The notes under the pieces are model-generated. The model searched no databases, had not been told where the DNA came from, and worked only from the letters and a program-made list of their open reading frames with translations. A DNA stretch of 45,659 nucleotides from an uncultured Desulfosoma sp. (GTDB lineage: Bacteria; Desulfobacterota; Syntrophobacteria; Syntrophobacterales; DSM-9756), in the NCBI GenBank assembly GCA_937960435.1, contig CALGPN010000044.1:1-45659 (forward strand), read 5' to 3'. Position numbers and translations under genes: made by a program. Shown in pieces: positions 1-45,659 of the stretch; the stretch's first letter is position 1; each line of letters begins with the position of its first letter.

Positions 1-152
1 TAGACGGCCAGCACGATGAAAGCGAAGAGCGCAATGAACCGATACTGGCGCTCGAAGACGCTTCGCTCGTCGGCCTCCAAAGGAATAAGTTCAAGCCCCT
101 TGGCATCAGGCTGAACCAAGGACCGAGGGCTATTCTTCGCCCGTTTTGTCAT
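1..152 (-). CDS. mrdA: Penicillin-binding protein 2, N-terminal fragment (cut by window edge)
   Basis: About 50 codons are visible, starting at the ATG at 152 and running off the left edge. The peptide has a charged, Lys/Arg-rich cytoplasmic head, then a FERQYRF stretch leading into a hydrophobic segment (FIALFAFIVLAVY). That is how the single membrane anchor of PBP2-type elongation transpeptidases begins. The catalytic domain lies outside the window, so the call rests mainly on gene order: mreB-mreC-mreD is very often followed by mrdA. It starts 41 bp after mreD and is probably in the same operon. In the family, the protein crosslinks lateral-wall peptidoglycan as part of the Rod complex. 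Another bitopic membrane protein cannot be excluded. Confidence 0.7.
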   Translation of the reverse strand, partial: MTKRAKNSPRSLVQPDAKGLELIPLEADERSVFERQYRFIALFAFIVLAV

Positions 153-193
153 GGTGCCTTTCATACCGGTCGTTCGGAGCACCACCGAGGCTT

Positions 194-721
194 TTAGCGA
201 TTTTTCTCACTCAGAACCCATCGAATGGGGCCCATCACTAAAGGCGAAATCATCATGGAAAAAACCGCCTGCCCAACCGTCGTCATGATAACGGCTGTCG
301 TCTCGAACCCCGGCCCGACGATGGCGGCAGCGGCCAACCCTTGAAGCACAACGCCCAAGCCCACCAAAAGCACGCCGTAGCCCAGGGATTGTACGTTCAT
401 CTGCCCTCTCCAAAGCCGATGCAGATAGACGACAGTCAAATATGTGGCACAATGAAGGCCCCACAATCGCCCTTGAAAAACGTCACCGACATAGCCCCAA
501 AGAAAGCACCACAAAATCGAGGCCGGAGGGGGAAATCGACCGGCGACTTCCACACACACCGCCACCATGAGGTCCACTCGGGCAAACATCCAAGGGAAGC
601 GGGAAACCATCACCGTCCCGATGATATAAACAAACAGGGAGTAACCGAAAAAGATGACAAGGAACCTGCCCCATGGCGTCACCTGGCTTTCGCTCACCCC
701 CCACATGGCCACAGGTCTCAT
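194..721 (-). CDS. mreD: Rod-shape determining membrane protein MreD
   Basis: An integral membrane protein of 175 residues with about five hydrophobic segments, the size and profile of MreD, which bridges MreC and the elongation synthases at the inner membrane. I place the start at the ATG at 721 rather than the in-frame upstream site at 745, because this ATG overlaps the mreC stop as ATGA, the usual sign of translational coupling. MreD is poorly conserved in sequence, so the call depends on topology, length and its place between mreC and the mrdA fragment. Confidence 0.85.
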   Translation of the reverse strand: MRPVAMWGVSESQVTPWGRFLVIFFGYSLFVYIIGTVMVSRFPWMFARVDLMVAVCVEVAGRFPPPASILWCFLWGYVGDVFQGRLWGLHCATYLTVVYLHRLWRGQMNVQSLGYGVLLVGLGVVLQGLAAAAIVGPGFETTAVIMTTVGQAVFSMMISPLVMGPIRWVLSEKNR

Positions 722-1575
722 TCCTTCGCCGTCCCCTCCAGCCATTGGACCGGAAAATTCGGCAGCGATTTGAGAATCAGCACTTCCTGAAGAACACTGA
801 GCTGTACCGTGGGCACCACGATGATTTGCTGAAATAGGGCCGAAGGATCTTTCGTCACCTGCTTGACGACCCCGAGTCGGAGCCCTCCTGGGAAAATCCC
901 GTCCTTTCCGGATGTCACCACCAGATCACCCGGCCGCACATCCTGATTGCTTCGGACATACCGCAATTCACACGTGTCGGTGTCCACCCCCCCAAGAATG
1001 CCTCGTACCCGATTGCGCTGCACCAACGCATCCACGGCGCTGTCTCGGTCCGTCAAAAGCAGCACCCTGGCGTATTGCTCTGAAACATCCAAAACATAGC
1101 CGACAACGCCTTCGTCTCCGACCACGGGCATGTCCGGTTGAACCCCGTGGCGATATCCCTTATTGACGATAATCGTTCTCGACCATCCCGCAGCGTTCTG
1201 AACCACCACTTCTGCGGCCACGGTTTCCACCTGAAGGCTGTCCCGAAAATCCAGAAGACGTCGCAGCCGTTGATTTTCCAAAAAAGCTTCCTGATAGCGG
1301 ACCAGCTCGCTTTCCAGGGAAGCCCGGTGCTTCTTCAAAAGTTCGTTTTCCTCTTGGACGTGGCGCAGGGACACGTAGCTCTGCACCCATTTTTCCACCG
1401 TTTGGGTTGCTTTTCGGGACACATGCAGCAAAGGGCCGAGGGTTTCCACCACCGTCCGTTGGAGCCTATCCATCTGAGCAGGCGGTCGGAAATTGAGCGA
1501 CAGGATGTAGAGCATCGCGCCACCCATTGCCACAATCACGGCCACCAGCCGCATTCGGCGCAGCCAATCCGGCAT
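718..1575 (-). CDS. mreC: Rod-shape determining protein MreC
   Basis: A 285-residue bitopic protein. Residues about 8-27 form the single N-terminal membrane helix. Residues about 60-115 are charged and heptad-like (LRHVQEENELLKKH), as expected for the dimerising coiled coil. The rest is the periplasmic beta-domain, with the typical VVGDEGVVGYV and GGLRLGVV glycine-rich strands. MreC is a periplasmic scaffold that activates PBP2/RodA during lateral wall growth. An AGGTGA ribosome binding site lies 8 nt before the start. It sits 96 bp downstream of mreB and overlaps mreD by 4 bp. Confidence 0.95.
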   Translation of the reverse strand: MPDWLRRMRLVAVIVAMGGAMLYILSLNFRPPAQMDRLQRTVVETLGPLLHVSRKATQTVEKWVQSYVSLRHVQEENELLKKHRASLESELVRYQEAFLENQRLRRLLDFRDSLQVETVAAEVVVQNAAGWSRTIIVNKGYRHGVQPDMPVVGDEGVVGYVLDVSEQYARVLLLTDRDSAVDALVQRNRVRGILGGVDTDTCELRYVRSNQDVRPGDLVVTSGKDGIFPGGLRLGVVKQVTKDPSALFQQIIVVPTVQLSVLQEVLILKSLPNFPVQWLEGTAKE

Positions 1576-1671
1576 GTTGCGATCACCTATGGCGGTACCA
1601 AAAGGGGAGGCTCAGAGGCGCGCCGGGCACCAACCCATAAATCGAGGGGTTTGTGCCGGCTCCTCTGCCCG

Positions 1672-2727
<1,056 letters not shown>

Positions 2728-2800
2728 TCAGCTGGAGCCAGTGAGCTCTATCATTTTGGTGTCTTTTCCGCAATCGCTTCGTGACGCAACGGGGAAATCG

Positions 2801-4699
2801 ATGAAAGTCGCCCTTCTGCAATTGCCCGTCCAATCGCACGATTACGCCTATCCCATGGAAAACGTGCCGCTGGGAGTAGGCTACTTAAAGGCCTATGTCG
2901 AATCCCTCCTGCCACCTGACATCTGCATTCTGCTAGCCCCCCACGCCCTTGTCAATTATGGCGGCGACGACGCCCTCGTCCAATGGATTCTCTCAGAGCA
3001 ACCGGACGTCCTCGGCTTCGGGTGTTATGTATGGAATGTGGAACGGTCTTTGGCCGTCGCTCGAAGGGTCAAGGCCGAATGCCCTCACGTTCGCATCGTT
3101 GTCGGCGGGCCGGAAGTGACCCCGGAAAACGAATTTCTCCGAAAAGCCGGCGGCTTTGACTGGGGAATCGTCGGGGAGGCTGAAGAGACCTTTTCGGCGA
3201 TGCTTTCCGCCCTGCGCTCCGGTTCTCCCCCCCTGAAGTCACTTCCAGGAATGCTCTTACCATTGTCCCAAGAATGGCAGGCCACAGCACCGCGCCCCGT
3301 CCTCAAAACCTTGGATCAAATCCCTTCTCCTTACCTCTCCCAGGCGCTTCGCCCCTCGGATGCCGGCACCATTCTGCTGGAAACCGTTCGGGGTTGTCCC
3401 AACCGATGCCGCTATTGTTATTATCACAAAAGGTTTCCCCACGTGCGCCATTTTTCCTTGGCGCGTCTTAAGGAAGAACTTTCCTGGGCGGCACGTCATG
3501 AGGTGTCCGAGATCTATTTCGTCGATCCCTGCTTCACCCGCAGGAAGGATTTTTCGGAGCTACTGCAAATCATCGAGGAAGCGCGCCGGATTCATGCGTT
3601 TACGTTTCAATGCGAGGCCGGCGCCGAAGATGTCACTCCCGCTCTGGCGGCCTCTTTGGCCCGAGCCGGCTTGACGCAGGTGGAAGTGGGTTTACAAACC
3701 GTCAATCCCAAGGCGTTGGCGAGGATCCAGCGCCGTTTCGACCGCAACCGCTTCATTTCCGGGATTCAGGCCCTGCGCGGTGAAGGGATTCACGTGATGG
3801 TGGACATCATGGTCGCCTTGCCCGAAGATTCTTTGGACGACGTGAAAAGGAGTATCGACTTTGTTGTCGACCACGATCTTTTCGACGAGTTGAGCCTCTA
3901 CACGCTTTGCCTCCTGCCCGGAACCGAACTTCGCCGACAAGCCGCCGCGCTCGGGATCACCTTCCAGAGCAAACCCCCTTATCACGTGATGCAAACCCCT
4001 CAAATGTCCCCCGAGGACATCCGACGCGCTTTCGAATACGCGGAAGAGATAAGCGCCGTGGACTTCTTCCCGCCGGACCTGCCTTCCCCCGTGATGCCCG
4101 CGGGAATCCGACGGCTCGGCCCTTATGTTGTCAGTTTTCCCGTGGAAAAGGCCTCGGAACTTTCCACAGGGTGCGAAAGGAACCCCGCCCCATCGGGCCA
4201 AAACACCCCCGGCCCTTTAGGTCAGGCGGTTTCGGTCTATGTGTCGCCGGCCACGGCCAAAACTCTGGAAAATCCCAAAGTCTCAAACGCCTTTCTCAGT
4301 CTTTTCGAGAAAAACCCATGGAGCCTCCTGAGTTTCATCGTCACGTTGGAAGGTCCCAGCTTTCCATGGGCCACGGTGTTTTCCATGGCCCACAAGGTGC
4401 TCGCAACCCGGGATCATGTGATGGATCGAGAGTATTTTTCCACGCTGGATCCCGTGCGATCGGTCCAGGTTGTCGCCCTTCTTCCCCAACTTACCTTTCC
4501 GGAGATTCTTCTGCGGGTTCCAGTGCCCCATCCCGAGGAATCGCAAGGAAATGCCTTGGGATCGGGCTCGAGCGGCCAACAGGCGTGGGTGGGCATCCCC
4601 GAAGGCATCCCTCCTGAGGAGGAAGATCTTTGGCTCCAAAAGATTTGGCCGTTCTGCCCGCCGCATATTCGGCACTTACGCCTCGGCGATCGGTCGTAA
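2801..4699 (+). CDS. B12-binding-domain radical SAM protein
   Basis: A 632-residue protein in three parts. Residues 1-150 look like a Rossmann-type cobalamin-binding domain (PLGVGYLKAY, VVGGPEVTPE) but lack the DxHxxG cobalt-ligand motif. The radical SAM core follows, with the cluster motif CX3CX2C at Cys199, Cys203 and Cys206. A C-terminal region after about residue 440 contains a run of prolines and polar residues and has no motif I know. The ATG at 2801 is chosen over the in-frame site at 2741 because MKVALLQLPVQ is the normal family start. Substrate cannot be told; relatives act on tetrapyrroles, lipids or tRNA. It stands alone, divergent from mreB and convergent with thi4 with an 18-bp gap. 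Confidence 0.85.
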   Translation: MKVALLQLPVQSHDYAYPMENVPLGVGYLKAYVESLLPPDICILLAPHALVNYGGDDALVQWILSEQPDVLGFGCYVWNVERSLAVARRVKAECPHVRIVVGGPEVTPENEFLRKAGGFDWGIVGEAEETFSAMLSALRSGSPPLKSLPGMLLPLSQEWQATAPRPVLKTLDQIPSPYLSQALRPSDAGTILLETVRGCPNRCRYCYYHKRFPHVRHFSLARLKEELSWAARHEVSEIYFVDPCFTRRKDFSELLQIIEEARRIHAFTFQCEAGAEDVTPALAASLARAGLTQVEVGLQTVNPKALARIQRRFDRNRFISGIQALRGEGIHVMVDIMVALPEDSLDDVKRSIDFVVDHDLFDELSLYTLCLLPGTELRRQAAALGITFQSKPPYHVMQTPQMSPEDIRRAFEYAEEISAVDFFPPDLPSPVMPAGIRRLGPYVVSFPVEKASELSTGCERNPAPSGQNTPGPLGQAVSVYVSPATAKTLENPKVSNAFLSLFEKNPWSLLSFIVTLEGPSFPWATVFSMAHKVLATRDHVMDREYFSTLDPVRSVQVVALLPQLTFPEILLRVPVPHPEESQGNALGSGSSGQQAWVGIPEGIPPEEEDLWLQKIWPFCPPHIRHLRLGDRS

Positions 4700-4717
4700 G
4701 GCGCGGGGCTCGTCCGC

Positions 4718-5512
4718 TCAACGTGGAACGGCGCTTGTCTCAAGAAACGTAAAGACGAGTTCGGCCACCTTCTTTCCGGAAAGGAGCATTCCTCCAAAGA
4801 TGGGGCCCATGCGGGGGCCCCCGAAAGTCGCGTTGGCCGCCATACCGGCCACGAAGAGGCCCGGGAAAACTTCTCGCGTATTCTCGAGGGTCAGTCGCTC
4901 GGCCTCTTCGGACCACATGGATTTTTCCCCTTCTAAGGTTCCGCTGGGCGTTTTTAGCGTTCCGGGAACCTTCTTGTGCACCACCTTCACCACCTCCGCA
5001 TCATGCCCCGTGGCGTCGATCACCGCCCGCGCACGGATGGCCAGCGGATCCACATGCAAGCCTGCCATGTCCACGGCCGTCCAATTCAGAACGAGTCCCA
5101 CGATCCCCTCGGGGCGCATCACCACATCTTCCACACTGACGGCGTTGAAAACGGGCGCGCCGGCCTTCACACATCGAGAAGCCAGTGTGGAGGCCGCTTC
5201 CACGGCGTCCGCCGTGTAATACCCCTCCCGGTAAAGCCGTGTGCGGACCCCGAGCTCTTCCAGTACATGGCAGGCTTCTTCTTGCACCACGATTTCGTTG
5301 AACAGCATCCCTCCGCCCCACATGCCTCCACCGACGCTGAGTTTTCTTTCGAACACGGCCACTTTTTTTCCTGCCGTAGCCAAACAATAGCCTGCCACCA
5401 AACCAGCTGGGCCTGCACCGACAATGGCTGCATCCAAGTCCAGGATGCCGCATATTTTTTCGTAATAGCGATCAACAATAGCTTTCGTAATGACTCTTTC
5501 GTCCAGGGCCAT
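4718..5512 (-). CDS. thi4: Thiamine thiazole synthase, Thi4 family, non-suicide type
   Basis: A 264-residue Thi4. The dinucleotide-binding loop GAGPAG lies at 32-37, followed by the [13 protein letters not shown] stretch that binds the NAD-derived substrate, the DATGHD motif near 167-171, and the C-terminal [12 protein letters not shown]. Eukaryotic Thi4 donates sulfur from an active-site cysteine some seven residues after GHD and dies after one turnover. This protein has no cysteine at all after residue 114, and a histidine (His179) sits at about that place. By analogy with archaeal enzymes this suggests a catalytic, sulfide-using, metal-dependent synthase, which fits an anaerobe. It follows thiC by 15 bp in one operon. 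An AAGGAG ribosome binding site precedes the ATG. Confidence 0.93.
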
Positions 5513-5527
5513 GGTAAACTCCTTACT

Positions 5528-6805
5528 TCATCCTAGGGCCGAAACGGCCAGTTTCACAGCGCACAACTTCCCGCACATGGTGCATCCTTGGCGATCTTCG
5601 CTGATCTGAAGACGCCGTCTCACCAATTCAGGATCCAGGGCGACGGCGGTCATACCGTCCCAATCCAGGTTCCGCCGGCATTGGGACATGGCTTTATCCC
5701 GTTCCATCGCCGTAGGAATTCCTTTGGCCAAATCCGCAATGTGTGCGGCGATCCGAGCCGCCATGACGCCCTGATAGACATCGTCTTCGTCGGGAAGGCC
5801 CAAGTGTTCCGCCGGCGTGACGTAACACAGAAAATCCGCTCCCGCCGCCCCGGCCAGTGCGCCGCCCACGGCTGCGGTGATATGGTCGTATCCCGCGGCA
5901 ATATCCGTCGGAAGCGGCCCGAGGACGTAAAACGGGGCACCGTCGCAGAGCTTTTTTTCCAGTTGCACATGCGACTGGATATGTTCGATGGGCACATGCC
6001 CCGGCCCCTCGATCATGACCTGCACCCCTCGGTGTCGAGCCCTTCGGGCCAGCTCGGCCAAGATCATGAGCTCCTCGAGCTGGGGTCCGTCAATGGCGTC
6101 GGCGATGGCTCCGGGACGGAACCCATCGCCCAAACTGAGGGTCACATCGTGCGCATGGGCGATTTCGAGCAGGGCGTCAAAGTCCTCATAAAGGGGGTTT
6201 TCTTTATGGTTGCGCCGCATCCAGTACAAGAGAAGAGACCCGCCACGGCTGACGCATGGCATGATCCTTTGAAAGTCTTCGAGCTTTTTCGCCGAAGCTC
6301 GCGTCACTCCACAGTGGACCGTGATGTAGTCCACTCCCTGACGGCACTGAGCCTCGATGGTGGAAAAGAGTGCGTCCGGATCCATCTTTTCCAAGGGAAC
6401 TCCCCGCCGGACCATTTCCGTCGCCAGCGCGTAAATGGGCACGGTCCCCACCATGGTCCCCGCATGCTGCAAATACATGGTGCGGAGCTCTTCCAGGTCG
6501 CCGCCTGTGGAAAGATCCATAACGGAATCCGCACCGGCTCTGACGGCCGCTTCCAACTTGCGGCGCTCCAAGGCCAAGTCGGCGCATTCGCCGCTTGCCC
6601 CAAGGTTGGCATTGACCTTGGTTTTCAGTCCTTTGCCGATGGCCCGGATCATCCGGAATTCATGATGGACATTTTTCGGTAAGACGGCGTGCCCCTTGGC
6701 TACGGCGTCCCGAAGCTGTTCCGCCGTCAACGGTTCGCCCTCCACGGCCCGGCGCATGGCATCTGTGACGATTCCCGCTTTGGCGTAATCGAGCTGTGTG
6801 ATCAT
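5528..6805 (-). CDS. thiC: Phosphomethylpyrimidine synthase ThiC
   Basis: ThiC rearranges aminoimidazole ribotide into the hydroxymethylpyrimidine phosphate of thiamine, using a 4Fe-4S cluster and S-adenosylmethionine. The true start is the ATG at 6805 ([11 protein letters not shown]), behind an AGGAG site; the frame is open further upstream but that part is the riboswitch. The protein is 425 residues, the short ThiC form. Recognisable blocks include [31 protein letters not shown] and EGPGHVPI. The C-terminal cluster motif reads CTMCGKLC, which is CX2CX3C rather than the textbook CX2CX4C. Expression is probably controlled by the TPP riboswitch and terminator directly upstream. Confidence 0.97.
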
Positions 6806-6869
6806 GATCTCCTCCTTTACGTCGTGGAGGAGGGGAGGCAGCACGTCGGAGGCCCGAAAACAGCACGGA

Positions 6870-6898
6870 GAAAGAAAAAGGCCGCCACGTCGGCGGCC
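6870..6898 (-). terminator. Intrinsic terminator of the thiC riboswitch
   Basis: On the minus strand a perfect 7-bp stem, GGCCGCC with GGCGGCC around the loop GACGT, is followed at once by TTTTTCTTT. It lies between the TPP aptamer and the thiC start, so it is the likely OFF structure: TPP binding would let the hairpin form and stop transcription before thiC. Confidence 0.85.
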
Positions 6899-6925
6899 GG
6901 CGGGATCTCTGTGTGGAGCTCCGTT

Positions 6926-7010
6926 CGCCAATCCCTCCGCCAGCATGACCTGGATCAGGTTCAAGGGGTACCTTCTCAGCCCTCGCCTTTTTCGAGGACG
7001 CCCCCTGGCG
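6926..7010 (-). promoter_or_regulatory. TPP riboswitch aptamer (THI element)
   Basis: Read on the minus strand, the conserved aptamer landmarks appear in order: CAGGGGGCG, GGCTGAGA (6973-6981 region), ACCC, TTGAACCTGATCCAGGTC and ATGCTGGCG-AGGGA. The P1 partner strands sit at the two ends. The stem between GGCG and the CTGAGA block is the variable P3a-like arm. It is placed just after a good promoter and just before a terminator hairpin, so control is probably at the level of transcription. Confidence 0.95.
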
Positions 7011-7019
7011 ATCACGAAT

Positions 7020-7048
7020 CTTATATCAAGTTTCGGACGATCAATCAA
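7020..7048 (-). promoter_or_regulatory. Sigma70-type promoter of thiC-thi4
   Basis: On the minus strand TTGATT and TATAAG are separated by exactly 17 nt. The -35 element overlaps the stop codon of the upstream DUF166-like gene. Transcription would start near 7013, a few bases ahead of the first aptamer nucleotide, which supports the call. Confidence 0.7.
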
Positions 7049-7737
7049 ACACAAAGGTCATGGGTTGACTCGAAAGCCTCGCCATCATCCAAAGCTTCCA
7101 CGGCGACCCCACACCGCTCCAAAGCTTTCGCCATGGCCTTCTTATGGATATGACCGGCAAAATGTACCGGGCTCTTCCCGTACAACGGGTCCCATCCCGA
7201 TGGGTCGGCGGCGCAAAAATACTGAACTTCCAGCCCATAGCGCACCGCCGCTTTCTCCACCCGCCAGCCCTCGATTTTTTTCGCCGCCTCCCACGTCGCT
7301 CCACAGGGCGCGCCGCGCCGCACAGAGACCCTCAGGATACGACCGTTTTCCAGGACCACATCGATTTCCGGAGCCCCGAAACGCTCTTCATAAAGGCCCA
7401 GCCGACCCGGTTTCGGAAGCCCACAGCATGTGGGGGGAATGTACACGCCGGGGACCTTGACCTTTTTCCCTGAGGCCACCACGGGGATATGAAGCGCCGC
7501 GCACTTTTTCGCCAAATCTTCGGAAAGGTCGGGGTGCTTGAGATAGTCCAAAACGAGATCCGCCTCGATACGATCGGGAAGATACTCCCAGGTATCGTCC
7601 AAGACCGCGGGAAGCGGCTCGTCGATGCTGAAAACCTCGATATGGTAAAGACCCTCCCCATATTTTCGAAGGCCGGCGATCTTCGGCTCTCCGCTTCCCT
7701 TTTGTTGAAAAACAAGAATCTTTTGCGGCTTCGTCAT
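7045..7737 (-). CDS. DUF166-like protein with conserved-looking Cys pairs
   Basis: A 230-residue soluble protein that I match to the DUF166 family (in some databases DUF166 family (seleno)protein DfsP). Distinct features are [11 protein letters not shown] at the N-terminus, the adjacent cysteines Cys104-Cys105 in [11 protein letters not shown], Cys145 in RGAPCGATW, Cys175, and a C-terminal [13 protein letters not shown] block. The cysteines suggest redox or metal chemistry, but no function is established. All positions are ordinary cysteine codons, so this copy is not a selenoprotein. The start at 7737 overlaps the glnS stop as ATGA, so the two are translationally coupled; the in-frame site at 7788 would lie inside glnS. 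Its stop overlaps the thiC promoter. Confidence 0.75.
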
Positions 7738-9455
7738 CCCGTCTCCATTGTGGGCGCTTTCCCCAACGCCTTTTCGATTTTGGCCCAAGAGTCCTTCAGA
7801 GAAACGATCCGGTTAAACACGAGTTTCTCCGGTGCACTGTCTTGGGGATCCACACAGAAATATCCCAGCCTTTCAAATTGAAATTGTCGCCCCGGAAGCG
7901 CCTCGCCCAGGCTCGGTTCCACGCGGCATGCCTCGAGAACCTCCAACGAGTTGGGGTTCACATAGTCGAGAAAGGTCTTGCCCGGTTCCGTGTCGTTGGG
8001 GTTTTCTTTAGTGAAAAGCCGATCGTAGAGACGCACCTGCGCCTTCAGGGCATGCCGTGCGGAAACCCAATGAATCGTCCCTTTCACTTTCCGCCCGTCG
8101 GGCGACCACCCCCCGCGTGTGGCGGGGTCGTAGACGCAGTGAATCTCGCGAATCTCCCCCGTTGCGGGGTCTTTCACCACATCCACACAGGTCACGTAGT
8201 AGCCGTAGCGCAAGCGGACTTCCCGGCCTGGAGCCAATCGAAAATATTGCTTCGGCGGATCCTCTCGGAAGTCGTCCCTTTCGATATAGAGTTCTCTGCA
8301 GAAGGGAATCGTCCGCGTCCCCATGGACGGGTCTTCCGGATTGTTGACCGCCTCCAATTCTTCCGTCATGTCTTCCGGATAGTTGATGATGACCATCTTC
8401 AAAGGGCGCAAAACCCCCATGACTCGAGGGGCCCTCTTGTTAAGGTCTTCCCGCACGCAATGCTCCAGAAGGGCCATATCCACCACGCTGTCCCTTTTGG
8501 CCACCCCGATGCGGTCACAGAACGTGCGGATAGACTCCGGCGTATAACCCCGGCGACGAAGGCCTGAAATGGTGGGCATGCGGGGATCGTCCCAGCCGCT
8601 GACGACACCTTCCTGAACCAACTGAATCAGCTTGCGCTTGCTCAGCACCGTATAGCTCAAATTGAGCCGTGCGAACTCGATCTGTTGGGGGTGATAGACT
8701 CCGAGAACGTCGAGAAACCAGTCATAGAGGGGTCGATGATCTTCGAATTCCAAGGTGCAAATGGAATGGGTAATACCCTCGAGGGAATCGGAAAGGCAGT
8801 GGGCGAAGTCATACATGGGATAGATGCACCAGGCATCGCCCGTTCTATGGTGAGAGGCCTTCTTGATCCGGTAGATAACCGGATCCCGCATGTTGAGGTT
8901 GGGTGAAGCCATATCGATCTTGGCCCGCAGCACATGTTGCCCCTCTTCGAATTCCCCCGCCCGCATACGCTGGAAAAGATCCAGATTCTCTTCGACGGAT
9001 CGGTTTCGATACGGGCTGTCCTTTCCGGGTTCGGTCAAGGTTCCGCGATACCGGCGGATTTCTTCCGTGCTCAGACTGTCCACGTAGGCTTTCCCCAAGC
9101 GGATGAGCTGCACGGCGTAATCGTAGAGCTGTTCGAAATAGTCCGACGCGTAATACAGTCGGTCCCCCCAATCAAATCCCAGCCACCGCACATCTTCCTT
9201 GATGGATTCCACATATTCCACGTCTTCCTTGGTGGGATTGGTGTCGTCGAAGCGAAGGTTGCACAAGCCATTGTATTCGAGAGCCAAACCGAAGTTAAGG
9301 CAGATGGATTTGGCATGGCCGATATGGAGGTAGCCGTTGGGTTCCGGAGGAAAACGTGTATGGACACGTCCGCCGAATTTCCCGGTTTTGAGGTCCTCTT
9401 CGATAATCTCTTTAATAAAGTTGGAATTCGTGGCGATTTCTTTTTCCGTTCTCAT
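7734..9455 (-). CDS. glnS: Glutaminyl-tRNA synthetase
   Basis: A 573-residue class I aminoacyl-tRNA synthetase. The HIGH signature is at residues 44-47 in [16 protein letters not shown], and the KMSKS equivalent VLSKR is at 270-274. The N-terminal half matches GlnRS rather than GluRS ([22 protein letters not shown]), and the C-terminal half has the two anticodon-binding beta-barrels. It charges tRNA-Gln directly. The start ATG has a GGGGA site and lies 10 bp after the NUDIX gene; the 3' end overlaps the DUF166-like gene by 4 bp. Confidence 0.97.
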
Positions 9456-9465
9456 AGAATCCCCG

Positions 9466-10038
9466 CTAAGAAAGGAGCCTGTCGAGGAGGTCAGAGCCTC
9501 GGGACCATAGATAAAATTTCCAAAAAGCCGCGACGATCAAGGCATGGGCAATCTCGCCCCTGTCCAAAAGGGTCGCCACGTGCTCCACGGGGTGGAGCAC
9601 CACTTCGATGTCTTCCATGGCATCGGGGATCGGATCCGTGTGCTGCACGGCATTCAGGGCGACAAAGGTGTAACAGCGATTGTCCTGGATGGCGGGATTC
9701 GGGAACGTGTAGCCCAGACTGATCCAGGATTCGGCCCTATAGCCTGTTTCCTCGAGCAGTTCCCGACGTGCCGCCTCCTCGGGGTTATCTCCCGCTTCGA
9801 TCACGCCGCCGGGAATTTCCAACGTCACACCCCGGATCCCATGGCGCCATTGGCGCACAAAAACCACCTCCCGTGCAGGAGTCACGGGAATGACGTTCAC
9901 CCAGTTGGGGGCTTCCAGAACATAAACGTCATGGGGTTGTCCCGTCCTCGGAGAGACGACCCGATCCCGCCGAAAACCGAAAAGGGGCGTCCCATTCAGT
10001 CGCGTGCTTCCCAAAACGGTCCATGGACGCACACCCAT
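9466..10038 (-). CDS. NUDIX hydrolase, ADP-ribose pyrophosphatase-like
   Basis: A 190-residue protein with a NUDIX box at about residues 78-100 ending in [10 protein letters not shown], which supplies the REUxEExGU metal and catalytic helix. The first acidic position of the box (GX5E) is an aspartate here, a conservative change. The fold and the [12 protein letters not shown] start resemble ADP-ribose or nucleoside-diphosphate-sugar pyrophosphatases. The ATG at 10038 is preceded by GGGAGGG at 5 nt and is preferred to the in-frame GTG at 10062. It lies between the dnaJ-like gene (56 bp upstream) and glnS (10 bp downstream), and is probably co-transcribed. Confidence 0.9.
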
Positions 10039-10094
10039 GACATCCCTCCCGTGGAGCTTCACGGCGAAGCCACGGCCGGCATCGGGGCAACGCT

Positions 10095-10739
10095 CTAAAG
10101 GTCAACCAGATGACACACGACGACCACGTCCCCAGGCGGAAATCCCGGACGCGGCCGATCTCCCGCTGCAGGAATCCTCACCCGCATTTCGTGGACACAT
10201 CCCGCCGGAATCACAACGGTCACAGTGCATCGTTCCAGAATTTCTCCTGTGCCGCCGCAGCGATCGCACGGCTCCACCCTCCGGACTCGCCCGTTTTCTG
10301 CACATTCCGGACAAAAGACGCAGCGCTCGTAGGAGATTTTCTCCTGGGTTCCCAGAGCGGCTCTTTGTTTCAGAACCTGTAAATCAAAGCGAAGGTCCAC
10401 CGGCGGCTGAAAAATTTCTCGGCGCGAAGCGCCCCCCAAGATGTCGTGAAGCGCTTCCGAGACGGCTTCCCCCATCGCCCACGACCACTGAAAAAAATAC
10501 TTTCGAGATCCGTTGGTCCTGTCCCCGTAGCCGCGTTGCAGGTCATAAAGCTTTCTTTTTTCCGGGTCCGAAAGGACTTCATAGGCGTGTCGAATCTGCC
10601 TGAATTTCTCGGCGACTTCAGAACATCCCGGGTTGACATCGGGATGCCAGCGCAGAGCCTGCCGCCGAAAGGCTCCTTTGATTTCTTCCTGGGACGCCTT
10701 TGTCGAGACGCCTAAAATGGTATAATAGCATCGCTCCAT
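10095..10739 (-). CDS. Short DnaJ-like J-domain protein with half zinc finger
   Basis: About 214 residues. The N-terminal 65 form a J-domain ([17 protein letters not shown], with the HPD triad in [10 protein letters not shown]). The Gly/Phe linker is replaced by a short aromatic stretch. A reduced zinc-binding region follows, with only CVFCPEC and CDRCGGTG pairs in place of the four CXXCXGXG repeats of DnaJ. It ends with one beta-domain ([18 protein letters not shown]) like DnaJ's C-terminal substrate part. Full DnaJ is about 370 residues, so this is a specialised co-chaperone, not the housekeeping one. The start is either the ATG at 10739 (used) or a GTG at 10754. It is divergent from comM. 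Confidence 0.85.
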
Positions 10740-10871
10740 AGTCCGTCTATCCACCGCGCCGAGAGGGAACAGCCAACGAAGGGCGCCAAAACCGCATCAT
10801 CAGGCGCGACGGATCATAGTTCGGCTGATCGGCGAAGACAAGCCGCAACTCGCGCAAAGGACACCCATCCC

Positions 10872-12401
10872 ATGGTGGCCAAGACGTTCGCCTTTGGAGT
10901 CCTCGGGATACGAGCCTTTCTTGTGGAAGTGGAAGTCGATGTGGCTTCAGGGCTTCCTTCTTTCACCGTGGTGGGGCTTCCCGACAACATCGTGCGGGAG
11001 AGCAAAGAACGCGTCAAAAGCGCGCTTCTCAATTGCGGCTATCCGTTCCCCATGGATCGCGTCACGGTGAATCTGGCGCCGGCCCATTTACGGAAAGAAG
11101 GGGCGGCCTTCGACCTTCCCATCGCCGTCGGCGTCCTGGCGGCTTCCGGTTTCTTGGACCCTGAAACCGTCGCTCGGCCCATCCTTTTAGGGGAACTGTC
11201 TTTGGACGGCCGGGTCAAGGCCGTGAGCGGCTGTCTGCCCATGGCCATCCACGCCAAAGAACTGCGTCGCAAAACGATGATCGTGCCGAGCGAAAACGCT
11301 TCGGAAGCCGCCGTCGTAGACGGCACGGAGGTTCTCCCGGTGTCGCATCTGGCGGAGGTGGTGGAACATTTTCGCGGCCTCCGTCCTCTAGCGAAAACGG
11401 AGGCATCGGCGCTGGACCTTTTTCCCTTGGCTTCCCGAGACCCTGTGGATTTGTCGGACGTCAAGGGTCAGGAGCACGCCAAGAGGGCTTTGGAGGTGGC
11501 CGCGGCCGGAGGCCATAACCTCCTGCTCGTCGGTCCTCCGGGTTCCGGCAAGACGATGTTGGCGCAGCGTCTGCCCACCATTCTGCCACCGCTGAGCCTT
11601 GAAGAATCCTTGGAAACGTCCCAGATTTACAGCGTGGCCGGTCTCCTTCGCGACCAGCCGCTGATCGTCCGCCGACCTTTTCGCCACCCCCACCACACCA
11701 TCTCCGATGCGGGGCTCATCGGAGGCGGCCATGTACCACGCCCGGGGGAAGTGAGCCTGGCCCACAACGGCGTGCTTTTCCTTGACGAGTTTCCCGAGTT
11801 CCGCAGAAACATTTTAGATCTCCTGCGTCAACCTCTGGAAGACGGTCAGGTGACCATTTCCCGTGCGTCCATGACGCTTACCTATCCGGCGCGATTTACT
11901 CTGATAGCGGCCATGAATCCATGTCCGTGCGGCTTCGCCGGCGATCGGCCCGGCCGGTGCCGCTGTTCGGCATCGGAAATCCAGCGCTATAGAAGCCGCA
12001 TTTCCGGTCCCATCCTGGACCGCATCGACCTTCACGTGGACGTGCCTGCCGTGAACATCCAGGACCTGCACAGCGCTCAACCGGCTGAATCGTCGCATCA
12101 GGTTCGGGACCGAGTCATGGCCGCCCGGGAAAGACAGCGAGCCCGGTTCCGAAACGAGGGGATTTTTACCAACGCGGCCATGAGCCCCAAGGACGTGAAG
12201 CGCCATTGCATTCTGGATCCTCATGGAGAGCGCCTCCTCCATGAAGCGATCGCAACGCTTCACCTCAGCGCTCGAGCTTACCACAGGATCCTCAAGGTTG
12301 CCCGAACCGTCGCCGATTTGGAAGGATCGGAAACCATCGCGCCCCAACATGTCCTCGAAGCCATTCAATACCGGACTCTTGACCGCACCTTGTGGATGTG
12401 A
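10872..12401 (+). CDS. comM: YifB/ComM family AAA+ helicase (Mg-chelatase-like)
   Basis: A 509-residue protein with the three parts of the family: an N-terminal Lon-protease-like domain (residues about 1-170), the AAA+ core, with Walker A GPPGSGKTM near 220 and Walker B GVLFLDEFPEF near 300, and a C-terminal Mg-chelatase helical domain. The insert AAMNPCPCGFAGDRPGRCRC, with four cysteines, is typical. In naturally competent bacteria ComM is a hexameric helicase that drives branch migration during uptake of foreign DNA. Most bacteria carry it without proven competence, and nothing else in the window speaks for competence. The start is the ATG at 10872 with a weak AAAGGA site. Confidence 0.93.
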   Translation: MVAKTFAFGVLGIRAFLVEVEVDVASGLPSFTVVGLPDNIVRESKERVKSALLNCGYPFPMDRVTVNLAPAHLRKEGAAFDLPIAVGVLAASGFLDPETVARPILLGELSLDGRVKAVSGCLPMAIHAKELRRKTMIVPSENASEAAVVDGTEVLPVSHLAEVVEHFRGLRPLAKTEASALDLFPLASRDPVDLSDVKGQEHAKRALEVAAAGGHNLLLVGPPGSGKTMLAQRLPTILPPLSLEESLETSQIYSVAGLLRDQPLIVRRPFRHPHHTISDAGLIGGGHVPRPGEVSLAHNGVLFLDEFPEFRRNILDLLRQPLEDGQVTISRASMTLTYPARFTLIAAMNPCPCGFAGDRPGRCRCSASEIQRYRSRISGPILDRIDLHVDVPAVNIQDLHSAQPAESSHQVRDRVMAARERQRARFRNEGIFTNAAMSPKDVKRHCILDPHGERLLHEAIATLHLSARAYHRILKVARTVADLEGSETIAPQHVLEAIQYRTLDRTLWM

Positions 12402-12502
12402 ATTCCGGATTGTGCCTTTTTTCCGGGAATCAGTTTCGTTATATTGGTAGTTTGTCGCTTCGGCAAGAAGCCGAATAAGCTTTGAAAGGGCGAGGACGCT
12501 TT

Positions 12503-14914
12503 ATGGATTACCCTAAAACAGGCTTGACAAAACTCAGTACCTCCCGTGGAAGGCCGAAGCCTCCCATCGGAAAAATCCTCGTTGCCGCAGCCGTGTTGCT
12601 GGTCCTGGCGACCTTGGCGGTTCTTGCGGGGGCCGCCGCCTATTTTCAATTGGAACGCTCTTTACCCAGTATTCAGTCCTTGCGGGATTATCGGCCGGCC
12701 GTCGTGAGCACCATGTACGCTGCAGACGGCACGGTGATCGGCGAATTCGCGGCAGAAAGGCGATATGTGCGGCCTCTCAAAGATTTCCCCCGGCACGTGG
12801 TCCTGGCCTTTTTGGCCGCAGAAGACGCCAAGTTCTACGAGCACAAGGGGCTGGATTTTGCCGGCATTGTTCGAGCGATGGTGAAAAACATCGAGGCGGG
12901 GGGGATCGTGCAGGGAGGGAGCACCATCACCCAGCAGGTGGTCAAGACCCTTTTGCTCTCCCCGGAGCGCACCTGGGTCCGAAAAATCAAAGAAGCGATC
13001 CTGGCCTACCGCATCGACCGATCCATGACCAAAGACGAGATTCTTTATCTCTACCTCAATCAGATCTATCTGGGATCGGGAGCTTATGGTGTGGAAGCGG
13101 CAGCGCGAACATACTTCGGCATCGGCGCTCAGGATCTTTCTCTGGCGCAGGCGGCCCTTCTTGCAGGCCTCCCTAAAGCCCCGAGTCGTTACAGTCCCTT
13201 TCAAAATCTGGACAAGGCCCTGGAGCGACAGCACTACGTCCTGGACCGCATGGTGGAAGTCGGCTTCCTGTCCCAAGAGGAGGCGATGCGAGCCCGTCAG
13301 CAGCCCTTAGGCCTTCTGGAATCGAGCGGGGGAACGCCTTATCCCATGAACAGCTTCACCGAAGAAGTGCGGCGGCTCATGGAACAAAAATATGGGGCGC
13401 AGATGCTCTACCGAGAAGGTCTTTCGATTCACACCACGTTGGACATTCGAGCCCAGCGCATCGCCGAGAAGGCCGTGTGGGAAGGGCTTCGAGAATTGGA
13501 CAAGAGACACGGTTACCGGGGGCCCCATGGGCGGGTCCCGGAGGCGGAAGCAGCCGGCTTTTCCAAAGAGCTGGCCAAGAAATATCGCCACCCAGCGCCG
13601 GACGACGTTGTGGAGGCGATGGTCGTCGGATGCGAGGCTCAAGCACGCCGGTGCCACGTCGATCTCGGGGCGGGGCGCAGCGCCGTCTTGGATCTTAAAG
13701 CCGCCAAATGGGCTTCTGGGTATTTTTCTTCGCGCCGCGCCCTGTTCGGTAAAGGCGACATCGTGTGGGTCCGTCTCCCCTCATCGGGGCTGGAAACCAC
13801 GCCGTGGACAGTGACTTTGGAACAGGAGCCGGAGACGGAAGGGGCTTTTCTTGCCATGGACCCTCAAACCGGCCGGGTGGTGTGCATGGTCGGGGGGAAG
13901 GATTTCTCCAAAAGCCAGTTCAATCGGGCCACCCAAGCATACCGCCAACCCGGTTCCGCCTTCAAACCGATTATTTACGCCACGGCTTTGGAAAAGGGCT
14001 ATACCGCGGCGTCCGTTTTGATCGACTCCCCCATTGTGAAAGACGACCCCAGCCTGAGCGGGCCCTGGCGACCCGCCAATTACGACAATACGTTCTGGGG
14101 GCCCATCTCGCTGCGCGACGCGCTGATCCATTCCCGCAACGTGGTGGCCATCAAGTTGCTGGAAAGCGTCGGCACCCAAGACGTTGTGGACATGGCAAGG
14201 CGCCTGGGGATTCGATCCCCCCTTACCCCCACCTTGTCTTTGGCCCTAGGCGCTTCGGGGGTCAGTCTGTGGGAATTGGTCACGGCCTATTCGGCTTTCG
14301 CCGCTCAAGGGTTGCGCGTGGAACCCTATCTGGTGGAAGCCGTTTACGATCGCCACGGCCGGCTCCTCGAAAAGCACCAGGTCCGTCAGGAACGGGCTTT
14401 GTCCCCTCAAGCCGCCTTCATCCTCACCGATATTCTCCAAGGCGTCATCCGAGAAGGAACGGCACGGACCGTGCGCAGCATCAATAGACCCGCCGCCGGA
14501 AAAACGGGAACAACCAATGAACTCAAGGACGCCTGGTTTGTGGGGTATACGCCCGATCTCTTGGCCGGGGTTTGGGTCGGCTATGACGACCACCGCCTTT
14601 CCCTTGGGAGCAAGGAAACCGGAGGCCGGGCCGCGGCGCCCATCTGGCTGCGTTTCATGCAAGAGTATTTGCGGGACAAACCGGCGGAAAACTTCCCCGT
14701 TCCCGAAAACATCGTCTTCGCCAAAATGGGAAGACGAACCGAGGGCGACGCCCAGGCCGAAGGCGGGCGAGAAGGCTTTGCGGCCTTCGTGGAAGGCACC
14801 CAGCCCTCGGCCCGCCGGGACGTGTCCTCTGCCTATGAAGAAACCGGCGGAACCTCAACGGAAACCACGTCGGGTTCTTTCTTTAAGTCCGATTTGTTTT
14901 GGGGCGGAAACTAA
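12503..14914 (+). CDS. mrcA: Class A penicillin-binding protein 1A
   Basis: A bifunctional peptidoglycan synthase of 803 residues. After a cytoplasmic head and a membrane helix (about residues 22-48) comes the GT51 glycosyltransferase with catalytic Glu107 in AAEDAKFYEHKG and the GGSTITQQVVK motif. The transpeptidase has the SXXK nucleophile at Ser485 (PGSAFKP), SXN as SRN at 544 and KTG at 667. The ATG at 12503 has a GAGG site; an in-frame TTG at 12482 is less likely. The last 90 residues are polar and low in complexity. A hairpin (TTCGGC-AAGAA-GCCGAA, 12459-12475) lies in the leader. The helicase gene begins 5 bp after the stop. Confidence 0.96.
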   Translation: MDYPKTGLTKLSTSRGRPKPPIGKILVAAAVLLVLATLAVLAGAAAYFQLERSLPSIQSLRDYRPAVVSTMYAADGTVIGEFAAERRYVRPLKDFPRHVVLAFLAAEDAKFYEHKGLDFAGIVRAMVKNIEAGGIVQGGSTITQQVVKTLLLSPERTWVRKIKEAILAYRIDRSMTKDEILYLYLNQIYLGSGAYGVEAAARTYFGIGAQDLSLAQAALLAGLPKAPSRYSPFQNLDKALERQHYVLDRMVEVGFLSQEEAMRARQQPLGLLESSGGTPYPMNSFTEEVRRLMEQKYGAQMLYREGLSIHTTLDIRAQRIAEKAVWEGLRELDKRHGYRGPHGRVPEAEAAGFSKELAKKYRHPAPDDVVEAMVVGCEAQARRCHVDLGAGRSAVLDLKAAKWASGYFSSRRALFGKGDIVWVRLPSSGLETTPWTVTLEQEPETEGAFLAMDPQTGRVVCMVGGKDFSKSQFNRATQAYRQPGSAFKPIIYATALEKGYTAASVLIDSPIVKDDPSLSGPWRPANYDNTFWGPISLRDALIHSRNVVAIKLLESVGTQDVVDMARRLGIRSPLTPTLSLALGASGVSLWELVTAYSAFAAQGLRVEPYLVEAVYDRHGRLLEKHQVRQERALSPQAAFILTDILQGVIREGTARTVRSINRPAAGKTGTTNELKDAWFVGYTPDLLAGVWVGYDDHRLSLGSKETGGRAAAPIWLRFMQEYLRDKPAENFPVPENIVFAKMGRRTEGDAQAEGGREGFAAFVEGTQPSARRDVSSAYEETGGTSTETTSGSFFKSDLFWGGN

Positions 14915-14919
14915 GAAGT

Positions 14920-16884
14920 ATGGCCGAAGGCGTGGACGTCGAATCCTTTTTCGCTCCGCACGGCGTGCTGGCCGGAGCCCTGCCCCGATTCGAATATCGG
15001 CCGTCTCAGCTGGATATGGCCAAGGCGGTCTGGGAAAGCTTCAGGGATTCCCTGTGTTTGATGGTCGAGGCCGGCACGGGCACGGGCAAGACCTTCGCTT
15101 ACCTTGTGCCGGCGCTCCTCAGCGGCCGAAAGACCATCGTCTCCACGGCGACAAAGGCCCTTCAAGATCAAATCCTGGATCACGACATTCCGGCACTGAT
15201 CCGCCGTTTTTTCCCAAAGGCCCGCGTTCGATCGCTTAAGGGCCGCAGAAATTATCTTTGCCTTCGCCGCTTCAAGGAATTCGCCTATCAGCCGACCTTT
15301 TGGAACCGAGAGGAAGCGGCCTTGTTCGGCGCCGTGCATGAATGGGCGGCGCGAACAAAAACGGGGGACCGTTCCGAAGCGGACTGGCTGCCGGACCATT
15401 ACCAAGCCTGGAACGACATCACCTCTGCCGCCGACCAATGTCTTGCCCAGCAGTGCCCTCATTACGAGGCGTGCTTCGTCCAAAAGAGCCGCCTTGAGGC
15501 AGCCCGGGCCGATCTTTTGATCCTCAACCATCATCTCTTTTTCGCCACACTTACCGTCGAAGACCGAGGGGCGGGGGATCTTTTGTCTTCTTTTCCCGCG
15601 GTGATCTTCGACGAAGCCCATCATGTGGAGGATGTGGCCGGTTTATATTTCGGGCTGGAATTTTCTTCATGGTCCCTGACGGAAATGTGCCGAGACCTCC
15701 TCCGGGCTTTGGCGCAGCCCAAACTTTCCACGACTTTTCGCACGGAATGCGCCTCGGCGTGTGAACGGATCACCCAGCACATCAAGGAGGTCTTTAAGGG
15801 CCTGGGCACTTCCGCTCCCACATCGGCCATTCGACACCGTTTCGACATGGCCGCCATGGCTCCCGCATTTCAAGAGGCTGTGGGACAACTCCGGCAAGCT
15901 CTCGATCATCTCGGCCGCCTCCTTCAAGGGCGCCCTTCTTCCTCGGCGCTCTGGGACTCTCTGGAAATGCGTTGCGGGGCCCTCTTGTGGAAACTGGATG
16001 CCCTCGTGGCTCAGGAAGATCCGACATTGACCTATTGGTTTGAGGCGGCGTCCCATGCCCCAGGTTTTGCGTTGCGCGCGACCCCGTTGGATATTGCCCC
16101 CATTCTTCTCGATAAGGTATTTAGTAAGAAGGAAACCGTCGTCCTGACTTCGGCAACCCTGGCCACCAGCGAACAAAAGCAGCCCAGTTTCCGCTATACG
16201 CGCGAGCGCCTGGGCGTCCCGGAAAACGCCCGCGAACTTTTTGTTCCATCTCCTTTCGACTTTCAAAACCAGGCCGTCTTATACATCCCGAAACCTTTTC
16301 CCCTCCCGAACGATCCTCGATTTTGCCCGGCCATGGCCGAAGAGGCTTTCCGGATCATGAACAAAACGCAGGGGCGTGCCCTGTTTCTTTTCACCAGTTA
16401 CCGCCACATGCATGAAACCCATCGGCTCCTGGCGGAACGCCTGGCGTTTCCTGTGCTGTGCCAAGGCGAAAAACCCAAGAGAAGGCTCCTTTCCGAATTC
16501 AGGGAAAATATCCATTCGGTGCTCTTTGCCACGTATTCCTTTTGGGAAGGCATTGACGTGCCTGGACAGGCCCTAAGCTGTGTCCTGATTGACAAGCTGC
16601 CCTTCGAGGTGCCCAACGACCCGATCACCGCCTCTCGCGTAGAGCGGCTCACACAAGCCGGAGAGAACGCCTTTTACCGATATCAAGTCCCGAGAGCCGT
16701 CCTCCAATTGAAACAGGGCTTCGGCCGGCTGATCCGGACCCGAAAGGACAAAGGCCTCATGGTGCTTTTCGACACCCGGGTTCTTTCCAAACCTTACGGA
16801 AGAATTTTCCTGGAGAGTCTTCCGCCCATGCCTGTGGTGCACGGGTTGGAATCCCTGCCGAAACACCTGATCGCTGTGGATTGA
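14920..16884 (+). CDS. DinG/XPD-type Fe-S DNA helicase
   Basis: A 654-residue superfamily 2 helicase. Walker A EAGTGTGKT lies at about 50-58 and the DEAH box at 231-234. Between them are four cysteines (about 114, 173, 178 and 184; YLCLRR and QCLAQQCPHYEAC) in the spacing of the 4Fe-4S domain of XPD, DinG and YoaA. C-terminal motifs include LTSATL, FTSYRHMHET, SFWEGIDVPG and the motif VI region QGFGRLIRTRKD. Such enzymes unwind 5'-overhang and branched DNA during repair. The bacterial paralogues DinG and YoaA cannot be separated by eye. I chose the ATG at 14920, just after the PBP stop, over a TTG at 14899. Confidence 0.92.
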   Translation: MAEGVDVESFFAPHGVLAGALPRFEYRPSQLDMAKAVWESFRDSLCLMVEAGTGTGKTFAYLVPALLSGRKTIVSTATKALQDQILDHDIPALIRRFFPKARVRSLKGRRNYLCLRRFKEFAYQPTFWNREEAALFGAVHEWAARTKTGDRSEADWLPDHYQAWNDITSAADQCLAQQCPHYEACFVQKSRLEAARADLLILNHHLFFATLTVEDRGAGDLLSSFPAVIFDEAHHVEDVAGLYFGLEFSSWSLTEMCRDLLRALAQPKLSTTFRTECASACERITQHIKEVFKGLGTSAPTSAIRHRFDMAAMAPAFQEAVGQLRQALDHLGRLLQGRPSSSALWDSLEMRCGALLWKLDALVAQEDPTLTYWFEAASHAPGFALRATPLDIAPILLDKVFSKKETVVLTSATLATSEQKQPSFRYTRERLGVPENARELFVPSPFDFQNQAVLYIPKPFPLPNDPRFCPAMAEEAFRIMNKTQGRALFLFTSYRHMHETHRLLAERLAFPVLCQGEKPKRRLLSEFRENIHSVLFATYSFWEGIDVPGQALSCVLIDKLPFEVPNDPITASRVERLTQAGENAFYRYQVPRAVLQLKQGFGRLIRTRKDKGLMVLFDTRVLSKPYGRIFLESLPPMPVVHGLESLPKHLIAVD

Positions 16885-17118
16885 GCCGGAGCCCGTCCGG
16901 CATGGATGGGGTGGCACCCCTCCCTAACCGCTCAGGCCGTTCCGAGGATCTCTCACGCGGGCCCATTGCGAGAAATGTCTCCCCGAGGAGCACCTTCTAG
17001 ACCGACCGTCTGTGCTCCGCATAAGGAGATCGGTTATAAAACAATCAAAGTCTCGTCGAATTTCTTTTGAGAAAGTTTTGTCCATTCAAGAAACTGCAGG
17101 TGGCAAGGAGGGGTCGTC

Positions 17119-18087
17119 ATGGCGCACGATCAAAAATGTTTCTTGTTGGCCGTAGACGGGTCGGAGCGGTGTCTCATGGCGGTCAAACGCTTCGGGCAAT
17201 TTTTTAAGGATCGCCCGGACTGTCATTGGACGATCCTCCACTGCGTCCAGCAACACCTCATGCTGTACCCAGGGGAATTGTGGGATGCGGACACTTCCCT
17301 GAGGGTCGCCAGGAGCACCCAAGAGAAGATCTGCCAAAGCATCACCGGGCGGTGCCGGGAGGCACTCGTGGAACTGGGGTTCGAAACCGGCCGGATCGAA
17401 ACCTTGTGTCGTCTGGACAGCTTGGACCCCGGTCAGGAAATCATCAAGGTGGCGGGGGAGAAAAAGATTTCATGCATCGCCGTCGGTCGTCGAGGGCTTT
17501 CGCCGGCGGAAAACATTCTCATCGGCAGCGTCTCCACCCGAGTGGTCCAGTATGAAGAATACCGGACCGTGTGGATCATGGATCCCGACGCCCCACCTAC
17601 CGGAAACGTGCTGATCGCCGTGGAATTTCACCCGGAATGCCGCGCCTTGACCTACTACGTCAGTGAATGGATCGGCCCCATACCCGGAAAGCGCTACACT
17701 TTTTTGCACATTCTTCCGCCCGTTCCGCCGACCTTGTGGGACGACGGCCACATTTTGGACGAAACGGAAAGGGCGGCACGGCAAGCCTGGAAGCGCCGCT
17801 GGGAGGAAGAAAAACGCCGTCAGGTAGACCAGTTTATGGACGAAGCCAGGGAGGTGCTGCGCTCGCAGGGGATCTCCAATGAAGCCATCCAATGCCGTGT
17901 CGTTCCCATGCAAAAGGGGGTGGCCCGAGATCTTCTCTCCCACATCGAAAGCGGGCAGTACGAAACCGTGGTCATGGGAAAGCGTAGCCTCCGAGAAAAA
18001 AAACCTTTTCTCGTCGGCAGCCACGCCAACAAGGTCTTGCAGCATGCGCGAAAAGTGCATCTGTGCCTGGTAGGTAGGGCCTGCTGA
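17119..18087 (+). CDS. Tandem universal stress protein (UspA-type, two domains)
   Basis: A 322-residue cytoplasmic protein made of two Usp folds. The first (residues 1-150) opens with CFLLAVDGSERCLMA and ends with GRRGLSPAENILIGSVS, a form of the ATP-binding GX2GX(8-9)GS loop. The second (about 160-320) opens with GNVLIAVEFHPE and ends with MGKRSLREKKPFLVGSHANKVLQ. A long charged helix (WKRRWEEEKRRQVDQ) lies in the second domain. Tandem Usps often sense ATP or stress in sulfate reducers; the target is unknown. The ribosome binding site AAGGAGGGG is strong. The 234 bp upstream hold no clear promoter. A terminator-like hairpin follows. Confidence 0.9.
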   Translation: MAHDQKCFLLAVDGSERCLMAVKRFGQFFKDRPDCHWTILHCVQQHLMLYPGELWDADTSLRVARSTQEKICQSITGRCREALVELGFETGRIETLCRLDSLDPGQEIIKVAGEKKISCIAVGRRGLSPAENILIGSVSTRVVQYEEYRTVWIMDPDAPPTGNVLIAVEFHPECRALTYYVSEWIGPIPGKRYTFLHILPPVPPTLWDDGHILDETERAARQAWKRRWEEEKRRQVDQFMDEAREVLRSQGISNEAIQCRVVPMQKGVARDLLSHIESGQYETVVMGKRSLREKKPFLVGSHANKVLQHARKVHLCLVGRAC

Positions 18088-18104
18088 AAGGAAGGCCTCC
18101 GAGC

Positions 18105-18132
18105 TTGACATCCCGCGGGCGGCATCCATAAT
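18105..18132 (+). promoter_or_regulatory. Sigma70-type promoter upstream of the DUF4442 gene
   Basis: A perfect TTGACA at 18105-18110 is followed after 16 nt by CATAAT at 18127-18132 (five of six matches). The predicted start near 18139 is about 50 nt before the DUF4442 start. It overlaps the hairpin that may terminate the upstream gene. Confidence 0.6.
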
Positions 18133-18155
18133 GCTGCCCGGCTTCAAGCCTTTTT
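18117..18155 (+). terminator. Possible intrinsic terminator after the universal stress gene
   Basis: A 9-bp stem (GGGCGGCAT with ATGCTGCCC, one G-U pair, loop CCATA) is followed by a second small hairpin GGCTTCAAGCC and then TTTTT at 18151-18155. The U-tract directly follows the second, weak hairpin, so efficiency is uncertain. Confidence 0.45.
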
Positions 18156-18189
18156 CCCGCTCGAGCTCGCGATGGAAAGGCGAACAACC

Positions 18190-18633
18190 ATGAATCATCA
18201 CATGTTCCGCTTGCTGCTCAATATCTATCCCCCTTACTTGGGGGCGGGTGTGCGCGTGCGACATGTCTCGCCTGATTTTCGAGAAATCGTTGTGGAAATG
18301 CCGCTTCGTTTCTTCAACCGAAACTATGTGGGCACGCATTTTGGCGGCAGCCTTTACGCCATGGTGGACCCATTTTACATGCTCATGCTCATCAAGAATC
18401 TCGGCCCCGACTACATCGTCTGGGACAAAGCCGCCTCCATCGACTTTGTGAAGCCGGGCCGAGGGACGGTGCGGGCCCATTTCCGCTTGGAGGAGAAAGT
18501 CCTAGAGGAGATCAAAGAAAGGGTAAAAGAGGCAGGCAAGTATCTTCCCACTTTCACGGTCCCCGTGGTGGATCGCCACGGGGATGTGGTGGCTCGAGTG
18601 GAAAAGGTTTTGTACGTGAGAAAGAAGCCCTGA
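18190..18633 (+). CDS. DUF4442 / hot-dog fold thioesterase-like protein
   Basis: A 147-residue hot-dog domain protein. The pattern [24 protein letters not shown], a strand-turn with a GTHFGG loop followed by the long central helix, fits DUF4442 and related PaaI-like proteins. These bind or hydrolyse acyl-CoA or acyl-ACP; the substrate cannot be predicted. The ATG at 18190 has AAAGG at 9 nt and is preferred to the in-frame ATG at 18172, which lacks a site. It has its own likely promoter at 18105-18132 and lies 265 bp before the CoA-transferase pair, with which it may share acyl-CoA metabolism. Confidence 0.8.
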
Positions 18634-18898
18634 GTTGGGAGTCGTGGGCCCGCCGGATCGAGCTCAAAAGCGCCGTATCCGCCAAGAAAGCTCGGGACGG
18701 GCGAGGGGAAAGCCGGCGGCGAACTTCTTATCGACGCGATGTGGAACTCCGGCCCGGGAAAGGGCAGAAAGGAGGCTCAAAGAAACATTTCTGACACGGA
18801 AGCCACGTTGAATTTCTCGGAGTCAAGCGACAATTCTTTCTCCCATCGTGCGGTGCTGCGCGTGCGACAGCTCATACGCCTACTGGAGTGGAAAAGCG

Positions 18899-19876
18899 AT
18901 GACAAGCAGATCCAAACGCATCAGTCTCAGCGAAGCGGCAGAAATCATTAAGGACGGCTCGCTCCTGACTTTTTCCGGATTTACCATTTGGCGTCGTCCG
19001 TGTGCTCTGGTCTACGAACTCATTCGGCAGAAGCGACGGCATTTGCATCTGATTGAGGTCAACAGCGGTCCCCATTCCGAATTCCTCATCGGCGCAGGCT
19101 GTGTGGACGTGTGGGAATCCTGCTGGATCGGGCACGAACTGTACGGCAAGTACGGAGCCAACCTGGCGCGACGCGTCCGTCAAAAAGAAATCATCTACGA
19201 AGACTACAGCCATGCCGAGATGGCGTTCCGCTTTCAGGCCGCCGCGGCGGGTATGCCTTTCATGGCCACGCAGACCTCCCTGGGAACCGACATCCACAAT
19301 CCCGACTACGACATGCTGGGCCGAGCCGGTCTCCGAAACGGCAAAAATCCCAAAATCCCTCGGAAAAAGTACCATATCGTCGATGATCCTTTCTTCGGGG
19401 ACGGCCGTCAGGTTTTGGTCCCCGCCGCCAAGGTGGACGTGGCCGTTTTGGCGGTACAGCAAGTGGGCGACGAGGGAACGGTGCGCATCGCTGGCCAGTT
19501 TTTTACGGACCCTGAAGTGGCCCGCGCGGCGGACATCACCATCGTCATCGCCGAAGAAATCGTTCCCGAGGAGTATCTGCGTCACGAATCCCATTTGAAC
19601 AAAATCCCCAGCTTCCAGGTGGACTACATCGTGGAATGCCCGTGGTGCGCCCACCCGACAGGGATGTTCCGGTTCTACGACGTGGACGGCGAGTTCTTGC
19701 GCAATTTCTACACCCAGACCCGAAGTCAGGAAGGTTTCAACGAATTCGCCAAGGAATGGATCTTCGGCCTGAATCATGACGGCTATCTCAATAAGCTGGG
19801 AGTGCCTCGACTCGCTCGCCTCAAGGCCAATACGGTTTTGAATTACAGCACCCGCGTCGAACGGGGCCGCAAATAA
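18899..19876 (+). CDS. gctA: CoA-transferase subunit A, glutaconate CoA-transferase type
   Basis: A 325-residue class I CoA-transferase alpha subunit. It tracks the glutaconate CoA-transferase A chain over its whole length: a GXXLTFSGFT start, the EDYSHAEM segment, AAGMPF, the middle KVDVAVLAVQQVGDEGTVRIAG and a C-terminal LNKLGVPRLARLK. With subunit B it should move CoA between a dicarboxylate or similar acid and acetyl-CoA. True substrate is unknown; related pairs act on 3-oxoacids or as ring-opening hydrolases (IpdAB). The ATG at 18899 has a GGAG site; the longer in-frame start at 18848 is cysteine-rich and unlike the family. Nothing clear is seen in the 265 bp upstream. Confidence 0.88.
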   Translation: MTSRSKRISLSEAAEIIKDGSLLTFSGFTIWRRPCALVYELIRQKRRHLHLIEVNSGPHSEFLIGAGCVDVWESCWIGHELYGKYGANLARRVRQKEIIYEDYSHAEMAFRFQAAAAGMPFMATQTSLGTDIHNPDYDMLGRAGLRNGKNPKIPRKKYHIVDDPFFGDGRQVLVPAAKVDVAVLAVQQVGDEGTVRIAGQFFTDPEVARAADITIVIAEEIVPEEYLRHESHLNKIPSFQVDYIVECPWCAHPTGMFRFYDVDGEFLRNFYTQTRSQEGFNEFAKEWIFGLNHDGYLNKLGVPRLARLKANTVLNYSTRVERGRK

Positions 19877-19893
19877 GGGAAAGGGGACCGGCC

Positions 19894-20721
19894 ATGAAGG
19901 ATAGGACGCAACTCGCCCAACCTGGGGAATATACATTAGGGGATCTCATGACCGTGGCGGCGGCCCGGGAGGTCAGAGACAATGAAGTGGTGTTCGCCGG
20001 CACTGGCATGCCGATGATCGCCATCATGTTGGCCCAAAGGACGCACGCCCCCCGTCTCAAGCTCATTTTCGAAGCCGGCACATTGGACGGCCGTCCAAAG
20101 GAGCTCCCCACGTCGGTAGGGGACCCACGTTGTGAGGTCGGCGCTTCGGTCGCTTCCGGGCTCTACGAAGCCTTCAGCATCGCCCAGCGAGGCTATGTGG
20201 ACCTCGGATTTCTCGGCGGGGCCGAAGTCGATGAATACGGCAACGTCAACACCACCGCCATCGGCGATTACCTCAATCCGCTCCTGCGACTCACCGGCAG
20301 CGGCGGCAATCCCGATATCAATTCCTTCGCCAAACGCACCGTGTACATCATGGTTCACGAAAAGCGCCGATTCCCCAAGAACGTCAGCTACATCACCAGC
20401 CCGGGGTGGCGTGTGAAAAATTGGCCGACGGGGGAGTGGGTCCATCGCCGGGAGCTCTATGGGGCCGCTTTTCGTGGGGGGCCCAGCGCCGTCATCAGTA
20501 CGGCGGGCGTCTTTCGTTTCGATGAAGAAACGGGGCGGATGTATCTGGACACCTATCATCCCGGCATGAGCCCCGAAAAAATCCGAGAAATGTGCGAATT
20601 CGATCTCGACATTTCCCGAGTGAGCGGCGAAACGGTGCCTCCGACTTATGAAGAGATCCACCTGATTCATCACGTTCTGGACCCCGACGAGATCTTTCTC
20701 GCGAAACCGCGAAAAGAATGA
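19894..20721 (+). CDS. gctB: CoA-transferase subunit B, glutaconate CoA-transferase type
   Basis: A 275-residue beta subunit. The motif LIFEAGTLDGRP contains the expected catalytic glutamate (Glu60), which forms the glutamyl-CoA thioester in glutaconate CoA-transferase (Glu54 in the Acidaminococcus enzyme). Its presence favours a real transferase over the IpdAB-type hydrolase. Other family blocks are GFLGGAEVDEYGNVNTT, GSGGNPDINSFAKRT and a C-terminal PPTYEEIHLIHHVLDPD. The gene follows subunit A by 17 bp with an AAAGGGGA site, so they form one operon. Confidence 0.9.
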   Translation: MKDRTQLAQPGEYTLGDLMTVAAAREVRDNEVVFAGTGMPMIAIMLAQRTHAPRLKLIFEAGTLDGRPKELPTSVGDPRCEVGASVASGLYEAFSIAQRGYVDLGFLGGAEVDEYGNVNTTAIGDYLNPLLRLTGSGGNPDINSFAKRTVYIMVHEKRRFPKNVSYITSPGWRVKNWPTGEWVHRRELYGAAFRGGPSAVISTAGVFRFDEETGRMYLDTYHPGMSPEKIREMCEFDLDISRVSGETVPPTYEEIHLIHHVLDPDEIFLAKPRKE

Positions 20722-20897
20722 TCTCGAAGGCTTTTTCTGGGGTCTCGTGAACTCTTTGTGATGTCCGGGGAGTGCGGCGATGCGGCGCTTACGGCCGGGT
20801 GAATCCGCCGCGCACCCCGTTCATCATTTTTTCAAAAACCTCCCGACCTCGCGCTCCGCAGCCGAATCGACCCTCACCCGCCCTCCGCTTCACGAGC

Positions 20898-20929
20898 GCC
20901 TTGAGCCTCAAGGCTTAATGAGGAATAAT
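20898..20929 (+). promoter_or_regulatory. Palindrome-overlapped promoter before the glycosyltransferase
   Basis: TTGAGC at 20901-20906 and AATAAT at 20924-20929 are spaced 17 nt apart (four and five of six matches). The -35 hexamer is buried in a perfect 8-bp inverted repeat, GCCTTGAG-C-CTCAAGGC, at 20898-20914. The arrangement suggests a repressor operator, but no regulator gene is nearby. The remaining bases of the 279-bp gap show nothing else. Confidence 0.45.
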
Positions 20930-21000
20930 GATCCGGGTGTCGGCGGCTCATCGAGCCGCGTCTCCGCCCCGACAAGATTCTTCACAAAAGGATCGCGGTG

Positions 21001-21906
21001 ATGAAGATCGCCTACTTGATTGTCGCCTACAACAACGCGCGCCATTTTCCCCGCCTCATCCGGGCCCTCGATACGCCCCGGAGCGCGTTTTTCGTGCACA
21101 TCGACAAGAAATACGACATCAGCCCCTACACGGCGGTGCGTCGGGACAACGTCTTCTTCTCCCGAGTGCGGGTGCCCGTCTACTGGGGGGATTTCAGCAC
21201 CGTGGAAGCGATCCTCATCGTGCTTCGAGAGGCTCTGGAATCCCCGGAAAATTTTGAGCGATTCGTCATCCTCAGCGGGTCCGACTATCCTGTGCGCTCT
21301 GCGGAGTCCATCGAAAGGTTTTTTGAAAATCATCCCGACACCGAATACATGAACCTGGTGCCCATGCCATCCAAAAGGCTTGGAAAACCGCTGACCCGCC
21401 TGACTTATTACCGTCCGGGGCCTTTGACCCCCCCATGGCTTCTTTTTACGGCCAAAGCCCTCATGAAACTCCATCTTTGGCCACAAAGAAATTACCGAAA
21501 AGTGCTGGGAGACATGAAGCCTTACGGGGGTTCTATGTTTTGGGCGCTGACGCGAGACGCTTCAAAATATTTGGTGGATTTTGTGGACGGGCGGCCGGAT
21601 TTCTTTCGCTTCTACAAAAACACCTATTGCCCCGATGAAATGATGCTCCAGACCATTTTGGCCAACTCGCCCTTCGTTTCAAAAATCCGACGAAATCTCA
21701 CCTATGCCGATTGGAGTGCCCGAGGCCGCAGTCCCGAGTGGATCAGCCGAAAACACTTGGATCTCTTTAAGACGACGCCCCGGTTTGCCCCGGACGATCC
21801 CTACGGCCCCGGGGATATCCTGTTTGCCCGGAAGTTTTCCGAGGACGCCGATGAGCTGGTGGGCGCTTTGGACCGGATCATCGCAGAAAGGGAAGCCCTT
21901 CCGTAA
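21001..21906 (+). CDS. GT14-like glycosyltransferase (core-2/I-branching type)
   Basis: A 301-residue GT-A fold enzyme. It opens with MKIAYLIVAYNNARHFPRLI, has FFVHIDKK and VYWGDFSTVEA strands, and the hallmark RFVILSGSDYPVRS of the core-2/I-branching beta-1,6-N-acetylglucosaminyltransferase family. The later YCPDEMMLQTIL segment carries the acidic residues expected for catalysis. Bacterial members modify surface polysaccharides or glycans, and the acceptor is unknown. The ATG at 21001 lies 8 nt after AAAGGA; a GTG three bases upstream is also possible. It is monocistronic, with its own promoter, and convergent with rubrerythrin. Confidence 0.85.
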   Translation: MKIAYLIVAYNNARHFPRLIRALDTPRSAFFVHIDKKYDISPYTAVRRDNVFFSRVRVPVYWGDFSTVEAILIVLREALESPENFERFVILSGSDYPVRSAESIERFFENHPDTEYMNLVPMPSKRLGKPLTRLTYYRPGPLTPPWLLFTAKALMKLHLWPQRNYRKVLGDMKPYGGSMFWALTRDASKYLVDFVDGRPDFFRFYKNTYCPDEMMLQTILANSPFVSKIRRNLTYADWSARGRSPEWISRKHLDLFKTTPRFAPDDPYGPGDILFARKFSEDADELVGALDRIIAEREALP

Positions 21907-22019
21907 GAGCTCCCAAGAAATGCATTGCGAACGACGGCGCCCCGGTCCATAGGGTTTTCTCGGGGGCTTGCCTGAGAAGAAAAACGACGTGGGCCGGCTC
22001 GGGCCCGGGGGACCTGCAC

Positions 22020-22059
22020 AAAAAAAGCCGAAGGGAAAGCCGATCACTTCCCCCTCGGC
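22020..22059 (-). terminator. Intrinsic terminator of the rubrerythrin gene
   Basis: On the minus strand GCCGAGGGGGAA pairs with TTTCCCTTCGGC across a 9-nt loop, with a few wobble or mismatched pairs, and is followed directly by seven Ts. It lies 69 bp past the rubrerythrin stop. Confidence 0.8.
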
Positions 22060-22127
22060 AAGAAATGAATCCTCAAGGCATCGTTTCCGTGAAAGCCGAT
22101 GATGTGAAACGGGCTTCAGGATACCAG

Positions 22128-22622
22128 CTATTCCACCTTCAAGAAATTCTGTTTCTTGGCGCCGCACACAGGACAGCGTTCCGGCGGTTCATCGGCGATG
22201 GTATAGCCGCAAATGCGGCAGATAAACCAATCCTTCACCGGAAAGTTTTCGGGGTCCTTCAAAGCTTCTTCGTAAAGGCCGGCATGGATCTTTTCCACCT
22301 CGTTGGCATAGGTGAAGCTGATCTCGGCCTGGCGATGCCCTTCAGCCTTGGCATCTTCGATCATCTGAGGATACATGCTTTTGAATTCGTGGGTTTCACC
22401 CGCAATGGCTTCTTCAAGGTTTTCCCGGGTGCTTCGGATACCTTTCAGAACTCTCAAGTGCTTGTGGGCGTGAATGGTTTCCGCCGCCGCCGCCGCTTCA
22501 AAAAGTTTCGCCACGCCGGGATAGCCTTCCTCCCGGGCTTTTTCGGCAAAGGCCAGGTATTTGCGGTTGGCTTGCGATTCGCCGGCGAAGGCTTCCTTGA
22601 GATGCTTTTCCGTCTTAGACAT
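22128..22622 (-). CDS. rbr: Rubrerythrin
   Basis: A 164-residue peroxide-detoxifying protein. The N-terminal four-helix bundle carries the diiron ligands in EAFAGESQANRKYL, AAAETIHAHKH, EEAIAGETHEF and ANEVEKIHAGLYEEAL. The C-terminal rubredoxin-like iron site is CRICGY...CPVCG. The short form with ligands in this order is common in anaerobes, where it reduces hydrogen peroxide with electrons from rubredoxin or NADH. It is monocistronic, with an AAGGAGGA site, its own terminator and a Fur/PerR-like box over its promoter, all consistent with peroxide control. Confidence 0.97.
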   Translation of the reverse strand: MSKTEKHLKEAFAGESQANRKYLAFAEKAREEGYPGVAKLFEAAAAAETIHAHKHLRVLKGIRSTRENLEEAIAGETHEFKSMYPQMIEDAKAEGHRQAEISFTYANEVEKIHAGLYEEALKDPENFPVKDWFICRICGYTIADEPPERCPVCGAKKQNFLKVE

Positions 22623-22689
22623 GCTGTCCTCCTTTTTCGGGTCAAAATTTTATCATGGATGATTCCGGCGAAACCCATAGGCATGTTTA

Positions 22690-22708
22690 ATTCATGATGT
22701 TCATTAAG
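22690..22708 (-). promoter_or_regulatory. Fur/PerR-family box at the rubrerythrin promoter
   Basis: The 19-bp minus-strand sequence CTTAATGAACATCATGAAT matches the classic Fur consensus GATAATGATAATCATTATC at 12 of 19 positions, including TAATGA and ATCAT in the two half-sites. It covers the predicted -10 region of the rubrerythrin promoter, the normal place for repression. Rubrerythrin is a known PerR target in other anaerobes; which family member binds here is inferred. Confidence 0.6.
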
Positions 22709-22729
22709 AACCTCAGCGGCCTCTGTCAA
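22701..22729 (-). promoter_or_regulatory. Rubrerythrin promoter
   Basis: A perfect TTGACA (minus strand, 22724-22729) lies 17 nt upstream of TAATGA (22701-22706), a poor -10 that overlaps the Fur/PerR-like box. A second TTGACA facing the other way lies at 22746-22751 toward the thioesterase, with the palindrome ACGTCGACGT (22733-22742) between them. Confidence 0.5.
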
Positions 22730-22950
22730 TGCACGTCGACGTTTCTTGACACAAACCGGCAGATCTGGAAGGATGAAGCCGCTTATCGTCCCAGCGCCGA
22801 TTCACCGCCGATCCGGACAATCGACATTATCCCGCGCCTAAGGTTTCTCCTCTTCTTTGCCGCGCCCATCACGCCAACGCAGAGGGCAGCGTTGTCCCCA
22901 CAGACGCTGCCTGGGATGAAACTATCACGTTCATAGAGGAGGATGGATCC

Positions 22951-23361
22951 ATGAGTACTGAGCTGACCGTCGGCATGAAAAGGGAACTGACCTTAAAAAC
23001 TCGCCCGGAGCATTCCGCCAAACGGTTCTTCCACAACTTGCCGGACGTTTTCGCCACCCCTTTCCTTGGAGGCCTGATGGAACAGGTCTGCGCCGAATTG
23101 ATTGACGAGCACTTGGAGCCGGGCATGCAATCCGTCGGCATGGCCATGAACCTCAAACATCTGGCTCCCACCCCCTTGGGCATGGACGTGAAGGTCGTCG
23201 CCGAAGTGACGGCGGTCGAAGGACGGAAGTTGACCTTCAAACTCGAAGCTTTCGACGAAGTGGAAAAAATCGGGGAAGCCACTCACGAGCGATTCATTAT
23301 CAAAGCCGACAAATTCAACGCCCGCGTTTTGGAAAAAGCCCAAAAGATCTCCCCTTCATGA
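22951..23361 (+). CDS. FlK-like hot-dog acyl-CoA thioesterase
   Basis: A 136-residue hot-dog protein that resembles fluoroacetyl-CoA thioesterase FlK. Thr36 in FATPFLG, Glu44 in LMEQV and His70 in NLKHLAPTP have the same mutual spacing as the FlK triad Thr42, Glu50 and His76. Family members hydrolyse small acyl-CoAs; fluoroacetate itself is not implied. The AGAGGAGGA site is strong. It lies 18 bp upstream of the ADP-forming acyl-CoA synthetase and is probably in one transcript with it, suggesting a role in returning CoA from short acyl chains. The 221-bp upstream region is shared with divergent rubrerythrin. Confidence 0.85.
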   Translation: MSTELTVGMKRELTLKTRPEHSAKRFFHNLPDVFATPFLGGLMEQVCAELIDEHLEPGMQSVGMAMNLKHLAPTPLGMDVKVVAEVTAVEGRKLTFKLEAFDEVEKIGEATHERFIIKADKFNARVLEKAQKISPS

Positions 23362-23379
23362 AAAACAACGGAGGGCGCC

Positions 23380-25395
23380 ATGGCCTCACATCATCTGGAT
23401 GCGTTCTTCCGGCCGCGCAGCGTGGCCGTGATCGGTGCTTCGGAAAGCCCGGAAAAGTACGGGAACATCATCCTGAGAAACATCCTGGAGAGCGGGTACC
23501 GAGGGGCGGTGTACCCCATCAACCCCAAAAGCGAAAGCATTTTGGGGCTACAATGTTTCCGCAATGTGAAAGATATCCCCGATGCGGTCGATCTGGCCGT
23601 GATCATCATCCCGGCGCGCTTGGTGCCTCAGGCCGTTGCCGAATGCGGTGAAAAAGCCGTGAAGGCGGCGGTGATCATCACGGGGGGATTTAGCGAAGCG
23701 GGCCCCGAAGGGGAAGCCTTGCAGCGCCAGCTCGCGGATATCGCCCAGAAATCAGGCGTGCGCCTTATCGGCCCCAATTGCCAAGGGGTGAACAATCCCT
23801 ACCATCCCCTGTGCGCGTCCTGGCCGCTGTTGCAAAAGCAAGGGCATGTGGCGGTGATCAGCCAGAGCGGCACCGTGGGCGCGGCCATGATGGACTGGTT
23901 TTCGGACGAAGACCTAGGGGTTTCGTGCTTCGTGAGTCTTGGAAATCGAGCCGATGTGGATGAAACGGATCTCATCGAATACTTCGAAAAAGACCCCAAC
24001 ACACGGGTCATCGCTCTTTATGTGGAAGGCATCAAAAGACCGCAAGCGTTTCGAGACGCTTTGACCAAGGCCGCAAAACCTCTTGTCGTGCTGAAGGCCG
24101 GGCGGACACCTAAGGGAAGGGTAGCCGCGGAATCCCACACCAAATCCCTGGCCGGCTCGGACGGGGTCTACGGGGCGCTTTTTAAGAGTCACGGGGTCGT
24201 CCGCGCGGAAAACATTCAAGAGTTTTTCGACTTTGCCAAAGCTTTCGCGTACCTCAAGCAGCCGCCGGGCAATCGCATCCTCTTCATCACGACCTCGGGC
24301 GGGGCGGGCATTTTGGCCACAGACGCCGCCGAAAAGGAAGGCCTTGACGTGGCGCCCCTTCCTCCCGATCTGGCTGCGGCGTTGGACGGCGTAATCCCCG
24401 CCCACGCCATTCGCGCCAACCCTTTGGACCTCACGGGGGACGCCAACGCGGCCATGTACCAAGCGGTCATGGAACTGGCCCGGCCGTATTACGACATCCT
24501 CGGGGTGATTTTCGGGGATCCCGTGGAAAAGGCCGCCGACGTGGTCACACCCCAAGCCGACGAATTGGTCATTTTCCTTGGCGGCGCGGATGTGGAAAAG
24601 GTGGAGCGCAAACGGATGCACCTCAAGGGTGTGCCGGTTTTTCCGACTCCGGAACGAGGAGTGCGCGCCCTGGCCCAGCTCCTCCCCAAGGAAAAACGTA
24701 TTAAGCCCGCTCGCACCACTTTTGTGGAAGGGCACGTCCAAGGACGGTCTGCAAGCCTCAGCGAATGCCTCGCCTTTCTGGAAAAACACGGTTTCGAGTG
24801 TATCTGTCATCGATTTGCGGAAAGCCCGGGTAAAGCCGTCCATGTGGCTCACCAATTGGGGTTCCCCGTGGCGCTGAAAATCGACTCGCCGGACATTCTC
24901 CATAAGTCCGATGTGGGCGGTGTGCGCTTGAACCTTCGATCCGGCCAAGAAGTCCGCAAAGCTTACGAAGACATGATGGCCCAGGCTCGCCGGATGCTTC
25001 CCCAAGCCTCCGTCCGCGGGGCTGTGGTCACCAGCATGGCCGCTTCGGGCGTGGAAGTCATCTTGGGCATGAATCGCGACCCGCAATTCGGTCCCGTTGT
25101 CCTTTTCGGCCTCGGGGGGGTGGCCGTGGAATTGTTCCGCGACGTGACCCTCAAGATTCCGCCGATCACCCGAGACGACGCCTTAGCCATGCTGGAGGAA
25201 ATCCAGGGAGCCCCACTCCTTGCCGGGTATCGCGGCTCCCGGCCCGTGGACAAAAAGGCCCTGGTCGACGCTATTTTGAAACTGGCCCAGATCGCCGAAT
25301 CTTATGAGGATCTTTTGGAAATCGACCTTAACCCCGTTTTTGCCTACTCCGAAGGCGTTCTGGTGGCCGATGCCCGCATGATCTGGAAATCATGA
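23380..25395 (+). CDS. ADP-forming acetate/acyl-CoA synthetase (fused alpha-beta)
   Basis: A 671-residue fusion. Residues 1-130 are the CoA-binding Rossmann domain (PRSVAVIGASESPEKYG). Residues about 145-440 are succinyl-CoA-ligase-like domains, with PNCQGV, ISQSGTVGAAMMDW and the loop AESHTKSLAGSDG near 250, the region of the conserved histidine motif. Residues about 470-671 form the ATP-grasp domain (VALKIDSPDILHKSDVGGV, PVVLFGLGGVAVEL, DLNPV). The enzyme converts acyl-CoA, ADP and phosphate to the acid, CoA and ATP, or the reverse. The substrate range cannot be read from sequence. An ACGGAGGG site precedes the ATG. Its TGA shares a six-base palindrome with the stop of the convergent aldolase. 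Confidence 0.94.
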   Translation: MASHHLDAFFRPRSVAVIGASESPEKYGNIILRNILESGYRGAVYPINPKSESILGLQCFRNVKDIPDAVDLAVIIIPARLVPQAVAECGEKAVKAAVIITGGFSEAGPEGEALQRQLADIAQKSGVRLIGPNCQGVNNPYHPLCASWPLLQKQGHVAVISQSGTVGAAMMDWFSDEDLGVSCFVSLGNRADVDETDLIEYFEKDPNTRVIALYVEGIKRPQAFRDALTKAAKPLVVLKAGRTPKGRVAAESHTKSLAGSDGVYGALFKSHGVVRAENIQEFFDFAKAFAYLKQPPGNRILFITTSGGAGILATDAAEKEGLDVAPLPPDLAAALDGVIPAHAIRANPLDLTGDANAAMYQAVMELARPYYDILGVIFGDPVEKAADVVTPQADELVIFLGGADVEKVERKRMHLKGVPVFPTPERGVRALAQLLPKEKRIKPARTTFVEGHVQGRSASLSECLAFLEKHGFECICHRFAESPGKAVHVAHQLGFPVALKIDSPDILHKSDVGGVRLNLRSGQEVRKAYEDMMAQARRMLPQASVRGAVVTSMAASGVEVILGMNRDPQFGPVVLFGLGGVAVELFRDVTLKIPPITRDDALAMLEEIQGAPLLAGYRGSRPVDKKALVDAILKLAQIAESYEDLLEIDLNPVFAYSEGVLVADARMIWKS

Positions 25396-26028
25396 GAAAG
25401 CTCGGCCCAATTGTTCCAGTTCCTCCGGCGACAGAGGATCAGGCAAGTTCCCGGCAAACAACCGTGCCGCCAAGAGACTCTTGGCGGCGTGCTCCATCTT
25501 TTCCAGCCGATAATAAGCGTGGCGCACATCACGACCCACGGTGAGGGACCCATGGCGGGCCAAGAGGACGGCATTGTGTCGGCCGAGGAAAGGTTCGACG
25601 GACCGGGGCACGGCCTCCGTGGACGGTGTGGCATAGGGGGCCGTGGGCACAGGCCCTACGGTCAACCACACTTCCGGGAACACCTCGGCCGGGAAAGGCA
25701 CCTGGGCCAGCGTCATGGCGGTGAGCAAGGGCGGGTGGGCGTGAACCACGGCGTTGACATCCGGCCGTTTCTGATAAACGAGAAGGTGCAGCCGGAATTC
25801 GCTGGACGGTTTACCGGAGCCGGAAACCACGCCGCCCTGATCATTCACGACGATAAGATCGTTGACGTCCAGCTCCGCCTTTGGGCGACCGCTGGGCGTG
25901 ATGAGGTAGAAACCATCGGCCAACCGGGAACTCACATTGCCGTCGCTGGCCGCAATGAATCCGGCCTCTGCAAGCTTTCGGCACGCCCAGACAATGTCGT
26001 GCCGTAGGGTCGATTCCCTTGAGTCCAC
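25390..26028 (-). CDS. Class II aldolase/adducin family protein
   Basis: A 212-residue zinc aldolase of the fuculose-phosphate aldolase family. The catalytic glutamate is Glu77 in SSEFRLH, and the zinc ligands are His96 and His98 in HAHPP and His159 in ARHGS. The ITPSGRPK loop binds phosphate in relatives. I place the start at the GTG at 26028 because AGGAGGG lies 5 nt upstream; the ATG at 26043 would put that site inside the gene. The true substrate, such as a sugar phosphate or methylthioribulose phosphate, is unknown. It is monocistronic and divergent from ftsY. Confidence 0.88.
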   Translation of the reverse strand: MDSRESTLRHDIVWACRKLAEAGFIAASDGNVSSRLADGFYLITPSGRPKAELDVNDLIVVNDQGGVVSGSGKPSSEFRLHLLVYQKRPDVNAVVHAHPPLLTAMTLAQVPFPAEVFPEVWLTVGPVPTAPYATPSTEAVPRSVEPFLGRHNAVLLARHGSLTVGRDVRHAYYRLEKMEHAAKSLLAARLFAGNLPDPLSPEELEQLGRAFS

Positions 26029-26211
26029 GGCATCCCTCCTCATAGACTCTGTGCGCTCATTCTTCAATTTTCCAAGCGGCTATGCTAGGCTTTACCGGCC
26101 AGCTTGGCAATAAAGACCCGGAGAAAGCCCCAAGCCTCCAGACGAATCCGACGGAGCCCAGTAGAGATGGCGCCGTCATTCCTAAGTGCCTCAAGAGAAA
26201 AAGGGAAATCC

Positions 26212-27246
26212 ATGCTCAAATGGTTTCGGAAAAAATCTCAGGAGCCCCCTTCGGAAGAAACCCGGACGGAGGTCGGCGAAGCTCAGGCCGTACAGGCCGA
26301 AAGCGACTCTTCCGCCGAACAGACTCAAGAGGCCCAGGGCGGTTTTTTTGCTCGCCTGAGGGACCGGCTGGCAAAAAGCCGCGAGCGCTTGGCCGACCAG
26401 GTGGACCGAGTGGTTCTCGGCAAGAAGCACATCGATGCCACCCTGCTGGACGATCTCGAGGAAGTGCTCATCACGGCCGATCTCGGCGTCCAGACGACCC
26501 GAATTCTTTTGGATCACGTCGCCGAGAGGGTCAAGAGAAGGGAACTTCAGGATCCCGCAAAGCTTCGAGAAGCGCTGAGGGACGAAATCCAGGCCATCCT
26601 TTCTGTGGACGCCCCGCCCTTCGATCCCTCTCGAGCCAAACCGTTCGTCATCATGATCATCGGGGTCAACGGGGTCGGAAAGACAACGACCATCGGCAAA
26701 CTGGCGTATCTGATTCGCCGAAGCGGGCTGTCCCCCATGTTGGTGGCCGGCGACACGTTTCGGGCCGCCGCCGTCGAGCAGCTGGAGCGGTGGGCGGACC
26801 GTATCGGCGTGCCCATCATCCGACAGCAAAGCGGGGCGGATCCCAGCGCCGTTGTCTTTGACGCCTTGGACGCAGCGCTGGCCCGCCAGGTGGATGTGGT
26901 CCTGATCGACACGGCCGGGCGCATGCATACCAAAGTGAACCTCATGGAGGAACTCAAAAAAGTTCATCGGGTCATTCAAAGAAAGATGCCCGAGGCGCCT
27001 CACGAAGTCCTCCTGGTCTTGGACGCCACCACGGGGCAAAACGCCATGAGCCAGGCTCGTCTTTTCCAGGAAGCTTTGGGGATCACGGGCCTGATTCTGA
27101 CCAAACTGGACGGGACCGCCAAAGGTGGGGTGATCGTCCCCATTTGTCATGAACTGAAACTTCCCGTTCGATTTATCGGCATCGGCGAAGGCATGGACGA
27201 TTTGCGACCGTTCGACGCCGGCGAATTCGCTCGGGCGGTGCTTTAG
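26212..27246 (+). CDS. ftsY: Signal recognition particle receptor FtsY
   Basis: A 344-residue GTPase. A short acidic A-domain (residues about 10-45) leads to the N-domain helix bundle and the G-domain: P-loop [10 protein letters not shown] at 151-160, [14 protein letters not shown] at 181-194, DTAGR at 233-237, and [10 protein letters not shown] at 298-306. FtsY docks the signal recognition particle and ribosome at the membrane during co-translational insertion. The ATG at 26212 (MLKWFRKKS) is the family-like start with an AGGGAAA site; the frame is open back to a TTG at 26104. The CaiB-type gene follows after 79 bp, with no functional link known. Confidence 0.97.
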
Positions 27247-27325
27247 GGTTTCGGACTTGTCGAAAGAATCCTCTTTTGAGACGACTCGAAACTTCCTTGG
27301 ACCTTCGGCCCATAAGGAGAACGCC

Positions 27326-28504
27326 ATGGCAGGTCTGTTTGCAGGGGTTCGTGTCCTGGATCTTTCCCGGCTCCTTCCCGGCCCTTTCTGCTCCATGCTC
27401 CTGGCGGATCTGGGAGCGGACGTCATCAAAATCGAAGATCCCAAGGTCGGGGATTACATCCGATGGTGGCCCCCCAAAATCGGGCGCAACAGCGGCTTTC
27501 ATGTGGTTCTTAACCGCAATAAGCGCTCCGTCACCCTCAACCTCAAAGATCCCCAAGGTCAGAACCTCTTCCGAAAGCTTGTCCTTACGGCGGACGTGGT
27601 GCTGGAAGGCTTTCGGCCGGGGGTGATGCACCGATTGGGGCTGGATTATGAAAGCCTTCGGCGAATTCACCCGAAAATCATCTACTGCGCCATTACAGGC
27701 TATGGTCAAGACGGCGAGCGTGCCATGCGTGCAGGCCATGATATCAATTATCTGGCCCTAAGCGGTGTCTTGTCTTATTGCGGTCCGGGTCCGGCTCCTG
27801 CCTTGCCGGGCGTTCAAATCGGCGACCTGGGCGGGGGAGCGCTCATGGCGGCTTTCAGCATCGCGGCAGCTCTTTTCGCCCGAGAGCGCACAGGGCAGGG
27901 GCAAATGATCGATATTTCCATGACGGACGGTGCCGCAATGTGGAATTGCCTGCGGTGGGGAAAATGGCTGGCCGATGGGAAAATCCCCGCTCCCGGCGAC
28001 GACCTGCTCAACCACGGCCTGGCCTGCTACAACCTCTATCGCACCAAAGACGGCCGCTTCATGAGCCTCGGGGCTCTGGAACCCCAATTTTGGAAGGCCT
28101 TTTGCCGCGTCATGGAGCGACCGGATTGGGACCGGGCGGATTACTTCGATCCGGGGCCGCACCAAAAAACCTTGGCCGAAGAGCTGGCCGCCGCTTTCTT
28201 GCAAAAGACCCAAGCGGAATGGATCGAGGTTTTTCAGGAAACGGACTGCTGCTGCGAACCGGTTTTGAACCTGAACGAAGTGATGCACGACCCGGCCATG
28301 AAAGCCCGCCGCATGGTCGTCGAACTGACCCATGAACGCTGGGGCGCGTATCGGCAAATGGGCTGCGCCCCAAAATTTTCAGCACATCCGGCGGAATGGC
28401 GTTCGCACGCTCCCGAATTGGGGGAGCACACCCGGGAGGTGCTGACGGAAATCGGTATCGACGGCAGTGAACTGGAGACACTGCGTTCACAAGGCGTCGT
28501 CTGA
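27326..28504 (+). CDS. CaiB/BaiF (class III) CoA-transferase family protein
   Basis: A 392-residue class III CoA-transferase. Recognisable parts are VLDLSRLLPGPFCSMLLADLGADVIKIE at the start, VVLEGFRPGVMHRLGLDY, the GHDINYLALSG block, and IDISMTDGAAMWN with the catalytic-type aspartate. Relatives include formyl-CoA transferase, carnitine CoA-transferase and alpha-methylacyl-CoA racemase. The blocks GHDINYLALSG and ALEPQFWKAFC lean toward the racemase branch, but this is a guess. The ATG at 27326 has an AAGGAGA site. A strong hairpin follows 52 bp after the stop. Confidence 0.9.
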   Translation: MAGLFAGVRVLDLSRLLPGPFCSMLLADLGADVIKIEDPKVGDYIRWWPPKIGRNSGFHVVLNRNKRSVTLNLKDPQGQNLFRKLVLTADVVLEGFRPGVMHRLGLDYESLRRIHPKIIYCAITGYGQDGERAMRAGHDINYLALSGVLSYCGPGPAPALPGVQIGDLGGGALMAAFSIAAALFARERTGQGQMIDISMTDGAAMWNCLRWGKWLADGKIPAPGDDLLNHGLACYNLYRTKDGRFMSLGALEPQFWKAFCRVMERPDWDRADYFDPGPHQKTLAEELAAAFLQKTQAEWIEVFQETDCCCEPVLNLNEVMHDPAMKARRMVVELTHERWGAYRQMGCAPKFSAHPAEWRSHAPELGEHTREVLTEIGIDGSELETLRSQGVV

Positions 28505-28555
28505 ACCCGCTTAAGCGCTCGGGGGATTTTTGCCGACCGGGAGGCGAAAGCCGTG

Positions 28556-28587
28556 GAGGCCCCCCGGGCGATCAGCGGGGGGCCCTC
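28556..28587. terminator. GC-rich hairpin between convergent genes, probable two-way terminator
   Basis: GAGGCCCCCC and GGGGGGCCCTC pair over about 10 bp with one bulge, in the 91-bp gap between the convergent CaiB-type and FmdB genes. The plus-strand tail is only moderately T-rich (TTCCTTTT after about 5 nt) and the minus-strand tail is not, so termination is inferred mainly from position and stability. Confidence 0.5.
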
Positions 28588-28595
28588 GGTTCCTT

Positions 28596-28847
28596 TTAGC
28601 GGGAATGGCCCGGGAGCTCGATGGTCGTGCAGCTGTTCCCCGGTGAGCAGCTCTTCGAGGTGACCCGGGGGGAGTCTTGACCGGACGATGAGGAACGGCC
28701 CATGACGTAACTGACCCGGCTTAACACACGCTCCATTTCTTCGCCGCGGCATTGTTCGCACACGACGCGCACCGGGTTCTGCGACCCGGACGTCAGGATC
28801 TCCTGGATGTGACCGCATCGGGTGCATCGGAATTCATAGATCGGCAT
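28596..28847 (-). CDS. FmdB-family zinc-ribbon protein
   Basis: An 83-residue protein with the standard FmdB start MPIYEFRCTRCGH and second pair CEQC at about 34-37, together a four-cysteine zinc ribbon. The 35-residue tail is unusual: it is rich in serine and contains two more cysteines (SKSCSPGNSCTT). FmdB was first named as a putative regulator of formamidase/acetamidase in Methylophilus, but the function of this widespread family is not established. A GAGGG site lies before the ATG. It is divergent from the Cys-rich hypothetical gene, with 78 bp between the two. Confidence 0.85.
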   Translation of the reverse strand: MPIYEFRCTRCGHIQEILTSGSQNPVRVVCEQCRGEEMERVLSRVSYVMGRSSSSGQDSPRVTSKSCSPGNSCTTIELPGHSR

Positions 28848-28925
28848 CGCTTTCCCTCAAAGGTAAAATTTTAAATCGCAAACCGAGATTCAAGGTCACG
28901 CTAACAAAGCCCGAAACACAAGTCA

Positions 28926-29855
28926 ATGAACGAAGGCAAGACGTTCTCCGTCGATACGCGGGGCACTGCTGCACCCGCTCAAGTTCACGACGTGCCCGCA
29001 TCGAGGCGAGAAACCCGGTCCCTCTGCGTCCCCGATCCTGGGCGCAGTTGCTTCGGTTGCTGTCCTCCGATCCGGCCGGCCCATTACGACCCGCTGGATT
29101 GGGTGTCGTCCTTGAAACGGGAATTTCGGGAACACCGCGAACTTTTTGCCCAAAGCCCTCTCCTCCCTAAGCCCATCGTCGGTTTTTCCTGTTGGGCTTT
29201 GGGATACCTGGACGCCGACGGTTTGCAGATCGGCTGTCTTTTGCACCCCGCCCGACATGCGGGACAGGATCTTCGACATCTCACGGGCTACATGGAAAAG
29301 TGCGCCCGGGAACGCTGCCTCCAGGCCAGGCATTTCGATCGGCTCAGCTTTTGGACCCAATCTTACTGGCTCGGTCTTACCGAAGGGTTGGGGTCGTTTT
29401 ACTACTCCAGCCCCAAGGCCAATCCGCTTTTCCATCTGCTGCTGTGGGGCCCGGCCGTTTTGGAAAAATTGGCGGCTCTCGGGAGAATGCACTCCCTGCA
29501 TGTGACCGAACTGGTGCATCAGTACCCGTTTTTGATCCATGAAACCTGGAACCCTCGTGGGCACCGGTTTCTTATGGAAACAATTCTCGAAAAATCCCGC
29601 GAGGCCGTCCTCCCGGATAACCATCACCTTGAGGAAACTGCGAAAAAACTTCACGAAGCCATTGGCGGGGAACTCGTCCGGCTTCAAGAGGCCTTGAGCC
29701 GGCCGCCTCGGCTCTATGTGCACCGAGCCGGCTTAAGCGATGCTTTTGCGGATTATCTTCGAGGCGTTTACGGAATTATGAAGGCGAACAGCGAAGGGCT
29801 CTGCCGGATTCGAGAGCGCGCCTGCACATGGGTTCAGCGCCTTACGTCCTCGTGA
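28926..29855 (+). CDS. Hypothetical Cys-rich protein, unrecognised
   Basis: I do not recognise this 309-residue protein. The N-terminal 30 residues look disordered. Cysteines cluster at 34, 42, 45 and 46 (CVPDPGRSCFGCCPPIRP), followed later by a GCLLHPARHAGQDLRH segment and CARERC. The spacing of cysteines and histidines suggests bound metal or an Fe-S cluster. The middle part (DRLSFWTQSYWLGLTEGLGSF) is rich in aromatics, and the C-terminal 90 residues look helical. No signal peptide or membrane helix is seen. The start is uncertain, since no good ribosome binding site precedes the ATG; a later start before the cysteines is possible. It is convergent with the DUF3786 gene. Confidence 0.7.
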   Translation: MNEGKTFSVDTRGTAAPAQVHDVPASRRETRSLCVPDPGRSCFGCCPPIRPAHYDPLDWVSSLKREFREHRELFAQSPLLPKPIVGFSCWALGYLDADGLQIGCLLHPARHAGQDLRHLTGYMEKCARERCLQARHFDRLSFWTQSYWLGLTEGLGSFYYSSPKANPLFHLLLWGPAVLEKLAALGRMHSLHVTELVHQYPFLIHETWNPRGHRFLMETILEKSREAVLPDNHHLEETAKKLHEAIGGELVRLQEALSRPPRLYVHRAGLSDAFADYLRGVYGIMKANSEGLCRIRERACTWVQRLTSS

Positions 29856-30014
29856 CCCTCGGAGCCCCCTATGAACACGTCATCCATCCCGTTGAGCATC
29901 CCCAACATCCTTAGCGACTCTCAAGGGCCCCCAACGCTTCGCCTCGCTGAGACCAAGGGATTCGCCGACAATGCATCGTTCAGGACGGTGCTGCCCCACA
30001 GGCTCCTATGGCTT

Positions 30015-30917
30015 TTAATCCTCGCGGGCACGGCGGCCTTTTTCCAAAAGTCTCTCCACAATCTGCTCACAGGCAAAGAGCAGCGATTCCAAATCGAGGG
30101 TTTCCAGAACTCGGGCATCGAAAAGGAACTTGACCCGCGCCGGGAAACCTTCTTGGAGGTCTGCCGACCACCACAAGAGGCGCAGGCGCACTTTGGGCAG
30201 GAGGTCGCATTCGCCGACCCAGTCGGCCTCGCCCTGCGCCGTTTCAACCTCATGAAAAAGGCCCGACGCAGCGGCGCGCAAGGCGCTTGCGTCGTCGGCA
30301 AAAGCCTTGGCCAGCGGCTCTTCACAATGGGCCCTGAGGCTTTTGATCTTGGAGACGGAATTGGGAAGGCTTTCCATCCCCACCCACCGTTCGGACGGCT
30401 CCACCGCTCCGCCAACCACATAATTATAAAGGAAAATCTTTTCCCACGGACTCAAGGCACGCCCCTTGAGGGAAATCACGTCCGAAGTTGTCACGACGAC
30501 GGTGTCTCCCCAATAGGGCAGGCGCAATCCGGCTTCTCCCCCCTCGAGGGTGAAAAATTCCGCACCCACCGCGGAAGCGTTGGCCGGGGTCAGCCAGCGC
30601 GAGACCTCCGCCCGGAGAAACTCCAGCGTTTTTTCAAAACTTTCCCGCTTCTTTCCGATGCCCTGCCCAAGCTGCCGCTCGAGGCGCTCTCGGAGGGGGT
30701 GGAGCGCGTCCGGGTCCAAGTGTGGGCAGGCATCAAGACTATTTTCTCCCACGACGGCCTGCGTGGCAAAGGCCAAGCACGTGGGGTAGCCGCAATCGCC
30801 GCAGTTGGTTTTGGGGGTGATTCGGTAAATGTCCAGGGGGACGATTCGGTTTTTTAAAAGCTCTCTTTTCTCATCCACGGCAAAGAGATCCTTTCTTTCA
30901 GTCCCGTGCAAGTCCAT
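30015..30917 (-). CDS. DUF3786 protein with N-terminal 4Fe-4S motif
   Basis: A 300-residue protein. Near its start is TNCGDCGYPTCLAFA with Cys39, Cys42, Cys47 and Cys64 in CX2CX4CX16C, the 4Fe-4S motif of the corrinoid iron-sulfur protein of the Wood-Ljungdahl pathway and its relatives. The rest (about 110-290) matches DUF3786, found mainly in anaerobes with acetyl-CoA-pathway or corrinoid chemistry. No reaction is known; a role in electron supply or corrinoid activation is inference. I take the ATG at 30917 though its ribosome site is poor; a GTG at 30878 behind AAAGGA is a real alternative. The open frame to 31130 upstream does not look coding. Confidence 0.8.
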   Translation of the reverse strand: MDLHGTERKDLFAVDEKRELLKNRIVPLDIYRITPKTNCGDCGYPTCLAFATQAVVGENSLDACPHLDPDALHPLRERLERQLGQGIGKKRESFEKTLEFLRAEVSRWLTPANASAVGAEFFTLEGGEAGLRLPYWGDTVVVTTSDVISLKGRALSPWEKIFLYNYVVGGAVEPSERWVGMESLPNSVSKIKSLRAHCEEPLAKAFADDASALRAAASGLFHEVETAQGEADWVGECDLLPKVRLRLLWWSADLQEGFPARVKFLFDARVLETLDLESLLFACEQIVERLLEKGRRARED

Positions 30918-31150
30918 ACGTCTCGCATTTCTTAGCAAGAAGAACCACAATAATCCACCTTGCAGTGAGGGGCTGACGAGGGCCCGGGCTTGTTCCGAGT
31001 CGTCTTGACGACCAAGCGTGAGTCCTTTAACTTTTGGGTGCCCGTCACGGAACGGCAAAGCATTGGATAACCTTTGGTGCCGCAACACATTTCGGGAGGT
31101 GTCGAAAAGTGAGTGCCTGCCCTGGATCACTGCTTCAAGAAATTCTGAAC

Positions 31151-31555
31151 ATGAAAGATCGCATGGACCTTCTCTACCGGGAAACAGTTCAAACGGGTCC
31201 TTCAGACCTTGAGGCGGGCCCGGAAGGGGCCCACGATTGGGAACCTTCGGCCGACATCCTTGAAGATGATCGAGAATGGGTTGCCATTGTGGACCTCCCC
31301 GGCGTCTCGGAAAATGATATGTCCGTCGAATTGGAAAGCTCCACGTTGACTTTGAAGGGAAAACGGTCGCAGGAAACCGGGAAAAGGATGGTGCTGTGTC
31401 AAAGACCTCAAGGGACTTTCAAGAAAGAATGGGCCCTTCCGGAAAACATCGAGCGTGATCGGATCTCGGCAGATTACCGAAACGGGGTACTGAAAATCGT
31501 TGTACCCAAAAAGCCTGGATCCTTTCGAAAAGTGCCTGTCCGCGCGGAAATCTGA
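31151..31555 (+). CDS. Hsp20 / alpha-crystallin small heat-shock protein
   Basis: A 134-residue small heat-shock protein. The alpha-crystallin domain runs from about residue 35 (PSADILEDDREWVAIVDLPGV) to the end, with ELESSTLTLKGKR in the middle and the terminal consensus YRNGVLKIVVPKK. These proteins form oligomers that hold unfolding proteins. The ATG at 31151 gives a normal N-terminus; an ATG at 31163 is also possible, as neither has a strong ribosome site. The 233 bp upstream contain TTGACG but no convincing -10, and I see no CIRCE element. htpX follows after 25 bp, giving a two-gene proteostasis operon. Confidence 0.9.
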   Translation: MKDRMDLLYRETVQTGPSDLEAGPEGAHDWEPSADILEDDREWVAIVDLPGVSENDMSVELESSTLTLKGKRSQETGKRMVLCQRPQGTFKKEWALPENIERDRISADYRNGVLKIVVPKKPGSFRKVPVRAEI

Positions 31556-31580
31556 TTGAATCTTTGAAGGAGGATTTGCC

Positions 31581-32438
31581 ATGGCAAACCAGTTTCGCAC
31601 AATGATTCTGTTGACTGCTTTGACGTTGCTCATCGTGTTTCTAGGCAAGCTCCTGGGGGGAAGCCAGGGCATGCTGATCGCCTTGATCCTGGCTCTGGTC
31701 ATGAACTTCGGGACTTACTGGTTTTCGGATAAAATCGTCTTGGCGATGTATCGAGCGCAGACGGTTTCCGAATACGAAGCGCCGGAATTGTATCGGATGG
31801 TGCGGGAGCTGGCCGTGAGCGCGGGGCTTCCCATGCCGAAAGTGGCCATTATTCCATCGGAGACGCCCAATGCGTTTGCCACGGGCCGAAATCCCGAAAA
31901 GGCCGTGGTGGCCGTCACCGAGGGAATCCTCCGGCTGCTCAGCACCAACGAACTGCGCGGCGTTTTGGCTCATGAACTGGCCCATGTCAAGAACCGGGAC
32001 ATTTTGGTGGGAACCGTCGCCGCGGCCTTGGCCGGAGCTGTGATGTTTATCGCCGATATGCTGCGGTGGGGGGCCATCTTCGGCGGTTTTCGCGGGAGCG
32101 ACGACGAGGAAGGCGGGGGATTGGGTATTGTCGGCGCCATGGTCATCGCCATCGTGGCGCCCATAGCGGCGATGCTGATTCAGATGGCCATTTCCAGGTC
32201 CCGGGAGTACTTGGCCGACGAAACCGGGGCGATGATTTCCCAAAACCCTCTGGGATTGGCCAGCGCATTGGAAAAATTGGCCATCGCGTCCCAACGGATC
32301 CCCATGGTGGAAGCCAAACCTGCGACGGCCCATCTTTTCATCGTCAATCCCCTCTCCGGCGGGGCTCTTGTCACCCTGTTCAGCACCCATCCCCCCATTG
32401 AGGAGCGGATCCGAAGGCTCCGGGCGATGGCTCGATAA
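31581..32438 (+). CDS. htpX: Membrane zinc metalloprotease HtpX (M48)
   Basis: A 285-residue inner-membrane protease. Two hydrophobic helices lie at about 8-22 and 31-48, and two more at about 141-160 and 183-203. The zinc motif HELAH is at 131-135, and the third ligand lies in [11 protein letters not shown] near 207. HtpX degrades misfolded membrane proteins together with FtsH, and the active site faces the cytoplasm. A GAAGGAGGA site precedes the ATG. It follows hsp20 closely. The stop is followed by a perfect 9-bp hairpin at 32460-32482. Confidence 0.96.
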
Positions 32439-32459
32439 AGCGGGGCTTTCACTCACTCC

Positions 32460-32482
32460 GGAGGCGGCGCGATGCCGCCTCC
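32460..32482 (+). terminator. Hairpin after htpX, weak terminator candidate
   Basis: GGAGGCGGC and GCCGCCTCC form a perfect 9-bp stem around GCGAT, 21 bp after the htpX stop. The nearest T-run (32503-32508) is about 20 nt away, so it is not a canonical intrinsic terminator and may only protect the mRNA end. Confidence 0.35.
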
Positions 32483-32514
32483 ACGGCACTTGGTTAAGGG
32501 TCGATTTTTTCATT

Positions 32515-33928
<1,414 letters not shown>

Positions 33929-33981
33929 TCTCCCGCAGCCGCCTTCGGACAAACCTTCTTGGTAAAAGCAAAACATCGGAT

Positions 33982-33999
33982 GGGGCCCGCCCGGGCCCC
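33982..33999. repeat. GC-rich inverted repeat after purA
   Basis: GGGGCCCG and CGGGCCCC form a perfect inverted repeat around CC. No T-run follows on either strand, so it is not a standard terminator. It lies 17 bp upstream of the -35 element of the fdhA promoter and could slow polymerase from purA or bind a protein. Confidence 0.5.
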
Positions 34000-34016
34000 G
34001 CTCCCATGCATTGGGG

Positions 34017-34046
34017 TTGACAGGATTTTCGCTTGGAAGTTATAAT
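34017..34046 (+). promoter_or_regulatory. Strong sigma70-type promoter upstream of fdhA
   Basis: Perfect TTGACA (34017-34022) and perfect TATAAT (34041-34046) are separated by 18 nt, the best promoter match in the window. It points to fdhA and would start transcription near 34053, leaving a leader of about 400 nt. Confidence 0.75.
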
Positions 34047-34052
34047 TTATAT

Positions 34053-34451
34053 GTTCAGGATAGTTTTCCCCAACGCGTGCGTATCTCATTCGCAATCCAG
34101 CCCGGGAGACTCCCCATGGGCGATGACGGGAGGGGAAGGGTTCAAAGGACGTTCCGTAGAGCGCCTTCCTTAATCCTTGCCGACGCCCCGTGGGGGTGGC
34201 GCTGTGCTCGAGTCCCATTCCATCGAACACGCTTCTGCTCTTTCCTTACTCCAAAGTTCCGTCTCGAGGGCGGGCGTCAAAGTCTTCCGTAATCATTCGG
34301 CTTAGGGCCAATCACACACAGAGAGGAGGTGAAACACCCAGAGACGTTTCGGCAGGGGTTCCGGGACATCGCCGGAAAGGCTGTGTCGGAGGGAGCCCCG
34401 ACGATTCAAGGAAATTCATTTTCATGGGTTATTTGGGACAGGAGGTCGGGA
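34053..34451 (+). other. Long untranslated leader of the fdh operon, function unknown
   Basis: Within the 523-bp gap between purA and fdhA, about 400 nt follow the strong promoter and contain no convincing gene. An AGGAGGT at 34323-34329 resembles a strong ribosome site but has no start codon at the right distance. Small stems are possible (for example GTCGG with CCGAC near 34385-34402, and CTCCC with GGGAG near 34110-34132). I cannot match it to a known riboswitch by eye. A molybdenum-cofactor-responsive RNA would make sense for this operon but is not shown. Confidence 0.4.
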
Positions 34452-37400
34452 ATGAAGCTGTCGCGTCGAGACTTTCTCAAGATTTCCGGGGCGGCGACGG
34501 CAGGTTTGGCTCTGAGCGGCTGCACGACCATGGGTTTTGAAAAAAAACCCGTGGAAGAAAAGGCTTGGCAACTCAGAACCAAAGACGCCAAAGAGACGCC
34601 TACCATATGCTGTTACTGCGGGGTCGGGTGCGGCATCATCTGCCATACCGACCGACAGACGGGAAAGGTCATCTACACGGAAGGAGACGCCGACCATCCC
34701 ATCAACCAGGGATCTTTGTGCGCCAAAGGCGCATCGTCTTACCAACTGGCCGTCAATGACAAGAGGGTCACCAAAGTTCTTTATCGCGCGCCGTATAGCG
34801 ACAAGTGGGAAGAAAAAACCTGGGATTGGGCGATCAAGGAAATCGCCGCCCGCGTCAAAGCGAGCCGAGACAAGAGTTTTACGGAAAAGAACGCCAAAGG
34901 TGAGGTCGTCAATCGTTGCAACGGGATCGCCTCGGTGGGCAGCGCCGCCTTGGACAACGAGGAATGCTGGATCTACCAGGCCATGCTGCGTGCCCTCGGA
35001 CTGGTATACATCGAACATCAGGCCCGTATTTGACACAGCGCCACGGTAGCGGCTCTGGCAGAGTCGTTCGGACGCGGCGCCATGACGAACCACTTTATCG
35101 ATGTCAAAAACAGCGATTGCATTCTCATCATGGGAGGCAACTCTGCGGAAACCCATCCCATCAGCTTCCGTTGGGTCATGAAGGCAAAGGAACGAGGGGC
35201 GATTCTCATCCACGTCGATCCCCGTTTCACCCGCACGTCCAGCAAAGCCGATTGTTATGCGGCTCTGCGTTCCGGAACGGATATCGCCTTTTTGGGGGGC
35301 ATGATCAACTATATCCTTTCCAACAACCTTTACTTCAAAGAATATGTGGTCCATTACTCCAACGCCAGCTTCATCGTCGGCGAGAAATACAGCTTTAAGG
35401 ACGGGTTATTTTCCGGATTCGACCCCGCGACGCGGAAATACGACAAAACCACCTGGGCTTATGAACTGGATGAAAACGGCGTCCCTAAAAAAGATTATAC
35501 CTTGAAACACCCTCGCTGCGTCTTCCAACTGCTCAAAAAACATTATTCGCGATACACGCTGGATAAGGTATCCAAAGTCACCGGAACTCCCAAAGAAGAT
35601 CTCAAAAAGGTCTATGAACTCTATAGTGCCACGGGAAAACCGGACAAAGCGGGAACGATCCTTTATGCCATGGGCTGGACACAGCACACGGTCGGAGTGC
35701 AGAACATCCGGGCCATGAGCATCATCCAGATTCTCTTGGGCAACATGGGCATGGCCGGAGGCGGCGTCAATGCGTTGCGCGGGGAATCCAACGTGCAGGG
35801 ATCCACGGACCACGGGCTGCTCTATCACATCTGGCCCGGCTACAATCCGGTCCCAACGGGCTCGGTGCCTACCCTTGCCGATTACTTAAAGAAGTACACG
35901 CCCGTTTCCAAAGATCCCATGAGCGCCAACTGGTGGCAGAACCGCCCCAAATACGTGGTGAGCTTTCTCAAAGCCATGTTCGGGGACGCCGCCGATGCCT
36001 CCAATGATTTCGGCTACGCGTGGATGCCCAAGCTGGACGACGGCAAAGCCTACAGTTGGTTGGATCTCTTTGACGCCATGTACCGGGGCGAGTTCAGCGG
36101 CTTTTTTGCTTGGGGACAAAACCCGGCGTGCAGCGGTGCCAATGCCGGTAAAACACGGGAGGCCCTTACCAAGCTCGATTGGATGGTCAACGTGAATCTT
36201 TTCCAAAACGAGACGGCCTCCTTCTGGCAAGCGCCCGGCTTAGACCCCAAAAAAATTAAAACGGAAGTGTTCTTCCTGCCGTGCGCCGCCTTCTTGGAAA
36301 AAGAAGGCTCCATCACCAATTCCGGCCGTTGGGCGCAGTGGCGTTACAAAGCCCAGGATCCCCCTGGGGAAGCCAAACCCGATGGGGACATCATCGTCGA
36401 GCTCTTCGAGGAAATCCGGAAACTCTATGCCAAGGGCGGTGTTTTCCCCGATCCCATCCTGAAGCTTAAATGGGACTACACGACGAACGGCCGCTTTGAT
36501 CCCCACAAAGTGGCCCGGGTCATCAACGGCGAGTACACCAAGGATGTGACGGTCCAAGATAAGACATACAAGAAAGGCCAACCGGTATCCTCTTTCGCCT
36601 TGTTGAAAGACGACGGCTCCACATCCAGCGGCTGCTGGATCTACTGTCAGAGCTACAACGAAGCCGGAAACAACATGGCAAAACGCGACAACAAGGACAC
36701 GAGCGGCATCGGCCTTTATTCCAATTGGGCTTGGGCCTGGCCGCTTAACCGACGGATCATTTACAACCGGGCCTCGGTGGATCTCATGGGACGGCCGTGG
36801 AACCCGCAACGCCCCGTGATCACCTTTGCCGGGGAAGTCAAAGAGGGCAAATATGTCTCTTCCAAATGGGTCGGCGACGTGCCTGACGGTGCCTGGTATC
36901 CCATGATGAACCCCGACGGGACGATGCGCACGGACAGCAAGTACCCCTTCATCATGAAACCCCACGGTTTCGCCGATATCTTCGGACCGGGTCTGGCAGA
37001 CGGGCCTTTTCCGGAACACTACGAAGCCATCGAGTGCCCCGTGGAGAAAAACTTGTTCAGTTCTCAACTCACCAATCCCGTGGCCGCCCTGTATGGAACG
37101 GAAAAAGACATCTACAAGACCTGCGATCCCCGATATCCTTTCGTGTGCACGACCTATCGGGTGACCGAACACTGGCAGACGGGCGTGCTCACGCGGTGGC
37201 TGCCATGGCTGTTGGAAACGGAACCGCAGATCTTTGTGGAGATGAGCGAGCAGCTGGCCAAGCTGCGAGGCATCAAGAACGGAGAAACCGTCATCGTGGA
37301 ATCGGCCCGAGGGTCTGTGGAAGCGGTGGCCATCGTGACCAAGCGTTTCCGGCCTTTCCTCGTCCACGGGCAGGAAATTCACCAGGTGGGGCTGCCATGG

Positions 37401-37532
37401 CATTACGGATGGGTCTGGCCGCCTCAGGGCGGTGAGAGCGCCAATCTGCTCACGCCGTCCACGGGCGATCCCAATACCCGCATTCCGGAAACCAAGGCTT
37501 TTATGGTCAACGTGCGAAAGAAGGGAGCCTAG
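34452..37532 (+). CDS. fdhA: Formate dehydrogenase alpha subunit, selenoprotein, Tat-exported
   Basis: A 1026-residue molybdopterin (or tungstopterin) enzyme that oxidises formate to CO2 or runs in reverse. The UGA at 35031-35033 is in frame and must be read as selenocysteine (residue 194): the sequence around it, HQARI-U-HSATVAALAESFGRGAMTNH, aligns with the Sec site of E. coli FdnG/FdoG, and the same frame continues for 832 codons. The N-terminus carries the Tat motif SRRDFLK and, at its end, LSGC, a lipobox. The N-terminal 4Fe-4S site is CYCGVGC...C plus GSLCAKG. The start at 34452 has GGAGG 7 nt before it. fdhB follows after 3 bp. Confidence 0.96.
35031..35033 (+). other. Selenocysteine UGA codon of fdhA
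   Basis: This TGA interrupts two long open stretches of one frame at the exact position of the active-site selenocysteine of the FDH family. The protein on both sides is conserved, which excludes a frameshift or true stop. Selenocysteine here binds Mo or W. Confidence 0.95.
35044..35066 (+). promoter_or_regulatory. Candidate bacterial SECIS hairpin
   Basis: Downstream of the UGA, CGGCTCT (35050-35056) pairs with AGAGTCG (35060-35066) around GGC, a 7-bp stem with one G-U pair. The start of the region, GGTAGC at 35045-35050, lies 11 nt after the UGA, the same distance as the GGTTGC of the E. coli fdhF SECIS. The loop does not reproduce the fdhF loop exactly, so the precise SelB-binding fold is uncertain. 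Confidence 0.6.
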
Positions 37533-37535
37533 GCC

Positions 37536-38261
37536 ATGGCAGGGATGAGCTTTTTCATCGACACGACCCGATGTACGGCCTGCCGTGGGTGCCAGATCGC
37601 ATGCAAGAACTGGAACCAAAACGGCGCCAGTATGACCAAAAATACGGGAAGCCACCAGAACCCACCGGATCTGGACGGAAACACGTTTAAGCTGGTGCGC
37701 TTCAGCGAATCGGAAGTGAGCGGCAAGCCGGTCTGGTATTTCTTTGCGGACCAATGCCGCCACTGTCTGGAACCTCCGTGCAAGGACGCCATCGCCGGTT
37801 ACACGGACGGCGCGGTGATCCAGGATGAGGAAACGGGGGCGGTGGTCTACAACGAAAAAACCAAGGGGGTGCCCATCGACGATGTGCGAGGGGCCTGTCC
37901 ATACGATATTCCTCGAGCTCGCGAAGACGGTCGGATCGTCAAATGCACCATGTGCATCGACCGGGTGAAAAACGGCCTGCTCCCGGCCTGCGTCAAGGTC
38001 TGCCCCACGGGAGCCATGAACTTCGGTACTCGGGAAAACATGCTGGATTTGGCGAAGAAGCGCCTTGCGGAGTTGAAGGACAAATTTCCCAAAGCCCAGC
38101 TTCTGAACCCCGATGAGGTGCGGGTCATTTACCTCGTGGTGGACGATCCGGCCAAGTACCACAGCCATGCCGTGGCCAGTTTGAGCTCGGGCATCGACCG
38201 GAAGCTGGCGCTGAGGCGCCTGTTCCGCCCGGCGAAGACTCTGGTCCAGGGATTGGTGTGA
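37536..38261 (+). CDS. fdhB: Formate dehydrogenase beta (four-cluster ferredoxin) subunit
   Basis: A 241-residue electron-transfer subunit. Cysteines form four 4Fe-4S groups: CTACRGCQIAC near the start, CRHCLEPPC near 73-81, CPYD near 125, and CTMCIDRVKNGLLPACVKVCP near 142-162. It takes electrons from FdhA to a partner. Unlike E. coli FdnH it lacks the C-terminal membrane helix, and no cytochrome b gene follows, so a soluble heterodimer like that of Desulfovibrio, passing electrons to a periplasmic cytochrome c3, is likely but inferred. It has no signal of its own and would be co-exported with FdhA through Tat. Confidence 0.95.
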   Translation: MAGMSFFIDTTRCTACRGCQIACKNWNQNGASMTKNTGSHQNPPDLDGNTFKLVRFSESEVSGKPVWYFFADQCRHCLEPPCKDAIAGYTDGAVIQDEETGAVVYNEKTKGVPIDDVRGACPYDIPRAREDGRIVKCTMCIDRVKNGLLPACVKVCPTGAMNFGTRENMLDLAKKRLAELKDKFPKAQLLNPDEVRVIYLVVDDPAKYHSHAVASLSSGIDRKLALRRLFRPAKTLVQGLV

Positions 38262-38323
38262 CAGGCGAGCGCGCGACGGCAAGAGCCGGTTCGTGTGCGA
38301 TTTCGGTTTTGTTTCTCAACCAT

Positions 38324-38353
38324 GAGGGACGGCTTGGCCCGTCCCTCTTTTTT
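38324..38353 (+). terminator. Intrinsic terminator between fdhB and fdhE
   Basis: GAGGGACGG and CCGTCCCTC form a perfect 9-bp stem around CTTGGC, followed by six Ts. It lies 62 bp after the fdhB stop and 18 bp before the fdhE start, so it probably lowers fdhE expression relative to fdhAB. Confidence 0.85.
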
Positions 38354-38371
38354 CGACAAAAGGATGGCCCG

Positions 38372-39277
38372 ATGCGCTCGGATGCTGAAGCGATCATGCG
38401 GAAGGCCGTGGCTTTCGCCCGCACGGCGAAACCCGCCTACCAAGAACTCTACGCCTTTCTCGAAACGGTTTTTTCCGCCCAGCTCGAGGCGAAAAAGAAT
38501 CTTTCCGTCTCCCCCGTCGCCATGGATGCCACGTTTATCCTGGTCCAGTGGCGCTCGGGCCGTCCGCTCCTGCGCCGCTGGGACTTTCCCTTGGATATCC
38601 ATGCGGCCGAAACGGTTCTCAAGGCCGTTTGCAAAGCGCTGCCGCCGCACAATCGGGAACTGTCCGGCGCGTGTTCGGCTTTGGCCGAAGCTTTGGGAAA
38701 GAACCCATCGGCCAAGGACGCCGTCTGGGAAAGCTTCCTGCACCACGAATGGAATCCGTGGGAAGAGTGGGTGGAAACCACGGGGGTGGACCTGCCCTCA
38801 CTGCTTTACGTCGCCCGGAGCTGTCTTCGCCCCAGTGTGGAACGAACGGCGGAAGAGCTGCTGAAAACCGCCTCTTCGGACAATCTGTGGAAGGAGGGCC
38901 ACTGCCCGATTTGCGGCTCTCTGCCCGCCCTCATCACTTTGGAAGGCCAGGGGCATCGTCAAGCGCACTGTTCCTGGTGCGGCACGCCGTGGCGTTTGGC
39001 CCGATTTCAATGCCCCGTGTGCGATAACCGGCGCCACGAATCGCTGGGTTACCTTTACGCGGAAGAAGAGCCGCGATATCGGATCGACTATTGCAGGGAA
39101 TGCCGTCATTATTTTAAGACTGTGGACACCCGAGAGCTTCTGTGGCCGATCTGGGTTCCCTTGGAAGAATGGACGACCCTTCACTTGGACCTTGTGGCGC
39201 AGAGGGCCGGATGGAAAACGCCGCCCTCACCGGCTCCCGCCATCTACGACGTGGATACATCGGCCGTTCCGTCTTGA
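38372..39277 (+). CDS. fdhE: FdhE, formate dehydrogenase accessory protein
   Basis: A 301-residue cytoplasmic protein. The C-terminal third holds three CXXC pairs typical of FdhE rubredoxin-like sites: CPICGSLP, CSWCGTPWRLARFQCPVCDN and CRECRHYF. FdhE binds the FDH catalytic subunit and is needed for activity of Tat-exported formate dehydrogenases, acting before export. The ATG at 38372 follows AAAAGGA by 7 nt; the frame is open to 38258, but that part contains the terminator hairpin and is not coding. It is the third gene of the fdh locus, partly insulated by that terminator. Confidence 0.92.
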   Translation: MRSDAEAIMRKAVAFARTAKPAYQELYAFLETVFSAQLEAKKNLSVSPVAMDATFILVQWRSGRPLLRRWDFPLDIHAAETVLKAVCKALPPHNRELSGACSALAEALGKNPSAKDAVWESFLHHEWNPWEEWVETTGVDLPSLLYVARSCLRPSVERTAEELLKTASSDNLWKEGHCPICGSLPALITLEGQGHRQAHCSWCGTPWRLARFQCPVCDNRRHESLGYLYAEEEPRYRIDYCRECRHYFKTVDTRELLWPIWVPLEEWTTLHLDLVAQRAGWKTPPSPAPAIYDVDTSAVPS

Positions 39278-39302
39278 CTCCCCGGGACCTTCCCTTCATT
39301 AT
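39274..39302 (+). promoter_or_regulatory. Possible promoter of the acetyl-CoA hydrolase-min cluster
   Basis: TTGACT at 39274-39279 and CATTAT at 39297-39302 are 17 nt apart (five and four of six matches). The -35 overlaps the fdhE stop codon. It would serve the gene starting at 39365 and perhaps the closely packed genes behind it. Confidence 0.4.
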
Positions 39303-39364
39303 GCCCGAAAGCGGATGTCGGAACCTCGATGGAACGAAAGACGCTTAAGCCCTAAAGGACTGAG

Positions 39365-41299
39365 ATGGCAATGGCCTTTATGCGACAATGGCCGAGCCTC
39401 TACCGGGAGCGGTTGGGAAAAGCAGCGGAGATTCTCGGCAAAGTTTTGCAGGATGGATGCCGAATCTTTCTAGGATCGGCGGCGGCCGAACCGCAGCATC
39501 TGGTCCGGGCCATGCTGGACCAGCTCCCTCGGTATCGAGATGTGGAGATCTTTCAGGCCTTGTCCATGGGGGCCCTGCCTGAGGACTGGTCTGGGTTGTC
39601 CCCGCATGCTCGGCTGCGCACGTTTTTTCTCGGGCCCAAGAGCCGAAAGGCGGCCAATTCGGGTCTCGCGGACTATATCCCTCTTTATTTCAGCCAGGTG
39701 CCCAAGCTGCTTCGGGAAGAAAGCGTGAGCCGCGATGTGTGTCTTGTCCAGGTAAGCCCTCCCGACGCCCATGGGTTCTGCTCCTTGGGCATCGGAGTCG
39801 ACATTGCCAAGATCGCCGCCGAACATTCCCGGGTGGTCATCGCCCAGGTGAACCCCTGCATGCCTCGGACCCTGGGAGACACCTTTTTGCATGTCAGTCG
39901 TATCCATCACTTCGTGGAGCACGAAGAGCCTCTGCTGGAGATGACCTATGGAGAAAAGAGCGCCATGGCCGAGCGCATGGCTCGGTACGTCTCCAGTCTG
40001 GTGGAGGACGGGGCCACGATCCAGGTGGGGCTGGGGCGGATTACCAATGCGGTGCTCAGGCATCTTGCCGATAAAAACGATTTGGGCGTCCATTCGGAAA
40101 TGATTACTGATGCCCATTTGGAACTCATCCGCAAAGGGGTGATCACGGGGCGCCGCAAGTCCCTGCACCGAGGCAAAGTGATCACCAGCTTCTGCGTCGG
40201 ATCACGGGAACTCTACAACTTCGTCCACAACAACCCTCAAGTGGAATTCCATCCCATCGACTACGTCAACAACAGCCGCATCATCAGCCAAAACGATCAG
40301 ATGACGGCCATCAATTCCGCCCTGGAAATCGACCTGACGGGGCAGGTGTGCGCCGATTCCATCGGACACAGGATCTACAGCGGCATCGGCGGGTATGTGG
40401 ATTTCATGCTCGGTGCTTCGGGAGCGCATCGCGGCAAGACGATCATCGTTTTGCCGTCCACGAGTCCGGACGGCAGAAAGTCGCGGATCGTCAGTCGGCT
40501 GACGGACGGAGCGGGCGTGGTCAGTTCCCGCAGCGTGGTCCAATATGTGGTCACCGAATTCGGCATCGCCTATCTGCACGGCAAGACGATTCGCGAAAGG
40601 GCCCTGGCCCTCATCAACATCGCGCATCCCAAGTTCCGAGAAAAACTCTTGGAAGAGGCCAAACGGCTCCGTTACGTGTATCAGGATCAGATTCTGCCGC
40701 CCATTTTCGAACCGCTTTATCCGGGCCAATGGGAAACGCACCAGATCTTCCCCGAAAACGAAAAGGTCTTCTTCCGACCCATCAAGCCGACAGACGAACG
40801 GGCGCTTCAGGAGTTTTTCTACTCGCTCCCCGACCAGGACATTTATTACCGGTTTCTTTCGGCCATGCGCGTTTTCCCCCATCGAGACACCCAGGCCATG
40901 TGCAATATCGATTACGAACAGGAAATGGCCATCGTCGGCGTCATCGGGGAAATCGGTTCGGAAACCATCATCGCTCTTGGACGTTACATTTTGGATCAAA
41001 AGACCAACATGGCGGAAGTGGACTTCGCCGTGCGCGCAGAGTGGCAGCGCAAAGGCATCGGGACATTTTTACTTCATTATCTGTGTGAAATCGCCAAAGC
41101 CAAAGGCATTACGGGATTCACGGCCTATGTGCTGGCCTCCAACAGAAAGATGCTCTCGGTTTTTCATAAAGTGGGCTATGTGATTCACAGCACCCTGGAA
41201 GACGGCATCTACGAGATCGCTTTCCGGTTCGACGAGCCGGCCCGGGTGTGCTTCACGGAACCTTCGGAATCGTCGTGTGAGGAGTCCCGTGCCCCATGA
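39365..41299 (+). CDS. Acetyl-CoA hydrolase/transferase fused to a GNAT acetyltransferase domain
   Basis: A 644-residue two-part protein. Residues 1 to about 440 form an acetyl-CoA hydrolase/4-hydroxybutyrate CoA-transferase-like enzyme, with the GLGRITNAVL loop, GVHSEMITD near 236 and GHRIYSGIGGYVDFMLGA near 335. Residues about 460-620 are a GNAT N-acetyltransferase, with the acetyl-CoA-binding loop in RAEWQRKGIGTFLL and the C-terminal ASNRKMLSVFHKVGY. The first part moves or releases CoA from acetyl-CoA; the second could acetylate lysine or a small amine, possibly to tune acyl-CoA enzymes. AAAGGA lies 5 nt before the ATG. The HAD gene overlaps its stop by 4 bp. Confidence 0.92.
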   Translation: MAMAFMRQWPSLYRERLGKAAEILGKVLQDGCRIFLGSAAAEPQHLVRAMLDQLPRYRDVEIFQALSMGALPEDWSGLSPHARLRTFFLGPKSRKAANSGLADYIPLYFSQVPKLLREESVSRDVCLVQVSPPDAHGFCSLGIGVDIAKIAAEHSRVVIAQVNPCMPRTLGDTFLHVSRIHHFVEHEEPLLEMTYGEKSAMAERMARYVSSLVEDGATIQVGLGRITNAVLRHLADKNDLGVHSEMITDAHLELIRKGVITGRRKSLHRGKVITSFCVGSRELYNFVHNNPQVEFHPIDYVNNSRIISQNDQMTAINSALEIDLTGQVCADSIGHRIYSGIGGYVDFMLGASGAHRGKTIIVLPSTSPDGRKSRIVSRLTDGAGVVSSRSVVQYVVTEFGIAYLHGKTIRERALALINIAHPKFREKLLEEAKRLRYVYQDQILPPIFEPLYPGQWETHQIFPENEKVFFRPIKPTDERALQEFFYSLPDQDIYYRFLSAMRVFPHRDTQAMCNIDYEQEMAIVGVIGEIGSETIIALGRYILDQKTNMAEVDFAVRAEWQRKGIGTFLLHYLCEIAKAKGITGFTAYVLASNRKMLSVFHKVGYVIHSTLEDGIYEIAFRFDEPARVCFTEPSESSCEESRAP

Positions 41300-41991
41300 G
41301 TTGGTTGAACCCCACATTGGGAATGGCCAGGTTGCAGCCCAAGACTTCGCCCACCGATTTGCCGGAATTCATCGACCCTAAACACCTCGCCTTCGACATC
41401 GACGGCGTGGTGGCGGACACCATGAAGGTTTTCGTGGACTTGGCTCGGGAACGCTACGGGCTCCGCCATCTCACCAAAGAGCATCTCACGTGCTATGACC
41501 TGCGCCGTTGCGTGGCCGCTCCCCCCCACGTGATCGACGAGCTCATTTGCTTGACGCTCGACGACGAACACACCGCGAAAATCCCGGCCATGGAAGGCGC
41601 CGCTGACGTTTTGGAACGGCTGGCGCAGAAAGGCCCCCTGCGCTTTGTGACGGCTCGGGTATGGCCGGAGTCCATCGAGCGATGGTTGCACGGGCTTCTG
41701 CCCCAAATCGACCCTGGATCTATCATCGTCATTGCCACGGGAGACCCCGAGCGCAAGCACGCCATCCTCCATTCCATGCAGGTGCGCCATTTTGTGGAGG
41801 ATCGTTTAGAAACCTGTCACCTGCTGGCTCGAAACGGCATTCAGCCCATCCTTTTTGATCAGCCCTGGAACCGGGAGCCCACGCCGTTCCCGCGAGTTTC
41901 CACGTGGTATGAACTCGCCGAGATCCTCCAACTCGGCCGGACTCCGGCATCGACATCGGCCGCAATCATGCATCGCAGCTCCGAAGGGTAA
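41296..41991 (+). CDS. HAD-superfamily hydrolase, nucleotidase-like
   Basis: A 231-residue HAD phosphatase-like protein. Motif I is FDIDGVVADT with Asp34 and Asp36, motif II is FVTAR, and the region VEDRLETCHLLARNGIQPILFDQPWN holds motif IV-like acids and resembles 5'(3')-deoxyribonucleotidases. The start overlaps the previous stop as ATGA, so it is translated together with the hydrolase-GNAT protein. The substrate is unknown; a phosphatase acting on a nucleotide or cofactor is likely. minC begins 2 bp after the stop. Confidence 0.8.
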   Translation: MSWLNPTLGMARLQPKTSPTDLPEFIDPKHLAFDIDGVVADTMKVFVDLARERYGLRHLTKEHLTCYDLRRCVAAPPHVIDELICLTLDDEHTAKIPAMEGAADVLERLAQKGPLRFVTARVWPESIERWLHGLLPQIDPGSIIVIATGDPERKHAILHSMQVRHFVEDRLETCHLLARNGIQPILFDQPWNREPTPFPRVSTWYELAEILQLGRTPASTSAAIMHRSSEG

Positions 41992-41993
41992 CC

Positions 41994-42704
41994 ATGATGC
42001 TCAAACGCCTCCCTTCCCAGCCGACTTTTCAGATCAAAGCGGACCGCGACGGTTTCCTTCTGATTTTGGGCGGAGGGTTTCCGTTGGACGACATCGTGGA
42101 GGAGTTGCGCCAAAAAGTGATCGAATCGCGCGGATTTTTTCGAAAGGCCCGCATGATTCTGGACCTCAGGGAGCGGGTTTTTAACGTGGACGAAGTTCAG
42201 GTCATCCGGACCCTGCTGGAGGATGTGGGCGGCATCGAACTTCATGAAATTCGCTTGGGGAAAGATCTCCAAACATTCTTGACATGGGCGTCCGGTCTGC
42301 TAGGGATCACCGTGACGGTGTCCGGCCCGAACCCCGAATCGGAAGAGGACCTCGCGGCCGCAGGGGCTAAGAGCCTGCAGAGCGCCCCTCTGGTGGTGCG
42401 TCAGACGTGCCGATCCGGCACGCGCATCGAATCCGCCGCGGAACTGATCATCCTCGGGGACGTCAATCCTGGGGCGGAAATCTTGGCGGCACGGGACATC
42501 ATCGTTTTCGGAACGTTACGGGGTATCGCCCACGCCGGCGCTTACGGCGATCGATCCGCCAAGATTTGGGGGCTCCACATCGAACCGCAACAACTGCGCA
42601 TCGCCGATGTGGTGGCGGTGCCGCCGCGGGAACGGACGGGAAAACCGCAGCGTTACGAAGTGGCTGAAGTGCAAGGAGATCGTATTCAGGTGACCCGTTT
42701 CTAG
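41994..42704 (+). CDS. minC: Septum-site determining protein MinC
   Basis: A 236-residue division inhibitor. The N-terminal half (to about residue 110) is the FtsZ-binding domain, poorly conserved. The C-terminal half is the right-handed beta-helix (RSGTRIESAAELIILGDVNPGAEILAARDIIVFGTLRGIAHAGA), which binds MinD and FtsZ. The second ATG, at 41997, could also start. It is the first min gene; minD follows after 217 bp, an unusually wide gap that contains a hairpin at 42866-42890. Confidence 0.93.
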   Translation: MMLKRLPSQPTFQIKADRDGFLLILGGGFPLDDIVEELRQKVIESRGFFRKARMILDLRERVFNVDEVQVIRTLLEDVGGIELHEIRLGKDLQTFLTWASGLLGITVTVSGPNPESEEDLAAAGAKSLQSAPLVVRQTCRSGTRIESAAELIILGDVNPGAEILAARDIIVFGTLRGIAHAGAYGDRSAKIWGLHIEPQQLRIADVVAVPPRERTGKPQRYEVAEVQGDRIQVTRF

Positions 42705-42865
42705 GTCCGGAATGCCCGACTGAAGCATGAGTCCGGGGTTCGGAAGCTCGCCGAAAGCCACCCGCATTTTCAGCCCGCAAGCTGCGCGCTCCCGAAACCC
42801 TTTTCCCGTGATGGACGCGTTTGAAGAGATCCTCGGGGCCCGGCGCGAGAACCACGGACGTACCC

Positions 42866-42890
42866 CCTCAAAGTCGCACCGGCTTTGAGG
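42866..42890 (+). repeat. Inverted repeat in the minC-minD gap
   Basis: CCTCAAAG and CTTTGAGG form a perfect 8-bp inverted repeat around a 9-nt loop, 31 bp before the minD start. No T-run follows. It may be an mRNA-processing or translation-control hairpin that helps set MinD amounts. The other 190 bp of the gap show no clear signal. Confidence 0.45.
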
Positions 42891-42921
42891 AACCCAAAGC
42901 ATAGGCAAGGAAGGACGTACC

Positions 42922-43716
42922 ATGGCAGGACAAACACTCGTTGTCACCTCAGGAAAAGGGGGCGTCGGCAAGACCACGACCGTCGCCAATCTGGGGACGG
43001 CCCTGGCCAAAAAGGGCTATAAAGTCGTCCTCATCGATGCGGACATCGGCCTTCGCAACCTGGATGTGGTCATGGGTTTGGAGAATCGGATCGTCTACAA
43101 CCTGGTGGACATCGTGGAGGGCAAATGCCGCATCGAACAGGCCATGATCCGAGACCGCAAACTCAAAACCCTGCATATCATTCCCGCTGCCCAGACCCGC
43201 GAAAAGGATGCCGTCACGCCCGAACAGATGAAAACCCTGTGCGAGGAACTGGCCGCCGAAAACGACTACGTCATCGTCGACTGCCCGGCGGGTATCGAAC
43301 GCGGTTTCAAGAACGCCATCGCCGGCGCGCAGAGGGCTTTGGTGGTCACCACCCCTGAAGTGTCCGCCATCCGGGACGCCGACCGGGTCATCGGCCTCTT
43401 GGAAGCCAACATGCTCAAAGACATCCACCTGATCATCAACCGCTTGAACATCAAGATGGTCAAAAAAGGGGACATGATGTCCACGGCGGACATCGTCTCC
43501 CTGTTGTCCATTCCCTTGATCGGCGTCATCCCCGAAAGCAGCGAAGTGGTTGTTTCCACAAACCGCGGTGTGCCTCTGGTCCATGAACGGGGAAGCCGTG
43601 CTGGCCAAGCCTTCCAGAAGATCGCCGCCCGCCTGAACGGCGAAAACATCCCCCTGGACGACGAGGATGAGGACAGCGGGTTCTTGAGCCGATTCAAGCG
43701 GATTTTCGGGGGCTGA
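42922..43716 (+). CDS. minD: Septum-site determining ATPase MinD
   Basis: A 264-residue ParA-type ATPase. The deviant Walker A, SGKGGVGKTT, is at 10-19 with the signature lysine. Other blocks are DADIGLRNLDVVMG, IVDCPAGIERGFKNA and TTPEVSAIRDADR. The C-terminal amphipathic helix GFLSRFKRIFGG binds membrane. MinD recruits MinC to the membrane and is driven off by MinE, which oscillates to place the division site. An AAGGAAGGA site precedes the ATG; minE follows after 14 bp. Confidence 0.97.
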   Translation: MAGQTLVVTSGKGGVGKTTTVANLGTALAKKGYKVVLIDADIGLRNLDVVMGLENRIVYNLVDIVEGKCRIEQAMIRDRKLKTLHIIPAAQTREKDAVTPEQMKTLCEELAAENDYVIVDCPAGIERGFKNAIAGAQRALVVTTPEVSAIRDADRVIGLLEANMLKDIHLIINRLNIKMVKKGDMMSTADIVSLLSIPLIGVIPESSEVVVSTNRGVPLVHERGSRAGQAFQKIAARLNGENIPLDDEDEDSGFLSRFKRIFGG

Positions 43717-43730
43717 AAGGAGACGTCGTC

Positions 43731-44000
43731 ATGCTCAAAGCCATTCAGAAGTTTTTCAGGGACAGAGGCAGCGCGGATACCGCCAAAAAACGCCTCGGTG
43801 TCGTTCTCATGCACGATAGGCTCGACATCTCCCCGCAGTTGCTCGAAGCCCTCAAGAACGACATTATTGACGTTCTCTCGCGATACATGGAAATCGATCG
43901 AGGATCCATCAAGGTGGATTTTGAGAAGGGCAAGGATTATACCGCCCTGGTTTCCAACGTGCACGTGAAGCGGGTGTACCGCAACGCCGCCGTCACATGA
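43731..44000 (+). CDS. minE: Cell division topological specificity factor MinE
   Basis: An 89-residue MinE. The N-terminal helix (LKAIQKFF) and the MinD-contact segment (TAKKRLGVVLMHDR) are followed by the dimerisation domain (LEALKNDIIDVLSRYMEID). It stimulates MinD ATPase and so keeps the inhibitor at the cell poles. A GAAAGGAG site lies before the ATG. Its presence means a MinCDE oscillator rather than the MinJ/DivIVA type. Confidence 0.96.
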   Translation: MLKAIQKFFRDRGSADTAKKRLGVVLMHDRLDISPQLLEALKNDIIDVLSRYMEIDRGSIKVDFEKGKDYTALVSNVHVKRVYRNAAVT

Positions 44001-44067
44001 TCCGGATGGGCTCCACGGGCCGCCTTAAGACCCTTCGCCGGCACGGTTGCGTACGAGGATGAACCTT

Positions 44068-44307
44068 ATGGCACTCCAGGTGCTTCTTGCCGCCACCTTG
44101 AGACAATATATTCCCGACTATGACCCTTTGACGGGCTTGGAGCTCACGGTACCTGCCGGAATCACGGTCGGGGAACTGGCAAACCGGTTGGCCCTTCCTC
44201 GGGAGGACGTGAAGCTCATCATGGTTAACGGCATCGCCGCATCGTGGGAGACCGTCCTTAAAGGTGACGAGCGCGTGGCTTTCTTCCCGCCTGTCGGCGG
44301 AGGCTAA
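44068..44307 (+). CDS. ThiS/MoaD-like ubiquitin-fold sulfur carrier
   Basis: A 79-residue beta-grasp protein ending in VGGG, that is, with the terminal Gly-Gly of ThiS and MoaD that becomes a thiocarboxylate after adenylation. The VPAGITVGELANRL and FFPPVGGG segments resemble MoaD and related small archaeal-type modifiers more than ThiS. The ATG at 44068 lies 9 nt after GAGG; an ATG at 44059 and a TTG at 44047 are less likely. It could serve molybdopterin synthesis, which FdhA needs, or another sulfur transfer. No E1-like MoeB/ThiF gene is in the window. It closes the min cluster, 67 bp after minE, and its stop overlaps the convergent ATP-grasp gene. Confidence 0.85.
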   Translation: MALQVLLAATLRQYIPDYDPLTGLELTVPAGITVGELANRLALPREDVKLIMVNGIAASWETVLKGDERVAFFPPVGGG

Positions 44308-45140
44308 CCATCCGACATCCCGAGACTTTCGAGCCACGCCGAGACTTCCCTCCGAAGCAGGGCGTAGAATTTTTCGCTGCCGCCGAGCCCTTTCCTGCCA
44401 AAATAATAGTTGATTTCGAGAAAGAGGGGTGTCTTCGGTGTCCCGCGCCCAGACAAAGGGAACATCAGGTCCATGCCGGCCAGGTCGATCCCGGTCTGCC
44501 GGCACAAAAACCGGACCCAGGCTCGGCCCTCGGCTTGGAGGTCCGGGTCGCTTTCCTTGTCAATCACGGCCCCGTGAGCGGCGTTATGCAAAAATTGTGA
44601 AGGATCTTCCTGAACCCGCCAGTAGCTGATCACCGTCCGACCCACAACGACCACCCGAAGATCGCGGCCGTCGGTGTGCACAAAGGGCTGCACCACGAAC
44701 CCCCCGAAGCCGCTGCGCTCCATGCCTTCGAAAATCTTCACGTATTTGAGGGCGTCTTCCGGCCCTTCGGCTTTGAAGACCAAAGACCCTTCACCGCCGT
44801 GGGAGCTCTTGAGCACAAGAGGGTAGTCAAGATCCTTCCAAAGCGAGGGCGGGCAATGCCTTGCGGAAAGAAACACGCGGCTGGGAGGGTGCGGTACCCC
44901 CAGGGCGCGGAACAGACGAATGTCTCCGATTTTTCCGGGATACAGGAATCGTGTGCGAAAATTGGGAAAAACGTGGCGGCAGTGGGCCGTCGCCATGCGG
45001 TACAAGGCTTCCGGACAGCCCTGAGGAAGGATGACGGCGCGAGCTCGCCGCATCCACCGCCGATCTTCATCATCGGGTTCTCGCCCGGCGCACAATCGGT
45101 TCACATCCCCTTCGATCACGGGATGGTACGACACGACCAT
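44304..45140 (-). CDS. RimK-like ATP-grasp protein
   Basis: A 278-residue ATP-grasp enzyme. The lid and nucleotide site appear as DYPLVLKSSHGGEGSLVFKA, VVQPFVHTDGRDLRVVVVG and, near the C-terminus, GMDLMFPL...FLEINYYFG, where the Glu and Asn bind Mg. The RDLRVVVVG block is typical of RimK and related peptide or amino-acid ligases. The first 90 residues are a preATP-grasp domain. The product is unknown: amino-acid addition to a protein or a small peptide is the family norm. It starts 12 bp after the uvrA stop with a GAGGGG site and probably shares its transcript. Confidence 0.82.
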   Translation of the reverse strand: MVVSYHPVIEGDVNRLCAGREPDDEDRRWMRRARAVILPQGCPEALYRMATAHCRHVFPNFRTRFLYPGKIGDIRLFRALGVPHPPSRVFLSARHCPPSLWKDLDYPLVLKSSHGGEGSLVFKAEGPEDALKYVKIFEGMERSGFGGFVVQPFVHTDGRDLRVVVVGRTVISYWRVQEDPSQFLHNAAHGAVIDKESDPDLQAEGRAWVRFLCRQTGIDLAGMDLMFPLSGRGTPKTPLFLEINYYFGRKGLGGSEKFYALLRREVSAWLESLGMSDG

Positions 45141-45152
45141 GAGCCCCTCGTC

Positions 45153-45659
45153 TCACTTTTCGGGTTTAGCCCTTTTCTCCCCCATGCCCAAGTGCCGGCG
45201 AAGGGCTTCTGCAGTGGCCGAACCTTGTGCGTCTCGAAGCATGTCCTCGGGTTTTCCGCAAAAAACCACGCGCCCTCCGCGATCCCCGCTGCCGGGACCC
45301 AGGTCCACCACATAATCGCTGGCCCCCACCACATCCAAATTGTGCTCGATGACGACAATGGTGTGCCCTTGGGCTGTGAGCGCCCGAAGTACCCCCAAAA
45401 GCTTGCCGATGTCGGCTCGGTGCAATCCCGTTGTCGGCTCGTCCAAGAGGTAAAGGGTCGGGGCGCGATGGTTGGTGAGTTCCGCGGCCAACTTAAGTCT
45501 TTGGGCTTCGCCGCCCGAAAGGGTCGGACTGGGCTGCCCCAGTGTCAAATATCCTAGACCGAGATCGTCCAAAACGACTAGAGGGCGAAACACCTGGGGA
45601 ACCGAAGCAAAGAACCGTCGGGCCTCGGCGATGGTCATTTCGAGCACGTCGGCGATGCT
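45153..45659 (-). CDS. uvrA: UvrA excinuclease subunit A, C-terminal part (cut by window edge)
   Basis: The last 168 codons are visible. The sequence [13 protein letters not shown] at the edge matches UvrA upstream of the second ABC ATPase signature. [15 protein letters not shown], the Walker [11 protein letters not shown] and the H-loop [10 protein letters not shown] follow in order. UvrA dimers find bulky DNA damage and load UvrB. The remaining ~780 residues, with the zinc fingers, lie beyond the right edge. The ATP-grasp gene follows 12 bp after its stop. Confidence 0.97.

What the first reader, a model, noticed from the sequence alone, without database searches (positions are those of the whole stretch)
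34053..34451. About 400-nt unexplained leader downstream of a consensus promoter at fdhA
The perfect TTGACA/TATAAT pair at 34017-34046 predicts an unusually long leader. It contains an orphan AGGAGGT with no usable start codon and several short stems. Such leaders often hold riboswitches or attenuators; FDH depends on Mo/W cofactor and selenium, so a cofactor- or metal-sensing RNA is a fair hypothesis. I could not match it to a known class.
Basis: inference. Interest (0 to 1): 0.6.

Follow-up and report, generated by a model that had tools for sequence, protein, structure and literature searches.

The report
Conserved start-less ribosome site before fdhA
The long untranslated stretch before this formate dehydrogenase gene is real and shared by relatives, but what evolution has kept in it is not a switch that senses a cofactor: it is a strong ribosome-binding sequence with no start codon, probably a docking site that protects the messenger RNA, and the same element also sits in front of other energy-metabolism and transport genes.

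Summary
A perfect TTGACA-18-TATAAT promoter (34017-34046) predicts a leader of about 400 nt before fdhA (ATG 34452). It contains AGAGGAGGTGA (34322-34332), 120-130 nt upstream, with no usable start codon. The cofactor-riboswitch idea is not supported: no Rfam match, folding no better than shuffles, no + strand terminator found, no conserved structured block seen. What relatives keep is the promoter and the start-less Shine-Dalgarno sequence: 12 of 13 close fdhA leaders have it, an island of about 11 nt, G(A/G)A(A/G)GGAGGTG, in otherwise poorly alignable sequence. The same element precedes aprB (24 of 30 leaders, at -79 to -96), OFA/MCT-type transporters (11 of 11 loci), an SSF symporter operon (5 of 5) and PstS (5 of 7 assessable). 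Start codons at working distance are rarer than chance (aprB 1 of 24; fdhA 3 of 21). Best explanation: a STAB-SD-like 30S docking site, as in Bacillus cry3A, that blocks 5'-to-3' decay (RNase J and RNase E/G are both encoded). Conserved and mostly non-initiating is well supported by sequence; mRNA protection is inferred from anatomy. The searches made showed no report of it in this phylum.

The parts
34017..34046 (+). sigma-70-type promoter TTGACA-18-TATAAT
   Evidence: 12/12 consensus; 0 of 100 shuffles reach it; 8 of 12 close leaders, the window included, have TTGACA, an 18-nt spacer and a -10 hexamer with at least 4 of 6 matches upstream of their orphan SD
34053..34320 (+). 5' part of the leader, hardly conserved; predicted to be dispensable or trimmed
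   Evidence: little aligns in 3-way alignments; no Rfam match
34322..34332 (+). orphan Shine-Dalgarno AGAGGAGGTGA, proposed 30S docking site (STAB-SD-like)
   Evidence: 12 of 13 close fdhA leaders have at least 8 of 11 matches to AAAGGAGGTGA; no start codon 4-11 nt downstream
34333..34439 (+). spacer between orphan SD and fdhA SD, not conserved in sequence and without a shared fold
34440..34446 (+). fdhA's own Shine-Dalgarno AGGAGGT
   Evidence: sequence
34452..37532 (+). fdhA, molybdopterin oxidoreductase (formate dehydrogenase large subunit) with TAT signal and an in-frame TGA, read as selenocysteine, at codon 194 (35031-35033)
   Evidence: the closest orthologue in 6 of the other 7 family genomes also holds one in-frame TGA, the seventh has no match

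Best explanation
The leader carries a non-initiating Shine-Dalgarno sequence, consensus G(A/G)A(A/G)GGAGGTG (here GAGAGGAGGTG), complementary to the 3' end of 16S rRNA. A 30S subunit docks there without starting translation. By analogy with cry3A STAB-SD, the bound subunit blocks a 5'-to-3' exonuclease (RNase J is encoded here). The variable 5' part of the leader may be trimmed away, while the RNA from the orphan SD onward, with fdhA's own SD and the genes behind it, stays long-lived. Shown by sequence: the element, its conservation in fdhA and other leaders, its general lack of start codons, and the presence of RNase J and RNase E/G genes. Inferred: 30S binding, exonuclease blocking, trimming and mRNA stabilisation.
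For: Present in 12 of 13 close fdhA leaders (L055 dropped because it holds 55 nt upstream). In a word count with no motif given, AAAGGAGG/AAGGAGGT/AGGAGGTG are among the most shared 8-mers (11 of 12 leaders). At least 9 of 11 matches in 10 of 12 leaders, against a mean of 0.66 for 1000 letter permutations; the one permutation that ties is the same motif shifted. Same element in 24 of 30 aprB leaders at -79 to -96: 9 of its 11 columns are invariant, flanking columns 0.29-0.71 (rows below 9 of 11 left out); permutation mean 2.87, two near-copies of the motif reach it. OFA/MCT-type transporter 11 of 11 loci, six with tandem copies 24-28 nt apart (10 of 11 reach 10 of 11 matches against a permutation mean of 0.33). 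PstS 5 of 7, SSF 5 of 5. Start codons 4-11 nt downstream: aprB 1 of 24 against 44% by composition (binomial 2e-5), fdhA 3 of 21 against 40% (0.012). RNase J family TIGR00649, 614 bits, over cut-off (the model is labelled MG423, its RNase J identity is recalled); RNase E/G 378 bits. cry3A geometry is similar: start at -558, STAB-SD near -129 (PMC4113751 section 3.2, passage read); here about -400 and -130.
Against: No RNA data. The orphan SD is not predicted to be more single-stranded than the rest of the leader (fdhA mean unpaired 0.36, mean percentile 0.31, 11 leaders; aprB 0.41 and 0.44, 25 leaders). Two same-genus relatives have an ATG 9 nt downstream opening 23- and 4-codon ORFs, and 3 of 11 OFA/MCT-type leaders have ATG or TTG at 4-11 nt. 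RNase E/G is also encoded, and a bound ribosome does not protect against RNase E in E. coli lacZ (PMC3997798, passage read). The exact 10-mer AAAGGAGGTG is not over-represented in this genome (26 sites against 25 for the reversed control; G006 48 against 31). Per-locus shuffles give p<0.05 in only 7 of 12 close and 6 of 63 distant leaders. L057 lacks it. The SSF set is small: 33 of 1000 permutations also reach 5 of 5 at 9 of 11. The leaders are related, so the binomial values overstate the evidence. A 16S 3'-end word matched in 1 of 5 genomes, at a stretch that does not read as a 16S end, so complementarity rests on established knowledge of the anti-SD.
Confidence: 0.6

Rival explanations
1. 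A short leader ORF is translated from the orphan SD, using a common or near-cognate start codon, and couples to or regulates fdhA.
For: Two same-genus relatives have ATG at 9 nt spacing (4 and 23 codons); CTG lies at 4-11 nt in 7 of 24 aprB leaders; 3 of 11 OFA/MCT-type leaders have ATG or TTG there.
Against: ATG/GTG/TTG at working distance is rarer than chance in fdhA and aprB leaders. No codon is shared: the commonest trinucleotide there is GGA, in 15 of 45, and 22 of 45 leaders have none of ATG/GTG/TTG/CTG/ATT/ATC/ATA. The window's in-frame GTG 34329 overlaps the SD itself, and its frame relative to fdhA is not kept among relatives (distances).
Confidence: 0.12
2. A standby or reservoir site: a 30S subunit docks at the orphan SD and slides or transfers to the true SD, raising translation rather than stability.
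For: The true start lies 60-221 nt downstream in the 21 fdhA leaders examined and at a narrow distance for aprB (79-96).
Against: The distance runs from 60 to 221 nt for fdhA and about 360-490 for the OFA/MCT-type transporters, wide for direct transfer; the RNA between is not conserved.
Confidence: 0.15
3. A riboswitch or attenuator sensing Mo/W cofactor, metal or selenium.
For: Long leader; the gene product needs Mo/W cofactor and Sec.
Against: No Rfam match, ordinary folding, no conserved structured domain seen, no + strand terminator found; the same element precedes unrelated genes.
Confidence: 0.04
4. The motif is the binding site of an RNA-binding protein (for example a GGA-binding CsrA-type protein), not of the ribosome.
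For: The GGA core fits such proteins (recalled).
Against: Conservation runs through the whole anti-SD complement G(A/G)A(A/G)GGAGGTG and I see no shared hairpin around it.
Confidence: 0.07

Closest known systems
STAB-SD of Bacillus thuringiensis cry3A (Agaisse and Lereclus 1996, not read; described in PMC4113751 and PMC3997798, passages read)
   Same: Strong SD in the 5' UTR not used for initiation, near -130, far downstream of the promoter; host encodes RNase J
   Different: Gram-negative Thermodesulfobacteriota (Syntrophobacterales) host that also encodes RNase E/G; found before a set of energy-metabolism and transport genes, sometimes in tandem, and intercistronic after a GC-rich hairpin in sat-aprB; stabilisation untested
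5' stabilisers of ermC, gsiB, SP82 and ompA mRNAs (PMC3997798 and PMC7509114, passages read); hbs (reference title seen only)
   Same: 30S or ribosome binding near the 5' end said to protect mRNA, in some cases without a start codon
   Different: As far as the passages tell, the gene's own SD or a stalled ribosome is used; here the SD is a separate, start-less copy
Moco riboswitch and other cofactor riboswitches
   Same: Sit in leaders of molybdenum-cofactor and molybdenum-enzyme genes (recalled)
   Different: No match at or near threshold

Membership tests
STAB-SD 5' mRNA stabiliser | SD-like sequence complementary to the 16S 3' end within the 5' UTR, well upstream of the gene | tested here: met
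   34322-34332, 120-130 nt upstream of fdhA, 10 of 11 to AAAGGAGGTGA; the 16S tail of this genome was not seen
STAB-SD 5' mRNA stabiliser | Does not direct translation initiation | tested here: met
   by sequence only: no start codon at 4-11 nt in the window; likewise in 18 of 21 fdhA and 23 of 24 aprB leaders
STAB-SD 5' mRNA stabiliser | Gene has its own separate SD | tested here: met
   AGGAGGT 34440-34446
STAB-SD 5' mRNA stabiliser | Host has a 5'-to-3' exonuclease of the RNase J type | tested here: met
   TIGR00649 614 bits, over cut-off; presence of the gene, not its activity
STAB-SD 5' mRNA stabiliser | Stable transcript's 5' end lies just upstream of the SD | not testable with these tools
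   needs 5'-end mapping
STAB-SD 5' mRNA stabiliser | 30S binding and longer half-life depend on the SD | not testable with these tools
   needs toeprinting and half-life assays
Cofactor riboswitch (Moco or other Rfam class) | Match to a known aptamer model | tested here: not met
   no family at gathering score in the leader; the one match at E<=10 is sX5, 14.1 bits, E=3, - strand
Cofactor riboswitch (Moco or other Rfam class) | Conserved, unusually stable secondary structure | tested here: not met
   z = 0.15 for the whole leader; orphan-SD-to-fdhA part z -1.47 in the window, -1.13 to 2.57 in nine relatives, no shared fold by inspection
Transcription attenuator | Intrinsic terminator in the leader on the + strand | tested here: not met
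   three terminator-like sites in 33000-36000, all on the - strand, 3.7 expected by chance
Leader-peptide regulation | Conserved short ORF after the SD | tested here: not met

The most novel reading that the evidence does not exclude
A clade-wide set of sulfate-reducer and syntroph mRNAs (fdhA, aprBA, OFA/MCT-type transporters, SSF symporter, PstS and other genes) carries dedicated non-initiating 30S docking sites, singly or in tandem and under selection against start codons. They would set 5' ends and lifetimes of main energy-metabolism messages and could couple their stability to free 30S supply in slow-growing anaerobes that have both RNase J and RNase E/G.
Probability: 0.4. Interest if true: 0.75.

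Novelty: new variant of a known kind. Interest (0 to 1): 0.6.

Why it matters
STAB-SD is described for Bacillus thuringiensis and other Gram-positive bacteria (PMC4113751, passage read). A conserved, recurring, start-less SD in front of sulfate-reduction and formate genes of Gram-negative anaerobes would extend 30S-based mRNA protection to another branch of bacteria, give a testable reason for their long leaders, and warn that a strong SD there does not imply a missed gene.

Tried and rejected
Riboswitch/attenuator: Rfam scans at gathering and E-value thresholds, folding and alignments gave nothing. The leader as a repeated or mobile piece: in its own genome only short matches besides itself (E 0.6 or worse), and in 96 relatives only short matches (E 0.002 or worse). 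Leader ORF: see rivals. N-terminal extension of FdhA from GTG 34329: the GTG overlaps the SD and the frame is not kept among relatives. Accessibility as support: it did not support the reading. Base rate in other leaders: a crude gene finder on the 80 fdhA-neighbourhood loci gave 371 leaders with 4 AAGGAGGTG sites (300 letter permutations: mean 0.41, highest 4), three of them in fdhA leaders; it missed many fdhA leaders, perhaps because of the Sec stop, so it is only a rough control. Genome-wide orphan list: made by a simple rule; many non-RBS sites look to lie inside coding sequence and were not counted as leaders, and start codons of the genes behind were assigned by rule.

Rows dropped or chosen: four family loci (L042-L045) duplicate named contigs and four (L046-L049) are paralogues; leaders under 230 nt were left out of the distant set. 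The fdhA start-codon set of 21 is 12 close leaders plus nine distant ones that I picked by eye for carrying the motif; distant loci with 9 of 11 but left out include L062, L077, L095 and L107. L203 (PstS) holds no upstream DNA and was taken out: 5 of 7, not 5 of 8. aprB: 30 loci were fetched of 35 matches.

Literature: 'STAB-SD' 31 papers, 20 listed, listing only except the passages named; 'orphan Shine-Dalgarno' 0; other searches listed no paper whose title or abstract start reports such elements in this phylum.

Full report
What is there. The window belongs to a genome close to Desulfacinum (order Syntrophobacterales, phylum Thermodesulfobacteriota): its family members G004, G006 and G007 share contig lengths with D. 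infernum, D. hydrothermale and a Desulfacinum MAG (identification by equal contig length is my inference). fdhA (34452-37532) encodes a molybdopterin oxidoreductase with a TAT signal and an in-frame TGA, read as selenocysteine, at codon 194. It follows purA (ends 33928) with a 523-nt gap. A perfect TTGACA-18-TATAAT promoter lies at 34017-34046, so the predicted leader is about 400 nt. The orphan SD AGAGGAGGTGA lies at 34322-34332 and fdhA's own AGGAGGT at 34440.

It is not a known RNA. cmscan at gathering thresholds finds only a TPP riboswitch elsewhere in the window; with relaxed thresholds one chance-level hit on the opposite strand appears. The whole leader folds like its shuffles (z 0.15), and the part from the orphan SD to fdhA shows no shared fold by inspection in the window and nine relatives. 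No + strand terminator was found.

What is conserved. Loci encoding FdhA relatives were fetched (91 loci, L039-L129, the window's own included); the DNA before the start codon could be taken from 87 of them. In the 3-way alignment of Desulfacinum the runs of eight or more identical columns that I see are the -35, the -10 and the DNA just after it, the orphan SD, and the fdhA SD; in the genus they are the -35 and the fdhA SD. A word count with no motif given puts AAAGGAGG, AAGGAGGT and AGGAGGTG among the top words (11 of 12 leaders, one mismatch allowed); TTGACAGT reaches 9 of 12, as do two unrelated words, GGGAAGCG and TCCATGGA. Of 13 distinct close leaders (72% or more identity in the best FdhA segment, with enough upstream DNA), 12 have at least 8 of 11 matches to AAAGGAGGTGA, at -97 to -213; the exception is L057. 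L055 was dropped for having 55 nt of upstream DNA, and the truncated L101 was counted with the distant set. With the 12 loci holding longer upstream DNA, 10 reach 9 of 11; 1000 letter permutations average 0.66 and only a shifted version of the same motif ties. Among 63 more distant leaders 11 reach it (permutation mean 2.9; one permutation, the same shifted motif, exceeds it), but only 6 of 63 beat their own shuffles at p<0.05. The element fades with distance: none of 13 loci named as Desulfovibrio, Solidesulfovibrio, Pseudodesulfovibrio, Humidesulfovibrio or Desulfovibrionaceae reaches 9 of 11 (loci L075, L079, L081-L083, L086, L087, L093, L094, L096, L097, L108, L110). In Desulfofervidaceae locus L061 the best promoter's -10 ends 23 nt before the orphan SD, so there the SD would sit near the 5' end of the primary transcript.

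It recurs before other genes. A scan of this genome for RGGAGGTGA (82 sites against 37 for the reversed control), followed up at the AGGAGGTGA sites (48 sites read, 25 with a usable start and an ORF of 30 codons or more), led to orphan copies before an OFA/MCT-type MFS transporter, an SSF symporter operon and a PstS-like gene (names). In the eight family genomes the element (9 of 11 or better within 800 nt) is present in 11 of 11 OFA/MCT-type loci, six with tandem copies 24-28 nt apart; in 5 of 5 SSF loci (three genomes gave no match at the threshold used); and in 5 of 7 PstS loci with upstream DNA. Permutation controls: OFA/MCT mean 2.34 (4 of 1000 reach 11; the three listed are shifted or near copies of the motif), SSF mean 1.06 (33 of 1000 reach 5), PstS mean 0.75 (10 of 1000 reach 5), so the SSF set is weak on its own. 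Start codons 4-11 nt after the best site: 3 of 11, 0 of 5 and 0 of 5. Scanning AAAGGAGGTG in two genomes, 8 of 25 distinct sites (G000) and 14 of 48 (G006) look like ordinary RBSs. Among the rest are start-less copies 82-139 nt upstream of genes with their own SD: aprB in both genomes; in G000 an AMP-binding CoA ligase and a FadL-like outer-membrane protein; in G006 a TAXI solute-binding protein, a sigma-70-family factor, an amino-acid-type binding protein and a CoA-transferase, among others. aprB was then tested across the order: 24 of 30 leaders have the element at -79 to -96 (30 of 35 matches fetched); the five loci of family f2 lack it, and L297 has a weaker copy below the cut. f2 aprB genes instead show TTGAC(A/T)-type promoter words close upstream, by eye. 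In G000 the gene before aprB is sat (ATP sulfurylase), so there the element is intercistronic, and the 60 nt before it fold better than their mononucleotide shuffles (mean z -2.48 over 24 leaders, against +0.75 for 11 fdhA leaders).

Initiation is not its job. Counting ATG/GTG/TTG 4-11 nt after AAAGGAGG: 1 of 24 aprB and 3 of 21 fdhA leaders, against 44% and 40% expected from shuffles of the following DNA (binomial 2e-5 and 0.012). The leaders are related, and nine of the 21 fdhA leaders were picked by eye, so these values are optimistic. No other codon takes over. Contrary cases: ATG at 9 nt in L040 and L041 (23 and 4 codons), TTG in L074 and L293, ATG or TTG in three OFA/MCT-type leaders.

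Mechanism. The conserved word G(A/G)A(A/G)GGAGGTG matches the canonical anti-SD tail of 16S rRNA (established knowledge; a 16S 3'-end word was found in one of five genomes, at a stretch that does not read as a 16S end). The nearest experimental precedent is cry3A STAB-SD: transcript start at -558, major 5' end at -129, an SD not used for initiation, and a 30S subunit that stops RNase J1 (PMC4113751 section 3.2, passage read). Reviews say that a strong SD without an initiation codon can stabilise mRNA in Bacilli, and name cases in E. coli too (PMC3997798 section 16; PMC7509114 section 11; passages read). This genome has RNase J and RNase E/G. I therefore propose that the fdhA leader is a 5' stabiliser. 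For sat-aprB and pst, where the element is intercistronic, the same device would favour the downstream cistron. Binding, 5' ends and half-lives are untested, and the predicted accessibility of the site is average or below.

Novelty. It works like STAB-SD and meets the sequence-level defining features; the functional ones could not be tested. In the paper searches made (listings, plus the passages named) I saw no report of such elements in this phylum. I call it a new variant of a known kind.

Noticed in passing
window 6914-7015 (-): TPP riboswitch, 67.7 bits.
   Followed up: no
window 35028-35086 (+): Weak SECIS_3 match (26.5 bits, below the gathering score of 63) at the in-frame TGA of fdhA, as expected for a bacterial SECIS.
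   Followed up: no
L271-L300, region before aprB: A GC-rich hairpin with differing sequences often sits directly before the orphan SD of aprB (mean z -2.48 over 24 leaders); may be a processing or partial termination point between sat and aprB.
   Followed up: partly
L278-L282 (family f2): The five f2 aprB leaders lack the orphan SD and, by eye, have TTGAC(A/T)-type promoter words close upstream: a natural contrast.
   Followed up: partly
L186, L187, L188, L190, L191, L192: Tandem orphan SDs 24-28 nt apart about 360-420 nt upstream of OFA/MCT-type transporters; G006 has a further tandem pair at L251:700/724. The following leader of about 380 nt was not examined beyond the Rfam scan of some loci.
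   Followed up: partly
L050, L051, L063 at and just downstream of the -10: TATGGTGAAA..AATAACGA is identical in three Desulfacinum leaders and may be a regulator site overlapping the start of transcription.
   Followed up: no
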